NCBI GenBank assembly: GCA_020073495.1
Contig: JAIQFD010000001.1
Coordinates: 62,001-126,000, forward strand
Length of the DNA stretch: 64,000 nucleotides
Direction: 5' to 3'
DNA from: Terriglobia bacterium
GTDB taxonomy: Bacteria; Acidobacteriota; Terriglobia; Terriglobales; Acidobacteriaceae
Positions 1-64,000 of the stretch are shown in pieces (within the stretch, counting starts at the first letter, position 1; the number at the start of each line of letters is the position of its first letter). The translations under genes and the position numbers were made by a program. The notes under the pieces were generated by a model that worked only from the letters and a program-made list of their open reading frames with translations, made no database searches and was not told where the DNA came from.

Positions 1-675
1 ATGGAAGCGATCATCGAAGGCCCATGGCAGCAGGTCAGGCCGGCCCTGGCCCAGCGCGGAGATCAACAACAGAGCACCCTGAACATTGGCCACAACGTCC
101 CCGCGGGTATATCGCTCGGGGAGCACTCTGCGGCCCTTCTCGGTCGCCAGCGGCTGGTCTGGGACGATCAGCAGAAGCGACCAACGCGCCGGAGTGTCGA
201 TGCGCAGCGCCACGACCTCGCGCTCGGTCTGCTTGGTGACCACCAGCCCGCCCAGCCAGCACGCGGCGGCATTGTCAGGATGACCTTCCCGGCGCGCTGC
301 CTCGTTCAGCACCTGGCCGTCCGTCAGGGAAAGCCCGCCGAAGTGCATGGCCAAGGCGATGCCCGCTAGCCGTGCCGCGGCCGAGGAGCCGAAGCCCTTG
401 CCGATGGGGATCTCATTCTCGATCTGCAGAGCGATCGGCGGGGCCGTGCCGCCGCCTGCCTCGAGCACTTCGCAGTAGGTCTTCAAGATGATGCTGTCCC
501 TGTTACCGCAGATGTCCGCGTCCACGCCCTCGGCGCGGATGGAAAAGTCCGAGGCGGGCTGAGCGCGCAAACGGAGATAGAGATCGAGCGCCAGTGCGGC
601 CGCGTCGAATGCCGGGCCCAGATTCGCCGACGTCGCCGGCAACTCGATCTCGAAGGCGGGAGCGCGGGTCGTCAT
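1..675 (-). CDS. thrB: Homoserine kinase, 3' end beyond the window
   Basis: GHMP-family kinase phosphorylating homoserine to O-phosphohomoserine, the substrate of the threonine synthase encoded next to it. The first 225 residues are visible. They show the N-terminal PATSANLGPAFDA motif (about residues 13-25) and the glycine-rich ATP loop PIGKGFGSSAA (about residues 87-97). The start ATG at 675-673 overlaps the thrC stop (ATGA), so translation is probably coupled in a lysC-thrC-thrB operon. The frame is open to base 1, so the C-terminus lies outside the window. Function is inferred from motifs and operon context. Confidence 0.93.
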   Translation of the reverse strand, partial: MTTRAPAFEIELPATSANLGPAFDAAALALDLYLRLRAQPASDFSIRAEGVDADICGNRDSIILKTYCEVLEAGGGTAPPIALQIENEIPIGKGFGSSAAARLAGIALAMHFGGLSLTDGQVLNEAARREGHPDNAAACWLGGLVVTKQTEREVVALRIDTPARWSLLLIVPDQPLATEKGRRVLPERYTRGDVVANVQGALLLISALGQGRPDLLPWAFDDRFH

Positions 676-2015
676 CGGAGGTCCTTGTCTGCGTCCTCCA
701 GGGCGCGGACGACGGCGTCCACTTCAGCGTCGAGGACCACGGGCGGTCGGCGCAAGGGCCGGGTTGCGGGGACGTCGGCGAAGAGCTCGCCGCTGTGGAA
801 CTTGAGCGTGTACTCGGGGTCTTTCAGGAGGTGGCCGGTGAGGATCAGCACGACCGTCTCCCCACGCTTGACGAAGCCCGTACGCACCAGCTTCTTCAGA
901 CCGGCGAGAGTCGCGGCCGAGGCAGGCTCGCAGCCCACGCCGTCCGCCCCGATCTCGGCCTTGGCGATAGCCAGCTCCGCCTCGGTCACGTCGTCGCATG
1001 CTCCGCCGGTGGCACGCAGAACGCGGACCGCCTTGCGCCACGAGGCGGGATTGCCGATGCGGATGGCCGTGGCCAGCGTCTCCGCCGCCATAGGCTCCAA
1101 GCGCTCGCCCTTGTTCTCGCGCAGGCTGCGCACCAGCGGGTTCGCGCCTTCCGCCTGGATGAGCGAGACCTTGGGCAGGCGCTCGATGAATCCGAGCTCG
1201 CGCAACTCCAGCAGCGCCTTGCCCAGCGAAGAAGAATTCCCCAGGTTGCCAGCCGGCACGATCACATGGTCGGGCACCCTCCATTCGAGCTGCTCCATCA
1301 GCTCGATGGCGGCGGTCTTCTGGCCCTCGATGCGATAGGGGTTCACGGAATTCAACAAATAGACGGGACGCCGGCGCACGACCTCGTTGAGCACGCGCAT
1401 GCAGCCGTCAAAGTCCGTGCGCAGCTGGCAGGTGAGCGCGCCGTACTCCAGCGCTTGCGAGAGCTTGCCCCAGGCGATCTTTCCCTCCGGGATGAGCACG
1501 AGGCTGCGCAAGCCGGCCCGGGCCGCGTAGGCCGCCATCGAGGCCGAGGTATTGCCGGTTGAAGCGCAGGCCACCCAGCGAAAGCCCTCCTGCTTCGCCA
1601 CGGAGAGCGCCGCGGTCATGCCCGTGTCCTTGAACGAGCCGGTCGGATTCATCCCCTGGTGCTTGGCCAGCAGGCGTTCGACGGCGGCGGCGCGCGCACA
1701 GCGCGGCAGCTCGTACACCGGGGTGTTGCCCTCGCGCAAGGTCACCGCCTGGCGGAAATCCCGCAGGATGGGCAGGAGTTCGCGGAAACGCCATACGCCG
1801 CTCTGGTCTAGCGCGTCGAGCGAAGCCTTGCGCCGCATCCAGACCTGCTTCAGCTCGGCCGCGTCGCACAACATGCCGGGATAGCACGCTTCCAACAGGT
1901 CGCCGCAGCGCGTGCATCGGAAGTCCGGCGCAGCGGTCTCCGCCATGCTATTGCATCCGCTGCAACGCAGGCGGGCCGTGGCCGCTGCGGCTCCGGATTG
2001 GACATTGGGGCTCAT
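672..2015 (-). CDS. thrC: Threonine synthase
   Basis: PLP enzyme converting O-phosphohomoserine to threonine. The 447-residue protein has an N-terminal four-cysteine zinc-ribbon-like segment (LRCSGCNSM then FRCTRCGD, about residues 16-39), seen in many long bacterial threonine synthases. The PLP lysine motif GSFKDTGM follows, and then fold-type II glycine-rich segments. The start overlaps the aspartate kinase stop by four bases, and its own stop overlaps the thrB start the same way, giving a tightly coupled three-gene operon. Nothing looks damaged. Confidence 0.96.
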   Translation of the reverse strand: MSPNVQSGAAAATARLRCSGCNSMAETAAPDFRCTRCGDLLEACYPGMLCDAAELKQVWMRRKASLDALDQSGVWRFRELLPILRDFRQAVTLREGNTPVYELPRCARAAAVERLLAKHQGMNPTGSFKDTGMTAALSVAKQEGFRWVACASTGNTSASMAAYAARAGLRSLVLIPEGKIAWGKLSQALEYGALTCQLRTDFDGCMRVLNEVVRRRPVYLLNSVNPYRIEGQKTAAIELMEQLEWRVPDHVIVPAGNLGNSSSLGKALLELRELGFIERLPKVSLIQAEGANPLVRSLRENKGERLEPMAAETLATAIRIGNPASWRKAVRVLRATGGACDDVTEAELAIAKAEIGADGVGCEPASAATLAGLKKLVRTGFVKRGETVVLILTGHLLKDPEYTLKFHSGELFADVPATRPLRRPPVVLDAEVDAVVRALEDADKDLR

Positions 2016-3454
2016 GCCGGGGCCCGTCCCATGGCGACGACGTGGGCCGGCGAAGCCGCGCTGAGGAATTCCGTGTGCACGGCCTGCACCACCTCATTCG
2101 CTGCCGACGCCGGCACGGCAAAACAAATGTTCAGCTCGCTCGCACCCTGCGCGACGGCGATCACGCTCACATTGCGCCGCGCCACCGCGCCGAACAGCCG
2201 CGCCAGGATGCCGAAGGTGCCCTTCATGGTCTCTCCCAGCACCGCAATGACGGCGATGTTCCGCTGCACCGACACCTCGTTGAGGATCCCGTGCTTCAGC
2301 TCGTTGCGGAACAGGCGATGGATCACGCCCAGCACGTGTTCTGTGTCCTGCTCCCGGAACACCAGCCCCAGCGCGTTCTCCGACGAGGATTGGGTGGAGA
2401 ACAGCACATCCACGTGCTCGTGGGCGAGGCGCAGGAAGAGGCGGCCGAAGATCTCCGCGAAGTGGACGTCGCGGCGGGTGGTGAGGGTCAGCAGCGACGC
2501 CTGGATGACCGCAGTCACCGCCTTGACGGGGGAGCCGATCGGCGCAACCGAAGGGGCGATCTTCGTCCCGGCGACTTGCGGCGCGAACGAGTTCTTGATC
2601 CACACCGGCGTTGCCGCCTGCATGGCGGGCCAGATGGCGCGGCGGTGGATGACCTTGGCTCCGTAATAGGACAGTTCGATGGCCTCGGCGTAGGTGATCT
2701 CCGGCAGCGTGGCCGCGTCGGGGCACACCCGCGGGTCGGCAGTGAGAACCCCGTTCACGTCCGTCCAGATCCAGATCTCATCCGACCCGATGGCGGTGCC
2801 CAGGATGGTGGCAGAAAAATCCGATCCGCCGCGGCCGAGGGTGGTTGGCTGGCCCTTGGAGGTGGCCCCGCAGAATCCCGTGATCACCGGCACCACACCG
2901 CGCTCCAGCAGTGGCGACAGCGATGCCTGGCAGCGCCGCCGCGTGGCTTCCATGTCGGGGCTGGCGTCGCCGAATTTCTCGTCGGTCACCAGCACGGTCA
3001 CTGCGTCGACGTACGCCGCGCTGGTGCCGATCTGTCCCAGGTAGGCCGCCAGGATCTGCGCCGAGATCTTCTCTCCCATGGGCAAGGCCACATCGAGCAC
3101 CTGCGGCGTGCTCGATCGGAGCAGCGCGAGCGCGTGGCAGAACTCGCGAAGCTGGTCCAGAACCGCGTTGACTTTGCCGCGGATGACTTCCCGGGAGTCC
3201 GCGGAGAAAAGTTCATCGAGAACGGCGTGATGGCGCCGCTGCATTTCCCCGAGGGGTTCTTCGATACCGGCCTGGCTGCCTGCGGTCGCTGCCTGGAGGG
3301 TGCGCACAATGAGGTCCGTGATCCCCGCCATCGCCGAGACCACCACGACGACCTTGTAGCCCTGGGCGGCTTGCTGCACGATCGAGCCGACACCGCGGAT
3401 GCAGGCCGCATCGCCGACCGAGGTCCCACCGAATTTCATCGTGATCAGGCTCAT
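2012..3454 (-). CDS. lysC: Aspartate kinase (monofunctional)
   Basis: Phosphorylates aspartate, the first committed step to lysine, methionine and threonine. The N-terminal kinase motif MKFGGTSVGD sits immediately after the chosen start, MSLITMKFGG. A longer frame reaches 3571, but those 39 extra residues lack family features. Catalytic-domain motifs GGSDFSAT and WTDVNGV follow, and the C-terminal ~170 residues form ACT regulatory domains (TLTTRRDVHFAEIF; NIAVIAVLGETMKGTFG). At 480 residues it fits the longer monofunctional class with no fused homoserine dehydrogenase. It leads the operon with thrC and thrB, so threonine feedback is plausible but not shown. Confidence 0.94.
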   Translation of the reverse strand: MSLITMKFGGTSVGDAACIRGVGSIVQQAAQGYKVVVVVSAMAGITDLIVRTLQAATAGSQAGIEEPLGEMQRRHHAVLDELFSADSREVIRGKVNAVLDQLREFCHALALLRSSTPQVLDVALPMGEKISAQILAAYLGQIGTSAAYVDAVTVLVTDEKFGDASPDMEATRRRCQASLSPLLERGVVPVITGFCGATSKGQPTTLGRGGSDFSATILGTAIGSDEIWIWTDVNGVLTADPRVCPDAATLPEITYAEAIELSYYGAKVIHRRAIWPAMQAATPVWIKNSFAPQVAGTKIAPSVAPIGSPVKAVTAVIQASLLTLTTRRDVHFAEIFGRLFLRLAHEHVDVLFSTQSSSENALGLVFREQDTEHVLGVIHRLFRNELKHGILNEVSVQRNIAVIAVLGETMKGTFGILARLFGAVARRNVSVIAVAQGASELNICFAVPASAANEVVQAVHTEFLSAASPAHVVAMGRAPA

Positions 3455-3565
3455 TGCGCGTCTGCCCGGATATCCGTGTAGTACAACATGGCCGACCGGC
3501 AGCAGCAAGCGACAGCCAAGCGGGTCGAGTGCCGAAATGGCGCTGCCCATCGGCCGAGACACGAA

Positions 3566-3588
3566 CGGCACGGCCTCCAGCCGTGCCG
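3566..3588 (-). terminator. Hairpin downstream of the nucleotide-sugar dehydrogenase
   Basis: Perfect 9-bp inverted repeat CGGCACGGC / GCCGTGCCG with a 5-nt loop, 18 nt past the stop of the 3607-4962 minus-strand gene. The following T tract is weak, so factor-independent termination is only likely. It separates that gene from the lysC operon. Confidence 0.5.
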
Positions 3589-3606
3589 AGGTTAATTTCC
3601 TAACGC

Positions 3607-4962
3607 TTAGCAGCGCACAATCTTCGGAGAATCAATCCCCTTGGTGGCGTTGCGGGTGTCCACCACCAGCCGCGACTCGGCGACGATCCTCTTGAAATCG
3701 TAAGTCGAGTGGTTGGTGATGATGATGACACAGTCGTACTGGTCCAGCTTTTCGAGCGGCGCGCACGTCATCTGCAGGTTGTAACGGCGCCCGCGGCCAA
3801 CCTTGGGAAAGTAGGGGTCGTTGTAGCTGACCTCGGCGCCCGCCTTCTTCAACTCCTCGATGATCACCAGAGCCGGCGATTCACGCAGGTCGTCCACGTC
3901 CTTCTTGTACGCGACACCCAGAATCAGTACCCGTGCCCCGTTCAGCGACCTGCGATGCTGGTTCAGCGCCCGCGACACCGCCTCTACCACGTGGTAGGGC
4001 ATGTACGTGTTCACTTCCCCGGCCAGCTCGATGAACTTGGTCTGGAAGTCGAACTCCTTCGCCTTCCAGGAGAGATAGAAGGGATCCACCGGGATGCAGT
4101 GCCCGCCGAGGCCGGGGCCTGGATAGAACGGCTGGAAGCCGAAGGGCTTGGTCGAGGCCGCCTCAATCACCTCCCAGATGTCGATGCCCATGCGCATGCA
4201 CAGCAGCTTCAGCTCGTTCACCAGCGCGATGTTCACGCAGCGATAGATGTTCTCCAGCAACTTCGTCATCTCCGCCGTCTTGGGGCTGGAGACCGGCACG
4301 GTGCGCCGGAAGATGGCGGAGTACATGGCCGCCGCCAGTTCGGTCGCACGCGGTGTGGTCCCGCCCACCACCTTGGGAATTTCCTTGCGGTCGAAGTCGC
4401 TGCCAGGATTCTCGCGCTCCGGCGAGAAGGCAACGAAGAACACGTTGTCCGAACCCGGCGCATGGCTCGAGACCTTCAGGCCCGACGGGCTCTTTTTCTC
4501 CAAGATCGGGATCAGCACCTCTTCGGTCGTGCCCGGATAGGTCGTGCTCTCGAGAATGACCAGCTGCCCGGCCCGCAAGTGGGGCGCGATGGCTTCGCCC
4601 GTCGCCCGGATGAAGCTCAAGTCCGGCTCCCGGTACGCATCCAGCGGCGTGGGGACGCAGATGATGATGGCGTCCATCTCCTTCAGGTGGGAGTAGTCGG
4701 AGGTAGCCGAGAAACCGCGCTGCCGCGCCTCTTTCACCTGCTCGGCGGGGATGCGATAGATGTACGAGCCGCCCTCGCCCAACACCTTGATTTTGTTCTC
4801 GTCGATGTCGAAGCCGGTGACTGGAAATTTCTCTCCACTGAACAGCAGCACCAGGGGCAGACCTATGTACCCCAGGCCGATGATCCCCACTCTGGCGGTG
4901 CGGGTTTGGATGCGGGTAAGAAGTTCATCAGACAAGGAGAGCCGCGCGGCCGAAGGTTGCAT
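3607..4962 (-). CDS. UDP-glucose/UDP-N-acetylglucosamine-type 6-dehydrogenase (nucleotide sugar dehydrogenase)
   Basis: Two-step NAD-dependent oxidation of a UDP-sugar to a UDP-uronic acid for surface polysaccharide. The 451-residue protein has the N-terminal Rossmann motif GIIGLGYIGLPL (about residues 27-38) and the active-site cysteine motif GGHCIPVDPFYLSWKAKE. The C-terminal UDP-binding domain is marked by VLILGVAYKKDVDDLRESPA. The long 'LSWKAKEFDF' continuation resembles the WbpA/TviB (UDP-GlcNAc/GalNAc 6-dehydrogenase) branch more than plain UDP-glucose dehydrogenase; the exact sugar cannot be fixed by eye. It is a single-gene unit with no glycan cluster beside it. Confidence 0.88.
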   Translation of the reverse strand: MQPSAARLSLSDELLTRIQTRTARVGIIGLGYIGLPLVLLFSGEKFPVTGFDIDENKIKVLGEGGSYIYRIPAEQVKEARQRGFSATSDYSHLKEMDAIIICVPTPLDAYREPDLSFIRATGEAIAPHLRAGQLVILESTTYPGTTEEVLIPILEKKSPSGLKVSSHAPGSDNVFFVAFSPERENPGSDFDRKEIPKVVGGTTPRATELAAAMYSAIFRRTVPVSSPKTAEMTKLLENIYRCVNIALVNELKLLCMRMGIDIWEVIEAASTKPFGFQPFYPGPGLGGHCIPVDPFYLSWKAKEFDFQTKFIELAGEVNTYMPYHVVEAVSRALNQHRRSLNGARVLILGVAYKKDVDDLRESPALVIIEELKKAGAEVSYNDPYFPKVGRGRRYNLQMTCAPLEKLDQYDCVIIITNHSTYDFKRIVAESRLVVDTRNATKGIDSPKIVRC

Positions 4963-5251
4963 CTCTGAACACCCCGTGAACGAAAACCATCCCGGATTCT
5001 ATCATCGGAGCGGGCCGCAGCAGGCGACGCGGGCCCAATCAAGTCCCGTGACCGAGAGCATCGCGGAGGGCATTCTGAGACGCATTCGGGCCGTGAGCAC
5101 CAGAGGACGGCTTTGGGAACAAAGTGCGGCCAAATTCACAAAAACCGCAAAGTTTTTCGCCTTTTTTGGGCCCACTTTTGAACACAGGAAACCTGGATAT
5201 CGCATTTTGTTACACTTACGAGCCGTTTTTCGTTGGCCAGAAGGGCCAAAG
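4963..5251. other. Non-coding interval upstream of the PilZ gene
   Basis: About 290 bases with no credible gene; the short open frames here lack ribosome sites and family features. AT-rich runs near 5150-5170 contrast with the surrounding GC. An inverted repeat TTGGCC-agaag-GGCCAA at about 5233-5249 sits just upstream of the sigma-54 element and could be an activator site or hairpin. Promoter signals for the minus-strand dehydrogenase must also lie here, but none stands out. Confidence 0.5.
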
Positions 5252-5268
5252 TTGGCACTCAGCTTGCA
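5252..5268 (+). promoter_or_regulatory. Sigma-54 (-24/-12) promoter for the PilZ gene
   Basis: TTGGCAC then five bases then TTGCA. The spacing between the invariant GG and GC is exactly 10 nt, an almost perfect match to the sigma-54 consensus TGGCAC-N5-TTGCW. It lies about 100 nt upstream of the PilZ start, leaving a leader of roughly 85 nt. An inverted repeat ends 2-3 nt upstream. Confidence 0.8.
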
Positions 5269-5367
5269 CCTATCTGAATACTCCGTGCCCTCGGACCGCC
5301 CGTTCTAGTATGAGCGTGTGGTCTGTGGCGTAGCGGCCAGGACGTCGCGAAGACGTGGGAGAGGCTA

Positions 5368-5706
5368 ATGTTCCAGGCACAACCTGATAGGCGTACGGAG
5401 CAGCGTTTTGCACTTCGCTTGCCGGTAATCGTAAGGTCTTCCGAGGGGGGCCTGAAGGAAGAATCGTCGCAGACGAGGGATGTCAGCGCGCGTGGTGCAT
5501 TCTTCTTCCTCGAGAACCGCTTGCCGGAAGGAACTCCCATCGAGATGACCCTCACGCTGCCTTCCGAAATCACACTTACCGAAAGCATCAAGGTCCGCTG
5601 CAAGGGCCGTGTGGTGCGCATCTTCGACGAGGCGCCGGGGGGCAAAGTCGGCACCGCCGTGATCATCGAACAATACGACTTCGCGCACGAAGTGCACGAG
5701 GCCTAG
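5368..5706 (+). CDS. PilZ domain protein (candidate c-di-GMP receptor)
   Basis: Single-domain PilZ protein of 112 residues that likely binds cyclic di-GMP and relays it to motility, pili or exopolysaccharide output in the cytoplasm. The RxxxR motif is at R13-R17 (RFALR) and the D/NxSxxG motif is DVSARG (residues 38-43), both needed for ligand binding in the family. The start follows GGGAGAGG. It is monocistronic between a sigma-54 promoter and a strong terminator, so expression is probably enhancer-dependent. The partner is unknown; a non-binding PilZ adaptor role is less likely given the intact motifs. Confidence 0.87.
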   Translation: MFQAQPDRRTEQRFALRLPVIVRSSEGGLKEESSQTRDVSARGAFFFLENRLPEGTPIEMTLTLPSEITLTESIKVRCKGRVVRIFDEAPGGKVGTAVIIEQYDFAHEVHEA

Positions 5707-5725
5707 TCCCTGCCTTGATCTCACC

Positions 5726-5753
5726 GGCGCGGGCATGACCCGCGCCTTTCTTG
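5726..5753 (+). terminator. Rho-independent terminator after the PilZ gene
   Basis: Stem GGCGCGGG / CCCGCGCC around a 5-nt loop, followed by TTTCTTGTT. It begins 20 nt past the PilZ stop and isolates that gene from the sigma factor downstream. Confidence 0.85.
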
Positions 5754-5863
5754 TTGCCGCGCCCCAGCAAACGGCTGCCCCGTTTAGCACGCCGTCCGGA
5801 CCGTTCATTTGCTGCTAAACTCCACTCATTGTGAGCCCTCCGCAATCCAAGGGCGAAGGTGAA

Positions 5864-6724
5864 ATGGCTCCCCTGTTTGCCGAACTCTACGCCCGCAGCA
5901 AGGCGGAGAGTCTCGGGATCGGACGGGAGCAATTTGCGCGCCTGCTGCAGGCGATCGCCGACAAGTACGCTCCCGGCGCGTCGGAGGTGGAGCTGCGGGT
6001 GTTGTACACGTCGTTGCGCGTCGAGGAGCTGGTGCTGGCGCGCGCCTGCGCCGCCGGGCACGACGCCGCCTGGGAGATCTTCCTCACCCGCTTCCGGGAA
6101 AAGCTGTACGACGCGGCGCACGCCATCACCCGCGACGACGCGAATGGCCGCGAGCTGGCCGACTCCATCTACGCCGACTTGTACGGCACGCGCACGCGCG
6201 ACGGCGGCGAGCGCGTCTCCAAGCTCGATTCCTACACTGGGCGCGGCTCGCTGGAGGGTTGGCTGCGTACCGTGCTGGCGCAGGAATTCGTGAACCGCTA
6301 CCGTACCGGGCGGCGCAACGTGAGCCTCGATGAGCAGGAGGAAGAAGGCCACCAGGTGGCCGCGCCGCACCGGGAGGAGACGGCCGCGCCTGCCCCGCTA
6401 CTGGCCCCGGCCATCGACGATGCGCTCTCCGCATTGGGCGCCGAGGACCGGTTTATCCTGGCCGCGTACTTTCTCGACGGCCGCACGCTGGCGCAGATCG
6501 CGCGTACGCTCGGGGTGCACGAGTCCACCGTCAGCCGCAAGGTGGAGAAGATCGCCGCCAGCCTGCGCAAGAAGATCCTGGAGGCCCTGGTCCGAGGCGG
6601 AATGAGCCGCCGCCAGGCCGAAGAGGCGCTCGAGGTGGACGTGCGCGACGTTTCCGCAGATATCCGCGGCCGCCTGGCGCAAGAAACTCGCCGCCGGCCG
6701 TTCTTGAAGAAGGAGTCCCCGTAG
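5864..6724 (+). CDS. RNA polymerase sigma factor (sigma-70 family, ECF-like)
   Basis: Alternative sigma factor of about 286 residues. The N-terminal half carries a region-2-like helical segment, and the C-terminal region 4 helix-turn-helix reads TLAQIARTLGVHESTVSRKVEKI. An unusual extension of about 60 residues follows region 4 (MSRRQAEEALEVDVRDV onward). I chose the ATG at 5864, preceded by GAAGGTG; an in-frame GTG at 5831 would add 11 residues. It is followed 27 nt later by a zinc-finger anti-sigma gene, the usual sigma/anti-sigma pair. Target promoters and stimulus are unknown. Confidence 0.85.
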   Translation: MAPLFAELYARSKAESLGIGREQFARLLQAIADKYAPGASEVELRVLYTSLRVEELVLARACAAGHDAAWEIFLTRFREKLYDAAHAITRDDANGRELADSIYADLYGTRTRDGGERVSKLDSYTGRGSLEGWLRTVLAQEFVNRYRTGRRNVSLDEQEEEGHQVAAPHREETAAPAPLLAPAIDDALSALGAEDRFILAAYFLDGRTLAQIARTLGVHESTVSRKVEKIAASLRKKILEALVRGGMSRRQAEEALEVDVRDVSADIRGRLAQETRRRPFLKKESP

Positions 6725-6751
6725 AGGGAACATAGAAGCGAGCAGAGGGAA

Positions 6752-7957
6752 ATGCCAGAGTTACCCAAATCCGTGATCGAGCGGCTGAGGAACCGGCCCG
6801 GGACGCAGGATCATCCCGACGCCGACCTGCTCGCCGCCTTCTCGGAGCAGGCCCTAACCGGACGCGAGCGCGAAAGTGTGCTCGCGCACCTGGCGATCTG
6901 CGCCACCTGCCGTGAAGCCGTCGCCCTCGCCCAGCCGGGAGCTCCGGCCGAGCAGCCCATGACGGGGTTCCTGCCCTGGTACCGGCAGCCGCAGACCCTC
7001 AAGTGGTCTGGGATCGCCGCGACCGTCGTGGTCGCCGCCGCTCTGGTGGCGGACTACAATCTGCGCCGGCAAGTCCCACCTCCGTCGACGATAGAACGTC
7101 GGGCGGAGACGGCTGCGGCCGTCAACGCGCCCGCGGCAGCAAAGGCCGAACCCAAGGCGGAGATGGAGACCAAGAACGGGACCATCGCCGCCGATCGGGT
7201 AAGGGCGTACGACAAGCTGACCGCCCCGTCGCCCAAGAAGCAGGCGGACGCCGTGATGGCGACGCGGGCAGTCCAACCCCAGTCGGAAGCAAAGACTACC
7301 AAGAGCGAGGAACGCCGCTTCGCGATGGGCGTCCCAGCGGCTCCGCCAGCGGAGAAAGCGCTGGTGAAGGACGACAAACTGGCAGTCGCTGAGCGCGATC
7401 AGCGAGCGGACCAGGCGGCCACGCAGGTTTCAGCCCCTGTTACGGCCCCGGCACCCGCTGCGACGGAGAACGCCATGCTCGCGAAGAAACAGCCGGCGTC
7501 CGCAGCGGAGACGGTCGAGGTCCAGGCAGCGGCTCCCGCCCCAGCCAAGAGTGCCGGTTCCGTCGGCGGTGCAACGTTTGAGGGGCGTGCGGCGGCTCCC
7601 GCGCTCAAGGCCAAGGTCGGGAGAATCAGTACGGGGAGCCGCTGGAGCATCTCCGAAAAGGGACAATTGCAGCGCTCCTCAGACGCCGGTCGCACCTGGC
7701 AGGCGGTGACGGTGGAGCGAGGAGCGAGCTTCCGCGCCGTGGCGGTGGTCGGGGCTGACGTGTGGGCCGGCGGACCTGCCGCGCTTCTCTACCACTCCTC
7801 CGACAACGGCGGCAACTGGACGCGGCAAACCCTCCCGGGTTCCGCCGCGGCCATCGTCTCGCTCGAGTTTTCTGATGCGCAGCACGGGGTCGCACGCACC
7901 GCCGATGGCGCCGCCTGGTCCACCTCGGACGGCGGTCAGCACTGGACGCAACAGTAA
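6752..7957 (+). CDS. Membrane anti-sigma factor with zinc finger and a Ycf48/BNR-like sensor end
   Basis: 401 residues. The N-terminal putative zinc-finger (HLAICATCREAV, HxxxCxxC type, about residues 48-60) would hold the sigma factor encoded just upstream. A single membrane helix follows (about residues 88-108, WSGIAATVVVAAALVADYN). A long Ala/Pro/Lys-rich linker then leads to a C-terminal domain with repeated Ycf48/BNR-type motifs SSDAGRTWQAV, SSDNGGNWTRQ and TSDGGQHWTQQ. The layout suggests cytoplasmic sigma binding and an extracytoplasmic sensing propeller fragment, which is short for a full propeller. Ligand unknown. Confidence 0.82.
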   Translation: MPELPKSVIERLRNRPGTQDHPDADLLAAFSEQALTGRERESVLAHLAICATCREAVALAQPGAPAEQPMTGFLPWYRQPQTLKWSGIAATVVVAAALVADYNLRRQVPPPSTIERRAETAAAVNAPAAAKAEPKAEMETKNGTIAADRVRAYDKLTAPSPKKQADAVMATRAVQPQSEAKTTKSEERRFAMGVPAAPPAEKALVKDDKLAVAERDQRADQAATQVSAPVTAPAPAATENAMLAKKQPASAAETVEVQAAAPAPAKSAGSVGGATFEGRAAAPALKAKVGRISTGSRWSISEKGQLQRSSDAGRTWQAVTVERGASFRAVAVVGADVWAGGPAALLYHSSDNGGNWTRQTLPGSAAAIVSLEFSDAQHGVARTADGAAWSTSDGGQHWTQQ

Positions 7958-8172
7958 GCGCCTGCCTTATTCACTGCACTGACAACATCCTTAAGATGGT
8001 TATTTACTTATTGGATAATGGTGCAAAACCGCGGCAGGAGTGATACAAAATGGGGCCTCCCCCTCTCAGGGAACCCCGTCGCAAGCGGAAGCAGGGCTGG
8101 GAAACCCGGCAGTCAAGCCCCTCAGACGGGCCCAGGAACGCGGGCCTCAACCTCGTTCCAGGAGGCGTCCTC

Positions 8173-9045
8173 ATGCTTGAAACCGTCGATCTAAAGGCGA
8201 GTATCGCCAAGACGCAATACGCGAAGGAAATGCCGGAACTCCAGGAAAAGCTCCGCAAGCTGCAATACGCTGCCCAGGAAGCGGAGATCCCAGTAGTCAT
8301 CTGCCTGGAAGGGTGGGACACGGCGGGCAAAGGCCAGATCGTCAAGAAGCTGACCGAAAAGCTGGACCCGCGGCTCTTCCGGGTGCTTCCGGGGACGCGG
8401 CCGACGCCGCTGGAGCAGCGACATCACTTCCTCTGGCGCTACCAGGTGGTGCTGCCCAATGACGGGGAGATGGCGGTCTTTGACCACTCCTGGTACGGCC
8501 GAGTGCTGGTGGAGCGCTGCGACAAGCTGACGCCGAAGAAGGAGTGGCGCGAGGCTTACCAGCAGATCAATGAGTTCGAGCGCTGCCTGACCGACGACGG
8601 TCAGGTTCTGCTCAAGTTCTGGATGCACATCTCGAAGAAGGAGCAGAAGAAGCGCTTCCGCGCCTGCCTGAAAGACCCGCTGCTGAAGTGGAAGATCACC
8701 AAGGAATACAAGCGTCACCACAAGGACTACGGCAAGTGGGTGGATGCGGTGGAGGAGATGCTGGCCAAGACAGACACGCCGAACGCGCCGTGGGTGGTGG
8801 TGGAGGCGAACGACATCCGGTGGGCGAGGGTCAAGGTGTTCGACACGATCGTGAAGGCGATCGAATCGGTATTGGCGCGGCGGCAGGCGCTGCCGGCGGG
8901 AGTGTCGCGCACGGCGGCGGCCGCGGCGGCGACCAAAGAGGCGCGCGCGGAGAAGGCGACACGCGACAGCGAACTGGCCCGCGCCGAGGAGAAGAAAACG
9001 GTCGGGGCCGAGGCCAGGTCCAGAGCGGAGGTGGCCCATGCTTGA
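8173..9045 (+). CDS. Polyphosphate kinase 2 family protein, first of a tandem pair
   Basis: PPK2-family phosphotransferase using polyphosphate to phosphorylate nucleoside mono- or diphosphates. The Walker A loop EGWDTAGKG is at residues 46-54 and the Walker B/lid segment FDHSWYGRVLVERC begins at residue 103. The start at 8173 follows CCAGGAGG; a longer frame to 8050 has no family features. The last ~45 residues are a low-complexity, Ala/Lys/Glu-rich tail. It overlaps the second PPK2 gene by 8 nt and opens the polyphosphate island. The two together match the size and order of a two-domain polyphosphate:AMP phosphotransferase. Substrate class is not fixed. Confidence 0.9.
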   Translation: MLETVDLKASIAKTQYAKEMPELQEKLRKLQYAAQEAEIPVVICLEGWDTAGKGQIVKKLTEKLDPRLFRVLPGTRPTPLEQRHHFLWRYQVVLPNDGEMAVFDHSWYGRVLVERCDKLTPKKEWREAYQQINEFERCLTDDGQVLLKFWMHISKKEQKKRFRACLKDPLLKWKITKEYKRHHKDYGKWVDAVEEMLAKTDTPNAPWVVVEANDIRWARVKVFDTIVKAIESVLARRQALPAGVSRTAAAAAATKEARAEKATRDSELARAEEKKTVGAEARSRAEVAHA

Positions 9046-9745
9046 GAAACTGGATCTCGGGAAGAAGCTGTCGGAAAAGCAGTACGAGGAGCAGGTGGGC
9101 CGCGCTCAAGTGCGCCTGCGGGAGCTGGAGTTCCAGATCTACAAAAAGCAGATCCCGGTGCTGTGCGTCTTCGAGGGCTGGGACGCGGCCGGCAAGGGTG
9201 GAGCGATCAAGCGTGTGACCGAGATCCTGGACCCGCGCGGCTTCACCGTCTCCAGCTATGCGGCGCCGAAAGGCGAGGAGCGGACGCACCCCTATCTGTG
9301 GCGCTTCTGGCGGAACCTGCCGCGCACCGGGCATGTCGCCATCTGGGACCGCAGCCATTACGGACGCGTGCTGGTGGAGCGCTGCGAAGGCTTCTGCAAC
9401 GACGACGAATGGCGGCGCGCCTACCGCGAGATCAACGAATTCGAATCGCACCAGCACTCGTTCGGCATGGTGATCTGCAAGTTCTGGCTGCACATCAGCA
9501 AGGAGGAGCAGTTGCGGCGCTTCAAGGGCCGGGAGACGGACCCGTTCCGCTCCTACAAGCTGACCGACGAGGACTGGCGGAACCGCGCCAAGTGGGACGT
9601 CTACCTGGCAGCGGTCGAGGACATGCTGCTGCATACCAGCACCCCGTACGCGCCCTGGACGGCGGTGGAGGCGAACAACAAGTACTGGGCCCGCGTGAAA
9701 GTATTGCGCACGGTGTTGGAGGCGATCGAGCAGAGGTTGAGTTAG
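9038..9745 (+). CDS. Polyphosphate kinase 2 family protein, second of a tandem pair
   Basis: 235-residue PPK2 core with Walker A FEGWDAAGKGG (residues 45-55) and WDRSHYGRVLVERCEGF (from residue 103). These sit at the same residue positions as in the upstream paralogue, so both are full single domains. The start codon lies inside the last codons of the first gene (8-nt overlap), implying translational coupling and probably a hetero-complex. It is followed after 18 nt by a CHAD gene. The two PPK2s are clearly diverged, with different lid and base-contact segments, so they may use different nucleotides. Confidence 0.92.
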   Translation: MLEKLDLGKKLSEKQYEEQVGRAQVRLRELEFQIYKKQIPVLCVFEGWDAAGKGGAIKRVTEILDPRGFTVSSYAAPKGEERTHPYLWRFWRNLPRTGHVAIWDRSHYGRVLVERCEGFCNDDEWRRAYREINEFESHQHSFGMVICKFWLHISKEEQLRRFKGRETDPFRSYKLTDEDWRNRAKWDVYLAAVEDMLLHTSTPYAPWTAVEANNKYWARVKVLRTVLEAIEQRLS

Positions 9746-9763
9746 GGTCAGAAAGGGTCGAAG

Positions 9764-10651
9764 ATGCCGATCGATCGGCAACGGAATCAAATGCTCTGCC
9801 GGCGGCTCAGCCGGCTTCTTAACCAGGTCGCAGACAAACCGCAGCCGGACACGGTGCACCAGTTCCGCACCACGGCGAGGCGCATCGAGGCGCTGCTGGA
9901 GGCACTCAGCCCGGATCCCGACAAGAACCAGCGCAGACTCACCAAGCGCGTCGTGAAGCTGCGGCGGCGCGCAGGACGAGTGCGCGACATCGACGTGCAG
10001 ATGGCGGCGCTGCGCAGCCTGAAGATCGGTCGGGACGCACAGCGCAAGGACCGCCTGATGCAGGCGCTGGCTGAGCTGCGGAGCAAGCGGGAAAAGAGGC
10101 TGGTTTCGGTGCTGGACAAGGAAACGATCCGCGAGGTGCGCAAGCGCCTGCGCAAGGCAGCGAAGGGCCTAAGCCTGTTCGCGGAGCCGGCGGCGATGGA
10201 CGGCGCCTTGGACGCGGCCGCGCCGTTCGACCCGATAGCTACGTCGCTCCGCATGTTCGTCCGGGTGGCGCGGGCGCAGGGAGCGCCGCTGCGGGAAGAC
10301 AATCTGCACGCGTATCGCCTGGAGACCAAGCACGTGCGGTACGTGGCCGAGATGGCCGGCGAAGACCAGACCGCGCAAAAGATCGTGGCGGAACTGAAGC
10401 GCATGCAGGATACGATCGGCGAGTGGCACGATTGGCTGGTGCTGACGCAGCGGGCGCAGGAGATGCTGGCGCCGGCGCCGGAGTCCCCGCTGATCGCCGC
10501 GCTGCAAAACGTGACGCGGGCAAAGTTCCGCGAGGCGATCTCGGTGTGTACCGACGCCCGCAAGAACCTGCTAGAGGTCGCACGGACCGTGCTGCCGCCC
10601 CGCAAATCAGCCGCCGGAGTCCACGAACCGGCCGTAGCGGCGAGCGCGTGA
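9764..10651 (+). CDS. CHAD domain protein (polyphosphate-binding candidate)
   Basis: 295-residue, helix-rich, strongly basic protein with the CHAD signature VHQFRTTARRIEALLEAL near residues 26-43 and a second conserved-histidine block (LHAYRLETKHVRYVAEM) in the C-terminal half. CHAD proteins are known to bind polyphosphate and localise to granules. The gene sits between PPK2 and Ppx, which fits a scaffold or granule-targeting role. No CYTH/triphosphatase domain is fused to it here. It is in the same operon as the PPK2 pair. Confidence 0.9.
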   Translation: MPIDRQRNQMLCRRLSRLLNQVADKPQPDTVHQFRTTARRIEALLEALSPDPDKNQRRLTKRVVKLRRRAGRVRDIDVQMAALRSLKIGRDAQRKDRLMQALAELRSKREKRLVSVLDKETIREVRKRLRKAAKGLSLFAEPAAMDGALDAAAPFDPIATSLRMFVRVARAQGAPLREDNLHAYRLETKHVRYVAEMAGEDQTAQKIVAELKRMQDTIGEWHDWLVLTQRAQEMLAPAPESPLIAALQNVTRAKFREAISVCTDARKNLLEVARTVLPPRKSAAGVHEPAVAASA

Positions 10652-10714
10652 ATCAGTCGTGAGTCGTCAATCGGCAGTCGTCAGCCTTAAGAAGAAACCC
10701 TGAACACTCTTCTT

Positions 10715-10736
10715 GCCTCCATACCGGAGGCTTTTT
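10715..10736 (+). promoter_or_regulatory. Terminator-like hairpin that contains the ppx ribosome-binding site
   Basis: GCCTCC-ATACC-GGAGGC followed by TTTTT, then G, T and the ppx ATG. The 3' arm GGAGG is also the ppx Shine-Dalgarno sequence at 8-9 nt spacing. The same hairpin could therefore end CHAD transcription and block ribosome access to ppx. Regulation is inferred, not shown. Confidence 0.65.
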
Positions 10737-10738
10737 GT

Positions 10739-12274
10739 ATGCCGGTACTGGCAGCCATCGATATCGGATCGAACTCGGTGCGGCTCAAGATCGCGAGCCT
10801 CACCAGGCGGCGCCTGAAGACCGTGCACGAGGACCGCGAAGTCACGCGGCTGGGCGAGTCGGTGTTCAAGACCGGGATGCTGGCGCCGGACGCGATGGCG
10901 CGCACGGTGAAAGTGCTGCGGCGCTTCCACAAGGCCATCCAGGCGCACGGGGCCACGGCGGTTCGCGCGGTGGCGACCAGCGCGCTGCGCGAGGCGCGGA
11001 ATGCACCATCGTTCCTGGAATGGGTGTTGTCGGCGACGGGCTGGAAGCTGGAGACCATCTCCGGACTGGAAGAGGCGCGGCTGATCCATCTGGGCATCCT
11101 GGGAAACCTGCGGGGCACGCGCTCGCCGATGCTGCTGATGGACCTGGGCGGCGGCAGCTGCGAGCTGACCGTCTCGGTGCAACGGCATATCCGGGTGACG
11201 GTCAGCCTGCCACTGGGAGCGGTGCGGCTGACGGAGGAATTCCTGCGGCACGATCCGCCGAAGAAGAACGAACTGGCCAGCCTGCAGCGGATAATCGCCC
11301 AGCGGATCGGGCGGGTGGCGCCGCGCATCGCACGTGCCGGCGTCAAGATGATGATCGCGACCTCGGGAACGGCGGCGGCGCTGGACGCGATGTTCAAAGC
11401 CAGGCTGGGCGGGAGCAAGCGGGAGAAGGTGTCCGCGCAGGTGCCGCGCAAGGCGGTGGTCAAGCTGGCGGAGATGCTGGCGAAACGGAACCACCAGCAG
11501 CGGGCGTCGGTGCCGGGACTGGGAACGAAGCGGGCGGAGATCATCGTGGCGGGCGCGACCGTGTATGCCGAAGTGATGGAGCGGTGCGACCTGCCCAGCT
11601 TCCTCTGTTCCCCGCTCGGCCTGCGCGATGGCCTGCTGGCGCAGATGGCGGCGGAACAACACCTGAGCGCCCGCTCCACCAGGCAGATCGCAGCCGACCG
11701 CTGGGACTCGCTGCTGACGGCGGGCAAGCGGTACCATGTGGACATGCTGCATGCGCGGCAGGTGCGCGAGCTGGCCATGCGGCTGTTCGATGAACTCCAA
11801 GACGTGCACCAGTTGCCCGAAGATTACCGCGAATGGCTGTCGGCGGCGGCCATGCTGCACGAGGTGGGGAGTTACGTGAACCGCACCGGCTGGCACCGGC
11901 ACGCGTACTACATCATCGCGCACTCGGAGATCCTGGGATACACGCCGCAGCAGCGGAGGATCATCGCGGCCATCGCGCGCTACCTGGGCGCGCTGCTGCC
12001 CACGCCCGGTCAGCCGTACCTGAAGGCTCTGTCGCCACCGGATCGCAAGCTGGTGCCGAAGGCCGTGGCGCTGCTGCGGCTGGCCCGCGCCCTGAACCAG
12101 GGACGCCGGGGAGCGGTCACCGGGGTCACGGCGCGGGTGAAGGACGGAAGGGTGACTCTCGAGCTCAAGGCGGTCAAGCGCATCGGCGCCGATCTGGAGC
12201 TGTGGATGCTCGACAAAGAGCGGGGTCACTTCCGGGACTTGTTCGGGCGGGAATTGTTCGCGGAATTAACCTGA
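10739..12274 (+). CDS. ppx: Exopolyphosphatase / pppGpp phosphatase family protein
   Basis: Ppx/GppA phosphatase of 511 residues that removes terminal phosphates from polyphosphate (or acts on pppGpp). The N-terminal ASKHA phosphate-1 motif AAIDIGSNSVRLKI starts at residue 5, and the second phosphate loop LLMDLGGGSCELTVS is near residue 136. The C-terminal third is an HD-like helical domain (SAAAMLHEVGSYVN and HAYYIIAHSEILGY). Neighbours (PPK2 pair, CHAD, SixA, PPK1) favour polyphosphate as substrate. Translation starts directly behind a hairpin holding the ribosome site. A second copy of the last 18 codons lies 84 nt downstream. Confidence 0.92.
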   Translation: MPVLAAIDIGSNSVRLKIASLTRRRLKTVHEDREVTRLGESVFKTGMLAPDAMARTVKVLRRFHKAIQAHGATAVRAVATSALREARNAPSFLEWVLSATGWKLETISGLEEARLIHLGILGNLRGTRSPMLLMDLGGGSCELTVSVQRHIRVTVSLPLGAVRLTEEFLRHDPPKKNELASLQRIIAQRIGRVAPRIARAGVKMMIATSGTAAALDAMFKARLGGSKREKVSAQVPRKAVVKLAEMLAKRNHQQRASVPGLGTKRAEIIVAGATVYAEVMERCDLPSFLCSPLGLRDGLLAQMAAEQHLSARSTRQIAADRWDSLLTAGKRYHVDMLHARQVRELAMRLFDELQDVHQLPEDYREWLSAAAMLHEVGSYVNRTGWHRHAYYIIAHSEILGYTPQQRRIIAAIARYLGALLPTPGQPYLKALSPPDRKLVPKAVALLRLARALNQGRRGAVTGVTARVKDGRVTLELKAVKRIGADLELWMLDKERGHFRDLFGRELFAELT

Positions 12275-12282
12275 CGGGGGGA

Positions 12283-12310
12283 GATCCTTCGCTTCGCTCA
12301 GGATGACGCC
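12283..12310 (+). repeat. Dispersed repeat fragment (GATCCTTCGCTTCGCTCAGGATGAC type)
   Basis: Short copy of an intergenic element seen again at 19438-19493 and, inverted, at 48118-48167, with a diverged form near 61265. The ends TCCTTCG and CAGGATGA are shared. It lies between the true ppx 3' end and the duplicated ppx tail. Confidence 0.6.
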
Positions 12311-12358
12311 CGCGGGCTCCCGCTCGGCGGTAAAACCCCCTCGCTCGCGCCCGCGACG

Positions 12359-12412
12359 CGGCGTCACTTCCGGGATTTGTTCGGTCGGGAGCTGTTCGCA
12401 GAGCTTTCGTGA
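12359..12412 (+). pseudogene. Relic of a second ppx 3' end (last 18 codons)
   Basis: These 54 bases match the last 54 bases of ppx (12221-12274) at 43 positions. In frame they encode RRHFRDLFGRELFAELS-stop against RGHFRDLFGRELFAELT-stop. Most of the 11 base differences are silent third-position or leucine-codon changes, so the copy diverged as a functional coding sequence before it was cut down. It overlaps, antisense, the last ~15 codons of sixA. Confidence 0.75.
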
Positions 12413-12891
12413 ACGGTGCGCACCAGCTTGGGCGTGAGGCACCATTGGAGCGTCGCCGCCTTGTCCACTTCGACGCGGGCCACCGCGCCCTTCTTCAGAT
12501 CCACCGCCGATTCTGAACTGCGATTGCTGATCAGCAGGCTGAGGAACTCGCTCAGATTGGGGTTATGTCCGACCACCATGATGGCTTCGGCCCTGGCGTT
12601 GCGGGTGAGCAGATCGCCGAACTGGGCGAAGCTGGCTTCGGGACGGAGAGCGTTGTCGATGGTGAGCTTGCCCTCGAACGCGATCTCGTTGCCGACGAGC
12701 GAGGCGGTCTGGGTGGCGCGCTTGAGCGGGCTGGAGAGGATGGTGTCCACGTGGATGTCCATGGCCGCGAGCGCGCGGCCGATGTAGCCGCACTGCTCGA
12801 TGCCGTCCTTGTCGAGTGGACGCTTCTCGTCCTTGGCCGGGTCACCTTTGTGCTGGCCTGCGCTGGCGTGGCGCAGGAAATAGACGATCAT
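12364..12891 (-). CDS. sixA: SixA-type phosphohistidine phosphatase
   Basis: Histidine-phosphatase superfamily protein of 175 residues that removes phosphate from phosphohistidine in proteins. The catalytic RH motif is at the extreme N-terminus (VYFLRHASAG), with SSPLKRATQTA (about residues 53-63) and the second catalytic histidine in VVGHNPNLSEF. It is the gene after ppk1 on the same strand (84-nt gap). PPK1 itself runs through a phosphohistidine intermediate, so a functional link is possible but unproven. The C-terminal HESSANSSRPNKSRK is encoded antisense to the ppx-tail relic and is unlikely to be ancestral. Confidence 0.88.
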   Translation of the reverse strand: MIVYFLRHASAGQHKGDPAKDEKRPLDKDGIEQCGYIGRALAAMDIHVDTILSSPLKRATQTASLVGNEIAFEGKLTIDNALRPEASFAQFGDLLTRNARAEAIMVVGHNPNLSEFLSLLISNRSSESAVDLKKGAVARVEVDKAATLQWCLTPKLVRTVHESSANSSRPNKSRK

Positions 12892-12975
12892 GGCAAGTCC
12901 CTGTGTATTTCAGCGGACAAATGTTAAACCGCGGTGAACGTTTTGTGAAAGGACGGCAAAATCGCAAGACACCGC

Positions 12976-15111
12976 TCATCGGGCGCGCACGCGCGACTTG
13001 CTGGGCACGGGGACCGACTCCAGCGCCTGCTTGCCCTCGGCGAGACCGATGAGGAATTCCTGCGCGTTGAAGCCGGCGGGGCCGAGATCGGCAGCCTGCT
13101 TGCGGCGTGAAGTGAGCAGCTGCTCGGCGCGAACGTAGGAACCGTCGGGCTGGAGCAGGCGGGCCTTGACGGTGTCGGAGAGATAGACGCGCAGCACCTC
13201 GTCGAGCATGCGCTGCCGCAGCATGGCATCGCGCACCGGGAACACGACCTCGACGCGGTCGTAGAGGTTGCGCGGCATCCAGTCGGCGCTCCCGACGTAC
13301 ATCTCATCCTCGCCGCCATTGGCGAAATAGAAGATCCGGCTGTGCTCGAGGAAGCGTCCCACCAGGGAGCGCACGCGGATGCGGTCGCTGACGCCGCGGA
13401 TCCCCGGCCGCAAAGCGCATTTGCCGCGCACGATGAGGTCGATCTGCACTCCCGCCTGCGAGGCATGGTACAGCGCCTGGATGATGTTCTTGTCGAGCAG
13501 GCCGTTCATCTTGGCGATGATGCGCGCCGGGCGGCCCTTGCGGGCGTGCTCGGCCTCCCGGCCGATCAGCGACAAGAAGCTCTCCGCCAGGTTGAGGGGC
13601 GAAACCAGCAAGGGCTGGTAGCTGTCGCGCTCGGAGTAGGCGGTCAGGAAATGGAAGACAGCATGGACCGCGGAGGTGACCTCCTCGTCGGCGGTGAACA
13701 GGCTGACGTCGGTGTAGAAGCGCGAGGTGATCTCGTTGTAGTTGCCAGTGCCGAGGTGGGCGTAGCGGTGGATGACTCCGTCGGCTTCCTCGCGGGCGAT
13801 GAGCGTGAGCTTGCAGTGGGTTTTCAGGCCGACGACGCCGTGAAAGACCTGCACGCCGGCGTCCTCGAGGTAGCGCGCCCATTTGATGTTCGGCGCTTCG
13901 TCGAAGCGCGCCTTGAGCTCGACGATGGCGGTGATCTCTTTCTCCTGCGCCGCGTCCACCAGAGCGTTCACGATGGGCGAGTTCTGGCTTGTGCGGTAGA
14001 GCGTCTGCTTGACGGAGAGGACGCGCGGGTCCTCGCAGGCCGACTCGATGAACGAGACCACAGTGTCGTAGGAATCGAAGGGGTGGTGCAGGAGGATGTC
14101 GCGGCGGCGGATCTCCTCCCACAGGTCGCGCGACTTGGCGGTCAGGTGGAACTCGCGCGCTACAAAGCTCCTATATTTCAGCTCCTGCTTTCCGCTCTGC
14201 TCGTAGAGGGTCATCAGCCGGGAGACGTTCACCGGTCCGTCGGTGGGAAAGACCTGCCAGTTCTCCAGCTCGAACTCGGTGCGCAGGCGCTCGATGATCT
14301 CGGGGTTGGCGTCTGCCTCGATCTCCAGACGGACGGCGTCGCCGCGCCGGCGGTTGTGCAGCTCGGTGCGCACCGACTCCAGCAGGTTCCGCGACTCCTC
14401 TTCCTGAAGATAAAGATTGCTGTTGCGGGTGACGCGGAAGGCCGCGGCAGAGATGATGTCGTAGCCGGAATACATATCGGCGGCGTGCATCGTGACCAGG
14501 TCGGCGAGGAAGACATAGTCCTCGGTGTCGGGCAGGCGGACCAGGCGCGGCAGGGCGCGCGGGACGGTGACGACCCCCATGTACGTTCCGGCGGCGCGAC
14601 GGCGGCGGCGCAGCAGCAAGGCCACGCACAGCGCCTTGTTCAGCACGCGCGGGAAAGGGTGCGCAGGATCGATGGTGACCGGCGTGAGCAGCGGGTCGAG
14701 CTCGCGCTGGCGGTAATCGTTCAGGTACGAGAGCTGGTCGGCGTCGAGCTCGTGCAGGCCCAGGACGCGAATGCCCTGATCCGACAGGGCGGGACGCAGA
14801 CCCTCGCTCCAGCAGCGATACTGCGCGCCGACGAACTCGTGCGTCTCGCGGGCGATGAGGTCGCGCTCGTCGGCGGGAGCCATGCCGTCGGCGCCCGGCT
14901 CGGTGTAGCCGTCCTCAATGCGCTGCAGCAGGGCGGCGACACGGACCTCGAAGAACTCGTCCAGATTGCTGGCGGTGATGGCCAGGAACTTGACTCGCTC
15001 CAGTAGCGGGTTGCGCTCGTCCTCGGCTTCTTCAAGCACACGCCGGTTGAACTTGAGCCAGGAGGCTTCCGGGTTGATGTAGTACGCCGGGTTTTCCAAG
15101 GACCGGGCCAT
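12976..15111 (-). CDS. ppk1: Polyphosphate kinase 1
   Basis: Reversible synthesis of polyphosphate from ATP at the membrane. The 711 residues match the usual family length. The N-terminal domain starts YYINPEASWLKFNRRVLEEA. The autophosphorylated-histidine motif RYAHLGTGNYNEITSRFYTD and the second phospholipase-D-like motif region (YVGSADWMPRNLYDRVE) are both present. It is transcribed away from the HD/PrpD cluster and towards sixA. Together with the PPK2 pair, CHAD and Ppx it completes a full polyphosphate gene set within 7 kb. Confidence 0.96.
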   Translation of the reverse strand: MARSLENPAYYINPEASWLKFNRRVLEEAEDERNPLLERVKFLAITASNLDEFFEVRVAALLQRIEDGYTEPGADGMAPADERDLIARETHEFVGAQYRCWSEGLRPALSDQGIRVLGLHELDADQLSYLNDYRQRELDPLLTPVTIDPAHPFPRVLNKALCVALLLRRRRRAAGTYMGVVTVPRALPRLVRLPDTEDYVFLADLVTMHAADMYSGYDIISAAAFRVTRNSNLYLQEEESRNLLESVRTELHNRRRGDAVRLEIEADANPEIIERLRTEFELENWQVFPTDGPVNVSRLMTLYEQSGKQELKYRSFVAREFHLTAKSRDLWEEIRRRDILLHHPFDSYDTVVSFIESACEDPRVLSVKQTLYRTSQNSPIVNALVDAAQEKEITAIVELKARFDEAPNIKWARYLEDAGVQVFHGVVGLKTHCKLTLIAREEADGVIHRYAHLGTGNYNEITSRFYTDVSLFTADEEVTSAVHAVFHFLTAYSERDSYQPLLVSPLNLAESFLSLIGREAEHARKGRPARIIAKMNGLLDKNIIQALYHASQAGVQIDLIVRGKCALRPGIRGVSDRIRVRSLVGRFLEHSRIFYFANGGEDEMYVGSADWMPRNLYDRVEVVFPVRDAMLRQRMLDEVLRVYLSDTVKARLLQPDGSYVRAEQLLTSRRKQAADLGPAGFNAQEFLIGLAEGKQALESVPVPSKSRVRAR

Positions 15112-15335
15112 GGGAGCAAGGGGAGACTTCTATCGTATGCCGAGGCGACAGGGGCGGCAAGTGACCTCGGCGATACGAAGTAACTTATTGAAAATAAGAT
15201 AGATAGACTGGATGTCTGGGGATGGGCGGGACGGCCTCGGGCGGCGTCAAGAGCGCGGCTCACGGGCGTCTGGGATGTCCTCGACGGGTGCTTCAGCCGG
15301 GGTTTATCCTTGAGCGTTTGGCTGGAGGACGCCGC

Positions 15336-15941
15336 GTGACTAAGTCGATCACACCTGCAAGCCCGGGGAGCAAACCCGGAATGTCGGCGAATCCGGAATT
15401 GCGCAGGACTGTTCAAAAGCTTTGGCCCGAGCTGAGGTGGATCAAGGACGGAAGCCTGCGCGACAAAACGACTCGGACGTGGGTGCGAGCCTTCGAGCTG
15501 AGCCCGCTCACAGCCGAAGACCTCGACGAGATCCCGTTCACCCTGCTCATTCCCAACTGCTCGACCACGTTCATGGAGCACAAGCGGTGCGTGGTGCATA
15601 TCGCGCGGCGGTCCGCGGAGGTGATGAAGAAATTCATGGGGCGGGCGCTCGAGATCGACATGGATACGGTGATCGCCGGCGCCATCCTGGCGGACGTCGG
15701 CAAGCTGCTGGAGTACGAGAAGGTCGGCGGCAAGACCCGCCAAAGCGAACGCGGAGAGTTCCTGCGACATCCGTTCACCGGAGTGGCGCTCGCCATGGAG
15801 TGCGGCGTGCCGGAGAAGGTGTGTCACATCATCGCGGCACACGCCGCCGAAGGGGCGCAGGTAAAGCGCACCACCGAGGCCTGGATCGTGCATCACGCGG
15901 ATTTCATGGCGTTCGAGCCGTTTAAGACGCTGAAGAAGTAG
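15336..15941 (+). CDS. HD-domain phosphohydrolase-like protein
   Basis: About 201 residues with HD-superfamily features: HIARRSAEVMKKFMG, then ILADVGKLLEYEK, a histidine-bearing FLRHPFTG segment and IVHHADFMAFEPF near the C-terminus. In the usual HD pair the first residue is replaced (ADVGK instead of HDxGK), so catalytic competence is uncertain. I chose GTG 15336 because GGAGG lies 8 nt upstream. It ends 30 nt before the chosen start of the MmgE/PrpD gene and may be the first gene of that operon. Substrate unknown. Confidence 0.7.
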   Translation: MTKSITPASPGSKPGMSANPELRRTVQKLWPELRWIKDGSLRDKTTRTWVRAFELSPLTAEDLDEIPFTLLIPNCSTTFMEHKRCVVHIARRSAEVMKKFMGRALEIDMDTVIAGAILADVGKLLEYEKVGGKTRQSERGEFLRHPFTGVALAMECGVPEKVCHIIAAHAAEGAQVKRTTEAWIVHHADFMAFEPFKTLKK

Positions 15942-15971
15942 TTGTCAGTTCTCGGAACAAAGGACTCATAC

Positions 15972-17423
15972 ATGGGTGTGGGTAGCGGCAAGCCAACGAT
16001 CACGGCGGAGATGGCGAGGTGGGCGGCGGGGCTGAAGTTCAGCGACCTGTCGCAAGAGGCGGTGTACCAGGCCAAGCGGTACTTCCTGGATTCGATGGGT
16101 TGCGCGCTGGGCGGCTACGGCGTGCACGACGTGCAGATCGCGCTGGAAGTGTTGGACGAGATCGCGGCACCCGGCCCGGCCACCGTGATCGGCACCGGCA
16201 AGCGCGTGGACGCGGTTTCGGCGTCGCTGGCCAACGCGCTGATGATCCGCTGCATGGACTACAACGACATTTACTGGAAGCAGGATCCGTCGCATCCCTC
16301 CGACATCTTCCCCGCCGCCATGGCCTGTGTCGAGCGTGCCAAGGGCGACGGGCGGGAACTGATCGTTGGCTTCGTGCTGGGCCATGAATTCGAGCAGCGC
16401 TTTTGCGAGGCGGCCTTCCCCGGCATCCGCGAGCGCGGCTGGCATCACGCAACACTGACTGCATTCGTTTCGCCCATCGTCGCCGGGCGCGCGCTGCACC
16501 TCGATTGGGAGAAGATCCAGCACGCTATCGGCATCTCGGCGTCACGCCAGTGCACGCTGGGCGCGGTCACCGCGGGCAAGCTCACCATGATGAAGAACAC
16601 CGTGGACCCGATGGCGACGCAATCCGGCGTGCTGGCGGCGCTGCTGGCGGAGAAGGGCTACACCGGGCCGGAGCACGTGGTGGACGGCAAGGAAGGCCTG
16701 ATGCACTGCTTTGGGCCCGAATGGAAGCTGAATGTCCTGACTGACGGACTGGGCAAGTCGTGGCGCATCACGCAATGCGGCATGAAGTTCTTCCCCACCG
16801 AGGCGTTGACCCACGCGCCCATCTCGGCGGTGCTCGAGCTGGTCAAGAAACACGACCTCAAGCCGGAGCAGATCGAAACTGTGACCATCCGCTCGCTGGC
16901 GCGGGCCGCCGACATCCTGAGCGACCCCAGCAAGTACGATCCGCGCTCGAAGGAGACCGCCGACCACTCGCTGCCCTACGTCATCGCAGCGGCGATCGTG
17001 GACCGCCAGGTCACGCCCGTGCAGTTCAAGAACGAGAAGATCATGGACCCGCGCATCCGCGAGCAACTGCACAAGGTGAAGGTGGTCGCCGATTCGAAGA
17101 TCGAAAAGGTCTTCCCGGCGCTGCAGCGGGTGCACGTCACGATCAAGACCACGAGCGGGAAGGAATTCACCGAGCAGCTCGATTACCCCAAGGGCGATCC
17201 GCGGAATCCGCTCTCGGATAAAGAGATCGAGGAGAAGTTCGAGGCGCTGGCCGGGCCAGTGATGTCGAAAGACGGGCGACGCAAGGCGATCGGGGCCATC
17301 TGGAAGCTGGAGAAACAGCAGCCCGTAAGCGAACTGATGCGACTTTTCAAAGCAGAGAGTGTCGCGGTGCCGGCGCAAAAATTTAACCGCAGAGGCCGCA
17401 GAGAGCGCAGAGTAGCGAGCTAG
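15972..17423 (+). CDS. MmgE/PrpD family dehydratase (2-methylcitrate dehydratase-like)
   Basis: 483 residues from the ATG at 15972; an in-frame start at 15942 would add 10. MmgE/PrpD proteins dehydrate citrate or 2-methylcitrate or decarboxylate cis-aconitate. The family core is visible (YFLDSMGCALGGYG, MDYNDIYW, SHPSDIFPAAMA, KFFPTEALTHAPI). It heads a cluster with a homoaconitase-like hydro-lyase, an IDH-like enzyme and citrate-lyase subunits, and no prpB/prpC, so a canonical methylcitrate cycle is not supported here. The last ~13 residues (RRGRRERRVAS end) are encoded by an intergenic repeat arm. Confidence 0.85.
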   Translation: MGVGSGKPTITAEMARWAAGLKFSDLSQEAVYQAKRYFLDSMGCALGGYGVHDVQIALEVLDEIAAPGPATVIGTGKRVDAVSASLANALMIRCMDYNDIYWKQDPSHPSDIFPAAMACVERAKGDGRELIVGFVLGHEFEQRFCEAAFPGIRERGWHHATLTAFVSPIVAGRALHLDWEKIQHAIGISASRQCTLGAVTAGKLTMMKNTVDPMATQSGVLAALLAEKGYTGPEHVVDGKEGLMHCFGPEWKLNVLTDGLGKSWRITQCGMKFFPTEALTHAPISAVLELVKKHDLKPEQIETVTIRSLARAADILSDPSKYDPRSKETADHSLPYVIAAAIVDRQVTPVQFKNEKIMDPRIREQLHKVKVVADSKIEKVFPALQRVHVTIKTTSGKEFTEQLDYPKGDPRNPLSDKEIEEKFEALAGPVMSKDGRRKAIGAIWKLEKQQPVSELMRLFKAESVAVPAQKFNRRGRRERRVAS

Positions 17424-17451
17424 AAAAAGGATTCTCTGCGTTCTCTGCGGT
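17386..17451. repeat. Inverted CGCAGAG-type repeat between the PrpD-like and homoaconitase-like genes
   Basis: The left arm 17386-17412 contains three CGCAGAG units; the right arm 17434-17451 is the reverse complement of ACCGCAGAGAACGCAGAG. The left arm lies inside the end of the PrpD-like gene. A related single-arm copy is at 48073-48102. It could form a strong hairpin in the polycistronic mRNA. Confidence 0.7.
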
Positions 17452-17465
17452 GAAATGGGTTGCTG

Positions 17466-19427
17466 ATGGGCCAAACAGTCGTTGAGAAGATCGCGCAGGC
17501 ACATCTCGCGGAAGGTCCGAAGCGGCCGCTGCGGGCGGGGGACTTCGTCTCCATCCGGCCGAAGCACGTGATGACCCACGACAACACCTCGCCGGTGATC
17601 AAGAAGTTCAAAGGCATCGGCGCGCAGAAGGTGCTCGACCCGTGCCAGCCGGTCTTCGCGCTCGATCACGACATTCAGAACACCACGGAAGAGAACCTGA
17701 AAAAATACCGCGCCATCGAAGCATTCGCGCGCGAGCACGGCATCGATTTCTATCCCGCGGGCACCGGTATCGGACACCAGGTCATGGTGGAGAATGGCTA
17801 CGTGACGCCGGGCTCGTTCGTGGTGGCCTCAGACTCGCACTCTAACATGTACGGCGCGCTGGGAGCGATCGGCACGCCGGTGGTGCGCACCGACGCCGCT
17901 GCTATCTGGGCCACGGGCGAGTTCTGGTGGCAGATCCCGCGCACCGTGCAGGTGGTGCTCGAGGGCCATTTGCCCGAGGGCGCGACTGGCAAGGACGTCA
18001 TCATCGCCCTGTGCGGGCTCTACAACCAGGAAGAGGTGCTGAACGCGGTGGTGGAGGTCGGCGGACCCGGCCTGGCGTCGCTCTCCGTGGACGCGCGCCT
18101 GACCATCGCCAACATGAGCACCGAGTGGGGCACGCTCGTCGGCTGGTTCCCGGTGGATGCCGCCACCATCGCATACGTGCGAAGCGTGCACGCGAAGTTG
18201 AAGGCGCAAGGTATCGAGCGCTTCACCGCCGCTGACATCGTGCGCTGGGAGAAAGACCCGCCCTGTCCTGATGCCGACGCGCGATACGCGGCGCGGATCG
18301 TGCTGAATCTGAATGAGGTGACGCCGCACGTCTCCGGCCCGGATACGGTGCAGGTGATGGCGTCGCTGGCGGAGATCGGGCCGAAGAAGATCGCCATCCA
18401 GAAGGCGTACCTGGTTTCGTGCGTGAACTCGCGCGTGGAGGATTTGGAGGCCGCGGCGCAGGTGCTGAAAGGCAAGAAGGTCGCGCCGACGGTGAAGTTC
18501 TATCTCGCGCCGGCGAGCAAAGAAGTGCAGGCCGAGGCCGAGAAGCGCGGCATTTGGCAGACCATCCTGGATGCCGGCGCCGTCACGCTTCCCGCCGGTT
18601 GCGGCCCCTGCATCGGGCTGGGCACGGGACTTCTGGAGCCCGGCGAAGTCGGCATTTCCGCCACCAATCGCAACTTCAAGGGCCGCATGGGGTCGAAGGA
18701 CGCACAGTGCTATCTCGCGAGTCCGGCGGTCGTGGCGGCGTCGGCGGTCGCAGGATTCATTACGGCGCCGCGCCCGTCGGAGACCCGCCCCGACGTGATC
18801 AATCGCAATTACACCGAGTTCCAGGCCAAGACAGCGGACGAGACCGTCGAGATCTTGCCCGGCTTCCCCAGCGAAGTGCGCGGCCGACTGGTGTTCATGC
18901 CGAAAGATAACCTCAACACCGACGGCATCTATCCCGGCACGTACACTTATCGCGACGACATGACGCCGGAGATGATGGCCAAGGTCATCTTCGGGAATTA
19001 TGATGCCGAGTACGCCAAGAATGCGCGTGCGGGTGATGTGGTGGTCGGCGGCTTCAATTTTGGCACCGGCTCCAGCCGCGAGCAGGCGGTCACATCGCTG
19101 AAAGCGGCGGGCATCCCGCTGGTCATCGCGGGTAGCTTTTCGCAGACCTACCTGCGCAACGCCTTCAACAACGGCTTCCTCTGCATCGAAGTGCCGGAAT
19201 TCGTGGGCAAGCTGAAGAGGGCCTTTGCGGAAGAAAAAGACAAGACGATCGTGCCCGGCGATGATGTTCTGATCGATTTTCGCTCGGGCGAGATCACTTA
19301 TCGCGGGGAGAAGTTCCGATTTTCGCCGCTGGGGACAGTTCCGCAGTCGCTGGTGATCGCGGGCGGAGTGGAGAACCTGGTGGCGAAGAAACTAGGACTA
19401 CGGGAGTCGCACGCCGCAACACGGTAG
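17466..19427 (+). CDS. Homoaconitase-like fused hydro-lyase (aconitase superfamily, large plus small domains)
   Basis: 653 residues with the large [4Fe-4S] domain and swivelling small domain in one chain. Cluster cysteines are the single Cys in LVSCVNSRVEDLEAA and the pair in PAGCGPCIGLGTG. The small-domain active-site loop is FGTGSSREQA. The stretch ASDSHSNMYGALGAIG followed by TDAAAIWATGEFWW strongly recalls fungal homoaconitase (Lys4) rather than bacterial AcnA or LeuCD. It probably isomerises a citrate-like acid by dehydration and hydration; the substrate is not known. Fe-S supply would come from the isc operon. Start at ATG 17466, with no clear ribosome site because of the repeat. Confidence 0.87.
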   Translation: MGQTVVEKIAQAHLAEGPKRPLRAGDFVSIRPKHVMTHDNTSPVIKKFKGIGAQKVLDPCQPVFALDHDIQNTTEENLKKYRAIEAFAREHGIDFYPAGTGIGHQVMVENGYVTPGSFVVASDSHSNMYGALGAIGTPVVRTDAAAIWATGEFWWQIPRTVQVVLEGHLPEGATGKDVIIALCGLYNQEEVLNAVVEVGGPGLASLSVDARLTIANMSTEWGTLVGWFPVDAATIAYVRSVHAKLKAQGIERFTAADIVRWEKDPPCPDADARYAARIVLNLNEVTPHVSGPDTVQVMASLAEIGPKKIAIQKAYLVSCVNSRVEDLEAAAQVLKGKKVAPTVKFYLAPASKEVQAEAEKRGIWQTILDAGAVTLPAGCGPCIGLGTGLLEPGEVGISATNRNFKGRMGSKDAQCYLASPAVVAASAVAGFITAPRPSETRPDVINRNYTEFQAKTADETVEILPGFPSEVRGRLVFMPKDNLNTDGIYPGTYTYRDDMTPEMMAKVIFGNYDAEYAKNARAGDVVVGGFNFGTGSSREQAVTSLKAAGIPLVIAGSFSQTYLRNAFNNGFLCIEVPEFVGKLKRAFAEEKDKTIVPGDDVLIDFRSGEITYRGEKFRFSPLGTVPQSLVIAGGVENLVAKKLGLRESHAATR

Positions 19428-19437
19428 TGTTGGAAAA

Positions 19438-19493
19438 GGTAGGGGTCCTTCGACTCGCGCCGCCCTAGAAGCGGCGCTCGCTCAGGATGACAC
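19438..19493 (+). repeat. Dispersed repeat with internal hairpin
   Basis: Element with ends GGTAGGGGTCCTTCGACTCG and TCGCTCAGGATGACACC around the stem GCGCCGC / GCGGCGC. A near-identical framework occurs inverted at 48118-48167. It separates the homoaconitase-like gene from the small gene at 19513. Confidence 0.7.
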
Positions 19494-19512
19494 CCTGAAA
19501 GGATTTGTTCTT

Positions 19513-19812
19513 ATGTCGTTATTCACGATTGTCTTGGAGCATCGCGGTACCTCGGCAGTGCAGCAGGTGTCCGCGCCCAACGCGAAAGCAGCGCTGGCCA
19601 AGTGGGCGAAGGAATTCGACTACGAAGGCGTGCTGGGGATCAGCAACAAGGTCGGCGGGCAGCTTGCGCGCGACCTGAGCAAGGCGACACCCATCCCGGT
19701 GCGCCGGACGAAGAACGTCTGGGGCCTCACCGCGCTGGCGCACGGACAAATGGCGTTAGTGCGCCTGATCGAGACCGCCGACGGCCGCAGCGCAAGGTCA
19801 ATGTCACTGTAG
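19513..19812 (+). CDS. Small conserved-looking protein of unknown function
   Basis: 99 residues starting MSLFTIVLEHRG, mixed alpha/beta, with no signal peptide or membrane segment. The sequence (VQQVSAPNAKAALAKWAKE; RRTKNVWGLTALAHGQMALV) resembles no family I can name. It reads in the same direction as the tricarboxylic-acid module, with 14 nt to the next gene and high-GC codon use. A role in that module is only suggested by position. Confidence 0.6.
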   Translation: MSLFTIVLEHRGTSAVQQVSAPNAKAALAKWAKEFDYEGVLGISNKVGGQLARDLSKATPIPVRRTKNVWGLTALAHGQMALVRLIETADGRSARSMSL

Positions 19813-19826
19813 CTCAGGGAGACGCG

Positions 19827-20138
19827 ATGGGTATCGAACAACTGCTCGGAAAGTGGACTTCCGACGCGACCGACGCAACTGGCTACTCCAAGTATGGCGA
19901 CGTTTCCCTGGAGTTCCTCGAGGGCGGCGAACTCGTTTACACCATGAACGACCCGCACCGCGAGAGCACGATCCTGCTCGATTTCCGGGTGGAAGGTGAC
20001 GAGATCGTGACCAACCAGCATTCCAAGCCACGCGAAGAGAGAACGAAATACCGCATCGCCCCGGATGGCAAGCTGTCGCTTAACTTTGGCGGAATTGAGA
20101 CTCGATACATAAGGAGTTCGGAAGGAGACACGCACTAA
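19827..20138 (+). CDS. Small beta-rich protein, lipocalin-like pattern
   Basis: 103 residues starting MGIEQLLGKWTSD. Alternating strands (DVSLEFLEGGELVYTM, ILLDFRVEGDEIVTNQ, KLSLNFGG, TRYIR) and the opening LLGKWTSD look like the small lipocalin-like/DUF proteins that start 'L.G.W'. I chose the ATG at 19827 after AGGGAGA; a longer frame from 19602 overlaps the previous gene. Its TAA overlaps the ATG of the dehydrogenase gene by one base (TAATG), so it is translationally coupled to the operon. Function unknown. Confidence 0.65.
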   Translation: MGIEQLLGKWTSDATDATGYSKYGDVSLEFLEGGELVYTMNDPHRESTILLDFRVEGDEIVTNQHSKPREERTKYRIAPDGKLSLNFGGIETRYIRSSEGDTH

Positions 20139-21373
20139 TGGCGAAGTTCACAGTTGTGACCATGCCGGGCGACGGCATCGGGAACCAGGTCCTGCCGGAA
20201 GCCCTGCGTGTGCTGAACGCCGTCGATTTCGACGCCGAGTACATCCATGCCGACATCGGCTGGGAGATCTGGTGCAACGAGGGCAATGCCCTGCCCGACC
20301 GAACCGTCGAGCTGCTGGAGAAGCACAAGCTCGGCCTGTTCGGCGCCATCACCTCGAAGCCGAAGAAAGAAGCCGACGCGGAGCTGAAGTCTGCCCTGAA
20401 AGGTAAAGGCTACGTCTACTACAGCCCCATCGTGACCATGCGCCAGCGCTTCAACCTGGATATCTGCATGCGCCCGTGCATCGGCTTCCCGGGCAATCCG
20501 CTGAACTTCATCCGCAAGAAGACGGACGGCGGCTGGGATGAGCCGCACGTGCGCTCCGTCATCTTCCGCCAGGGCACCGAAGGGCTCTACTCGGGCGTGG
20601 AGTGGACGAACCCGCCGGAGAACGTCCGCGCGGCCTTCGCCTCACATCCGAAATTCAAGCCGTTCAAGGATGTAAAGGGCGCGGACCTGGCGGTGTCGCT
20701 GCGCATCATCACCCGCGAGAACGCGCGCCGAATCGCTGAGGCGGCGTTCAAGTACGCGCGCAAGCACGGCTTCAAGAGCGTGACCATTTGCGAGAAGCCG
20801 AACGTGCTGCGCGAGACCTCGGGGATGATGGAAGAGGTCGCCAGGGAAGTGCAGAAGCAATATCCCGAGATCCCGCTGTGGAGCACCAACATCGACGCCC
20901 AGATGATGTGGCTGACCAAGAACCCCGAGGAGTACGGCGTGCTGATCGCGTCAAATCTGTTCGGCGACGTGATCTCGGATGCCTTCGCCGGCCTCGTCGG
21001 CGGGCTGGGCTTCGCCGCCAGCGGCAACATCGGCGACGATGTCGCGGTCTTTGAGCCGACGCACGGCTCGGCGCCCAAGTACGCGGAGCTGAAGCCGCCC
21101 ATCGTCAACCCCATCGCCATGATCCTGTCGTCCGCGATGATGCTCGACCACATCGGCGAGCACCAGAGATCGAAGACGATCTGGGACGCCGTCGGCGACG
21201 TGGTGAAGGAAGGAAAAGTACGCACCTACGACATGATGCGCATCCCCGGCGGCGCCAAGGCGATCTCGCAGGGCGCGGCCTCGACCATTCAGATGACCGA
21301 CGCCATCCTGCGCGCGGTCGAGAAACGGATACAGCATGCCGAAAGCAAAGGCGAGCCCGCCGCGGCCCGCTGA
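20138..21373 (+). CDS. Isocitrate/isopropylmalate dehydrogenase family enzyme of unassigned substrate
   Basis: 411-residue beta-decarboxylating dehydrogenase. Family marks include MPGDGIGNQVLPEAL at the N-terminus, the metal-site block SNLFGDVISDAFAG and the cofactor loop EPTHGSAPKYA. The Lys-Tyr after HGSAP is the pattern of NADP-specific isocitrate dehydrogenase, so NADP use is inferred. Where E. coli IDH has S113-x-N115 contacting isocitrate, this protein reads SPIVTMRQ, and the usual RENTEG/RENSED motif is RQGTEG. By-eye alignment therefore points to an altered substrate. It overlaps the CitDE start by 38 nt. Confidence 0.85.
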   Translation: MAKFTVVTMPGDGIGNQVLPEALRVLNAVDFDAEYIHADIGWEIWCNEGNALPDRTVELLEKHKLGLFGAITSKPKKEADAELKSALKGKGYVYYSPIVTMRQRFNLDICMRPCIGFPGNPLNFIRKKTDGGWDEPHVRSVIFRQGTEGLYSGVEWTNPPENVRAAFASHPKFKPFKDVKGADLAVSLRIITRENARRIAEAAFKYARKHGFKSVTICEKPNVLRETSGMMEEVAREVQKQYPEIPLWSTNIDAQMMWLTKNPEEYGVLIASNLFGDVISDAFAGLVGGLGFAASGNIGDDVAVFEPTHGSAPKYAELKPPIVNPIAMILSSAMMLDHIGEHQRSKTIWDAVGDVVKEGKVRTYDMMRIPGGAKAISQGAASTIQMTDAILRAVEKRIQHAESKGEPAAAR

Positions 21374-22556
21374 GGCCGGGCACTGGGGCGCGGAGATCCG
21401 CTCGGACCTGCACGTGGCCATCGAGCCGCGCACTTCGGGCGGGCTGAAGCTGGAGCTCGAGTCGCGCGTCGCGCCCTACTACGGGCGGCAGATCCGGGCA
21501 CAAGCTCGCGAGGTGCTGGAGCAGCTCCGCGTCAAACACGCACAGGTCGTAATCCACGACGAAGGCGCTCTGCCGTTCACCATCGCGGCCCGCATCGAAG
21601 CGGCGGCGCGTCGAGCGGGTTTGGTCAATGGCCGTCGCGCGCTGCCGGAACGCAACGTGGATCCGCCGCCGACCGCGCGCGATCACCTGCACCGCTCGAG
21701 GCTCTACCTGCCCGGCTCGGAGCCGAAATATTTCATCAACGCGGCGCTGCATGGGCCCGACGCGGTCATCCTTGACCTGGAAGACGCGGTGCATCCGCAG
21801 GAAAAGGATGCGGCGCGCCTGTTGGTGCGCAACACGCTGCGCTCGGTGGACTTCGGCGCGTGCGAGCGTATGGTACGAATCAACCAGGGCCCGCTCGGAC
21901 TGGAGGACCTGGAAGAGATCGTACCGGAAAGACCCGACCTCATCCTCATCCCGAAAGTTGAAACCGCCGCGCAGGTGGTGGAAGTGGATCGGCGGATCGG
22001 AGAGATCCAGAAGAAGCACCGCATCAACCGGCCACTGTGGCTGATCCCGATCCTGGAGTCGGCGCTGGGGATCGAGAACGCGTTCGCCATCGCCAAGGCC
22101 AGCGGGCGCAACGTGGCTCTGACCATTGGCCTGGAGGACTACACCGCCGATCTCGGCGTGGTAAAGACTGCGACTGGCACGGAGTCACTGTTCGCGCGCC
22201 AGCGCGTGGTGAATGCCGCGCGCGCTGCCGGCCTGCAGGCGAACGACTCCGTGTACGGCGACATCGGCGACATGGAAGGCCTGTTGCGCTGGGGCATCGC
22301 GGCGAGGGCCATGGGCTTTGAAGGCATGGGCTGCGTGCACCCGTTGCAGATCGAGGTCATCCACAAGGCGTTCGCGCCCAGCGAGTTGGAGATCGAGAAG
22401 GCACTGAAGATTGTCGCCGCGTATGACGAAGCACAGTCAAAAGGCCTGGGCGTGGTCTCGCTGGGTTCGAAAATGATCGATCCTCCGGTAGTACAGCGTG
22501 CGCTGAAGCTGGTGGCACGGGCGCGAAGCATGGGTCTGGTAAAGGACAACGCATGA
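21336..22556 (+). CDS. CitD-CitE fusion: citrate lyase acyl-carrier plus beta-subunit-like protein
   Basis: 406 residues. Residues ~15-100 read like CitD, the acyl carrier of citrate lyase (LHVAIEP, LKLELESRVAPYYGRQIRAQ, VVIHDEGALPFTIAARIEAA). Ser23 in IRSDLHV aligns with the serine that carries the phosphoribosyl-dephospho-CoA arm. Residues ~118-400 are CitE/HpcH aldolase-lyase (RLYLPGSEPKYF, DAVILDLEDAVHPQEKDAAR, PILESALGIENA). CitD and CitE are normally separate subunits. The start lies within the upstream dehydrogenase, and the stop overlaps citF (ATGA). No citC, citX or citG is present in the window. Confidence 0.82.
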   Translation: MPKAKASPPRPAEAGHWGAEIRSDLHVAIEPRTSGGLKLELESRVAPYYGRQIRAQAREVLEQLRVKHAQVVIHDEGALPFTIAARIEAAARRAGLVNGRRALPERNVDPPPTARDHLHRSRLYLPGSEPKYFINAALHGPDAVILDLEDAVHPQEKDAARLLVRNTLRSVDFGACERMVRINQGPLGLEDLEEIVPERPDLILIPKVETAAQVVEVDRRIGEIQKKHRINRPLWLIPILESALGIENAFAIAKASGRNVALTIGLEDYTADLGVVKTATGTESLFARQRVVNAARAAGLQANDSVYGDIGDMEGLLRWGIAARAMGFEGMGCVHPLQIEVIHKAFAPSELEIEKALKIVAAYDEAQSKGLGVVSLGSKMIDPPVVQRALKLVARARSMGLVKDNA

Positions 22557-24166
22557 AGCGAGCCGCATCCAAGACCGCACCGGAACTGGTGACCAACGCC
22601 GCAGGGCGCGAGGTCCCGACCCTGGTCAACGGCAAGAAGCAGCAGCCATACGCGGGCGTGGACGGCGTACCGGCGAAGGGACGCAAGGCGGCGCCGCCTA
22701 TCCCGTCAGCCTCCGACTATCCGAAAAGCGGCGACAAGCGGCTGCCCGATCTCGAAACCGCGCTGCGGCTGTGCGGCCTGCGCGACGGCATGGTCGTCTC
22801 CAATCACCACCACCTGCGCAACGGCGATGTCATCGCCGTGCGGATGCTCGAAACTGCCGCGCGCATGGGCATTAGAGACCTGATGTGGTTTCCGTCGGCC
22901 TCGTTCCCCTCGCAGGAGTCGGTGATCGAGCTGATGGAGCGCGGGGCCGTGCACCACATCGAGGGCTCGATGAACGGCCCGCTGGGCGACTACTGCACGC
23001 AAGGAAGGATGCGCGGCATGGGCGTGCTGCGTTCGCACGGCGGACGCTGGCAGGCCATCCAGGACGGCGAGGTGCACATCGACATCGCGGTGATCGCCGC
23101 GCCCACCGCCGACACGTTCGGCAATGCCAACGGCGCATTCGGGAAGTCGGCGTGCGGGTCGCTTGGATTCGCGCTGGCCGACTCGATGTACGCCGGCAAG
23201 GTCATCGTGGTCACCGACAACCTGGTTCCCTTCCCTTGCGTGCCGGCGCAGATCCAGGGCAACCACGTGGACTTCGTGGTCGAAGTGGACTCCATCGGTG
23301 ACCCAACCAAGATCGTCTCCGGCACCACGCAGATCACGCGCAGCCCCGACCGCCTGCGCATCGCGCGCCTGGTGGCGGAGTTCCTGCGCGCCGCCGGCAT
23401 CATGCGCGACGGCTTCTCCTTCCAGGCCGGCGCCGGCGGCATCGCGCTGGCCTTCGTGCAGTACCTGCGCGACATGATGAAAGAAGCCGGCGTGAAGGCG
23501 CGCTTCGTGCGCGGCGGCTCGACCCAGTTCCTGGTGGACCTTCTCAAAGAAGGGCTCACCGACTACATCCTCGACGGGCAAACGTTCGATCTCGCCGGCG
23601 TGCAGTCCATCGCCAGCGACCCGCGTCACATTCCCACATCGCCGTTCACGTCGTACAACTTCCACGGCAAGGGTTTCTACGGGCAGTTCGTGGACGCGGT
23701 CGTGCTGGGCGCGACCGAGGTGGACGTCGACTTCAACGGCAACGTCGTCACCCACTCCGATGGCCGCCTGCTGCACGGCATCGGTGGCTGGCAGAACTGC
23801 CTGTTCTCCGGCTGCACCATCCTGGCGGTGCCATCGTTCCGCGACCGCATTCCGGTGATCGTAGACAAGGTCACGACCCTAACCGGCCCGGGCGAACTGA
23901 TCGACGTTGTCGTCACCGAGCGCGGCATCGCCATCAACCCGAGGCGAAAAGACCTGATCGATGCGACGAAGGGCTCGAAGCTGCCCTTCCGGCCCATCCA
24001 GGAGATCCAGCGTGAGGTTGAAGGAATCTGCGGCGGCAAGCCCCAAAAGCCGCGCCTCGGCGACCGCCCAGTGGCCGTAGTGAAGTGGGTGGACGGCTCG
24101 GTGCTGGACACGGTTTGGCAGGTGATTGGGCCGGTTTCGAACGCACCATCGGCCAGCGCAGAGTAA
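22553..24166 (+). CDS. citF: Citrate lyase alpha subunit-like (citrate:acetyl-ACP transferase)
   Basis: 537 residues matching CitF, which moves the acyl carrier arm from acetate to the incoming citrate. Motifs include GLRDGMVVSNHHHLRNGDVI, GSMNGPLGDYCTQG, RSHGGRWQAIQDGEVHIDIA, FGNANGAFGKSACGSLG and VVVTERGIAINPRRKDL. The start overlaps the CitDE stop by four bases, so the two are co-translated. With CitDE this gives a complete three-function lyase from two genes. Given the surrounding homoaconitase-like and IDH-like genes, the natural substrate may be a citrate analogue. Confidence 0.88.
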   Translation: MKRAASKTAPELVTNAAGREVPTLVNGKKQQPYAGVDGVPAKGRKAAPPIPSASDYPKSGDKRLPDLETALRLCGLRDGMVVSNHHHLRNGDVIAVRMLETAARMGIRDLMWFPSASFPSQESVIELMERGAVHHIEGSMNGPLGDYCTQGRMRGMGVLRSHGGRWQAIQDGEVHIDIAVIAAPTADTFGNANGAFGKSACGSLGFALADSMYAGKVIVVTDNLVPFPCVPAQIQGNHVDFVVEVDSIGDPTKIVSGTTQITRSPDRLRIARLVAEFLRAAGIMRDGFSFQAGAGGIALAFVQYLRDMMKEAGVKARFVRGGSTQFLVDLLKEGLTDYILDGQTFDLAGVQSIASDPRHIPTSPFTSYNFHGKGFYGQFVDAVVLGATEVDVDFNGNVVTHSDGRLLHGIGGWQNCLFSGCTILAVPSFRDRIPVIVDKVTTLTGPGELIDVVVTERGIAINPRRKDLIDATKGSKLPFRPIQEIQREVEGICGGKPQKPRLGDRPVAVVKWVDGSVLDTVWQVIGPVSNAPSASAE

Positions 24167-24206
24167 GAATCCACGGCAGAGACGCCCGGCAAGGCGTCTC
24201 CTCATT

Positions 24207-24512
24207 TCAAATGTCCCCGCACGGGCTCAGCGTCAGCAGCTTGTCTTTCGCCGTAAGGTCTGCCACCGAACACAGCGCCGGATGCGGATCGGTGCAGAAC
24301 GGGCACTTCCCCAGCTTCACCTCGGCTTCCCATCCATCTCGCCCGCGCACGTAGAACCGATCTCCGTTCTCGCGCCGCAGGTGCGCGACTACCTCTTCGA
24401 CCATCAGCACTTCTTTCCAGCCGTCGTCGTCGCCGATGCCGACGTGCGAGATGTGCCGGTGCGGGTCTTCGGCGCGGTCCTTGCGGGTGATGCAGACGAT
24501 CCGCTTCCGCAT
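24207..24512 (-). CDS. DUF3892-like small protein with a CPFC motif
   Basis: 101 residues starting MRKRIVCITRKD. The layout (RIVCITR, DPHRHISHVGIGDDDGW, VAHLRRENGDRFYVRGRDGWEAEV) resembles DUF3892, a small domain of unknown role. A cysteine cluster CPFCTDPHPALC near residues 70-81 could bind metal or be redox active. The ATG at 24512 overlaps the real stop codon of the radical SAM selenoprotein gene (TGATG), so it is translated with that gene. The overlap also supports the read-through end point of the upstream gene. Function unknown. Confidence 0.7.
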   Translation of the reverse strand: MRKRIVCITRKDRAEDPHRHISHVGIGDDDGWKEVLMVEEVVAHLRRENGDRFYVRGRDGWEAEVKLGKCPFCTDPHPALCSVADLTAKDKLLTLSPCGDI

Positions 24513-25912
24513 CAGAAAGCGGCCAACTGGCCGCTGGTGGGCTCCGCTCAGCAGTACCAGGGCTCGTTCAGGTAAGGGACCGTGGCCCGGTTTTGCGCCG
24601 GTGGCACGGGCAGGACGGGCAGCGGCTTCGCTTCTCTTTTCGCCTGCTGGAGCAGCGTCCAGATGATCTCGAATGTTGCCGAGCGGCTGAGCTTTCTCTT
24701 GGAGGCGCCCTGCACGGCGGACTCGATGGAACGCTGGAGTTCGTCCACGCGCGGATCGGGATTCGCCCAGCCATGGCTGAGGGCCTGAGGGTCGAATTCG
24801 CCGATCCGCTGCCGTAGTTCTTCCAGCTCGAGCAATCGCGAACCTGCTGGGATCAGCAGCCGGATCGCCAGTTGGATCGGCGGCACCTGCTCGATCAGGC
24901 CCAGCTCGACCAGCGTCAGCAGCAGATCTTCGTACCCGCCGAGCGAGATCCACGGCGTGAAGGGAACGAACGTCGGAACCAGGAACATGCCGAGATCGCG
25001 GAAAAGCTGCGCGACGCGCACGAAATCGGCCCGTGTGTGCCCTTTTTCGAGCAGCGCGAGCACTCGATCGTCCACCGACTCGACCGCGGAGGTCACGAAG
25101 GCGCATCCGGTGTCGCGCAGCTCCGTCAGTGTTTGGGCATGTTTCAGCAGGTGCTCGATCTTGATGGTCACGTCGTAGCTGACCTGCGGATGCTCGCGGT
25201 GCAGCGCCCGCACGATCTCCAGCCCGTGCGCCGGGCCGTTGAAGAAATCTGGATCGCCGAAGGTGATGTGCTGCGCGCCGGCTGCGACCTGCTGGCGGAT
25301 GTCGGCCAGCACCACTTCCCGCTGCACTACGCGGAAGGCGCCCTTGTACACCGGCACGATCGGACAGTGGCGGCACAGGTGTTTGCAGCCGCGCGTCGCC
25401 TCGGTGTAGCCAACGACACGCGTGGAGCCGTCGGGAAGTGTGAGATGGGCGTAGCGCTCCAGCGGCGGCAAGCCGGCGCGATCGGGGATCATGAAATCCT
25501 GACGCGCGAGGGAGATCTCCGGCTCAGACTGTGCTCCCCGACCGCCGAGGGCCACGCGACGCGCCAGGCTTAGCAGGCCTTCCTCGAATTCTCCTCCGAG
25601 AATGGTTGCGACCCCGATCTCGCGCAGGAAAGCGGCATTCACCGGCGCGTACAGTCCGTAGGCACAGAGATGCGCCCGAGGGTTCAGCTCTCGCACCTTG
25701 CGCAGTGCAGAGACTGCGATCCGGGTGGCGGTATGCATCGGCAGGTAGAAGGCAACGAGTTCCGCCGATCGGATCAGGTCGGCGTCGAGGATCTGTCGTG
25801 AAAGATCGACCTGCGCGACCCCGAAGCCATCGCGGCGCAACCATGCCGCGGGCGACGCCAGGCCGAAGGGCTGGCGGCCCAGTTCGTAGGTCGAGATGAG
25901 GACGATGCGCAT
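24512..25912 (-). CDS. Radical SAM selenoprotein with CUAEP tail (Sec at the in-frame TGA 24548-24550)
   Basis: Radical SAM enzyme of 466 residues if TGA codon 455 is read as selenocysteine. The N-terminal ~120 residues resemble a B12-binding-type Rossmann domain. The SAM-cluster motif CKHLCRHC has cysteines at 176, 180 and 183. Reading stops at TGA right after NEPWYC, but the frame continues A-E-P-T-S-G-Q-L-A-A-F before a second TGA at 24514-24512. The resulting Cys-Sec-Ala-Glu-Pro tail is the signature of the CUAEP/CCAEP-tail radical SAM (seleno)protein family. A SECIS-like hairpin follows, and the next gene starts exactly at the second stop. The reaction is unknown. Confidence 0.88.
24518..24535 (-). 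promoter_or_regulatory. Candidate bacterial SECIS hairpin
   Basis: On the minus strand: AGCGGCC-AGTT-GGCCGCT, a perfect 7-bp stem with a 4-nt loop holding GU. The loop starts 19 nt after the TGA at 24548-24550. Bacterial SECIS elements lie just downstream of the UGA, with the apical loop roughly 16-37 nt away and a G among its first bases; both rules are met. Confidence 0.78.
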
Positions 25913-25993
25913 CCGATGGAACGCAGGCAGTTGTGCGAAACTAGATTGCTCCCCCGGTCTCCATGCTAATACAGAGGCCGGGTTTCACGCCTT

Positions 25994-27280
25994 ATGTCCA
26001 CCGTTTCCAGGCCGCGGCTTCTGCTGCTCTGCACCAAGCTGGGCTACCAGACACGCGCCTTCGCCGAGGCCGCACAGCAACTCGGTCTGGAGGTCGCCTT
26101 CGGCACCGACCGCTGCCACGTGTTGGAAGACCCGTGGGGCGACCACGCGCTGCCGCTCCATTTCGAAGATCCCAAGGGAGCGGCGAGCAAGGTGATCGAG
26201 TTCGCTGCGAACACGCCCATCCATGCGGTGATCGCAGTGGGCGACCGCCCCACGCCCACGGCGGCGCGGGTGGCGCAGGCGCTGGGATTGCCAGGACATC
26301 CCCCTCAGGCGGCCGACATCTGCCGCGATAAGTACCGTTCGCGCGAGGTCCTGCGGAAGGCGGGCTTGAAGGTGCCGTCGTATGAGCGATTCCTCGCCGA
26401 TGAGGATCCACAAAGGCTGGCTTCGGGCGTCGCTTACCCGTGCGTGGTGAAGCCGGTCGCGCTTTCCGGCAGCCGCGGCGTGATCCGGGCCGATACCCCG
26501 GCCGAGTTCGTCGCTGCCTTCGAGCGCGTGCAGCGGCTGCTGGCCAGCGGCGAGATCAAGGCGCTGCGCGAGGACACCAGCGAGTTCATCCAGGTGGAAA
26601 ACTACATCGAGGGCGTAGAAGTTGCCGTCGAGGCACTGGTCGAGCACGGCCGGCTACACGTGCTGGCCATCTTCGACAAGCCCAACCCGCTCACCGGCCC
26701 ATACTTCGAGGAAACCATCTACGTCACTCCATCGCGGCTCGCCGATGGCGTACAGGAATCTGTCATGCGCGCCCTGGACGCCGCTGTGCGCTCCCTGGGG
26801 CTGCATCACGGGCCGGTGCATGCGGAATTCCGGGTGAATGACCGGGGCGTGTACGTGCTGGAGGTCGCGGCGCGCTGTATCGGCGGACTGTGCGCCCGCG
26901 CCCTGCGTTTCAAGATACCGCTGCTCAAGCAGGACATGTCGCTGGAAGAGGTGCTGATCCGCCTGGCGCTGGGAAATGATGTCCGGCGCGTGGTGCGGGA
27001 AGACCGCGCCTCCGGCGTGATGATGATCCCGATCCCGAAACCCGGCTTCTACGAAGCGACGCGCGGGGTGCAGTTCGCGATGGCCGTGCCCGGCATCGTG
27101 GACATCGAGATCACGGCCAAGCCCCAGCAGAAGCTGGTGCCGCTTCCGGAAGGCTCGAGCTACCTGGGATTCATTTTCGCCCGCGACAACACTCCAGAAC
27201 TCGTGGAACGGGCGCTGCGTGAAGCCCACGGGAAGCTGGAATTCGTGGTCGCGCCGGAGCTGCCCATCGTCCGTGGCTAG
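25994..27280 (+). CDS. ATP-grasp domain ligase-like protein
   Basis: 428 residues. The N-terminal pre-ATP-grasp domain (LLLLCTKLGYQTRAFAEAAQQLG) is followed by an ATP-grasp fold: CRDKYRSREVLRKAGL, YPCVVKPVALSGSRGVIRAD, EFIQVENYIEGVEVAVEALV and the metal-binding block HAEFRVNDRGVYVLEVAAR. It probably makes a carboxylate-amine or peptide-like bond via an acyl phosphate; substrates are unknown. It is divergent from the radical SAM selenoprotein gene with only 81 bases between the starts, so the two may share regulation. A bidirectional terminator follows it. Confidence 0.83.
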   Translation: MSTVSRPRLLLLCTKLGYQTRAFAEAAQQLGLEVAFGTDRCHVLEDPWGDHALPLHFEDPKGAASKVIEFAANTPIHAVIAVGDRPTPTAARVAQALGLPGHPPQAADICRDKYRSREVLRKAGLKVPSYERFLADEDPQRLASGVAYPCVVKPVALSGSRGVIRADTPAEFVAAFERVQRLLASGEIKALREDTSEFIQVENYIEGVEVAVEALVEHGRLHVLAIFDKPNPLTGPYFEETIYVTPSRLADGVQESVMRALDAAVRSLGLHHGPVHAEFRVNDRGVYVLEVAARCIGGLCARALRFKIPLLKQDMSLEEVLIRLALGNDVRRVVREDRASGVMMIPIPKPGFYEATRGVQFAMAVPGIVDIEITAKPQQKLVPLPEGSSYLGFIFARDNTPELVERALREAHGKLEFVVAPELPIVRG

Positions 27281-27301
27281 TAGGTAGGGGCCCGCGATTG
27301 G

Positions 27302-27328
27302 AAAAACCCGCCAAGAAAGCGGGCTTTT
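27302..27328 (+). terminator. Bidirectional terminator between the ATP-grasp gene and yggX
   Basis: AAAAACCCGC-caagaaa-GCGGGCTTTT. The A-rich and T-rich flanks let it serve both converging genes. Confidence 0.85.
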
Positions 27329-27343
27329 CAGTCTCCAACAAGC

Positions 27344-27667
27344 TCACTGCTTGGTCTTGGGTGGAACGTAGCCTTCCGGCAGGGCCGCGCCTTCGCCGAA
27401 AAAGTACTGCTCCATCTGCTGCACGATGAGTTCCTGGTCTTTCTTGTTGGCGGGGTTCAGGCGATACTCATTCAGGATCATCTTGCAGTGCTCGCCCCAC
27501 ATCTTCCACGCCTCGGCGGAGACGTTTTCGAAGATCTTCCTGCCCAGTTCGGTGTCGAACGGGGGCTCGTCGAGGCCGGGCATCTCGCGCTGGAACTTGA
27601 CGCAAAATACCTTGCGCTGGTTGGGATCGTGCGATCCGGGCGGGATCGGCGGTGCTCCACAGCTCAT
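27344..27667 (-). CDS. yggX: YggX family Fe(2+)-trafficking / oxidative damage protection protein
   Basis: 107 residues; the core (about residues 17-90) matches YggX: KVFCVKFQREMPGLDEPP with the conserved cysteine, then ELGRKIFENVSAEAW and LNEYRLNPANKKDQEL. The protein protects Fe-S enzymes and handles labile iron in the cytoplasm. It has a short Pro-rich N-terminal extension and a C-terminal tail compared with the ~90-residue E. coli protein. Start at 27667 after GGAAGGAA. A decayed copy of its promoter and first codons lies at 30926-31160. Fe-S-dependent enzymes nearby make the context sensible. Confidence 0.9.
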   Translation of the reverse strand: MSCGAPPIPPGSHDPNQRKVFCVKFQREMPGLDEPPFDTELGRKIFENVSAEAWKMWGEHCKMILNEYRLNPANKKDQELIVQQMEQYFFGEGAALPEGYVPPKTKQ

Positions 27668-27844
27668 GATGGTTCCTTCCCTATGCGGATAATCTTCTAT
27701 CATACCGCAGCCGCAAGCGGCGCCTCGCCCAGCACGAGAGCCAACAAAGAGGCTCTGACGCCCGAACCTCTCTGCCCTGGGATGTCCCATCCGCCGGCCT
27801 GCATCCGGCCTCGGCACCCGGCCGCTGCTTCGCCTACGAGAAAA

Positions 27845-27870
27845 AAAGGGCGGCCCTAAGGCCGCCCTTT
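27845..27870 (-). terminator. Terminator after the S53 peptidase gene
   Basis: Perfect 11-bp stem AAAGGGCGGCC / GGCCGCCCTTT around CTAA. On the minus strand it is followed by a run of seven or more T residues. Confidence 0.9.
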
Positions 27871-27911
27871 CAGTCGTACTTCAAGGTTAAGCTACTGCGC
27901 GGGAACGCCTC

Positions 27912-29948
27912 CTACTTGACCGCATTGATGAAGGCCAAGCCGTTCGGGGTGCCCACGCCGGTCACATTGTCCCAGCCAGGTCCAGTCTTGAGCGAAGAGT
28001 CGGTCCCGAAGGTCAGAACATACCAACGGGTCGACGAGCCGTGATACATCATGCTCAAGTAGTTCGTGGTTCCATTCAACGGAGCTGCCAGCGATGCCGG
28101 TGACTGGTACAGGGGAGGCCCACCGGTCATGATGACTCCGGCCACATCGAACGGGAACACGCCCGCCGGGACGTCGTAGACCGCGCCCGGCGGCAGGCCA
28201 TAGAGGTAGGGCGCAGAGAAGCCCAGCGGTGCGCCATGAGCCTGGCTCGCGACTGCCCACAAGCCAGAGAACATCGGGCAGGAGGCGCTGGTGCCGCCAA
28301 TCACCCCGATGAACGGCCCAGCCGGGTTCCCATTCCCGTCAAAGCTCCAGATCATCTCGACCCCGGTCTCCGGGTCAGCATCCATGGAGATGTCCGGAAC
28401 CATGCGGAAGGCTCCCGGCAAGCCCGATTGGAAGAAGGGCTTGGCGAAATACCCACTGGTTCCGCCGCCTGCTCCGAAGATGTACCCCAAGTGAAGCGGT
28501 GGTATCACCGGCGTGTTGGGCGTGACATTCGCGATACGGGTCTCGTTGTTGCCCCAGCCGGTCTCAAACCTCCGGGTGTTGTTGGGGTTGAGGAACAGGC
28601 TGGTGCCGCCGATGCCGGTGGCCCATTGCGAGTCGGCAGAGTTCTCCACCGTCTTCACGCCCCAGGCCGCGAGGTCGTCGCCGCTGTCCCCCGACGCGAA
28701 GTGCAGCGAAACGCCGTTCAGCGCAGCATACTGGTCGATGCCGTTGATCGCATCGAGGGTGCCCGGATCGAGGAGCGCCTCCGGTGCGGACCAACTGTTG
28801 GAAATGACCCCACCCAGGCCGTTGTCGACCGCGTAAATGATCGCTCCGTAGAGAGCGTCAAAGCTGTTGTCCTGCGCCTCGATCAGGACGAGCGGCGAAC
28901 CCGGTGCAATAGCATGCGCCCACTCCACGTCGAGGGTGATCTCCTCCGCCCAGCCATTGTTGAAGGGGGGAGGACTTTGGTCAGGCGGCGTGAGGATGGT
29001 GAGGCTCGGCGCCGGCAGGCCAAAAAAGCCCGAGAACGTCGCCACGTCGCTAGCAATCGAGGGCGACATGAAGGCGTCAACTATGACCACCGGCATTCCA
29101 GTCCCATCGTAGCCGGCGGCATAGGCAGCATTCATGCCGTAGGCAGTCTGGATCTCCGAGGGCTGGTAGCCGCACGGATTCAGATGCGGCACCGGATCGC
29201 TCGGCTCGGAACCGTACCGGTAGCCCGTGTAAACCGCCGCCGGCAGGTGGCCGCTGGTGGTGAAGGCGTGGGTCTCGACCCCTTTGAAGCATTGCCCTTC
29301 CCAGAAACTGCCATTGGGGGCGATGGCCAGGGGGTAGGCCGCAAACTGCTCGCCGGTATCCGGGTGCTTTGCCCGGCGGGAGTTCGGGAGCGGATGCAGA
29401 TCGTGCAGCCCAGTGACCGCCTTGATCAGGTTGCCGGCTTCGCCGAAAACGACGGGATCACCCGCGTTCGACATGTACGTCCGGCCCTTCATGCTATATC
29501 GGTTGATCTTGACGCCGAAGGCGCTCTGAACCCTGGACACGGTCCCCTGCGCCTGCACGAAGAAGTTGTTGGCGTGGATCTTGGTGACATTCAGACCCAG
29601 CGACTTGAGGTAGTCCTGGACCTTCGCAGCTTCGGCCGCGGTGGGACCGAATTTCTCCGCGTACTGCTGCGGGCTGAGGAAGTGGTGATAATTCGCGGAT
29701 CCCTTGGTGTAGATCTGCTGCGCCAGTGCATCCATCGCAGCCTGGTTGTGATGTTGCAGCCAAACGGTCACGGTGATGGTCTTATCCGGGTTCTCGGCCC
29801 CGAGATTGGCTCCCGCTTGCGTAAGTCTTGGCGTGCCCTTCAGGGCACGGCCGTTCGCTGCAAACGCGGAATCAACCATCACTGTTGTCAATGCCAGCAC
29901 GATCGCAAGCCCTACGACGGCATGCGACCAACCTCGACGAGTGGACAT
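27912..29948 (-). CDS. Secreted S53 (sedolisin/kumamolisin) family peptidase
   Basis: 678-residue pre-pro-peptidase. A signal peptide ends near VDSAFA (about residue 30). An activation prodomain (about residues 40-190, with YHHFLSPQQYAEKFGP) precedes the catalytic domain. Catalytic signs are E-x3-D in WAEEITLDVEW, the oxyanion Asp in ASGDSGDD and the serine in GGTSASCP. The C-terminal calcium-site region is VTGVGTPNG. S53 enzymes are serine-carboxyl peptidases active at low pH, which fits an acidobacterium. The gene follows a PEP-CTERM gene by 84 nt with a strong hairpin between them. Confidence 0.92.
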   Translation of the reverse strand: MSTRRGWSHAVVGLAIVLALTTVMVDSAFAANGRALKGTPRLTQAGANLGAENPDKTITVTVWLQHHNQAAMDALAQQIYTKGSANYHHFLSPQQYAEKFGPTAAEAAKVQDYLKSLGLNVTKIHANNFFVQAQGTVSRVQSAFGVKINRYSMKGRTYMSNAGDPVVFGEAGNLIKAVTGLHDLHPLPNSRRAKHPDTGEQFAAYPLAIAPNGSFWEGQCFKGVETHAFTTSGHLPAAVYTGYRYGSEPSDPVPHLNPCGYQPSEIQTAYGMNAAYAAGYDGTGMPVVIVDAFMSPSIASDVATFSGFFGLPAPSLTILTPPDQSPPPFNNGWAEEITLDVEWAHAIAPGSPLVLIEAQDNSFDALYGAIIYAVDNGLGGVISNSWSAPEALLDPGTLDAINGIDQYAALNGVSLHFASGDSGDDLAAWGVKTVENSADSQWATGIGGTSLFLNPNNTRRFETGWGNNETRIANVTPNTPVIPPLHLGYIFGAGGGTSGYFAKPFFQSGLPGAFRMVPDISMDADPETGVEMIWSFDGNGNPAGPFIGVIGGTSASCPMFSGLWAVASQAHGAPLGFSAPYLYGLPPGAVYDVPAGVFPFDVAGVIMTGGPPLYQSPASLAAPLNGTTNYLSMMYHGSSTRWYVLTFGTDSSLKTGPGWDNVTGVGTPNGLAFINAVK

Positions 29949-29985
29949 AAGAGTCGATCTCCTTCGAAGGGGGGTGGTGGTGCCA

Positions 29986-30019
29986 GCGCGGCGGCGCCTT
30001 CTGGTGCCAGCCGCCGCGC
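29986..30019 (-). terminator. GC-rich hairpin between the PEP-CTERM and S53 genes
   Basis: Stem GCGCGGCGGC / GCCGCCGCGC with a 14-nt loop. A direct repeat GGTGCCAG flanks the left arm and lies in the loop. There is no T tract on either side, so it may be an mRNA-stabilising hairpin rather than a true terminator. Confidence 0.5.
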
Positions 30020-30032
30020 CTTAAGCAAGGAT

Positions 30033-30653
30033 CTAGAGGCCCAGTTTCCGCCGCACGACTCCAGCGATTCCCAGGATCCCGGAGCCGAACAGCGCCAGGC
30101 TGCTGGGCTCAGGAACTTCAGTTGAAAAGATGTTTGTGCTCGGACCGCCGGCGGCGGTCGTGGTCGAGAACCATTCCGAGCCAAGGTTTTGACCAGCGGT
30201 CTGTGCGAGAACGATGCTGAGGTTGTAGACACCGCCGCCATAGATGTTCGCGAAGTTTACGGTGCCGCCCACGGTGAGCAGGGTGTCGCAGTAGTTGCAA
30301 TCACCCAGAACGAAAGCCGCCACCAAAATCCCGTTGATATAGACGTCGTTTTCATAGAACGTCCCGGGACTGCCGCCGTAGCCATTCACAACGCCCCAAT
30401 TGGCCGTCAGGTCGTTAACGAAGGGCTGACCCGTGAAGAACGTCTCGGTGACGGTGTCACCCACCGTCCACATGGGTTGACTCAGGCCGCCGTTGCCGCC
30501 CATGAAGCCGCAGCCGTTGGTTGCGCTGCAGTAGAAGGTGTTGTCACTTGGAAAGTTGACCGTGATTTCGGTTGTGTCGGCGCTAGCCACGCCGATCATG
30601 CAGAAGCAGAGCGCAAACAGCACAACGACGCTCCGCAGGGTGAGTCCTTTCAT
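30033..30653 (-). CDS. PEP-CTERM sorting domain protein
   Basis: 206-residue exported protein with an N-terminal signal peptide (LFALCFCMIGVASA). A beta-rich body of no recognised family follows. The C-terminal sorting signal is VPEPSSLALFGSG, then a hydrophobic helix and the basic end RRKLGL, which directs exosortase processing. No exosortase or EPS gene lies in the window. Start at 30653 follows CAGGAGGC. A sigma-54-like element sits 54-71 nt upstream. Confidence 0.88.
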   Translation of the reverse strand: MKGLTLRSVVVLFALCFCMIGVASADTTEITVNFPSDNTFYCSATNGCGFMGGNGGLSQPMWTVGDTVTETFFTGQPFVNDLTANWGVVNGYGGSPGTFYENDVYINGILVAAFVLGDCNYCDTLLTVGGTVNFANIYGGGVYNLSIVLAQTAGQNLGSEWFSTTTAAGGPSTNIFSTEVPEPSSLALFGSGILGIAGVVRRKLGL

Positions 30654-30706
30654 ATTGCCTCCTGAGCCAGAACCTTAACGATAGGGGGAGCAGCACCAAG
30701 GCTGAC

Positions 30707-30724
30707 TGCAGTTTGATAGCCAAA
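30707..30724 (-). promoter_or_regulatory. Sigma-54-like promoter for the 30033-30653 PEP-CTERM gene
   Basis: Minus strand TTTGGCTATCAAACTGCA: GG and GC are exactly 10 nt apart, with TTGGC at -24 and TGCA at -12. About 105 nt upstream (30829-30840) lies TGCACATAAGCA, related to the TGCACAT motif found upstream of the other two PEP-CTERM genes. Confidence 0.55.
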
Positions 30725-30925
30725 GGCCATGTCCTAAGGTAACATATGTATCTGACTGATAATGAATAACTTATCATGACTTCAATCCGCTGTCTCGATT
30801 CGGCGCCACTGTCGAAGATGCAAGCTCCTGCACATAAGCATCAAAGTTCTGCGGAGGGGGCAATCCGGATTGTGTCTGGAACGCTTGACGGGCAAGTACA
30901 GGTCTCTTCAACAAGTAACTAACTA

Positions 30926-31045
30926 GATGGTAATCGGGCGTTCGGGTACCAGCCGCGGCATCCCGCGCTGGAACTTCACACGGGAGAGCGTGCCTTTGCT
31001 CGGGCGGTCCGACCCAGGCGGGGGCGGCGGTGCCCCGCAGTTCAT
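30926..31045 (-). pseudogene. Decayed yggX duplicate (5' part)
   Basis: The frame starting at 31045 reads MNCGAPPPPPGSDR, then VKFQRGMPRL, before losing similarity. The intact yggX starts MSCGAPPIPPGSHD, then VKFQREMPGL. The bases upstream (31046-31160) also match those upstream of yggX (27668-27790). About 70 codons of the gene body are absent. It is therefore a partial duplicate, not a small gene. Confidence 0.75.
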
Positions 31046-31121
31046 GGTGGCTCCTTCCCAGTGTGGCTGATTCTCGATCATGCCGCGGCGGTACGCAGCT
31101 CCCCCGCCCGGGACGAGAGAC

Positions 31122-31151
31122 AAAAAAGCAGAGAGGCCGAAGCCTCTCTGC
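31122..31151 (-). terminator. Terminator after the metzincin/PA-domain gene
   Basis: On the minus strand: GCAGAGAGGC-TTCG-GCCTCTCTGC followed by TTTTTT, a perfect 10-bp stem with a UUCG tetraloop. Confidence 0.93.
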
Positions 31152-31167
31152 CCGGGAATGGTCCCGC

Positions 31168-32592
31168 CTACCAGCCGAGATCCGTCAGCAGCTCCAGCGT
31201 CAGGTCCAGCGGCTGATGCACCGAGTGCGTCAGGTCGGAGTTGATGTTGGGCTCCATGAGCAGATTGGGGAAGGCGATCGTGTCCCAGTGCGACACCGAA
31301 GAGCCGCTCTGGTACGGGTTTGGAGTGAACAGCAGCACCCGGCCGGCGGGATCGCCGCCGGCTCGGATGGAAAGATCCAATCCGAGAGTGGCAAACATGC
31401 CGGAGTGCAGGCGGGAGCGGTACTTCAACGCGCTCTTCAGCGTGTTGCCGTCGGGTAGGCTGATGCGTACCGACGGGATGGTGATGGTCGGGTCAGCACC
31501 GCCCAGCCCCGACGGAGGTGCGCCCGCAACATTGTCGGCCACCAGCACTGCGATGGCGCCGGCGTTCTGCGCGTTCTTGACTTTCACTACGAACGTGCAG
31601 ACGCCGCGATCGACCAGCGCGATCTTGCCGTTCACCGCCGCAGCATTGGCGGAGGAAAGCGGATTACACGCCAATCCGGTGCCGTTGGCTTGGTCCACGA
31701 CCGGCATGACCTCACCCGTCACGCCCGGACTTGACACCGGCGGACCGAAGGACGCCGCACCGATCTGGTAGTTGCCGGCTACGGACGCCGGTGCGGTGAC
31801 CTCCAACAGAGGCGTGCCGTTGGCCAGCACCAACGACATGTCGGTCATGACGTTGGGGCCATTCCACGCCACCTTGCGGGGGTTGATGGCGGAGGCCGCA
31901 CGCTCCGCATTGGTCGCCATATCGAACCATGTCTTCCCGGCGGTGGAGTCGTAGGTGAAGTGGTCGTAAGCGCTCGGGAAACCCCCGACAAATGCGCCCG
32001 TTTGACCGCTGGTGAACGTCTGGAATCCCAACCCGTGGGCAAACTCGTGCAGCAGCACCGTGACCAGATCGATGTTGAGTCCGTGGTTGGTGTCCAAGCC
32101 GAGGTACCAGAAGGTGCCGGTCAGACAATTAGGTTGGCCCAGGTTGACATTGAACCGCGCCCGGATCTGCGCGGTGGCGGGATCGAGATCCGCGCCGAAG
32201 ATCTTGTTGGCCAGCGCGAAATTATACCAGGTGCCCGGGAACGGAGCGCCGGAAAAGTCCCTCCAGATCTCCGTCGCGCCGGCACTCCCCAGTACCGCCG
32301 AGGTTGCGTCACACGCGAGCGGCTCGAAGGTGGCCAGAATCGTGATTTCGACGGTGCTGTTCAGGTTGGCGCCCCAGATGTCGGCCGCTGCCTGGAAGGC
32401 GATCAGACGCTGCTCTCCCAGCGTGGTTCCAGCGTTGCCCCCAATGGGAGCCACCGGCGTGGGATCGTTGAAGCCCACACCCGGCGCATTCCCGTTGACG
32501 ATGGAGATGGTTGCCGCAGCGTATGCCGGCTGAGCCGCCAGCGCCGCGAGGATCAGAACGACCAGAAAGGCAGCGCACTTGTTACTTTTCAT
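31168..32592 (-). CDS. Secreted metzincin-type metalloprotease with PA domain
   Basis: 474 residues. A signal peptide ends near AQPAYA. The zinc site VLLHEFAHGLGFQT gives HExxHxxGxx in mid-protein (about residues 182-192). A protease-associated (PA) domain follows in the C-terminal half (VNGKIALVDRGVCTFVVKVKNAQNAGAIAVLVADN). The extended zinc motif HEFAHGLGF ends in F where metzincins usually have a third His/Asp ligand three residues on, so the subfamily is uncertain. The start lies inside the end of the preceding gene (11-nt overlap), so both are co-translated. Likely an extracellular degradative enzyme. Confidence 0.85.
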   Translation of the reverse strand: MKSNKCAAFLVVLILAALAAQPAYAAATISIVNGNAPGVGFNDPTPVAPIGGNAGTTLGEQRLIAFQAAADIWGANLNSTVEITILATFEPLACDATSAVLGSAGATEIWRDFSGAPFPGTWYNFALANKIFGADLDPATAQIRARFNVNLGQPNCLTGTFWYLGLDTNHGLNIDLVTVLLHEFAHGLGFQTFTSGQTGAFVGGFPSAYDHFTYDSTAGKTWFDMATNAERAASAINPRKVAWNGPNVMTDMSLVLANGTPLLEVTAPASVAGNYQIGAASFGPPVSSPGVTGEVMPVVDQANGTGLACNPLSSANAAAVNGKIALVDRGVCTFVVKVKNAQNAGAIAVLVADNVAGAPPSGLGGADPTITIPSVRISLPDGNTLKSALKYRSRLHSGMFATLGLDLSIRAGGDPAGRVLLFTPNPYQSGSSVSHWDTIAFPNLLMEPNINSDLTHSVHQPLDLTLELLTDLGW

Positions 32593-33079
32593 TGCCGGCC
32601 TCCTTGGTCGCGGGCTGCGTCTTGTTATCCGATTGCACGCGGGCCTCTGCGTCCTTCTTGCCCTGCACGCAGTCGAACTTCACCTTGCCGTCGGCGCTGC
32701 GGGTCGCGACCGCGTAGGTTTCGTAGGACTCGTCCAGCAGCACTCCTACCGCTCCCGATGCAGCGGCGGGAGCGGCCTTGAGCAGTTGCAAAGGTTTCTT
32801 CACCTGCGGCGCCATTTTCGCTTGGCCGGCCTCGAGTTCCTTTACTTCCTCGGGTGTCGGCTCGCGCAGTTGCCCGGTCGCCGGGTCCTTGGCGACCCGT
32901 TGTCCGGCGCTGGGGTTCGCGGTGGTCGGTTCCACCTGCTTGCTTGGGGTGGACTGGTTGGAATCGCTCTGCGCCGTCGCGACCGGGAGGATGACCAGGA
33001 AACCGACGAGAGCAATCAAGACGGTCATCACCAGCCAGGCGGAGGCGCGGCGTGCGCGGGGGACACTGAAATGCAACAT
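32582..33079 (-). CDS. Small exported protein resembling post-PEP-CTERM-1 domain proteins
   Basis: 165 residues with an N-terminal membrane/signal segment (ASAWLVMTVLIALVGFLVILPVATA). A disordered Ser/Thr/Pro part is followed by KDPATGQLREPTPEEVKELEAG and an end with TRSADGKVKFDCVQGK. The 'DP.TGQLR.PTPEE' pattern resembles proteins labelled post-PEP-CTERM-1 domain, which accompany PEP-CTERM genes; here one lies 58 nt upstream. The stop overlaps the metalloprotease start by 11 nt. Role unknown; it may assist or inhibit the co-expressed protease. Confidence 0.68.
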   Translation of the reverse strand: MLHFSVPRARRASAWLVMTVLIALVGFLVILPVATAQSDSNQSTPSKQVEPTTANPSAGQRVAKDPATGQLREPTPEEVKELEAGQAKMAPQVKKPLQLLKAAPAAASGAVGVLLDESYETYAVATRSADGKVKFDCVQGKKDAEARVQSDNKTQPATKEAGNEK

Positions 33080-33137
33080 GCTTCCTCCTTGAGGAATTGG
33101 TTGCGGCTGCCGCAGCAGCCAATGATCGTTGCCCGGT

Positions 33138-33782
33138 CTAGCTCTTCCGGAGCTTGCGGCGGAGCGCCATCCCAGCCAGCCCGATGCCCACTGTGGTCAT
33201 AGTGAAGGGCTCGGGGACGGGGGTGTGCGCGTAGTCGTCGATGCCGATGTAGTCGGCGTAGTTCAAGTTGTCCGGCAGGTAATAGACAAACTCAAGGCGA
33301 CCGGCGGTCGGCCCGCTCAACCCCGCAATGGTGATGGTGTAGAGCGTCCAATCGCTCGGGTAGCCGAACGGATCGAGGTTTGGGTTGATGATGAGTTCGA
33401 GAGCGCCCCCGAAACCCCCGCTCGTGTTGAGGAACACCCACAATGAATCCGCGTACCCGCTGCCGGTGGACCGAGTCCAGAACGAGAACACGTCGCCGTT
33501 GGATACCGTCCCAATCGGGGCGGCGAGCCAGTTCTCGATCGTTCCGCCGAAGGCAGCATTGTTGAAGTTGGCCGCGATGTAGGAGTCCGGCGCGCCGGAA
33601 TGGGACGTAAAGACGCCCGGATTGCCTTGGAACCAACCGGTGGTTCCAATCGGATTGCTGTTATTGAACATCACCCAGCCCGAACCGGGCAATGTCGCGA
33701 TGTTGTCGAAGCCTTCCGTGTCGGCATACATGACCGCCGTGAAGACCAGCAGGATGGCAAGGTATTTGACTATAGATCTCAT
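33138..33782 (-). CDS. PEP-CTERM protein with choice-of-anchor-J-like domain
   Basis: 214 residues from MRSIVKYLAILLVF, a signal peptide. The body starts EGFDNIATLPGSGWVMFNN and includes WLAAPIGTVSNGDVFSFWTRS and YIGIDDY, the concanavalin-like pattern of 'choice-of-anchor J' domains. The C-terminal sorting signal is VPEPFTMTTVGIG and a basic end RRKLRKS. I chose 33782 because GGAGAG lies 9 nt upstream; the longer frame adds only six residues. It probably leads an operon with the 165-residue exported protein and the metalloprotease. Confidence 0.87.
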   Translation of the reverse strand: MRSIVKYLAILLVFTAVMYADTEGFDNIATLPGSGWVMFNNSNPIGTTGWFQGNPGVFTSHSGAPDSYIAANFNNAAFGGTIENWLAAPIGTVSNGDVFSFWTRSTGSGYADSLWVFLNTSGGFGGALELIINPNLDPFGYPSDWTLYTITIAGLSGPTAGRLEFVYYLPDNLNYADYIGIDDYAHTPVPEPFTMTTVGIGLAGMALRRKLRKS

Positions 33783-33977
33783 GATGATCCGTCTCTCCAC
33801 TGCCCAGGATCAGCGTGCCCCGGGCGAGATTGTAAGAAACCAAGATGCGGCGCTTCTCGACTCACAACTCACTCCGCCTTATGCCGGGCCGGCGTGGCGG
33901 GGAGCAGTGCGTCAGTGCGGGCTCGATTGCGCTGAATAACGGGAGCGAGGCGCAAATCGACTCGCATGGACATCAAG

Positions 33978-33995
33978 AGCACGTCGATTGCCAGC
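33978..33995 (-). promoter_or_regulatory. Sigma-54-like promoter for the 33138-33782 PEP-CTERM gene
   Basis: Minus strand GCTGGCAATCGACGTGCT: TGGCA at -24, TGCT at -12, and 10 nt between GG and GC. About 85-95 nt upstream (34077-34091) lies TGCACATGTTTGCAC, nearly identical to 55291-55305. The leader would be long (about 185 nt). The rest of the 350-base gap holds no recognisable gene. Confidence 0.5.
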
Positions 33996-34076
33996 TTGGG
34001 ACTATCTCGGAATGCCGCGAACTGTTGCGTGCGTGGGGCTTATACGTATCCGGAGGAGTCACTCCAGATTTCGGGT

Positions 34077-34091
34077 TGCACATGTTTGCAC
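34077..34091. promoter_or_regulatory. TGCAC upstream motif, copy 1
   Basis: TGCACATGTTTGCAC, a direct repeat of TGCAC. It differs by one base from TGCACATCTTTGCAC at 55291-55305. Both copies lie 80-140 nt upstream of a sigma-54-like element serving a PEP-CTERM gene, where an enhancer-binding activator would be expected. Confidence 0.5.
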
Positions 34092-34135
34092 AAAAACATC
34101 AAATGTCTACCGCACGACATTCCTGACTTGCGGGT

Positions 34136-36898
34136 CTACAAATCCAACACCATCCGCACTGCGTCGGAGTCGAATTCTGAAACGAGTTGGAACCCGAGCT
34201 TCTTGTTGACCGCGCGCATCTCGAAGTTTTCCGGGAGCACGGTGGAGATGACCTTCTTCAATCTCTCCGCGCGCGCCACCTCGAGGCTGCGGCGCACCAG
34301 CTCGGTCCCAAGGCCTTTGCCCTGCACTTCGTCCAGCAGCACCACCGCGGACTCGGCCGCCTCCACCCCGTGCAGCTTGCTCAGGCGCGTGACGCCGACG
34401 ATCTCCGGCTCGCTGGTCTGGGCGTTCGTTCGCTCCGCCACCAGCGCCATTTCGCGGTCGTAGTCGATGAAGCAGATGCGGGTGAGGCGCTCGTGTGAGG
34501 TCCGCGTCGAAAGTTTCATCGGCTGGAAGTAGCGCAGGTAGACGGTGCGCGCGGAAAGCTTCTCGTGGAACTTCACGATGAGCGGCTCGTCTTCGGGACG
34601 AATGGGACGGATGAGCACCTTCTGCCCGTCCTTCATCGTCCACTCGCCGACGTATTGCGTGGGGTAAGGACGGATGGCGGGACGCGGCAGCCGGTCCTCG
34701 GTCATCTCCGCCCCGTGCACGACCACACGCGCATCCAGCGCGAGCAGGCGCTCCGGCGAGGCCAGCAGCGGATTGATATCGATCTCCCTGATCCATGGCT
34801 GCTCCACCACCAGTTCGCTGAAGCGCACCATGATCTCTTCGAGCCTGGCCAGATCTACCGGCTTGCGCCCGCGCACTCCCTTCAGAGCGGTGAAGATCCT
34901 TGTCTTTTCCATCATGCGCCGGGCCAGGGTCGAATTCAGTGGTGGCAGGGAAAGGGCGCTGTCCTTATTCACTTCGACGAGCTGCCCGCCGGCGCCGAAC
35001 AGCAGCACCGGGCCGAACTGCGAGTCCAGGCTGCTGCCGATGATGAGTTCATAGCCGTCGAGCTTCACCATGGGCTGGACTGTGACCCCGAGGAAGTGCT
35101 GCGCGCCCGCGTGTCCGCTGACCGCGCGCTGGATCTCCTGGAATGCGGTGCGCACCGCGTCCCCATTCTTCAGGTTGAGCTGCACACCCCCGACGTCGGT
35201 CTTGTGCGTGATGGTCTCTGAAAACAGCTTGACCACGGCCGGATAGCCAAGTTCTCCGGCGATCCGCACCGCTTCCTGCTCGTTTTCGGCGACCCGCGTC
35301 GGAACCGTGGGAATGCCGTACGCGTCGAGCAACTGCTTGGACTCATGCTCGGTGAGAAAGGTGCGGTTGCTGCGGCGCACGCTCTGGATGATGCTCTCCG
35401 CCAGCGCGCGGTCCGGCTGCTCGCCGCTGGTGCGCAGCGTCGGGGTCTCGTACAGCCCGCGCAGGTTGTAGGTGTAGCGCCACATGTAAGTAAAGGCGCG
35501 GGCCGCGGTATCGGGATAGGGGAAGGTGGGGATGCCGATGCGGTTCAGGATCTCCTCGCCGTGGGCGACGTCAGCTCCTCCCATCCAGCTTGCCAACACC
35601 GGCTTGCCGGTCGAGTTGGCGTAGGGCTTGAGCTGCTCCGCGGTCGCGGTGGGATTGGTCATCCCCTGCGGCGTAAGGATCACCAGCATGGCGTCGGTAT
35701 TCGGATCCTTGGAAGCGATCTCCAGGGCCTTGGCGTAGCGCTCGGGCTCGGCGTCGCCGAGGATGTCCACGGGATTGTTGTGGCTCCAGTGCGGCGGGAG
35801 GATCTGGTTGTAGGCGGCCATGGTTTCCGGAGCAAGGTCTGCGAGCTGGCCGCCGAGAGCGATGAGGGCGTCGACAGCGAGCACGGCGGGGCCGCCGGCG
35901 TTGGTGAGGATGGTGAGGCGCGGGCCGCGGGGACGCGGCTGCTTGGCCAGCACCTCGGTCATGTAAAAGATGTCGGAGATGGTGTTCACGCGCAGCACGC
36001 CGCTGCGGCTGAAGGCGGCGTCGAGCACCTCGTCGCTGCCGGTGAGCGCCCCGGTATGCGAGGCGGCGGCCTTGGCGGCGGCGGCGGTGCGGCCCGCCTT
36101 GATGACGATCACCGGCTTGGTCAGCGAGACTTCGCGCGCGGCGGAGAGGAAGGAGCGCGCGTCGCCCACCGACTCCATGTAGATGACGATAGCGTGGGTG
36201 CGCGGATCGTCGCCGAAGTAACTGATCAGGTCGCCCCACCCGACGTCGAGCATGGAGCCCACGGAAACGAAGGCGCTGAACCCGACCATCTCCCGCAGGC
36301 TCCAGTCCAGCACGGCGGTGCATAAGGCGCCGCTCTGGCTGATGAAGGCGACGCTGCCCGGACGGGCGATGGCGGGGGCGAAGGTCGCATTCAGGCCGCT
36401 GACAGGATTCATCACCCCCAAACAGTTGGGGCCGATGATGCGCATCCGGCCCCGGATGTGCTCGGCGATCTGACGCTCCAGGTCGTTGCCACTCTCGCCG
36501 AATTCGCGGAAGCCGGCGGAGATGATGATGCCGGCAGGTACGCCTGCATCGACGCACTCCTTGATGATTCCGGGAACGGTGGGGGCGGGCGTGCTCACCA
36601 CCACCAGATCGGGCTTCTCGGGCAGCGATCGCACGTCACGATAAGCGCGGATGCCCAGCACGCTGGCACGGTTGGGGTTGATCGGCAACACGGCGCCCCC
36701 GAAGGGCGTGCTCATCAGGTTCCACAGCACCGCACGGCCAACACTCCCCGGCCTCTCCGAGGCGCCAATCACGGCCACGTTCCTGGGCCGGAAGACAGGG
36801 TCGAGAGGATGTCCTTCGGCACGCAGCAGGTCGTGCGCGGGATCGACGGTGGTCCTTTCATTGGCTTTGGCGGCGGGCTTGACACTGATCGAGTCCAT
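34136..36898 (-). CDS. ADP-forming acyl-CoA synthetase fused to a GNAT acetyltransferase domain
   Basis: 920 residues. The N-terminal CoA-binding domain ([20 protein letters not shown]) is followed by succinyl-CoA-ligase-like domains ([27 protein letters not shown]). An ATP-grasp domain covers about residues 490-720 ([36 protein letters not shown]). A C-terminal GNAT domain ends the protein ([22 protein letters not shown]). This is the architecture of Pat/PatZ-type lysine acetyltransferases, which modify acetyl-CoA synthetase, and of bifunctional acetate-CoA ligases. Intact ligase motifs mean either activity is possible. The ATG at 36898 has GAGGTG 5 nt upstream. It stands alone. Confidence 0.88.
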
Positions 36899-37079
36899 GA
36901 CCACCTCACCCCTGGGACGACAACATCATTGTAGTCTCGCGCCGGAGGGCCGTTCTGTGCGTGACGCGGGTCACGGCTCAGGGGACGGGGAGATGGGCAG
37001 CACCAGCCCTGTGTTGGCGCCGCGGGCAGCATTCGCAGTCACCGGCGCGGCTATCCGGGGGGAATTACAAAAGCGTCCG

Positions 37080-37616
37080 TTACAGGGCCGCGAGCAAATG
37101 TCCAGCATCGGCGGGACGGCGCGTTCGCGCCAGCCGTGCGAACTGGTTCCGCAGTTCCTCGTAGCGGGTGCTGACCTCGTGGACGGGAGCGCCCACGGAG
37201 GGGATCCAGACGCGTAGATGCAGGATCATCACGACCAGGAGCGCGTACACGCGCAGGCGAAGCGCAGCGTTCACCATCTCGCGGCCGATGGCGGCCACTG
37301 CTGGATCCTCATGGCCCATGGCTTCGCCGATGCGCAGCAGGACGGCCGCGTTTGCGGCGCCCTGCTCCACGTATCCGATGGCCGCCCGCAGACGCTCGCG
37401 CTGCACCCGGCGGAAGACTGGAGGCGGCAGAGAGCAGCGAAGCAACTCGTCTTCCGCGGGATCGACCAGGTTCTGGAAGGCCAGCAGGTCCACCGGTCGT
37501 GTGACCGTCCCGACCTCCTCGAGTGTCCCTTTGGCGGCGGTGCTGCCGCGCACCACGTAGAACAGGAATGCTGCGAGTCCCAGTCCGGCCGCGACGAGGA
37601 TGGCGGTGGTGATCAT
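37080..37616 (-). CDS. Membrane-anchored hypothetical protein
   Basis: 178 residues from MITTAILVAAGLGLAAFLFYVV, a single N-terminal membrane helix. A helical cytoplasmic part follows (FRRVQRERLRAAIGYVEQGAANAAVLLRIGEAM), with a possible second helix VYALLVVMILHLRVWI. The start overlaps the stop of the upstream membrane protein (ATGA), and a longer in-frame extension to 37724 lies over that gene. No family recognised; the pair is probably co-functional. Confidence 0.7.
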   Translation of the reverse strand: MITTAILVAAGLGLAAFLFYVVRGSTAAKGTLEEVGTVTRPVDLLAFQNLVDPAEDELLRCSLPPPVFRRVQRERLRAAIGYVEQGAANAAVLLRIGEAMGHEDPAVAAIGREMVNAALRLRVYALLVVMILHLRVWIPSVGAPVHEVSTRYEELRNQFARLARTRRPADAGHLLAAL

Positions 37617-38359
37617 CGCTGCATTAGCTCCAGCAGCGTGCGGTTCCAGCCGTCGAGGTCCCAGCGGGGCACACGCGGCAACGCAATGCGCTCCGCGGCA
37701 GGCCGCAGTACGGCCACTAACCACACGATTACCGCGCAGTTGTACGCCGCGCTGGTAATGAGAGAGAGGGTCGAGGTCGAGAGTGCCCCGAAGTGGGCTC
37801 GCAGAGTGAATGCCGCCAGCGCGATGCTGGTCAACAGCCCCAGCCCTAGCGCGATGCCGAACGCGTGCCTGCCCCAGCGCAGGCCGAGTGCCGCGTGAAA
37901 CAGAAACAGCAGGAACAACAAACCACCGCGCACGATACTGATACTTTGCTCCAACGCGAACAGGCCCGCCAGGAAACGGTCACTGTCGCTCCCCGAAGAG
38001 GAGGCGGCGGCAACCACCGCCACGATGAGAAGCACCGCGCTTGCCCAGCGGAGCAGTACCCACCCCAGCTCGCGTATCCCGTCGTAGGCACGGAAGGTGT
38101 GGGCGTACAGTTCGTAGATAACGGCAAACGACAGCAGCGCGTCCACCGCCTCCAGCACCAGGAATGCCTGGCGATAGCTTTCCCGGTTGCCGGCCTGATA
38201 GGCGCCAAAGAGTACCAGGAACCGGATCACCTGGCCGAAAATGAAGGCAAAAAACAGCGGGAACTCGCGGTACAGCTTACGCCGCAACATCACACCTCCG
38301 ATGACGGCCTGGAGCCCGGCTCCGGAGAACCAAAGCGCGAGTTTGAGGGGGCCGATCAT
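37613..38359 (-). CDS. Multi-pass membrane protein of unknown function
   Basis: 248 residues with about seven hydrophobic helices (LALWFSGAGLQAVIGGVML, FFAFIFGQVIRFLVLFGAY, SAVLLIVAVVAAASS, LLFLLFLFHAALGL, ALGLGLLTSIALAAFTL, CAVIVWLVAVL). No catalytic motif or known domain is visible. It is translationally coupled to the downstream single-helix protein. Transporter or sensor roles cannot be told apart from the sequence. Confidence 0.72.
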   Translation of the reverse strand: MIGPLKLALWFSGAGLQAVIGGVMLRRKLYREFPLFFAFIFGQVIRFLVLFGAYQAGNRESYRQAFLVLEAVDALLSFAVIYELYAHTFRAYDGIRELGWVLLRWASAVLLIVAVVAAASSSGSDSDRFLAGLFALEQSISIVRGGLLFLLFLFHAALGLRWGRHAFGIALGLGLLTSIALAAFTLRAHFGALSTSTLSLITSAAYNCAVIVWLVAVLRPAAERIALPRVPRWDLDGWNRTLLELMQR

Positions 38360-38422
38360 CGTGGGCTGACCGCGTCAGCATACCGCCGTCCGCGGTCAGG
38401 CCACAACGGTTAAGTACTTCGG

Positions 38423-38551
38423 TCACTTGCAGCCGGTGAGCGGGCACGACGGGATGGTCGGCCACGGGTCGGGACCGGTGGCTAGGGCCGTCGTCGACAA
38501 GGTGCTTGCAAGCACCATCAGCAGGATTACAATCTGAGCGAACCTTTTCAC
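38423..38551 (-). CDS. Tiny secreted two-cysteine peptide
   Basis: 42 codons starting at GTG 38551 with AGGGAG upstream. The first ~24 residues form a clear signal peptide: KRF start, hydrophobic core IVILLMVLAS, cleavage site TALA. The predicted mature part is about 18 residues, TGPDPWPTIPSCPLTGCK, with two cysteines four apart. It lies between the membrane-protein gene and a divergent small gene. Function unknown; a secreted peptide signal or cell-envelope peptide is possible. Length alone makes this uncertain, but ribosome site, signal peptide and stop all agree. Confidence 0.55.
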   Translation of the reverse strand: MKRFAQIVILLMVLASTLSTTALATGPDPWPTIPSCPLTGCK

Positions 38552-38666
38552 GGGAGACTCCTCATTGCCTGGTTGGCAATCTCCCAGTCAATGTTTCAGA
38601 GATTCGGCCGGGTACGACCGACCGCCGCGAAAATTTCGGTGTTCCGAACATGGAACAAGACCGTCC

Positions 38667-39059
38667 ATGACGCTCTCATCCGCCTACGAGGACTTCCAGC
38701 AGCGCACCTTGGGGGCCCTGCCCGGCCTTTGGGCCAGGCTGCGATACATTGCCGGGCTGCGTGGTCCAGCCGGTTCCTACCGGCACTGGGGGATGAGCCG
38801 GACCTTTGGTCCGGAGGCGACCCAGCGCGTGGTGGGCGCCGCCCATAGCGAGCTGTTCGTGAAGGTGTTGCGCACGCCACTGCGTCAACTCACGACCGAG
38901 TTCACGGAGGAGAAGCCTTCTTCCGAAGAGCTGCTGGATTGGTCCCTGTACGTGCCGGCGAACCTGGAGGGGGGCTCCGTCGAGCACTTCAACTCAGTCG
39001 TTTCGGCGCTGCTGGCGCTTTCCGAGGCTCGGCGGAAGCCACCGACCCCAGGCGCATAG
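38667..39059 (+). CDS. Hypothetical cytoplasmic protein
   Basis: 130 residues from MTLSSAYEDFQQRTLGALPGLWARLRYIAGL; mostly helical, no signal peptide or known motif. SYRHWGMSRTFGPEATQRVVGAAHSELF is the most distinctive stretch. I took the internal ATG because the upstream part of the longer frame (from 38565) has no ribosome site and an odd composition. Its last ~70 bases overlap, tail to tail, the end of the XRE regulator gene. Confidence 0.65.
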   Translation: MTLSSAYEDFQQRTLGALPGLWARLRYIAGLRGPAGSYRHWGMSRTFGPEATQRVVGAAHSELFVKVLRTPLRQLTTEFTEEKPSSEELLDWSLYVPANLEGGSVEHFNSVVSALLALSEARRKPPTPGA

Positions 39060-39795
39060 CCACCCCCACCACCTGCCCGATCACATCCGCTTCATGAGGA
39101 TAGTGCAGCATCCGCACCGCCACCGGTGACAGCGGATGGGGCTGCAACGTGAGCTGGTCCCCGTGCAGGGCGCACCAGCAGCAGGTATACCCATTGCGGG
39201 TCTCCACGAAGTAGATCGGCCGCTCGTACTCGGAGCGCCACATCGCCTCCGACACCTTGTTGGCCGACTCGTCGATCTGTAAGAAGGAGCCGGGCATCAG
39301 GATCGGGTACATGGTGTAGTCCTCGCTGCCGATGTAGCCGTAGCTGTAGTCGGTGTTGGCGAATTTGGCGAGATAGGCGAGCGGTACCAGGCCCCATTGC
39401 TCCACCATGCGCCCAAAGTTGACGGTGCGGCGCAGGTCAAAGCCGGGATCCAGCCGCACCGGGACCTGCACGCTTGGAGGGTCGCATACGGTGCTCAGGT
39501 GGGACTTGGGCGGCTCCGCCACCGAGAGGTCGGCGGCGGTGGTGTTCAGGTCGATCCCGTACCAGGCGAACAGCTCCCGCAGGTCGCGCCGGAAGATCGC
39601 GGCCAGCGAGTACAGCCGGTAAAGATTGGGGATGACCCCCTTGGTCTCGATGTCGGAGAGACGGCTCAAAGACAGTGCGAAATCGTCATTACCGTGATTG
39701 GCCGCGATGCGAAGGCTGGCTGTCTCCACGTCGCGTATGGTCAAGCCCAGCTGTTCGCGCAATGCTCGTAGACGCTGCCCGGCCGTGAAAGACAA
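38989..39795 (-). CDS. XRE-family transcriptional regulator with S24-like C-terminal domain
   Basis: 268 residues. An N-terminal helix-turn-helix of XRE type (GQRLRALREQLGLTIRDVETAS, then LSLSRLSDIETKGVIPNLYRLYSLA) spans residues 6-80. The C-terminal part (YPILMPGSFLQIDESANK, IYFVETRNGYTCCWCALHGDQLTLQPHP) has the peptidase-S24/LexA-like beta pattern, but the Ser-Lys catalytic pair is not evident. It is probably a sensor-regulator without autocleavage. Target genes unknown; no prophage genes surround it. Confidence 0.83.
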   Translation of the reverse strand: MSFTAGQRLRALREQLGLTIRDVETASLRIAANHGNDDFALSLSRLSDIETKGVIPNLYRLYSLAAIFRRDLRELFAWYGIDLNTTAADLSVAEPPKSHLSTVCDPPSVQVPVRLDPGFDLRRTVNFGRMVEQWGLVPLAYLAKFANTDYSYGYIGSEDYTMYPILMPGSFLQIDESANKVSEAMWRSEYERPIYFVETRNGYTCCWCALHGDQLTLQPHPLSPVAVRMLHYPHEADVIGQVVGVAMRLGSVASAEPRKAPAAPKRLS

Positions 39796-40055
39796 AACTA
39801 CCTCCCTCTGCGCTCTGCCGTATTCGTTTTGAGAAAACCTGGGACCCGGTCAGTGTCCATCGTTTCTCGCCAACGACGGCACCTCCCGATCTGACTCGAC
39901 GATTGCTGGATAGTGTAACTGGCGCTTCGCGTTCCGCCTAGAGCTACCTGTCCGGCGGTCCACATTCCCCCTGTCGCTGACCTCTGCCCGGTCCGGACCA
40001 GGAGCCCGGGCTCGTCCTCCGATTGCATCGCAGTGTGCTAGATTGGCGAACAGGA

Positions 40056-40131
40056 GGGCCCGTAGCTCAGCGGTCAGAGCAGGGGACTCATAATCCCTTG
40101 GTCCCAGGTTCGAATCCTGGCGGGCCCACCA
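40056..40131 (+). tRNA. tRNA with anticodon CAU, probably tRNA-Ile2 (lysidine type), else elongator tRNA-Met
   Basis: 76-nt cloverleaf. The acceptor arms GGGCCCG / CGGGCCC pair perfectly, with discriminator A and an encoded CCA. The D arm is GCTC-AGCGGTCA-GAGC, the anticodon arm GGGGA-CTCATAA-TCCCT and the T arm CCAGG-TTCGAAT-CCTGG. The anticodon-stem-to-variable-loop stretch CTTGGTC resembles E. coli tRNA-Ile2 more than elongator Met, so the isoleucine assignment is an inference. Confidence 0.92.
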
Positions 40132-40133
40132 GC
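40108..40133 (+). repeat. tRNA 3'-end direct repeat, copy 1 (att-like)
   Basis: The last 24 bases of the tRNA plus two more are repeated exactly at 40219-40244 (26 bp). Copy 1 is the real tRNA end. Confidence 0.8.
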
Positions 40134-40218
40134 GGAGAGGTCCTTCGTCCGCTTCCCGTCCTCAGGATTTCGCCAGCAGGCTCCCGCGCACCGCGCTCAC
40201 GCCTGCTAAGCGGCTCAA

Positions 40219-40244
40219 GTTCGAATCCTGGCGGGCCCACCAGC
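40219..40244 (+). repeat. tRNA 3'-end direct repeat, copy 2 (att-like)
   Basis: Exact 26-bp copy of 40108-40133, starting 111 bases later and with no tRNA body in front. It looks like the second attachment site left by an element that integrated into the tRNA and was almost wholly deleted. The 85 bases between the copies hold no gene. Confidence 0.75.
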
Positions 40245-40339
40245 AGGTACCCGCGCCGGGCCGCAGCCTCTCAGGCTCAGCGCCGGCGGTGTACTTCCTG
40301 TTTGGCCCTCTCGTCTTGCTGGCTGATCTCGGCGAGTGT

Positions 40340-41071
40340 CTAGCTTCGATACTTTCCACTCAGATCGTAGCATCGGACTTTCAGCATCTCGCCGAACATC
40401 CTCACCCCGTCCCGCAGGGGAGAGATCTTGGAGCGCTCGTCGTGCGCCCACTCGACCGGGATCTCGCGCGTGGCCAGGCCCATCTTTCCTGCCAGGAACA
40501 GGATCTCGGGATCGAAGCCCCAGCGTTCGATGCGCTGGCGGGGGAAGATGAGGCCGGCGGCGCGGCGGGTGAAGGCCTTGAAGCCGCATTGCGTGTCCTT
40601 GAACTTGAGCCCCAGGATGAGGCGCAGCAGCAGGTTGAAGATGCGGCCCGCTGCCTGGCGATAGAGGGGCTGTTTGGTGGTCTGAAGAGTGGGGTCCATC
40701 CAGCGGGAACCGATCACGACGTCGGCGCCCTGGCGGAGCGCGTCGAAGAGCTTGTCGGCCTGCCAGATGGGGGCGGAGAGGTCGGCGTCGGTAAAGAGCA
40801 GCAGTTCCCCGGAGGCCGAGGTCATGCCGTGGCGCACGCTGTAGCCCTTGCCCCGGTTGCCCGGGTTCTCCACCAGGCGGACCGCTCCGTACCGGGACAT
40901 GTAGCGCCGCACCAGATCGGCGGTCTGGTCGCGCGAGCCGTCATTGACCACGATGACTTCGGCGCTCCACTGCTGGCGGTCGATGTGCTCCAGGACGCGA
41001 TCCAGCGCGGCGCAGATGCGCTCGCCCTCGTTGTACGCAGGGATGATGATGCTGTAGTCCGGAGTACCCAT
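40340..41071 (-). CDS. Family 2 glycosyltransferase, dolichyl/polyprenyl-phosphate glycosyltransferase type
   Basis: 243 residues. GT-A fold motifs are SIIIPAYNEGERI at the N-terminus, VIVVNDGSRDQTAD and the metal-binding LLLFTDADLSAP. The sequence NPGNRGKGYSVRHGM and the C-terminal TQCGFKAFTRRAAGLIFPRQRIERWGFDPEILFLA are typical of ALG5/DPM-like enzymes. These transfer glucose or mannose from a nucleotide sugar to a polyprenyl phosphate at the membrane. No C-terminal membrane helices are present, so it is a peripheral enzyme. Exact sugar unknown. Confidence 0.9.
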   Translation of the reverse strand: MGTPDYSIIIPAYNEGERICAALDRVLEHIDRQQWSAEVIVVNDGSRDQTADLVRRYMSRYGAVRLVENPGNRGKGYSVRHGMTSASGELLLFTDADLSAPIWQADKLFDALRQGADVVIGSRWMDPTLQTTKQPLYRQAAGRIFNLLLRLILGLKFKDTQCGFKAFTRRAAGLIFPRQRIERWGFDPEILFLAGKMGLATREIPVEWAHDERSKISPLRDGVRMFGEMLKVRCYDLSGKYRS

Positions 41072-41131
41072 CAGCGGTTCTCGACCGCTCCCGATTGTAA
41101 ACGGTGGGATCGGTTGTGCCAGTGGGTCCCG

Positions 41132-42580
41132 CTACTGCTGCAGCGTGGTTGCGATCTGCTGGATCTGGGTGCGCAGTTTCTCGGCGCTGGCGCGGATGGC
41201 TGCGGTCTTCTCCGCCAGGCCGCGGCCCTGCGCCAGTCCGCTCAGGCGTCCGGCGTTCTCCACTTCCTTGTTGGCGGTGGAGATCAGGTAGGTGAGGGCG
41301 TCGGCGTGGGGCTTCCAGAGATAGGCGGAACTGCGCTTGCCCTGGTAATCCTTCAGCTCCGCCGCCATGCGCGCCTGGATGGCGACCATGCGCGTCAGGC
41401 AATTCGCGTAATCGGCGCGAAAGCTCTTCTCGCCTCGGAACTCCGCCTTGAACGCCTCCGATTCGGCGGGGCTCAGCACCACGCTGCCATGCGGCATGGG
41501 AACGATGACGGACCCGCCCTTGGCCGCCGTGCGGTTGAAGTTGCGGATGGTTTCCGCGGAGGCATCGATCTTCGATTCCTCGGGGCTGGTGGGCGCCACA
41601 ACGGCACGGACCGGCTTGGCCGGCGCCGCCTCAGCCGACCGCGCGCGCCCGTAGGTCCCGCCGCCCGAGCCATAGGCAGAGGGGGCGGCGGCCACGGCGG
41701 CGGCCGACGTACCCCGGCCCGAGCGTTTGTCCACCGCCTTCTTGAAGCGGGAGATCTTGCGGAAGTGGTCCTGGGCCTTGCCGTACTCCAGTTTGAGCGC
41801 GTTCTGCTCTTCGCCGATGTTCTCCAGGGCCTGCACCGTCACATCGCCATCCACGCGGCTGAGGACGCTGCCGCCCTCTTCCTGCACGCGTGCGGCGAAG
41901 GCCTTGATCTGCTTGGCGGCGGCGCGGAAAAGTTCGTCGAAGCGATTGCCGAAGAAGACGTTGTAGGCCGCAACCGTGGCCAGCGCCTGGGGGTGGTAGA
42001 ACGATTCGTGCAACGACTGTTTGATCTCGCGCACCCGCTGCACGATGCCGGTGTCCATCAGGTCGTCAAAGTGGCGGAAATCCTCGACTTCCTGCTGGAT
42101 GAAGCCGAATTCGGCGACCAGGTGGCGGTGCTCCTGCGGCATCTCGGGCACCTGGTGGTCGCTCAGGATCTTGCGGATGGCCTGCTCGAAGCGGAGCGTG
42201 CCCTCTTCCCCGCTCCCCGCCATGGAGGCCGCGGTCATGCGATAGAGATACGTCACCACGAAGTCCGCTTTGTCGCGGTCGTTGTCGGCGCGCGAAGTCT
42301 TGGTGATGTAGTAGCGGAGGAGGGCCTCGGCGGTCTCCAGGGTGGTGGCCCCCTTCAGGCCGTCGCGCACCATGGGGGGCGTGATGGCCATGTCGAGCAG
42401 GGCCAGCCAGCGGCGCAAGACCTCGATGGAATGCCGGATCCGTCCCTGCAGGTTGGACACCGCATCGCTGGTGTCCTGGGGCATCGGGACGGCGTGTCCC
42501 AGGGCGCGCTTGATCAGGTCCATGTAAAAACCATGGACGGCGATCAGATCCAGTAATTCCCGGATTTGCTCCTGCGCCAA
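41132..42580 (-). CDS. Large helical protein of unknown function
   Basis: 482 residues, predominantly helical, soluble. An N-terminal domain (~residues 1-270, MAQEQIRELLDLIAVHGFYMDLIKRALG) is followed by a Gly/Ala/Ser/Pro-rich linker (about 280-335) and a C-terminal helical domain. No catalytic motif, signal peptide or membrane segment is seen. It lies 60 nt upstream of the glycosyltransferase on the same strand and could be co-transcribed. I do not recognise the family. Confidence 0.75.
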   Translation of the reverse strand: MAQEQIRELLDLIAVHGFYMDLIKRALGHAVPMPQDTSDAVSNLQGRIRHSIEVLRRWLALLDMAITPPMVRDGLKGATTLETAEALLRYYITKTSRADNDRDKADFVVTYLYRMTAASMAGSGEEGTLRFEQAIRKILSDHQVPEMPQEHRHLVAEFGFIQQEVEDFRHFDDLMDTGIVQRVREIKQSLHESFYHPQALATVAAYNVFFGNRFDELFRAAAKQIKAFAARVQEEGGSVLSRVDGDVTVQALENIGEEQNALKLEYGKAQDHFRKISRFKKAVDKRSGRGTSAAAVAAAPSAYGSGGGTYGRARSAEAAPAKPVRAVVAPTSPEESKIDASAETIRNFNRTAAKGGSVIVPMPHGSVVLSPAESEAFKAEFRGEKSFRADYANCLTRMVAIQARMAAELKDYQGKRSSAYLWKPHADALTYLISTANKEVENAGRLSGLAQGRGLAEKTAAIRASAEKLRTQIQQIATTLQQ

Positions 42581-42747
42581 GAGTACCCCGCGGAAAGATT
42601 CGATTGTGCCTGGCCCTGGGAGAGGACGACGGAAGTGTAGCGCAGCCAGTCCGCACTTGTCAGTCGTCAGTTTTCACGCGGCGCGGCGGCAATCCCAGCG
42701 ATCCACCGAGGTTTACAGGCAGGAACAAGAGAGACTAGGCTGGCGGC

Positions 42748-43410
42748 ATGCGCCGCATCGCAATCCTGTTCCTGTTCCTCGCAGCCGGCTGTATCGGCGT
42801 TGCGGCGGCGGCGAGCAAGCCGCACCTGGTGAGTTTCGGCAAGGTGATGCCGGTGAAGCTCTTCGTGGGCCCGGCGGAAGACAAAAGTCTCGACATGACC
42901 GTCCGGCCCCTGTTTGTGGACAGCCGCTTGCGTGATTTCACCACCGGAGAACCGCACGACGTGACCGACCGGCTGTTCGTGGTGCGCCGTGCGTTCCGCG
43001 TCAATGACCGCCTTCCGGAGGATGGCAAGGCGCCGCGCTGGCGCTGGCAGCGCGGCAACTGGCTACTGGTGGACCGCCAGACGGGACGCATCTCCGAGCT
43101 GAAGCTGCCGGAGTTCGATCCTTTCTATTCGGCGGTGAGCTGGTACCGCGACTACGCCGCGTACTGCGGGATCTCCGACAGCGGCGAGAAGGTCTTCGCC
43201 GTCGTCGCCCAACTGGGGCGCAGGAAGCCGGTATTACGCAAAGAGATCGGCGCGGCACGTCAGGGCGACATGCCGGACTCAGAGTGCTCGCTGCCCACGT
43301 GGCAGCGCCAGCCCGCGCGCGTGACCTTTCTGCCCAAAGACCGGCCGGAGATCACCTTCGAAGTCCGCGGGCACTCCGCAGATGTGGCAAACTCATCCGA
43401 TGAGGAGTGA
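42748..43410 (+). CDS. Exported hypothetical protein
   Basis: 220 residues with an N-terminal signal (MRRIAILFLFLAAGCIGVAAA). The cysteine in LAAGC is at a plausible lipobox, so it may be a lipoprotein. The body is beta-rich, with WRWQRGNWLLVDRQTGRISELKLPEFDPFYSAVSWYRDYAAYCGISDSGEKVFAVVAQ. It resembles common acidobacterial exported hypotheticals, but no named domain is seen. The FmdE-like gene follows after 3 nt, so the two may be co-transcribed. Confidence 0.7.
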   Translation: MRRIAILFLFLAAGCIGVAAAASKPHLVSFGKVMPVKLFVGPAEDKSLDMTVRPLFVDSRLRDFTTGEPHDVTDRLFVVRRAFRVNDRLPEDGKAPRWRWQRGNWLLVDRQTGRISELKLPEFDPFYSAVSWYRDYAAYCGISDSGEKVFAVVAQLGRRKPVLRKEIGAARQGDMPDSECSLPTWQRQPARVTFLPKDRPEITFEVRGHSADVANSSDEE

Positions 43411-43413
43411 GGG

Positions 43414-43995
43414 GTGAAATCTCTCGACGAATACTTGCAGGACGCTGAGCAGGCCCACGGGCATCTTTGCGCCGGACAGGTGCTGGGCGTCCGCCTGGCG
43501 ATGCTCGGGCTGGAAAGGCTGGGCATCGAGGACCCGCGCGGCAAGGACCGCAAGCGTCTGGTTACTTTTGTCGAGATCGACCGCTGCGCCACTGACGCGG
43601 TCGCCGTCGTCACCGGCTGCCGGCTCGGCAAACGCGCGCTGAAGTTCCGCGACTGGGGCAAGGTAGCGGCCACCTTCGTCGATGTCTCCAACGGGAAAGC
43701 CGTGCGCATCGTAGCCCGGGAATCGTCGAAGGCGCTGGCGCGCCGGATGCATCCCGAGATCGAGAACAAGAACCAGCAGCAGATGCGCGCCTACCGCGAG
43801 ATGCGCGAAGACGACCTGTTCGACGTGCAGTGGGTGAAGGTCGAGCTGCCGCCGGAGGAATTTCCCGGCTACAAGGGCGAACGTGTAGTGTGCCAGCAGT
43901 GCGGCGAGGGGATCAATTTCAAGCGTGAGGTACGGAAGGACGGGCGTGTGCTGTGCCGCGCCTGCGCCGGCGAGCGCTACTACGAACCCCTCTGA
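43414..43995 (+). CDS. FmdE-family protein with C-terminal zinc ribbon
   Basis: 193 residues. The N-terminal domain resembles formylmethanofuran dehydrogenase subunit E (HGHLCAGQVLGVRLAMLGLERLG; FVEIDRCATDAVAVVTGCRLGKRAL), with the conserved His-x-Cys and Cys pair. A C-terminal CxxC...CxxC ribbon (CQQCGEGINF, LCRACAGERYY) completes the molybdenum-dehydrogenase accessory layout seen in bacterial FmdE/TraR-like proteins. No formylmethanofuran or Mo/W dehydrogenase gene is nearby, so the role is open. GTG start after GAGGAG. Confidence 0.85.
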   Translation: MKSLDEYLQDAEQAHGHLCAGQVLGVRLAMLGLERLGIEDPRGKDRKRLVTFVEIDRCATDAVAVVTGCRLGKRALKFRDWGKVAATFVDVSNGKAVRIVARESSKALARRMHPEIENKNQQQMRAYREMREDDLFDVQWVKVELPPEEFPGYKGERVVCQQCGEGINFKREVRKDGRVLCRACAGERYYEPL

Positions 43996-44020
43996 GCCGG
44001 GACTGGCGGCTCGGATTCCG

Positions 44021-45463
44021 CTATTCAGCGGCGCGCAAGTGCTCGTAGGCGTGCGCCAGGCGAAACAAGGTGCCTTCGTCGAACTGCCGGGCGAAGATCT
44101 GGAGCCCGATCGGCAACCCAGCCTTCGAATTTCCGCACGGGACGGAGATCCCGGGTACGCCGACCAGGTCTGCGGTGACCGTGTAGATGTCCGCCAGGTA
44201 CATGGAGAGCGGATCGTCCACCTTCTCGCCCAGCTTGAAGGCGGGCGTGGGAGAGGTGGGCGTGACGATGGCGTCGACCTTCCGAAACGCCTCCTCGAAG
44301 TCGCGGGCCAGCAACGTGCGCACACGCTGCGCCTTGAGATAGTAGGCGTCGTAATACCCGGCGCTGAGGGCGTAGGTGCCCAGCATGATGCGCCGCTTCA
44401 CTTCGGCGCCGAAACCTTCGTCGCGCGTGCGGCGGTACATATCGGACAGTGACCGGGGTGCGGCGGCGCGATGGCCGTAGCGTACGCCGTCATAGCGCGC
44501 CAGGTTCGACGAAGCCTCCGCCGTGGCCACCAGGTAGTAGGTCGGAATGGCGTAGTCGGTGTGCGGCAGCGCGATGTCCACGATCTCGCATCCCGCCTTC
44601 GCCAGGTCCTGGATTGCGGTTTCGATCGCGGCGCGCACCTCGCCATCGAGTCCTTCGCCGAAATATTCCTTGGGCACGCCGATCTTCATGCCGCCTACCG
44701 GCTTGCCGATCTCCCCCACGTAATCCGGAACGGCTACGTCGGCCGAAGTCGAATCCAGCGGGTCGCGCCCGGCGATCTCCTTCAGCAGGATGGCCGCGTC
44801 CTTCACCGTCTTGGTCAGAGGACCGATGTGGTCCAGGGAGGAGGCGAATGCGATCAGGCCATAGCGCGAGACACGCCCGTAGGTGCCCATCATCCCCACC
44901 ACTCCGCAGAACGACGCCGGCTGGCGGATGGATCCGCCGGTGTCCGACCCGAGCGCCGCGACGCACATGTCCGCCGCCACCGCGGCGGCAGACCCCCCGG
45001 AAGATCCTCCGGGAACGCGGCTCTTGTCGCGCGGGTTCCGCACCGGCTTGTACGCGGAGTTCTCGTTCGACGAGCCCATGGCGAACTCGTCGCAGTTGGT
45101 CTTGCCCAGGATGACGGCGCCCGCGTTCTCGAGGCGCGCCACCGCCGTGCAGTCGTACGGCGGGATGAAATCCTTGAGGATCTTCGACCCGGCGGTGGTG
45201 GGCACGCCCTTGGTGACCATCACGTCCTTCACCGCGATGGGCACGCCGGCCAGAGGCGGCAGCGGATCGCCTTTTTCGGCTAGCGCGTCCATGCGCGCCG
45301 CCTGCCCCAGAGCGCGCTCCTTGCACAGCGTCAGATAGGCGCCGATCTCTCCGTCCTCGGCCTCGATCTTCTTGTAGAACTCTTCCGCCAGGCGCACCGC
45401 GGAGATTGCGCGCTGACGCACGGCGACGCGCGTGGTTTCGACGGTGAGCAGGCTGAGATCCAT
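44021..45463 (-). CDS. gatA: Asp-tRNA(Asn)/Glu-tRNA(Gln) amidotransferase subunit A
   Basis: 480-residue amidase that supplies ammonia from glutamine to misacylated tRNA. The catalytic triad is intact: Lys79 in PIAVKDVM, Ser154 in [12 protein letters not shown] and Ser178 in [12 protein letters not shown]. These positions coincide with those known for GatA. It directly follows gatC (1-nt spacing) in a dciA-like-gatC-gatA order. GatB is not in the window. Confidence 0.97.
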
Positions 45464-45784
45464 CTACTTCTCGATCACTTTGGGGACTTTGAAGAAGGCG
45501 CCGTCGGTATCGGGCGCATTCTGGAGCGCCTGGTCGCGCGGGACGGATGGGCGGGTCTGGTCGGGCCGAATGGCGTACAGGAACTTCTCGCTGCCGGCCT
45601 TCTGCGCCGCGCCGGCAGAAATCTGCGCCATGGGCGGGACATTCGTGGTGTCGAGCTGGTTCAGCCGGTCGATGTATTCCAGGATGGAATTGAGGTCGCG
45701 CAGCATGCGCGCCCGCTCGCTGTCGGTGAGCTCCAGGTTCCCGAGGTCTGCGACGTAGAGGACGTCCTTCTCGCTGACCTTCAT
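45464..45784 (-). CDS. gatC: Asp-tRNA(Asn)/Glu-tRNA(Gln) amidotransferase subunit C
   Basis: 106 residues. Family pattern: VLYVADLGNLELTDSERARMLRDLNSILEYIDRLNQLDTTNVPPMAQ near the N-terminus, then the conserved Arg/Asp-rich end IRPDQTRPSVPRDQALQNAPDTDGAFFKVPKVIE. It stabilises the GatA-GatB complex. The start overlaps the upstream gene (ATGA) and the stop abuts gatA, indicating tight co-translation. Confidence 0.95.
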   Translation of the reverse strand: MKVSEKDVLYVADLGNLELTDSERARMLRDLNSILEYIDRLNQLDTTNVPPMAQISAGAAQKAGSEKFLYAIRPDQTRPSVPRDQALQNAPDTDGAFFKVPKVIEK

Positions 45785-46080
45785 GCCCGGTGTGCGGCCT
45801 TCTTTTCTTCGCAGACGAATTCGATGCGCTGCACCTTCGCCCCCAGCATCGACCCCAGCGCGGCAAGGTATTGCGGCACGAATTCCTCAAGCTGCACGCG
45901 CCAGGTGGCGTCCGGGACTCGCACTCGCAGCACACCTGCGCTCAGCTCCAGCACGCTGGTGCGCGATGCGACCTTGGAACCGCAGACCAGTTGCCACGCG
46001 ATGCGTACCGCGTCTTCGGCGGGTGCTCGGCGCAGAATGTCCGCAACGATCTTGTGATATCCGATCCGGGCGGGTTCCAT
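45781..46080 (-). CDS. DciA/DUF721-like protein
   Basis: 99 residues from MEPARIGYHKIVADILRR. The pattern AVRIAWQLVCGSKVASRTSVLELSAGVLRVRVPDATWRVQLEEFVPQYLAALGSMLGAKVQRIEFV is the DUF721 core, the family that includes the replicative-helicase loader DciA. Many DciA proteins carry an extra disordered domain, which is missing here, so helicase loading is inferred rather than certain. Overlaps gatC by four bases. The open frame extends upstream to 46266 without family similarity. Confidence 0.78.
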   Translation of the reverse strand: MEPARIGYHKIVADILRRAPAEDAVRIAWQLVCGSKVASRTSVLELSAGVLRVRVPDATWRVQLEEFVPQYLAALGSMLGAKVQRIEFVCEEKKAAHRA

Positions 46081-46359
46081 CCCACGATCGACATGACCGG
46101 GCTGGGTGCGGGCTGTCGAACTTCTCAAGGCAGTGACCTCGTCGTGCCGAGGCCCGGATTGTAGCACTACTAGCAAGCGCGGGCGCAACGGTCCCTTGTG
46201 AAATTCTCGTAACGCCGTGAGCCACAGGGCCTTGCACTTAGCCGGCGATCGGCGCCCATCGGTCATCGCGGGGTATTACCAAGGTGCATTGACCGGTCGC
46301 CGGTTGCGCCATAGCATCGGATTCGATTTCGGGACCGACCCCCGCGGTCCGAGGATGGC

Positions 46360-46647
46360 ATGGACGAGGCTTCACTGCGCGACTTGAATTTCGTTCCTCT
46401 GCAATCGGCCGTGTTGTGCGCGGATTGCGAGTTGATCACCCAGTCTCGCTCCGGACAATGCCCCATCTGCGGCGGACGCGCCTTGCTCAGCATCGGGCGA
46501 GTGCTCGGCGGGCCGCTCGGGGACAACCGCGCCGTCATGCTCGACCCGGCGGAAGCGGCGGTCACGCGCCTGGTCGAGGAACTGATCGAATCCGCCTATC
46601 GTCCCATCGAGCTTGAGGACGAGCCGGACGAAGAAACCGCGGCTTAA
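46360..46647 (+). CDS. Small zinc-ribbon protein
   Basis: 95 residues. VLCADCELITQSRSGQCPICGGRALLSIGRVLGG forms a CxxC...CxxC rubredoxin-like zinc ribbon (about residues 19-42). A short helix and acidic tail follow. No enzymatic domain. Such proteins are frequent in Acidobacteriota and of unknown role. It converges on the cca gene. Confidence 0.7.
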   Translation: MDEASLRDLNFVPLQSAVLCADCELITQSRSGQCPICGGRALLSIGRVLGGPLGDNRAVMLDPAEAAVTRLVEELIESAYRPIELEDEPDEETAA

Positions 46648-46703
46648 CTCTTCCTCTTGCCATCGGGCAATCTTGCCGGGGTGCGGGCCGGCCGCATCGC
46701 ACC

Positions 46704-48059
46704 TTACGCCGGCGGAAAATTACTTCGCACGAATCCCAGCGCCTCTTCCCTGTTTTTCACTGAACCGTCCAGCTGCGCGTCCTCCACGGCGGCCAGGATC
46801 TCCTTGAACTGCGGCCCAGGCTTGTACCCGGCCTCGATCAGGTCGTTGCCGGTGATGAGCGGCTCGGGGCGGATCTCCTCGGGGGGCGTGGCGTCCAGCT
46901 TGTGCTTCGTGAATTCGTAAAGCGACAGGTCGCCGTGGCTGGACAGGCAATCCAGCCGGTGCAGTTCGAGGTGTTCGTCGAATCGGTCCAGGCGGAGGAA
47001 GCGCTTGAGCGTGGACTGCTTCATGCGCGTCACGTCGGCGAAGCGCAGGTGGTTGGCGACCAGCGCGGCGATCTGCCCGGTGTCGTCGTTGGACATGCGC
47101 AGGCGATGGCAGATCTCCTCCGCCATGCGGGTGCCGACCTCGACGTGCCCATCGAAGCGGATGCGGTCGGGAGCGACGCGGAATGTCGGCGGCTTCCCCA
47201 CATCGTGCAGCAGCGCGCCCCAGGCCAGCGTCCGTGAGCACTGCTGCTTCAACCCCTCCAGGAGCATGAGCGTATGGATCCAGACGTCGCCTTCCGGGTG
47301 ATACTGCGGCGGCTGCTCCACACCTTTCATCTTCTCCACTTCGGGAAGGACTTCGTGCAGCAGTCCGGTGGCATCGAGCAGCTCGAAGGCGCGGCGCCCG
47401 CGGCCTTCGGTGAGCATCTTGGTCAGCTCGTCGCGCACGCGCTCGCGGCTGACCTGGCGGATCCGCGGCGCCAGCTTGCGGATGGCGTCGAAGGTGCCGC
47501 GGTCGATCTCGTAACCGAAGCGGGCGGCGAAGCGGACCGCGCGCAGCATGCGCAGCTTGTCCTCGTGGAAGCGGCGGCCGGCGTCGCCGATGGTGCGGAT
47601 GCGGCGCGCATCGATGTCGGCGCGGCCGCCCACGAAATCCAGCACCTTGTCGCCTTCCAGCGGATCGAGCAGCAGCCCGTTGATGGTGAAGTCGCGCCGC
47701 TGCACGTCCTCCCGCGGGTCCCTGGAGTAGGTGACTTCGTTGGGATGGCGGCCGTCGGTGTACAGCCCATCACTGCGAAAGGTGGCCACCTCGATGGCGT
47801 TGGGGTGTTCCGTCGGCCCGGGCGGCTGCTCTTCTTTTTCCATCGGCACCAGCACCACGCCGAACTGCGCGCCTACCGCCCAGGTGTGGGGAAAGATCTG
47901 CATGACGCGCTCGGGCGTAGCGTCGGTGGCCACGTCGTAGTCGGCGGGCTGGCGTCCCAGCAGCAGGTCGCGCACGCATCCCCCCACGAGGTAGGCCTGG
48001 TGGCCGTGCTCGCGCAGGGCGCGCACGATCTCGGTGGCGTGCTGTTTGGCGCTAGGCAT
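46704..48059 (-). CDS. cca: CCA tRNA nucleotidyltransferase / poly(A)-polymerase-like with HD domain
   Basis: 451 residues from MPSAKQHATEIV. Class II nucleotidyltransferase head: YLVGGCVRDLLLGRQPADYDVATDA, then RRDFTINGLLLDPLEGDKVLDFVGGRADI and the RNA-binding FHEDKLRMLRAVRFAARFG. A C-terminal HD-type domain follows (WGALLHDVGKPPTF). It adds or repairs the CCA end of tRNAs; a poly(A) polymerase role cannot be excluded. The longer frame to 48125 runs into a dispersed repeat and was not used. Confidence 0.92.
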   Translation of the reverse strand: MPSAKQHATEIVRALREHGHQAYLVGGCVRDLLLGRQPADYDVATDATPERVMQIFPHTWAVGAQFGVVLVPMEKEEQPPGPTEHPNAIEVATFRSDGLYTDGRHPNEVTYSRDPREDVQRRDFTINGLLLDPLEGDKVLDFVGGRADIDARRIRTIGDAGRRFHEDKLRMLRAVRFAARFGYEIDRGTFDAIRKLAPRIRQVSRERVRDELTKMLTEGRGRRAFELLDATGLLHEVLPEVEKMKGVEQPPQYHPEGDVWIHTLMLLEGLKQQCSRTLAWGALLHDVGKPPTFRVAPDRIRFDGHVEVGTRMAEEICHRLRMSNDDTGQIAALVANHLRFADVTRMKQSTLKRFLRLDRFDEHLELHRLDCLSSHGDLSLYEFTKHKLDATPPEEIRPEPLITGNDLIEAGYKPGPQFKEILAAVEDAQLDGSVKNREEALGFVRSNFPPA

Positions 48060-48072
48060 CCAAGAAGACTTT

Positions 48073-48102
48073 ACCGCAGAGAACGCCGAGACCGCAGAGG
48101 GT
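48073..48102 (+). repeat. CGCAGAG-type repeat, single arm
   Basis: ACCGCAGAGAACGCCGAGACCGCAGAG framework, the same unit as the arms at 17386-17451. It lies directly upstream of cca. Confidence 0.6.
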
Positions 48103-48117
48103 TCGGGATCTTTCACC

Positions 48118-48167
48118 GGTGTCATCCTGAGCGAGGCGCTTTGGCGCCGAGTCGAAGGACCCCTACC
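48118..48167 (-). repeat. Dispersed repeat, inverted copy
   Basis: Reverse-strand relative of 19438-19493, with ends GGTGTCATCCTGAGCGAG and CGAGTCGAAGGACCCCTACC around a short GGCGC/GCGCC stem. It occupies the cca-tsaD divergent gap. Confidence 0.7.
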
Positions 48168-48230
48168 GGAGCGACTTCTTTATACTGAAAGGTTGGATCC
48201 GGACAGCCGAGGGCGGCTGTCCCACACGCA

Positions 48231-49370
48231 ATGACTTACATCCTCGGCATCGAGAGCTCCTGCGACGAGACGGCGGCGGCGGTGGTGCGCTCCGGCGAGC
48301 AAGTGGTCTCGAACGTGGTGTTCTCGCAGATCGCCACGCACCGGCCCTTCGGCGGGATCGTCCCCGAACTGGCCTCGCGCGAGCACCTGCGGGCCATTGT
48401 GCCCGTGGTGCGCGGCGCGCTGGAGCAGGCCAAGCAGACCTTCGAATCCGTTGACGCCATCGCGGTCACGCAGGGGCCGGGGCTGGCCGGGTCGTTGCTG
48501 GTGGGCGTGAGCTACGCCAAGGCGCTGGCCTTCGCCCTGGACAAGCCGCTCATCGCCGTCAACCACCTCGAAGGACACATCCACGCCGTCCTGCTGGAGG
48601 AGAAGCAGAAGGGGCACCGCGACATCGCGTTCCCGGTGCTGGCTCTGGTGGTCTCCGGCGGGCACACCCACCTTTATCTTTCGGAAGAGCGCGCGGACGG
48701 ATGGACGTACGAGAACATCGGCCAGACTCGCGACGACGCCGCCGGCGAGGCCTTCGACAAGGTGGCCAAGCTGCTGGGGCTGGGCTATCCGGGCGGGCCG
48801 GTCATCGACAAGCTGTCGAAGCACGGCGACCCAAACGCGGTCCGCTTCCCCCCGGCGCACATCAAGGGACGGGTGCGCGCCGGCCGCAGCAAGGCCAAGA
48901 GCGACACCACCCACGACTTCTCCTTCAGCGGCATCAAGACTGCGGTGCTGCGCCATGTCGAGACCCACACCATGCAGCCGGTGATCGAGGCGCGCCGCCG
49001 CGCCCTGGCCGCCAAGCCGAAGCCGCATCTTCAAGATTACTTGGACGTCTGCGACAAGCAGACGCTGGACCTGGCGGCGTCGTTCCAGAAGGCGGTGGTG
49101 GACGACCTGGTGGGCAAAACGCTGGCCGCGGCGAGCGAACTTGATGTCGGGACGCTGTTCGTCACCGGCGGGGTCGCCGCCAACAGTGAGCTGCGCGCCC
49201 GCTTCGAGGAGCAGGCGGCCCAGGCCGGACTGCCGGTGCATTTCCCTTCCCTGCGCCTTTCCACCGACAACGCCGCCATGATCGCCGCCGCCGCCTACCC
49301 CAAATTCCTCGCCCAGGACTTCGCGCCCCTGGAGTTCTCGGCGGAAGCGTCATTGAAGCTGTCGCGGTAA
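48231..49370 (+). CDS. tsaD: tRNA N6-threonylcarbamoyladenosine synthase catalytic subunit
   Basis: 379-residue ASKHA-fold protein transferring threonylcarbamoyl to A37 of ANN-decoding tRNAs, which would include the tRNA at 40 kb. Motifs: [16 protein letters not shown] at the start, the metal-binding histidines in [15 protein letters not shown] and [12 protein letters not shown], and [18 protein letters not shown] near the end. It is somewhat longer than E. coli TsaD because of an insertion around residues 200-275. Its 3' end belongs to the block duplicated around the glycoside-hydrolase gene. Confidence 0.96.
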
Positions 49371-49376
49371 CGCGTC

Positions 49377-49580
49377 TCACATGGTGAGCGACGCCGCTTC
49401 GGAGATGGCAAGCTGAAGGTTGCGGCAGATGGCAGCCGCTTCGGCGCCGAGTCGTTTCTCCAGCTCCTGGCGGGCGCGGCTGACGGTGTGACGTTCGCCT
49501 GCATCGGACGAGGCGGGTAGCAGCGGCTCAGACTTCAATAAAGAAGCATAGGCGAGACGCGACGGAAGATTGCGGCATGG
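49377..49580 (-). pseudogene. Relic of the 3' end of the membrane/TPR gene (51412-53589)
   Basis: The minus-strand frame ends SRLAYASLLKSEPLLPASSD, then SRARQELEKRLGAEAAAI and ISEAASLTM-stop. It matches SRLAYASLLKSESLLPATSD, SRARKEVEKSLGAEAAAI and ISEAAALTM-stop at the end of the intact gene. Similarity continues past the stop into the tsaD 3' end (CGGTAACGCGTCT followed by ACATGG), which recurs near 51400. The rest of the gene is missing. It is one of two ~200-bp direct repeats around the glycoside-hydrolase gene. Confidence 0.85.
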
Positions 49581-49906
49581 CGACGGGAGTACAACGAAGG
49601 ACGGCCCCACAGCCTTCCCGGATATCGCACACTGAAGGATTTTGCTACAGAGATGAGGGGGCTTCGGAGGGCCGCGCTGGACCAGCCTCGCCGTCCTCAG
49701 CCGCAAACCCAGGAACTGAGAGTGTCGTATGATTCCGCGTGCGGAGAGTGGGGGCAGGTCACAAGCACAGATTGTTATGCATAGCGACCGGTGCGCTCCT
49801 GGTTCGGGGACGATCGGTACCCAAGAGTGCTGTCGATGGGTTCCATCGAACCATCCGGGCCGTGTACGGTCGGCGGCTTCCATTACGATGTGAATGCAGG
49901 TAGCTA
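49581..49906. other. Non-coding interval before the glycoside-hydrolase gene
   Basis: About 325 bases with no gene or recognisable repeat. Composition drifts from GC-rich to mixed towards 49900. The left edge is where similarity to the TPR gene ends, so the insertion junction probably lies in or near this stretch. No inverted-repeat ends or transposase remnants were seen. Confidence 0.5.
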
Positions 49907-51319
49907 TTGAATATAAGAAAGCGACTGCGCATTTCAGAGTCAGCGATTTGGGCTTGTTTCCTCACAACCCTGGCAGTCTTAGGATTGATCAACGTGTGTT
50001 TTGGACAAACCGAAATCACGTTGGATCCCAGTGTTCACCACCAGACCATCTCAGGATGGGAATACGAAGATGGTTTAGAAGGGGGGCCCCATTCGCCGAC
50101 TTATCCGGTTTTCATTTCGAGATTTAACCAATACAAGGATAGTCTCTACGATCACGCAGCCAACGATTTAGGTGTGAATAGGATCCGATTCCTGTTTGGC
50201 GCCGGTATCGAGGGCCCGGATGACGGTCTATGGGGCAAGTATCTTGCAGGCCAAATATCCTTTGAGGCCACGTATAAACACCCGATAGACGTGGTGTCCA
50301 GTGGCCGCAATCCAGATGTTGTTGATTTGAAGGGCTTCCAATTTGCTGCGGTCGATTTTCAGATCAATAACATGGTTCTGCCCATGAAGCAGCGGGTAGA
50401 GGCCAATGGGGAGCGATTTTATTTCACCGGGACCTATAACGCCTTCCGGACCCACAGCGGTTATCTTCATAGCGATCCTGCTTATTATGCGAGGTTCGTC
50501 TTAGCCGTCTTCAAACACATGGACCAAACGTTTGGGTTCGTGCCCGATACCTGGGAAATGTGCAATGAACCTGAAAACGCACCCGCTTGGTCGGATGGCA
50601 CGCTCATGGGCCCCGCCCTGGTCAAGACCGCTGCCGTGCTACATGCCAATGGCTACAATCCTAAGTTCGAATTACCCTCTCCGGCGTTCGTCAAGGATGC
50701 AATACGTTATTTTAGGCAAGTGATTGCGGTTCGGGGGGCGCTGCCGCTTATTGCCGAGTTTTCTTACCACATGTATGACAAGTATGCAGATGCTTATGGT
50801 CAAGAAATCCAGCAAATTGCGGCGCTTGGCGTTCAATATGGATTCGATACGGCGATGAACGAGGCGGCAAGTATCGCGAACGGGTCCTGGCTTCACGATG
50901 GCCTGAAGAAAGGAAACAATTCCTCTTGGGAGCAATATGCCTTGGCGCAAATAAGCTATGCGCCCAACAACGACGGCTATTATGCGGTCGATGCGAAGAA
51001 CAATATAAAGCTGCAAACCAATGCCATCAATTACCGGCAATATTTCCACTACATAAGGCCTGGAGCGGTGCGCATCGATGCGAAGACGAATAATGCCCGG
51101 TCGGACCCCGTCGCTTTTATCAACACCAATGGAAAGTATGTCGTGGTCGTTCAGGCGGCCACAGAAGATACCATCACGGTATCGAATCTTCCAGCAGGAA
51201 CCTACGGTATTACCGATAGCTTGGGCGGGAAGCATCCAGATTCCAACGTCACCAATGGAACCTTAACCACTCAGATCTCGGGACGCGGCTACATCACGAT
51301 TTATGGGAAAACGATGTAG
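49907..51319 (+). CDS. Secreted glycoside-hydrolase-like protein, probably acquired
   Basis: 470 residues from a TTG start. The signal peptide includes FLTTLAVLGLINVCFG. A (beta/alpha)8-type domain is suggested by TISGWEYEDGLEGG, GVNRIRFLFGAGIEG and WEMCNEPENAPAW. The Asn-Glu pair is the acid/base motif of clan GH-A, in the manner of GH30/GH39. A C-terminal beta domain (DPVAFINTNGKYVVVVQAA) follows, as in GH30. The nucleophile is not certain (EFSYHMYD or MNEAAS). Codon use is much AT-richer than all neighbours (many AAT, TAT, TTT), and the gene sits between ~200-bp direct repeats, so recent transfer is likely. Confidence 0.72.
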   Translation: MNIRKRLRISESAIWACFLTTLAVLGLINVCFGQTEITLDPSVHHQTISGWEYEDGLEGGPHSPTYPVFISRFNQYKDSLYDHAANDLGVNRIRFLFGAGIEGPDDGLWGKYLAGQISFEATYKHPIDVVSSGRNPDVVDLKGFQFAAVDFQINNMVLPMKQRVEANGERFYFTGTYNAFRTHSGYLHSDPAYYARFVLAVFKHMDQTFGFVPDTWEMCNEPENAPAWSDGTLMGPALVKTAAVLHANGYNPKFELPSPAFVKDAIRYFRQVIAVRGALPLIAEFSYHMYDKYADAYGQEIQQIAALGVQYGFDTAMNEAASIANGSWLHDGLKKGNNSSWEQYALAQISYAPNNDGYYAVDAKNNIKLQTNAINYRQYFHYIRPGAVRIDAKTNNARSDPVAFINTNGKYVVVVQAATEDTITVSNLPAGTYGITDSLGGKHPDSNVTNGTLTTQISGRGYITIYGKTM

Positions 51320-51411
51320 TGCACCCCATGAAACTAGACATTCGGGGCATCGGATTTTGTGAGTAGTTGAGGTTCAGTGAAAGCCGCCCGAGGCTCGCGC
51401 GGTAACGCGTC

Positions 51412-53589
51412 TTACATGGTGAGCGCCGCCGCTTCGGAGATTGCCGGCTTCGGGTTGCGGCGGATGGCAGCAGCTTCGGCGCCGAGGCTTTTCTCCACCT
51501 CCTTGCGGGCACGGCTGACGGTGTCACGTTCGCCTGAATCGGAGGTGGCGGGCAGCAGCGACTCAGACTTCAACAAAGAAGCATAGGCGAGACGCGAAGG
51601 CAGGCCGCGATCGCGCAGGAAAAGCCCGTAGTGGTACCACGCAGCGGCCTCGGCTCCCGGGTCGTTGATCCCTTCATAGAGCTTCAGGGTGCGCTGGTAC
51701 AGGCGCAAGGCGTCGGGTGAGTTTCCCTGCGTCGCCTCCCACTCCGCATGCTCCGCGAGAACAGCGCCGATCAGCTTCGGGTTTCCACTCCTCTCAACGA
51801 GGGTATCGGCCAGACGATAGGATACTTCCGCTTGCGCCGGCTGCTTGGCCTGCGCCTGACAGCGCGCGAGTTTCAGCACGACCGCGGCGGTTTCATTGGC
51901 GGGAGGACGATTCTCGAGACCAGCGCGAGCCACGCCGTCGAGATACGCGGCGTAGTGCGCGATGGCCGTGACGAACTTTCCCTGAGATTCCAGGGCATCG
52001 GCCAGATAGAGGTGGCTGTTGATCTGCGCCGGAGAGATGGCGAGAGCCTTTTGCCAGCTCTCGACGGCCTCCTCGGTGTGTCCGAGCTGCCTGGCAAGGA
52101 TGCCGTGGTTGACCAGCAGGTCGGCATCCCGCGGCGCGCGCGCTAACCACCCGCGCGTAAGCCGATAGGCGTCCGGGAAACGCTTCTGCTCGATCAGATA
52201 ACGAAGCAGCGCAATGCGCGGGACGGGATTGGATGGATCGGCGTCCGCGGCGCGCTGCCATGCGTCCGCGGCTTGGTCGGGTGCGCCGGCATCCGCCTGC
52301 TTGCGGGCGATGCGCATCTGGAGGCTGGCGTCGAATGGATTGAGCGTAGCGGCGGCTTGCAGCCGGGGCAGCGCCCCATCCACCACCTGCGCGTAGCGCA
52401 CCTGGTCCAACCCCGCCCACATGAGGACCAGGACGGCGACCGCGATCCGCACCGCACGAGCGAGCCAGGACGTCCCCAGCAGCCGGCGCGCCGTCGCGGT
52501 CAACCGGCCGGGTGGGGCCGCAAAGGCCTGTGGCTTTGAGTCGATCAGCAGACTGGCGATGCGGCTGTCGCGCAGCTTCCAGATGGCGCCGTCGAGGATG
52601 AAATGGTGAATGTTCACCAGTGCGGTGAAGATCAGGAAGCTGCTGGTGAAATCGAAATGGAAAACGTAACTGGCCAGCCAGGGACCGGGGACGAACAGGG
52701 CGATCCCGCCCAGCACCAGGACGCCGAAGTACGCGAGCGGGCGCCAGCGGACGACGCCCGCGGCGGTGGCCTCGCGTCGGGCGTAGTAGCTGGTGATCCA
52801 GAGATACTGCGCGGCGTGCATCACGGCCAGCACGCCGGTGCTGTAGCGGCTCTGCGGAACCTGCCATCCCCTGGTCAGCGAAAGCACGGTCGGCAACAGG
52901 AACCACAGGAACTGGGTGGAGAAGACCGCCAGCGGAGGGACCAAGTCACGCAGGCCGAGCGCGCGCGTCAAGCGCCACAGTCCGAAGCCGGAACACGCGA
53001 CGAATCCGGCGGCCAGGGCCAGGCTCAGCGCTGTGGACACGCGGCCCGGGATCCCCAGGGAGACGAAAAGCGGGTCCGACGACGGCCCGGTGTGGAAGCC
53101 GACGAACAGGATCAGGTACGAGAGCAGGAACGCCCAATAGATCGCGTGGCGCTCGGCGCGCGAGGGCTGGGCTCCGGCCCGGCGCGCGAACATCATGAAC
53201 AGCCCGTAATTCTGGCCGGTGTAGTGCCAGGGACTCCAGGTGAGGTACAGGGTGAAGACCCAGGGGAGCAGCCGCGGATAGAAGTGCGACAGGACGACGG
53301 TCAGCGCCACTACCAAAGTGATGTGCACGGTGAAGATGCGATAACGATGGAAGTCCTCCGCCGTGTGATAGGCGCGGTAGAGCGTCGCCATGTAGTGCGG
53401 GTAGTTGAAGAAGAGGGCAAGGGCGTAGAACGCGACCGACCAAGCGAAGAGGTTGGAGTTCCCCATCGCGTAGGCGAATAGCAGCAGGGGCGCGGACCAT
53501 GCGCCGCAGCCGACGATCAGGTCAAGCGCGGGGTTGTAGATCCACAGCGCCTCGCGTGCGGGGGCCTGGCCGGTTGTGGTCGCTTCCAT
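51412..53589 (-). CDS. Multi-pass membrane protein with C-terminal TPR domain
   Basis: 725 residues. The first ~370 form about ten membrane helices (LIVGCGAWSAPLLLFAYAMG, ITLVVALTVVLSHFYP and others). HYTGQNYGLFMMFARRAG and NIHHFILDGAIWKLRD are the conserved-looking loops with histidines. The C-terminal ~300 residues are TPR-like (AADAWQRAADADPSNPVPR, AVESWQKALAISPAQINSHLYLADALESQGK). It resembles acidobacterial 'tetratricopeptide repeat' membrane proteins of unknown role. Its last ~65 codons are duplicated beyond the glycoside-hydrolase gene. Confidence 0.78.
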   Translation of the reverse strand: MEATTTGQAPAREALWIYNPALDLIVGCGAWSAPLLLFAYAMGNSNLFAWSVAFYALALFFNYPHYMATLYRAYHTAEDFHRYRIFTVHITLVVALTVVLSHFYPRLLPWVFTLYLTWSPWHYTGQNYGLFMMFARRAGAQPSRAERHAIYWAFLLSYLILFVGFHTGPSSDPLFVSLGIPGRVSTALSLALAAGFVACSGFGLWRLTRALGLRDLVPPLAVFSTQFLWFLLPTVLSLTRGWQVPQSRYSTGVLAVMHAAQYLWITSYYARREATAAGVVRWRPLAYFGVLVLGGIALFVPGPWLASYVFHFDFTSSFLIFTALVNIHHFILDGAIWKLRDSRIASLLIDSKPQAFAAPPGRLTATARRLLGTSWLARAVRIAVAVLVLMWAGLDQVRYAQVVDGALPRLQAAATLNPFDASLQMRIARKQADAGAPDQAADAWQRAADADPSNPVPRIALLRYLIEQKRFPDAYRLTRGWLARAPRDADLLVNHGILARQLGHTEEAVESWQKALAISPAQINSHLYLADALESQGKFVTAIAHYAAYLDGVARAGLENRPPANETAAVVLKLARCQAQAKQPAQAEVSYRLADTLVERSGNPKLIGAVLAEHAEWEATQGNSPDALRLYQRTLKLYEGINDPGAEAAAWYHYGLFLRDRGLPSRLAYASLLKSESLLPATSDSGERDTVSRARKEVEKSLGAEAAAIRRNPKPAISEAAALTM

Positions 53590-53840
53590 GGATGGAGTAT
53601 CCCGAGTGAGCGGATTATAGGACGGAAGAGGGCCGGGGAATGAGTACGGAAGGTGGTCCGGCTGTCGCTCGGCGACGATGTCCTATCGGAATTCCCGGCG
53701 GAAGCGTCGCGAGGGCTGTCGCGGTAACCGGTGAGAAGGTCTGTTCTCCACAGTTAGTCTGTCCCACGCCTTTCCGCACCCGCCTGGGCGATGGAAGGAC
53801 CACTGGGATACGCAACGCTGGACCCGGCGGCGGATAGGAA

Positions 53841-55106
53841 TCATTCTTGCCGACGCCGGCGGATGAGGAAGGCGGCACCGGAGGCCAGCAGCACCATGGT
53901 CGATGGCTCGGGAACCTGGCTCTCGGTGAAAGTGACGACTGGAACACTGCCGAGATTGATCGAGGGATCGTTGAGAGCGCAGATCGGAGGACCACCCGGC
54001 ACGCAGGGTACCTGAGGATCGGGCTGGTCCGTGACACCCGGGACCTGCAGCCAGGAGCCGGTCAACTGGTTGTTGCCCGGATCCGGCCCGGTGTTACCCA
54101 CGAAGGACTGGAACACGAGCTGCGGCGAACCCTGCACGGTGTAATTGAGATCGTTGAATTCCAGCGGCAGGCTGTAGAAGTCACCGGCGTACCAGTCGGG
54201 GTTGAAGTCGTAGTTCCCGGCGAGCAGGGAGAACGGGAACGCAGCCTGCACCGGCGGGAAGTTGTAGTTCACGACCGTGCTGCCGAACAGATCGACCCCC
54301 AGGTGGCCGTTGACGCCCAGCCCGAGGAACGAGGACTGGCCAAAGGGCATGTCGAGGCGAATGCCGGGCAGGATGTTGAGGTCGAAGGGCTGGTGGATGA
54401 ACCCCGGATTGAACGGGAATGTGAAGCCCAGGGGGCCGCTGGTGACGGACTGCCAGTGCAGTGTGTCCGCAGCCGAGAGCGTGCCGGACTGGTTCGTCCA
54501 CCAGTAGTAGCCGTACTGCGTGGACGGATTCCAGGACACATTCTGTTTCATGAAAAGATTCAGGCTGGCGCTCGCCGTGGCCGAGGCGAAGAGCGCGTTG
54601 AAAGTCACGCCGAAAGTGCCGATGGGGGTGCTCGCGTTGCTCTGGGTGGCGCCCGAGAAGAGCTGTCCGCCGCTGACCAGGTTGGCGGATGGACTTGTAT
54701 TCAGGCTGCGGTTGAACAGATTGAAGTCGCCGCCGAAGGGGCCGATGTTGTAGTGGAAGCTCGCCGAAGCGTCGAACGATGCCGCACTCGAGACCGAGCC
54801 GGTCCAGTTGGGGGTGTAGCCGATGTTCATGATATCCAATGGATTGATGATCGTGCCGGGAGTGTATTGCGGGAAGAGGAACTGGGTGTTGCCTCCGACT
54901 CCCACATTCGCCGGGCCAAACCCGTAGGACGCCGACGCCTTGATGCCGAAGTTGGAGAAGGGCCATGGACCCGCCGAGACGCTGGCGCCGGAGTAATTCA
55001 CCGTACCAGACGCACTGGTGTTGACGGTCTCGGTGATCTGAGCGATGCCCAGCGTGGCGGTCGTACAGAGGAGACACAACAGTAGGACGTGTCTGGCCGT
55101 GTGCAT
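53841..55106 (-). CDS. PEP-CTERM protein, large beta-rich body
   Basis: 421 residues from MHTARHVLLLCLLCTTATLGIAQ, a signal peptide. The body is long and Ser/Thr/Asn/Gly-rich, with many short beta segments (FNALFASATASASLNLFMKQNVSW; LGVNGHLGVDLFGSTVVNY) and no known domain. The C-terminal PEP-CTERM signal is VPEPSTMVLLASGAAF followed by RRRRQE. The frame extends upstream to 55175 without a signal peptide at its start, so 55106 was chosen. Probably exported to the cell surface or EPS matrix. Confidence 0.87.
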   Translation of the reverse strand: MHTARHVLLLCLLCTTATLGIAQITETVNTSASGTVNYSGASVSAGPWPFSNFGIKASASYGFGPANVGVGGNTQFLFPQYTPGTIINPLDIMNIGYTPNWTGSVSSAASFDASASFHYNIGPFGGDFNLFNRSLNTSPSANLVSGGQLFSGATQSNASTPIGTFGVTFNALFASATASASLNLFMKQNVSWNPSTQYGYYWWTNQSGTLSAADTLHWQSVTSGPLGFTFPFNPGFIHQPFDLNILPGIRLDMPFGQSSFLGLGVNGHLGVDLFGSTVVNYNFPPVQAAFPFSLLAGNYDFNPDWYAGDFYSLPLEFNDLNYTVQGSPQLVFQSFVGNTGPDPGNNQLTGSWLQVPGVTDQPDPQVPCVPGGPPICALNDPSINLGSVPVVTFTESQVPEPSTMVLLASGAAFLIRRRRQE

Positions 55107-55135
55107 AATCCTGCACCCCCGTGATGCAAGACGGT

Positions 55136-55153
55136 GAGCAGTTACAGGGCCAT
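55136..55153 (-). promoter_or_regulatory. Sigma-54-like promoter for the 53841-55106 PEP-CTERM gene
   Basis: Minus strand ATGGCCCTGTAACTGCTC: TGGC at -24 and TGCT at -12, with exactly 10 nt between GG and GC. It lies 30-47 nt upstream of the start. Confidence 0.5.
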
Positions 55154-55290
55154 CGCCGGGCGAGAGTCGTGGCACGATGCATCTCGCCTAACTTGCTCAC
55201 AACACGATACATTCGGGAAGTCAAGACACCCGGGGATGACGCCGCAAAGGGCGGAGATGGATTCTGCAACGCAGAAACTTGCAGTTCATG

Positions 55291-55305
55291 TGCACATCTT
55301 TGCAC
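55291..55305. promoter_or_regulatory. TGCAC upstream motif, copy 2
   Basis: TGCACATCTTTGCAC, one base different from 34077-34091. About 140 nt upstream of the sigma-54-like element. Confidence 0.5.
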
Positions 55306-55348
55306 GCTGCTCCCCGGAACGGGCGCGCAGCGGGAAGGGCTCCACAGG

Positions 55349-55374
55349 AAAGCCGTCCTGCGGGGCGGCTTTTC
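55349..55374 (-). terminator. Terminator downstream of the DUF1801 gene
   Basis: AAAGCCGTCC-TGC-GGGGCGGCTTTT hairpin, flanked by A/T tracts on both sides. It lies about 195 nt past the DUF1801 stop, so assignment is tentative. Confidence 0.55.
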
Positions 55375-55567
55375 TTTTGTTGACTACTGAGACGTCCCGC
55401 CAAGGGTCAAGCGCCTGTGGCTGGTGCTCCGCAGGACAACTGGCGAACAATCCCCTTCTCACCAGCATCGTTCTTGCCCTGCAAAGGCAGGACAGCATCT
55501 ATTCTCCTGGCTCCGTTTCCGCGTGGATGGTGAAGCGCTGGTACCTCTGCCAGGCACCCGGCTCGAG

Positions 55568-55936
55568 CTACTTTTCCTTCTTCTTGCTCAAATTCTGTTT
55601 CACCCGGAACTTCACCATCCGCCTGACCAGAGCAAGCGGGAGGGGCTGGTCAAAGGGGAACTGCACCGAGCCTTTCGCTCCTTTATATGCCGATAGTTCT
55701 TTCTTGAACGCTGTGATCGCCGCAGCGCCCGGATAGAACCCGATATGGCTCTTGTGGGCCGCGAACCAGACCAGAGTCCCGTCCAAGGTAAATGCGGGAA
55801 TGCCGTAGCTGATCTTTTCCTTGGCTTGGGGCGCGGTTTTCCTTATCGTAAGGCGCATCTGCGTCAAGCGCTGCCGCACTTCTTGCGGAAACCGGTCCAA
55901 GTAGTCGTCAATATCCCTGGGAGTCTTCCGCTTCAT
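55568..55936 (-). CDS. DUF1801 family protein
   Basis: 122 residues from MKRKTPRDIDDYLDRFP. The DUF1801 pattern is clear: VRQRLTQMRLTIRKTAPQAKEKISYGIPAFTLDGTLVWFAAHKSHIGFYPGAAAI and the end FPFDQPLPLALVRRMVKFRVKQNL. Some relatives (YdhG/YdeI-like) are linked to iron or metal homeostasis, but no biochemical role is settled. The gene follows a small membrane-protein gene by 16 nt, so the two are probably co-transcribed. Confidence 0.9.
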   Translation of the reverse strand: MKRKTPRDIDDYLDRFPQEVRQRLTQMRLTIRKTAPQAKEKISYGIPAFTLDGTLVWFAAHKSHIGFYPGAAAITAFKKELSAYKGAKGSVQFPFDQPLPLALVRRMVKFRVKQNLSKKKEK

Positions 55937-55952
55937 GGCTTTTTCCGCATAA

Positions 55953-56174
55953 TCACCGGACTGGATTGCCGCTGTTTTCCCCACGCCGATTCCGGAACCA
56001 GAAACCCAGGGCCGCCATAGCGACGCCGAAGCACACTCCGGAGCCAAGGAGCTGCACGACATCCACCGTTCGGATGAGTGCGAAGCTTGGCCTCTGCATC
56101 AGCGTGGACAACCCGGTCAAGCCGACGATGACGGGCAGCAGGATGAGCGCCCACGATGGGCGGCGATTCCGCAT
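55953..56174 (-). CDS. Small two-helix membrane protein
   Basis: 73 residues from MRNRRPSWALILLPVIVGLTGLSTLM, with a second helix VVQLLGSGVCFGVAMAALGFWF and a basic C-terminal tail. A strong ribosome site, GAGGAGGA, precedes the ATG by 4 nt. No family recognised. Confidence 0.7.
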   Translation of the reverse strand: MRNRRPSWALILLPVIVGLTGLSTLMQRPSFALIRTVDVVQLLGSGVCFGVAMAALGFWFRNRRGENSGNPVR

Positions 56175-56334
56175 GATCTCCTCCTCAAAAGTCGCGCGAG
56201 TCTATGCCAGACCTGCCGGAGCAGTCCACGGCTTTCTTATTTCTCCCTCGAACGTGGGCTTCTGTGATGAGATTCCGCCGGCAAAATTCCTGAACATCGC
56301 CGCAGCCCTACCGTCTTTACGACTGAGGCTGGGA

Positions 56335-56901
56335 ATGATGGCGGTGGCGGAGCAGGCGATCTTGACCGGAATACTCGCCAGTAAGGAAACCGCGGAGCAG
56401 GACGTGGAAGCGCTGGTCCGCGAGCATTCCCGGCTGGTCTTCAAGATCGCCTATACCGCCCTCCGCAACAGCCATGACGCCGAGGACATCGTGCAGGAGG
56501 TTTTCCTGCGCGTGCTGCGACGCAAGGACCGGCTGGGCGAAGTCGAGGACATGCGGGCCTGGCTGGCGCGAATCACCTGGAACGTGGTCACCGACCGCCG
56601 CCGCGGCGCCCGCGACACGGAAGACTTGGAAGACGTGGCTGAGCCGAGGTCGCCGGCGGCCTCGCCGGAGCACGAGGTCGAGCGGCAGGAGATGGCGGAA
56701 GTGGTGGCCCGCATGATCGCCGCCCTGCCCCGTGAACTGCGCGATCCGCTGGTGCTCTCGACCATGCAGGAGATGGCGGGAGTCGAGGTTGCGGCGGTGC
56801 TCGGCATCCCGGAGGCGGCGGTTCGGTCGCGGGTCTTCCGCGCCCGGCAGATCTTGAAAGAAAAGTTGGCTGCTTATGTCGGATCACAACATGGAACATA
56901 A
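56335..56901 (+). CDS. ECF-type RNA polymerase sigma factor
   Basis: 188 residues from MMAVAEQAI. Region 2 reads EALVREHSRLVFKIAYTALRNSHDAEDIVQEVFLRVLRR and region 4 VEVAAVLGIPEAAVRSRVFRARQILKEKL. Typical ECF length. The longer open frame to 55966 is not coding. Its end overlaps the next gene by 26 nt, which by position and topology is its membrane anti-sigma factor. Group and target promoter unknown. Confidence 0.92.
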   Translation: MMAVAEQAILTGILASKETAEQDVEALVREHSRLVFKIAYTALRNSHDAEDIVQEVFLRVLRRKDRLGEVEDMRAWLARITWNVVTDRRRGARDTEDLEDVAEPRSPAASPEHEVERQEMAEVVARMIAALPRELRDPLVLSTMQEMAGVEVAAVLGIPEAAVRSRVFRARQILKEKLAAYVGSQHGT

Positions 56902-57442
56902 CGACGAATTCGACCGATTGATCGACGAAGGGCTGCGGCGCTATGCCGGCGCAGAGCCCCCGCTGGGGCTGGAGATCCGCGTCATCGCCGCGCTGCAAGC
57001 CAAGCAACGGCAGCGTCGCTGGTGGACGCAGCCCTGGCTGGTCGCGGTCCCGACGGCCGCGGTGCTGGCGATGGTGATCGGCCTGTCGCTCGCGAACAGA
57101 ACGAAACCGCAGCCGCCTGCGCCGCAAAGGGCGAGCACGACGCCGGTGATCCCCGCGCCGCAACCGGAGCCGCAGGTCGTAGCCCACGCTCCGGAGCGTC
57201 AGGCGACCCGCCGTACAGCCGTGCAAGTTTCGGCGCGCGCTCCAAATCTGGAGAAGTTCCCGGCTCCTGAGCCGGTTTCCCAGCAGGAGACCCTGCTGGC
57301 GCGTCTGGCCCAGAACCTCGCCGCGGTGCAGACCGTGGCCGCCCGTGAGACGGAGTCCGCGGGCCAAATCATCATCAGCCGGATCACGATTGACCCCATT
57401 GAGATCCAGCCTCTTCCCGGGCCCGATCCGCAAGGAGATTAG
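56876..57442 (+). CDS. Putative membrane anti-sigma factor
   Basis: 188 residues. A short N-terminal cytoplasmic domain (EFDRLIDEGLRRYAGAEPPLGLEIRVIAAL) precedes one membrane helix (PWLVAVPTAAVLAMVIGLSLA, about residues 53-73) and a Pro/Ala-rich periplasmic part. No HxxxCxxC zinc motif is present, unlike the pair at 5.8-8 kb. The 26-nt overlap with the sigma gene implies a fixed ratio between the two proteins. Confidence 0.78.
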   Translation: MSDHNMEHNDEFDRLIDEGLRRYAGAEPPLGLEIRVIAALQAKQRQRRWWTQPWLVAVPTAAVLAMVIGLSLANRTKPQPPAPQRASTTPVIPAPQPEPQVVAHAPERQATRRTAVQVSARAPNLEKFPAPEPVSQQETLLARLAQNLAAVQTVAARETESAGQIIISRITIDPIEIQPLPGPDPQGD

Positions 57443-57450
57443 GAGAAGCC

Positions 57451-57984
57451 ATGCACACGACCAAGACGTTGATGTTCGCAGCCGTACTGATCTTCCTGGT
57501 GGCGATCGCCGCCGCCGCCCAGCAGGACAAGCCGACGGAGCAGACGGCGCGGCCGCCGGCGGCCACCTACCGCGTGCAATACATCGTTTCGGAGATCGCC
57601 GACGGCAAGCGCATCAATTCCCGCAACTACGAGACGCTCGTCCAGGAACCCTTCGGCGGCAATGTGAAGTGGACCCAGATCCGTCTGGGGAACCGCGTAC
57701 CCATCCCCGGGGAGAAAGGCCCGCACTACCTCGACATCGGCATCAGCATCGACACCGGGCTGCAGCGCGAGGGCGATCAGCTGGTGCTTACCACGCGCTT
57801 CGACCTGAGCAGCCTGGCGCCCGAACAGCCCAGCACGCCCGGCGGCATGCCCGTGCTGCGCAGCGTCCGCTTCACCGCGGAGCAGATCGTTTCGCCCGGC
57901 CAGAAGGTCCCGGTCTCCAGCGGGGACGATGTGAACACCACCCACAAGTTCGAAGTGGATGCCGTGGTGACCCGTTTGAAGTGA
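57451..57984 (+). CDS. Exported beta-rich hypothetical protein
   Basis: 177 residues with signal peptide MFAAVLIFLVAIAAAAQ. The body (YRVQYIVSEIADGKRINSRNYETLV; HYLDIGISIDTGLQREGDQLVLTTRFDLSSL; EQIVSPGQKVPVSSGDD) looks like a small beta-sandwich. It lies 8 nt after the anti-sigma gene, so it belongs to the ECF operon and may be an envelope-stress output or signal protein. No named family. Confidence 0.75.
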   Translation: MHTTKTLMFAAVLIFLVAIAAAAQQDKPTEQTARPPAATYRVQYIVSEIADGKRINSRNYETLVQEPFGGNVKWTQIRLGNRVPIPGEKGPHYLDIGISIDTGLQREGDQLVLTTRFDLSSLAPEQPSTPGGMPVLRSVRFTAEQIVSPGQKVPVSSGDDVNTTHKFEVDAVVTRLK

Positions 57985-57987
57985 CGC

Positions 57988-58362
57988 TCAGCAGGCGCTG
58001 GGGGCGAACAGCTTGGCCAAGGCCGTTTGCAGTTGCGCGACGATGTCGATGTCCTTGTGGATGACATAGTCGGCGCGGAGTTCGGGCTGCAAACCCTTGC
58101 CGCCGCGGCGGCCGGCGAGGACGACGATGGGGATGGCCGCGGTCGTGGGATTGGACTTGAGCGCCGTGATCAGTTCCGGGCCGGTCATGCGCGGCATCAC
58201 CAGGTCGGTGATGATCAGGTCCGGCCGAAGGCAGCCCACTATCTGCAAGGCCTCGGCGCCGTTGGTGGCGGACTCCACCTCGTAGCCGCGCTCCTCCAGG
58301 AAGCGGCACACGGTGTGGCGTACCAGCATCGAATCATCGACCACCAGGGCGACTTGAGGCAT
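57988..58362 (-). CDS. Single-domain response regulator (receiver only)
   Basis: 124 residues. CheY-like receiver with the acidic pair in LVVDDSMLVRHTV, phospho-acceptor Asp in LIITDLVMPRMTG (about residue 52) and the conserved Lys in YVIHKDIDI. No output domain. It ends 3 bases before the stop of the convergent exported-protein gene. Partner kinase not in the window. Confidence 0.92.
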   Translation of the reverse strand: MPQVALVVDDSMLVRHTVCRFLEERGYEVESATNGAEALQIVGCLRPDLIITDLVMPRMTGPELITALKSNPTTAAIPIVVLAGRRGGKGLQPELRADYVIHKDIDIVAQLQTALAKLFAPSAC

Positions 58363-58477
58363 AGGGGCTCTTGGCGGGGAACGGTATCACCCGGCTCTGC
58401 GGCGGGCAAGTGACCCCGGTAATTACGCGTTCGCGGGCGCACCCCGGACTTCGAGGTCACGGCAGGGAGGGCGGCGG

Positions 58478-58630
58478 TCAGCTTTCGTCGAGCTTCGTGC
58501 GTTCTTCGATGGCCATATCCTTGAATTCACTGGCCTCGAAGACTTCCGCGCAGTCGAGGCACTCAACGAATTCCGAGTCTTCGTCGCGTGCCACCACGCG
58601 GACGCGCGTATGCTGGCAGACTTTGTCCAT
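58478..58630 (-). CDS. Very small zinc-ribbon-like protein
   Basis: 50 residues from MDKVCQHTRVRVVARDEDSEFVECLDCAEVFEASEF. One Cys-x-His and a CxxC pair suggest a single zinc ribbon, with an acidic tail. The upstream in-frame GTG at 58699 would add 23 unlikely residues. Similar tiny proteins are widespread in Acidobacteriota. Function unknown. Confidence 0.6.
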   Translation of the reverse strand: MDKVCQHTRVRVVARDEDSEFVECLDCAEVFEASEFKDMAIEERTKLDES

Positions 58631-58965
58631 GCTAGTTCTCTGCTTCGGTGTAGCGGCGGATGGTGACTGGCGGGATGTACTCATAATCCGGAATCGCACC
58701 GGAAAATTTTGGGTATTTTAGCCTGAGCGAACAGGTTGTCAAGAACGAAGCGGGATGACCGGACATTGCTGCTTGCCTCGCTGATCCTAATAAGGGTCGT
58801 CTCGGAGAGCGCCGGAAGGGTTCCAACACTGCCCCGACTGCAAGAAACCACAAGTTCATGCTAAGCCCACACAAAAAATGCGACTAATTAAGTCGGGAAT
58901 AGTCAAACCATTAAGGATGTGCAAGTTACCGTTCGCTGCGTAGTGTTACCATTCCCTGCTAGGGC

Positions 58966-59016
58966 TTGCGCGAGGACCCTGAGTGTGACTAAAATCATAT
59001 ACGACCAAATTGGTCG
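58966..59016 (+). promoter_or_regulatory. isc promoter with an IscR-like operator
   Basis: -35-like TTGCGC (58966-58971), 18 nt, -10-like TAAAAT (58990-58995). A near-perfect palindrome CGACCAA-A-TTGGTCG follows at 59002-59016, close to the expected start site, with flanking ATA and GGAGT as in type-1 Fe-S IscR sites. Binding there would repress the operon. The preceding ~330 bases from 58631 show no other gene or clear element. Confidence 0.65.
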
Positions 59017-59035
59017 GAGTTAGGCTGATAGCTGC

Positions 59036-59500
59036 ATGCTGAAGCTGACCAAGAAAGCGGACTACGGGCTGATGGCGATGCGCCACCTGTCGGAGCACAC
59101 CCAGGAAGGTGCGCTCAGCGCCAAAGACGTCGCCGAGGCTTACGGCATCCCGGCAGAGCTACTGGCCAAGATCCTGCAGAAGCTGGTGAAGGCGAAGCTG
59201 CTCCAATCTTGCCACGGCATCAATGGCGGGTACTCGCTGGCGCGTGATCCGCGGACGATCTCGGCGTTCGAGGTCATCAAGGCGATCGAGGGGCCGCTGT
59301 TCATCACTTCGTGCGTCACGTCGGCCGGACGCGAGTGCTACCAGACGGACAAGTGCACCGTCCGCGAGCCGCTGCGCAAGGTGAACGAGAGCATCCAGGA
59401 AGTTTTGAGCCGGATCAGCATCTGGGACATGCAGGATGGTTCGGCGAAGAAGAACGGTACGGAAGCGGTGAAGGTCGAAGAACTGGTTTCGCTGACCTAG
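59036..59500 (+). CDS. iscR: Rrf2-family regulator IscR
   Basis: 154 residues. An N-terminal winged helix ([41 protein letters not shown]) precedes the Fe-S cysteines Cys93, Cys101 and Cys107 ([16 protein letters not shown]). Spacing is C-x7-C-x5-C, slightly wider than E. coli IscR. It senses Fe-S status and probably represses its own operon through the palindrome 20-34 nt upstream of its start codon. First gene of the isc operon. Confidence 0.94.
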
Positions 59501-59534
59501 CCGCCGCAAACGGCATTCATTTAGGAGAAGGAAG

Positions 59535-60785
59535 ATGAGCACCAACGGCAATGGCAACCTACCCCCGGGCGTGAAGCTCCCGATCTACATGGACAACCAC
59601 GCCACCACCCCGGTCGATCCGCGAGTGCTGGAAGAGATGATGCCGTTCTTCACCAACAAGTTCGGCAATGCCGCCAGCCGCAATCACGAGTTCGGCTGGG
59701 AAGCAGAAGCCGCGGTGGAGCAGGCGCGCGAGCGCATCGCCAAGCTGGTCGGGGCGTCGAGCAAGGAAATCATTTTTACCTCGGGCGCGACCGAGAGCGA
59801 CAACCTGGCCATCAAGGGCGTCGCCGAGATGTACAAGGAAAAGGGCAACCACATCATCACCGTGGTGGACGAGCACAAGGCCGTGCTCGACACCTGCAAG
59901 CGTTTGGAGAAGTACGGGTACCGCGTCACGTACCTGCCTGTGCAGAAAGATGGGCTCATCGATCTGGAAGACCTGAAGCGGGCGATGGATGACAAGACCA
60001 TCCTGGTCACGATCATGTACGCGAACAACGAGATCGGCGTGATCCAACCCGTCGCCGAGATCGGCAAGCTGTGCCACGAAAAGGGCGTGATCTTCCACTC
60101 CGACGCGACCCAGGCCGTGGGCAAGGTGCCGGTCAACGTGATCAAGGACAACATCGACGTCATGAGCATCTCGGCCCACAAGATGTACGGGCCGAAGGGG
60201 GTGGGCGCGCTGTATGTGCGGCGCAAGAACCCGCGCGTGCAACTGGTGGCGCAGATGGACGGCGGGGGGCACGAGCGCGGCATGCGTTCGGGCACGCTGA
60301 ACGTGCCGGGCATCGTAGGGCTAGGCAAGTGCTGCGACATCGCGTCGGCGGAAATGCCGAAGGAAGCCTGCCATCTGGCGGGGCTGCGCAACCGGCTCAA
60401 GGACAAGATCTTCAGCGAGCTGGACGAGGTGTACATCAACGGCTCGATGGAGCACCGTCTGCCCGGCAACCTGAACATCAGCTTCGCCTACGTGGAAGGC
60501 GAGTCGCTGCTGATGGGCATCAACGACATCGCGGTCTCCAGCGGGAGCGCCTGCACCTCGGCGACACTGGAGCCGTCGTACGTGTTGAAGGCGCTGGGCG
60601 CGGGCGACGATTTGGCGCACAGCTCGATCCGCTTCGGTCTGGGCCGGTTCAATACGGAAGCGGAAGTGGATTACGTCGCAGCGCGGGTCATCGAGACGGT
60701 GAAGCGGCTGCGCGAACTGTCGCCGCTGTACGAGATGGCCAAGGAAGGCATCGACCTGAAGCAAGTGAAGTGGGCGGCGGAATGA
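59535..60785 (+). CDS. iscS: Cysteine desulfurase
   Basis: 416-residue PLP enzyme delivering sulfur from cysteine. The PLP lysine is Lys216 in [12 protein letters not shown]. The active-site Cys340 lies in [17 protein letters not shown], the long mobile loop of IscS/NifS group I. The N-terminal motif [13 protein letters not shown] is present. It has a 14-residue N-terminal extension compared with E. coli. Expressed from the isc promoter; GGAGAAGGAAG precedes the ATG. Confidence 0.97.
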
Positions 60786-60789
60786 AGAA

Positions 60790-60824
60790 GTTTCTAGTTT
60801 CTAGTTTCTAGTTTCTAGTTTCAA
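60790..60824 (+). repeat. Heptanucleotide tandem repeat between iscS and iscU
   Basis: GTTTCTA four times, then GTTTCAA, starting 5 nt after the iscS stop. Seven-base unit, AT-rich in a GC-rich operon. Located 17 nt before iscU, just ahead of its GGAGAAG ribosome site. Confidence 0.9.
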
Positions 60825-60840
60825 GAGGTTAGGAGAAGAC

Positions 60841-61263
60841 ATGGCTTACAGCGATAAGGTCCTGGATCATTACACCCACCCCCGGAACGTCGGGTCGATG
60901 GACAAGAACGCCCAGGAAGTGGGCACCGGCCTGGTGGGCGCGCCGGAGTGCGGCGACGTCATGAAGCTGCAGATCAAGGTCAACCCGCAGACCAACGTCA
61001 TCGAAGACGCGAAGTTCAAGACGTTTGGCTGCGGCTCGGCCATCGCTTCTTCGTCGCTCGCCACCGAGTGGGTGAAGGGCAAGACGGTGGATGAGGCGAT
61101 GTCGATCAAGAACACCGACATCGTGCGCGAGCTGTCGCTGCCCCCGGTGAAGATCCATTGCTCGGTCCTGGCGGAAGACGCGATCCGCGCCGCCATCACT
61201 GACTGGAAAAAGAAGAATGGTGTAGCGTCGAGTCAGCCGACGGAGGCAAAGGCGGCGCACTAG
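60841..61263 (+). CDS. iscU: Fe-S cluster scaffold protein
   Basis: 140 residues. Cluster ligands Cys37, Asp39, Cys64 and Cys107 (APECGDV, TFGCGSAIAS, KIHCSVL) and the HscA-recognition motif LPPVK at 100-104 are all present. The Asp marks the standard turnover-type IscU. A short extra C-terminal tail (SQPTEAKAAH end) is added. Receives sulfur from IscS, and its LPPVK site fits with hscB/hscA at the end of the operon. Confidence 0.97.
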   Translation: MAYSDKVLDHYTHPRNVGSMDKNAQEVGTGLVGAPECGDVMKLQIKVNPQTNVIEDAKFKTFGCGSAIASSSLATEWVKGKTVDEAMSIKNTDIVRELSLPPVKIHCSVLAEDAIRAAITDWKKKNGVASSQPTEAKAAH

Positions 61264-61264
61264 A

Positions 61265-61306
61265 AGCAGGTCCCTCGGGGCTAAAGCCCCTCGGGATGAC
61301 ACTGGG
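61265..61306 (+). repeat. Diverged dispersed-repeat hairpin after iscU
   Basis: GGTCCCTCGGGGCTAAAGCCCCTCGGGATGACAC: inner stem GGGGCT / AGCCCC. The ends resemble the GTCCTTCG...GGATGACAC element seen elsewhere in the window. It may attenuate or stabilise the isc mRNA. Confidence 0.55.
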
Positions 61307-61312
61307 TTAGAA

Positions 61313-61729
61313 ATGGCGACGGAAACCGACAACTCGGTGAAGTCAGAGCAGCCCGCGCGGATGGCGCAGGGGCCTGCGCAGCCGTCGGCGCCTGCCAAGG
61401 GCATCCAGGTGACGGAGAAGGCGCTGGCGCGCATCCGTTCGGCGATGGCGAAGGAAGGCGTGGACCCGGCGCAGGGCGGCTTGCGGCTCGGTGTTTCTGG
61501 CGGCGGATGCTCAGGGCTGAGCTACAACATCCGCTTCGATACCCAGCCGCGCGAGCGCGACCGCATCTTCCAGTTCGGTGACGTGCGCGTGTTCGTCGAC
61601 CCCAAGTCGTACATCTACCTGCACGGCATGACGCTCGACTACACCGAGACGCTGATGCAGCAGGGGTTCGCGTTCGTCAACCCCAACTCGCAGAAGTCTT
61701 GCGGCTGCGGGTCGTCTTTCTCGGCATAG
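61313..61729 (+). CDS. iscA: A-type iron-sulfur carrier (IscA/HesB)
   Basis: 138 residues. The HesB core begins near residue 31 (IQVTEKALARIRSAMAKEG), with the three ligand cysteines Cys66 (GGGCSGLSY), Cys130 and Cys132 (KSCGCGSSFSA). An unusual ~30-residue Pro/Ala/Ser-rich N-terminal extension precedes the core. Acts as a cluster carrier to apo-enzymes. In operon order after iscU. Confidence 0.94.
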   Translation: MATETDNSVKSEQPARMAQGPAQPSAPAKGIQVTEKALARIRSAMAKEGVDPAQGGLRLGVSGGGCSGLSYNIRFDTQPRERDRIFQFGDVRVFVDPKSYIYLHGMTLDYTETLMQQGFAFVNPNSQKSCGCGSSFSA

Positions 61730-61804
61730 GAGATCGGACCATCGGGCGATCGGGTCATCAGGCGAATGGAATCCCGCCGATGCTCCGAAGCCCGATTCGT
61801 TTCT

Positions 61805-62578
61805 ATGGCAACGAATAGCAAACCCGATACCGCGCTACCTATTTTCGGCGACACCTCGCAGACCGGGCAGTGCTGGTCGTGCGGCGACATGCGCGCGGCC
61901 CACTTCTGTGTGTCCTGCGGCAAGCTCCAGCCGGCCACGCCCACTGACTACTTCACTTTTTTCGGGCTGCCGCGAAAGCTGAACATCGACGTCGCCGAAC
62001 TGGAGCGTGAATTCCACCGCCTGAGCCGCAAACTGCATCCCGACCTGTATGTGGGTGCGGGAGGACCGGAAGCCGAGTGGAGCCTGGAGAAGAGTTCCCA
62101 GCTCAACGACGCCTACCGTACCCTGCGCGATCCCATCTCGAGGACGGCGTACCTGCTGAAGCTGGAAGGCGTGCAACTGGAGGAGCAGTCGAAAGCGGCG
62201 ACGGACAAGGCGCGCGCCAGCGGCGAGGAAAAGAAGCAGGTGGTCCCGCCCGACCTGCTGGAGGAGGTCTTCGAGCTCAACATGCAACTCGAGGAGCTGC
62301 GCGCGGGCAAGAAGATGGGCGAGGTGGAAGACAGCCTGAAAGGTGAACTCCAGCAGAAGAAGAACGACTTCGAGCAGAAGCTGGCGGCAACCGACGCCGA
62401 ACTGAAGAAGCTTTGGACGGAGTGGGACGCTCTTCCCTTTCACAATCAGGCTGAGGGAAATGGCCAGGTCAGCGACCCGGAGCGGTTGCGCGTCCGCGAC
62501 GCGATGGTCGCGCTGCTCAACCGGCGCAAGTACATCGCGAATCTCGTGCGCGACGTGAAGGCGGAGTTGGATTTGTAG
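61805..62578 (+). CDS. hscB: J-domain co-chaperone HscB with an N-terminal zinc finger
   Basis: 257 residues from MATNSKPDTALP. A tetracysteine motif CWSCGDMRAAHFCVSCGK (Cys23, 26, 35, 38) precedes a J domain, DYFTFFGLPRKLNIDVAELEREFHRLSRKLHPDLY, with HPD at 78-80, and the C-terminal helical bundle that binds IscU. E. coli HscB lacks the tetracysteine; human mitochondrial HSCB has one in the same place. It stimulates HscA in cluster release. A charged insertion near residues 130-150 (SKAATDKARASGEEKKQ) is extra. The ATG at 61766 would add 13 residues. Confidence 0.93.
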   Translation: MATNSKPDTALPIFGDTSQTGQCWSCGDMRAAHFCVSCGKLQPATPTDYFTFFGLPRKLNIDVAELEREFHRLSRKLHPDLYVGAGGPEAEWSLEKSSQLNDAYRTLRDPISRTAYLLKLEGVQLEEQSKAATDKARASGEEKKQVVPPDLLEEVFELNMQLEELRAGKKMGEVEDSLKGELQQKKNDFEQKLAATDAELKKLWTEWDALPFHNQAEGNGQVSDPERLRVRDAMVALLNRRKYIANLVRDVKAELDL

Positions 62579-62584
62579 AGTTCG

Positions 62585-62637
62585 ATTTGTAATTTGCAAA
62601 GTAAGAGAGTCGGCCGGGAACTTTACAAATTACAAAT
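62585..62637. repeat. AT-rich inverted repeat between hscB and hscA
   Basis: ATTTGTAATTTGCAAAGT and ACTTTACAAATTACAAAT form an 18-bp stem with one mismatch and a 17-nt loop. It ends 12 nt before the hscA ATG and could hinder hscA translation or protect the upstream mRNA. Confidence 0.8.
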
Positions 62638-62649
62638 TTGAAATTGCCA

Positions 62650-64000
<1,351 letters not shown>

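What the first reader, a model, noticed from the sequence alone, without database searches (positions are those of the whole stretch)
24512..25912. Radical SAM gene ends in a selenocysteine UGA (CUAEP tail) with a SECIS hairpin
Seen: a conventional caller stops this gene at the TGA 24550-24548 after NEPWYC. In frame beyond it lie A-E-P and eight more codons to a second TGA (24514-24512). The Cys-Sec-Ala-Glu-Pro tail is the defining end of the CUAEP/CCAEP-tail radical SAM (seleno)protein family. A perfect 7-bp hairpin with loop AGUU starts 12 nt after the UGA (loop at 19 nt), and the next gene starts at the second stop (TGATG). Known: bacterial SECIS geometry and the existence of the family. 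Inferred: the host has Sec machinery and a vicinal Cys-Sec redox centre finishes this enzyme. The family's reaction is, to my knowledge, unknown.
Basis: partly seen in the sequence, partly recalled or inferred. Interest (0 to 1): 0.92.

Follow-up and report, generated by a model that had tools for sequence, protein, structure and literature searches.

The report
Selenocysteine-tailed radical SAM enzyme, ligase partner
This bacterial gene does not stop where a gene finder would end it: an in-frame stop codon almost certainly inserts selenium near the end of a radical enzyme, and nearly every relative checked also carries a second enzyme that looks like a peptide-bond maker, which gives a testable idea of what this uncharacterised family makes.

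Summary
The ORF 25912-24548 ends ...NEPWYC-UGA; in frame follow AEP and eight codons to a second UGA, and a perfect 7-bp hairpin (loop AGUU, 19 nt after the UGA). The genome has tRNA-Sec, SelA, SelB and SelD, and its SelD also has an in-frame TGA. The protein belongs to the existing NCBIfam family NF040546 (634.8 bits, cut-off 500). Of 78 related loci with readable tails, 59 have UGA and 19 Cys at this codon. UGA members keep an uninterrupted stem of at least 6 bp in 41 of 57 distinct tails (6.2 expected by synonymous shuffling), Cys members in 2 of 17 (1.5 expected). All 30 phylum genomes with a full-tailed UGA form have SelA. So this is a member of a known family. New, as far as my searches go: an L-amino-acid-ligase-type ATP-grasp, divergently next door, is present in 43 of 43 phylum genomes with the enzyme and 4 of 254 others. 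The nearest other family is ArsL (arsinothricin synthesis); RCCLKC-tailed kin of ArsL carry a ligase of the same type in 15 of 16 plasmid records. Best mechanism (inferred): ArsL-like transfer of an aminocarboxypropyl group from SAM to a soft acceptor held by the Cys-Sec arm, then ligation to another amino acid.

The parts
24512..25912 (-). CUAEP-tail radical SAM selenoprotein gene, 466 aa, stop UGA at 24514-24512
   Evidence: NF040546 634.8 bits; Pfam Radical_SAM at 172-310
24548..24550 (-). UGA read as selenocysteine (residue 455)
   Evidence: 59 UGA and 19 Cys codons at this place in 78 related loci; Sec machinery in the genome
24518..24535 (-). SECIS hairpin: 7-bp stem, loop AGUU, loop 19 nt after the UGA
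   Evidence: stem kept in UGA members beyond synonymous shuffles, not in Cys members
24512..24514 (-). second UGA, taken as the real stop; overlaps the ATG of the next ORF
25364..25387 (-). radical SAM motif C176-x3-C180-x2-C183 (CKHLCRHC)
   Evidence: invariant in 50 aligned members
25994..27280 (+). ATP-grasp ligase of the L-amino acid ligase type, divergent from the radical SAM gene (81-bp gap)
   Evidence: PF13535 and PF18603 over cut-off; nearest PDB chain BL00235 L-amino acid ligase 3vot, E 4.4e-45; present in 43 of 43 phylum genomes with the radical SAM enzyme
25913..25993 (.). divergent intergenic stretch, inferred to hold both promoters
   Evidence: inference from coordinates
27344..27667 (-). 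Fe(II)-trafficking protein (YggX family), convergent with the ligase; start codon not settled
   Evidence: PF04362 E 1.5e-35; homologue in 45 of 80 related loci
24207..24513 (-). small 101-aa ORF starting inside the stop (TGATG); no Pfam or NCBIfam match at E 0.001
   Evidence: no homologue in 80 related loci at E 1e-5

Best explanation
A radical SAM selenoprotein of family NF040546, paired with an ATP-grasp amino acid ligase. SHOWN BY SEQUENCE: the UGA at 24550-24548 has every mark of a Sec codon, with a bacterial SECIS just behind it, giving a Cys-Sec-Ala-Glu-Pro tail; the host has the Sec machinery; the enzyme and the ligase are near-obligate genomic partners; the closest other family is ArsL. 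INFERRED: SelB with Sec-tRNA binds the hairpin and inserts Sec. The [4Fe-4S] cluster on CX3CX2C cleaves SAM in the ArsL manner, freeing a 3-amino-3-carboxypropyl radical. The mobile C-terminal Cys-Sec arm holds a soft, thiol/selenol-binding acceptor and presents it to that radical. The product, an alpha-amino acid, is then joined to another amino acid by the ligase. YggX or NfuA-type Fe-S proteins next to the pair help supply iron. The acceptor is unknown; there is no sign that it is arsenic. My confidence by step: Sec insertion 0.97; ligase works in the same pathway 0.9; ArsL-like SAM cleavage 0.45; arm holds the acceptor 0.4.
For: Sec: tRNA-Sec, SelA (6), SelB wing domain, SelD with one in-frame TGA (12); UGA or Cys at the codon in all 78 readable related tails; uninterrupted stem >=6 bp in 41 of 57 distinct UGA tails against 6.2 expected, Cys tails 2 of 17 against 1.5, median hairpin MFE -10.9 against -2.8 kcal/mol, compensating pair types in the stem; 30 of 30 UGA-form genomes have SelA, 5 of 9 full-length non-UGA ones, background 201 of 297. 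Pairing: 43 of 43 against 4 of 254, Fisher p about 1e-47; ligase within 1 kb of the enzyme in 54 of 80 loci, and elsewhere in the genome in 19 of 23 genomes tested where it is not beside it. ArsL kinship: 266 bits, next family 38.5 bits; 40 columns invariant in both groups; same ligase type in 15 of 16 RCCLKC/ArsL plasmid records, all 15 within 2.5 kb. ArsL is proposed to transfer the aminocarboxypropyl group to arsenite: PMC8552651 (passages), and later enzymology as cited in PMC12159101 (passages).
Against: No homologue of ArsM, ArsQ, ArsN1, ArsR, arsenic pump, or the MFS and GTP-binding proteins of the arsinothricin-type clusters was found in 91 CUAEP loci (flanks at most 7-8 kb, for ten of them about 1.5 kb), so the acceptor need not be arsenic and ArsL chemistry may not carry over. 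The score is below the ArsL cut-off (266 of 450), and the tails differ (RCCLKC against W[Y/F]C[C/U][A/S]EP, some 34 residues further along). Three genomes with the enzyme have no ligase match at E 1e-20 and a fourth only a 27% one; three of these four (L066, L069, L075) have a methyltransferase near instead. Ten of 57 distinct UGA tails have fewer than 5 uninterrupted pairs and two Cys tails keep 6. The ligases of the two radical SAM groups are only distantly alike (27% at best). p-values ignore shared ancestry. No protein-level evidence of Sec.
Confidence: 0.5

Rival explanations
1. Sec-containing radical SAM enzyme in which the Cys-Sec arm is a redox dyad (as in the C-terminal Gly-Cys-Sec-Gly of mammalian thioredoxin reductase, recalled) that reduces the substrate or an intermediate, with ordinary 5'-deoxyadenosyl radical chemistry making an amino acid or amine that the ligase uses.
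For: Vicinal Cys-Sec near the C-terminus; Sec and Cys interchange on the tree at least 8 times by parsimony, 4 of them forced by well supported branches, as expected of a redox residue; structural neighbours AprD4, MgmA, OxsB and TsrM.
Against: The closest sequence family by far is ArsL (266 against 38.5 bits), with the same ligase type beside its RCCLKC kin.
Confidence: 0.3
2. It is an arsenic enzyme: the arm holds As(III) and the pair makes an arsinothricin-like peptide, the ars genes lying elsewhere in the genome.
For: ArsL kinship; ATP-grasp partner in ars clusters of Alicyclobacillus, Priestia, Pantoea and Klebsiella.
Against: None of 91 CUAEP loci has a homologue of the ars genes used as queries, whereas all six RCCLKC/ArsL loci whose annotation I read lie among ars genes. 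Ars genes elsewhere in the genomes were not sought.
Confidence: 0.12
3. The UGA is a real stop; AEP and the hairpin are remnants of a Cys ancestor or chance.
For: The window hairpin alone could arise in about 1.2% of synonymous variants; z-score of the 53-nt fold only -0.63; the RefSeq annotation of the T. roseum homologue ends at the UGA.
Against: Stems kept in UGA but not Cys members, with compensating pairs; AEP or SEP after each of 59 UGA codons; 30 of 30 UGA genomes have SelA.
Confidence: 0.02

Closest known systems
NCBIfam NF040546, CUAEP/CCAEP-tail radical SAM (seleno)protein
   Same: 634.8 bits over the whole length (profile 1-467 of 468), CX3CX2C, Cys-Sec-Ala-Glu-Pro tail
   Different: nothing found; it is a member. 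No paper in the library held names the family
ArsL and RCCLKC-tail radical SAM proteins (NF040542)
   Same: 30-33% identity along residues 1-406; 40 columns invariant in both groups; C-terminal vicinal thiols; an L-amino-acid-ligase-type ATP-grasp within 2.5 kb in 15 of 16 plasmid records
   Different: 266 bits against a cut-off of 450; tail and its position differ; no ars genes found in 91 CUAEP loci; no Sec in the four RCCLKC/ArsL proteins aligned
L-amino acid ligase BL00235 (3vot) and BacD
   Same: closest solved relatives of the partner at 25994-27280, ATP-grasp_4 plus LAL_C2
   Different: substrates of the partner unknown
AprD4, MgmA, OxsB, TsrM (solved radical SAM enzymes)
   Same: fold of the model, corrinoid-binding-like N-terminal domain plus barrel (Z 24.7-26.1, 357-420 residues aligned, rmsd 3.1-3.7)
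   Different: 14-18% identity; no DxHxxG cobalamin motif in the window protein

Membership tests
NF040546 CUAEP/CCAEP-tail radical SAM | model score at or above the curated cut-off (500 bits) | tested here: met
   634.8 bits, E 8.1e-191
NF040546 CUAEP/CCAEP-tail radical SAM | C-terminal Cys-[Sec/Cys]-Ala-Glu-Pro | tested here: met
   all 78 readable related tails have Cys, then U or C, then [A/S]EP
NF040546 CUAEP/CCAEP-tail radical SAM | radical SAM CX3CX2C motif | tested here: met
   CKHLCRHC at 176-183; Pfam Radical_SAM 50.2 bits
bacterial selenoprotein | tRNA-Sec, SelA, SelB, SelD in the genome | tested here: met
   (SelB by its C-terminal wing domain)
bacterial selenoprotein | hairpin just 3' of the UGA, conserved in UGA members | tested here: met
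bacterial selenoprotein | selenium in the protein | not testable with these tools
   needs 75Se labelling or mass spectrometry
ArsL (NF040542) | model score at or above cut-off (450 bits) | tested here: not met
   266.2 bits
ArsL (NF040542) | C-terminal RCCLKC | tested here: not met
   ends CUAEPTSGQLAAF
ArsL (NF040542) | setting among ars genes | tested here: not met
   0 of 91 CUAEP loci match ArsM, ArsQ, ArsN1, ArsR or arsenic pump queries; the queries come from five plasmid loci only
ArsL (NF040542) | aminocarboxypropyl transfer from SAM | not testable with these tools
   needs purified enzyme
L-amino acid ligase (partner 25994-27280) | ATP-grasp_4 and LAL_C2 domains over cut-off | tested here: met
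   114.5 (cut-off 27) and 52.1 bits (cut-off 29.4)
L-amino acid ligase (partner 25994-27280) | amino acid ligation | not testable with these tools
   needs enzyme assay
cobalamin-dependent radical SAM | DxHxxG cobalamin motif | tested here: not met
   no match of D-x-H-x-x-G in the window protein, although residues 1-121 fold like corrinoid-binding domains (to 1y80, Z 13.2, rmsd 2.4, 116 residues aligned)

The most novel reading that the evidence does not exclude
The radical SAM enzyme and the ligase form a minimal two-gene pathway for an unknown peptide-like metabolite containing a non-arsenic heteroatom amino acid (for example selenium, tellurium or phosphorus bound to the aminocarboxypropyl group of SAM). 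The Cys-Sec arm would be a carrier that presents that element to the radical: a selenoprotein that uses Sec as a substrate clamp in radical chemistry rather than as a redox residue.
Probability: 0.2. Interest if true: 0.85.

Novelty: new member of a known kind. Interest (0 to 1): 0.58.

Why it matters
I know of no reaction for this family, and no paper in the library searched names it. A near-obligate ligase partner and ArsL kinship turn a name into a definite experiment: two genes, SAM, a short list of soft acceptors, and a mass to look for. If the Cys-Sec arm holds a substrate, it would be an unusual use of selenocysteine. In practice, gene finders cut such genes at the Sec codon: both the mechanical ORF here and the RefSeq annotation of the Thermomicrobium roseum homologue stop at the UGA.

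Tried and rejected
Real stop at the first UGA: rejected on stem conservation and SelA co-occurrence. Arsenic operon enzyme: made unlikely by the lack of ars partners in 91 loci (an ArsI query was out of frame and does not count; T. roseum does have an annotated MFS transporter next to the enzyme, which did not match the MFS query). Sec or read-through in the ligase: the stops seen inside six ligase matches are their natural ends. A known RNA family at the hairpin: Rfam gave one chance hit elsewhere, E 2.7. Pathway members from conserved neighbours: an aconitase (29 of 81 sources, window counted), G6PDH and glucokinase (domains checked on examples) recur, mostly in contigs labelled Acidobacteria, and were not taken as parts; DUF169 (7 of 80 loci), a ureohydrolase (7, of which 4 downstream within 1.1 kb) and methyltransferases (L066, L069, L075) occur in subgroups. 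In 37 fetched ligase regions (six hold the enzyme too) the commonest other neighbours are a YggX-type (10) and an NfuA-type Fe-S protein (10); other clusters reach at most 5 apart from the enzyme itself. The small ORF after the stop has no family match and no relative in 80 loci at E 1e-5. No solved ArsL stood in the rows shown by the structure searches; that is no evidence on the fold. Rows dropped: L076 (contig ends before the tail) and L079 (Ns after the UGA); and of L095-L104, five were not in the 84 tails, because that script read one strand (L095 Cys; L098, L101, L102 UGA; read later, not added to the counts) or the gene is cut (L104). In one search four of 43 hits do not reach the tail and were left out of the Sec/Cys count, and G192 has a TAG as well as a TGA inside its match. 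In one search I gave 23 of the 26 loci without an adjacent ligase (L018, L055, L076 left out) plus T. roseum, of which only the plasmid record was searched.

Full report
WHAT IS THERE. The minus strand 25912-24512 encodes a radical SAM protein. The ORF finder ends it at the UGA 24550-24548 (454 aa). In frame follow GCG GAG CCC and eight more codons to a second UGA; with UGA read as Sec the protein has 466 residues and ends ...NEPWYC-U-AEPTSGQLAAF. A perfect 7-bp hairpin with loop AGUU lies at 24535-24518, its loop 19 nt after the UGA.

IS IT SELENOCYSTEINE. The genome (3.70 Mb in 8 contigs, completeness given as 100%) has a tRNA-Sec with anticodon UCA, SelA at 464 bits, a SelB wing domain at 47 bits in a 697-aa frame and SelD at 376 bits, itself with one in-frame TGA. 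L076 ends before the tail and L079 has the UGA but runs into Ns.

THE HAIRPIN IS SELECTED. With five further loci and the window, one search gave 65 UGA and 19 Cys tails, 57 and 17 of them distinct. An uninterrupted stem of at least 6 bp at the fixed place (5' arm closing at position 22, loop 3-6) is present in 41 of 57 UGA tails; synonymous shuffling of the codons expects 6.2. Among Cys tails it is 2 of 17 against 1.5 expected. Median MFE of the element is -10.9 against -2.8 kcal/mol. Two registers occur, loop of 4 (17 tails) and loop of 5 (32), and the stem positions change pairs in a compensating way, for example G-C, A-U, C-G and U-A at pair 18-32 of the loop-5 set. Against: ten of the 57 UGA tails have fewer than 5 uninterrupted pairs; eight of these have a mismatch or bulge inside a longer stem, as one search shows (L032, L034, L039, L040, L047, L089, L091, L093). 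For the window alone a 7-bp stem turns up in 249 of 20000 synonymous variants, and the 53-nt fold has z -0.63 with only the upper four pairs in the MFE structure.

SEC MACHINERY FOLLOWS THE UGA FORM. In the same 297 genomes of the phylum, 43 have the enzyme over the family cut-off. All 30 with a full tail and an in-frame TGA have a strong SelA (one, G192, has a TAG in its match as well); of nine full-length ones without TGA (G117, G103, G194, G167, G027, G282, G078, G246, G264) five have SelA and four do not; the background is 201 of 297 (Fisher p 0.0015 for 30/30 against 5/9). Four further hits (G148, G113, G270, G001) do not reach the tail and were not counted. On an 88-row tree (quick method) Sec and Cys forms interchange at least 8 times by parsimony, 4 of them forced by the well supported branches.

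WHAT FAMILY. NF040546, CUAEP/CCAEP-tail radical SAM (seleno)protein, 634.8 bits (cut-off 500); next ArsL, NF040542, 266.2 bits (cut-off 450); third at 38.5 bits. The family is therefore known; the papers held do not name it (no paper has CUAEP, RCCLKC, CCAEP-tail or NF040546), and a 2026 review of prokaryotic selenoproteins (PMC13188914, passages only) does not mention NF040546 or CUAEP in its main text. The predicted structure (pLDDT 91) is a corrinoid-binding-like N-terminal domain plus a radical SAM barrel, nearest solved folds AprD4, MgmA, OxsB and TsrM. The segment 436-442 is below pLDDT 50 and the tail 441-466 has block means of 61-80, which fits a mobile arm but does not show one.

THE PARTNER. 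Divergently from the gene, 81 bp away, lies an ATP-grasp protein (25994-27280) with ATP-grasp_4 and LAL_C2 domains, closest in the PDB to the L-amino acid ligase BL00235 (3vot, E 4.4e-45) and BacD. It matches in 55 of 80 related loci, in 54 of them within 1 kb of the enzyme. Where it is not beside the enzyme it is elsewhere in the genome in 19 of 23 genomes tested (41-62% identity). In the 297 phylum genomes its orthologue (E <= 1e-40) is present in 43 of 43 with the enzyme and 4 of 254 without a hit over the cut-off (G016, G253, G288 at 31% identity, and G197, which holds the enzyme gene in two pieces) (Fisher p about 1e-47, not corrected for ancestry). It is the only ATP-grasp_4 protein (E <= 1e-10) in seven of eight genomes looked at, the eighth (Nonomuraea) having none. 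Exceptions: Nonomuraea (L066), L069 and L075 lack a close orthologue and group together on the tree (SH-aLRT 83); each has a methyltransferase near the enzyme. L043's genome also gave no match.

THE LINK TO ARSL. Among plasmids, 16 records carry RCCLKC-tail or ArsL radical SAM proteins that match this one along residues 1-406 at 30-33% identity. In 15 of these 16 a ligase of the same type lies within 2.5 kb, and these 15 are the best 15 of 33 plasmid records found with the Alicyclobacillus ligase; the exception is Pseudomonas amygdali arsL. Seven of the 15 are Priestia and six Pantoea, so they are few independent cases. The ligases of the two groups are related to each other only distantly (27% identity, E 2e-25), but both are closest to BL00235 among solved structures. 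40 columns are invariant in both radical SAM groups (51 and 4 rows), among them the motif cysteines and the first tail cysteine. In 91 CUAEP loci no homologue was found of ArsM, ArsQ, ArsN1, the MFS or the GTP-binding protein (E 1e-8), nor of ArsR, the arsenic pump or the aquaporin (E 1e-5); the T. roseum locus does have an annotated MFS transporter beside the enzyme.

HOW IT PROBABLY WORKS. [quoted passage not shown] coli cells with arsL alone make hydroxyarsinothricin (PMC8552651, passages read); a 2024 enzymology paper is cited for the reaction in PMC12159101 (passage read; I did not read that paper itself). Such a transfer makes an alpha-amino acid, which is what an L-amino acid ligase needs, and both sister groups of radical SAM enzymes keep such a ligase. 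I therefore infer that the CUAEP enzyme makes an aminocarboxypropyl compound and the ligase couples it to another amino acid. The Cys-Sec arm may hold the acceptor, as the RCCLKC tail may hold As(III) in ArsL (both inferred). Iron-sulfur helpers near the pair fit an iron-sulfur enzyme: YggX-type in 45 and NfuA-type (Fe-S_biosyn plus NifU domains) in 9 of 80 loci, not all of them adjacent; 10 and 10 of 37 ligase regions. The acceptor is not known. The chief rival is ordinary 5'-deoxyadenosyl chemistry with Cys-Sec as a redox pair.

VERDICT. Observation confirmed; first reading supported; a new member of a known family, with a well supported partner gene that gives a testable idea of its reaction.

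Noticed in passing
L011 (own genome, G000:C4:415672-416595): The genome's own SelD has an in-frame TGA near its start, with a 7-bp stem and GGT loop behind it: a second selenoprotein here.
   Followed up: partly
L113 8001-9440 (Thermomicrobium roseum plasmid NC_011961.1): The annotated CUAEP protein WP_012643191.1 ends at the UGA; AEP and a possible hairpin (by eye) follow, so the annotation is probably cut short.
   Followed up: partly
L115, L116, L117, L170, L171: RCCLKC radical SAM genes sit with an ATP-grasp ligase in plasmid ars clusters of Alicyclobacillus, Priestia, Pantoea and Klebsiella, which suggests peptide forms of arsinothricin-like compounds.
   Followed up: partly
window 21336-22556 and 22553-24166: A protein with an MdcD/ACP-type domain (22-94) fused to an HpcH_HpaI aldolase domain (120-336), followed by CitF: looks like citrate lyase with gamma and beta chains fused; an aconitase lies at 17460-19427.
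   Followed up: no
L015: A contig labelled Verrucomicrobia encodes an enzyme almost identical to those of Acidobacteria contigs L016 and L017 (tree): probably a wrongly binned contig.
   Followed up: no
L058, L079, L082, L083: In contigs labelled Chloroflexi or Thermomicrobiales a ureohydrolase (arginase family) gene lies downstream of the radical SAM gene.
   Followed up: no
L069, L075: The enzyme is followed by DUF169, a methyltransferase and a protein with CdhD and 4Fe-4S domains, without a close ligase orthologue in the genome.
   Followed up: partly
window 24207-24513: A 101-aa ORF starts inside the stop (TGATG); it has a CPFC motif, no family match; it resembles DUF3892 by recall only.
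   Followed up: partly
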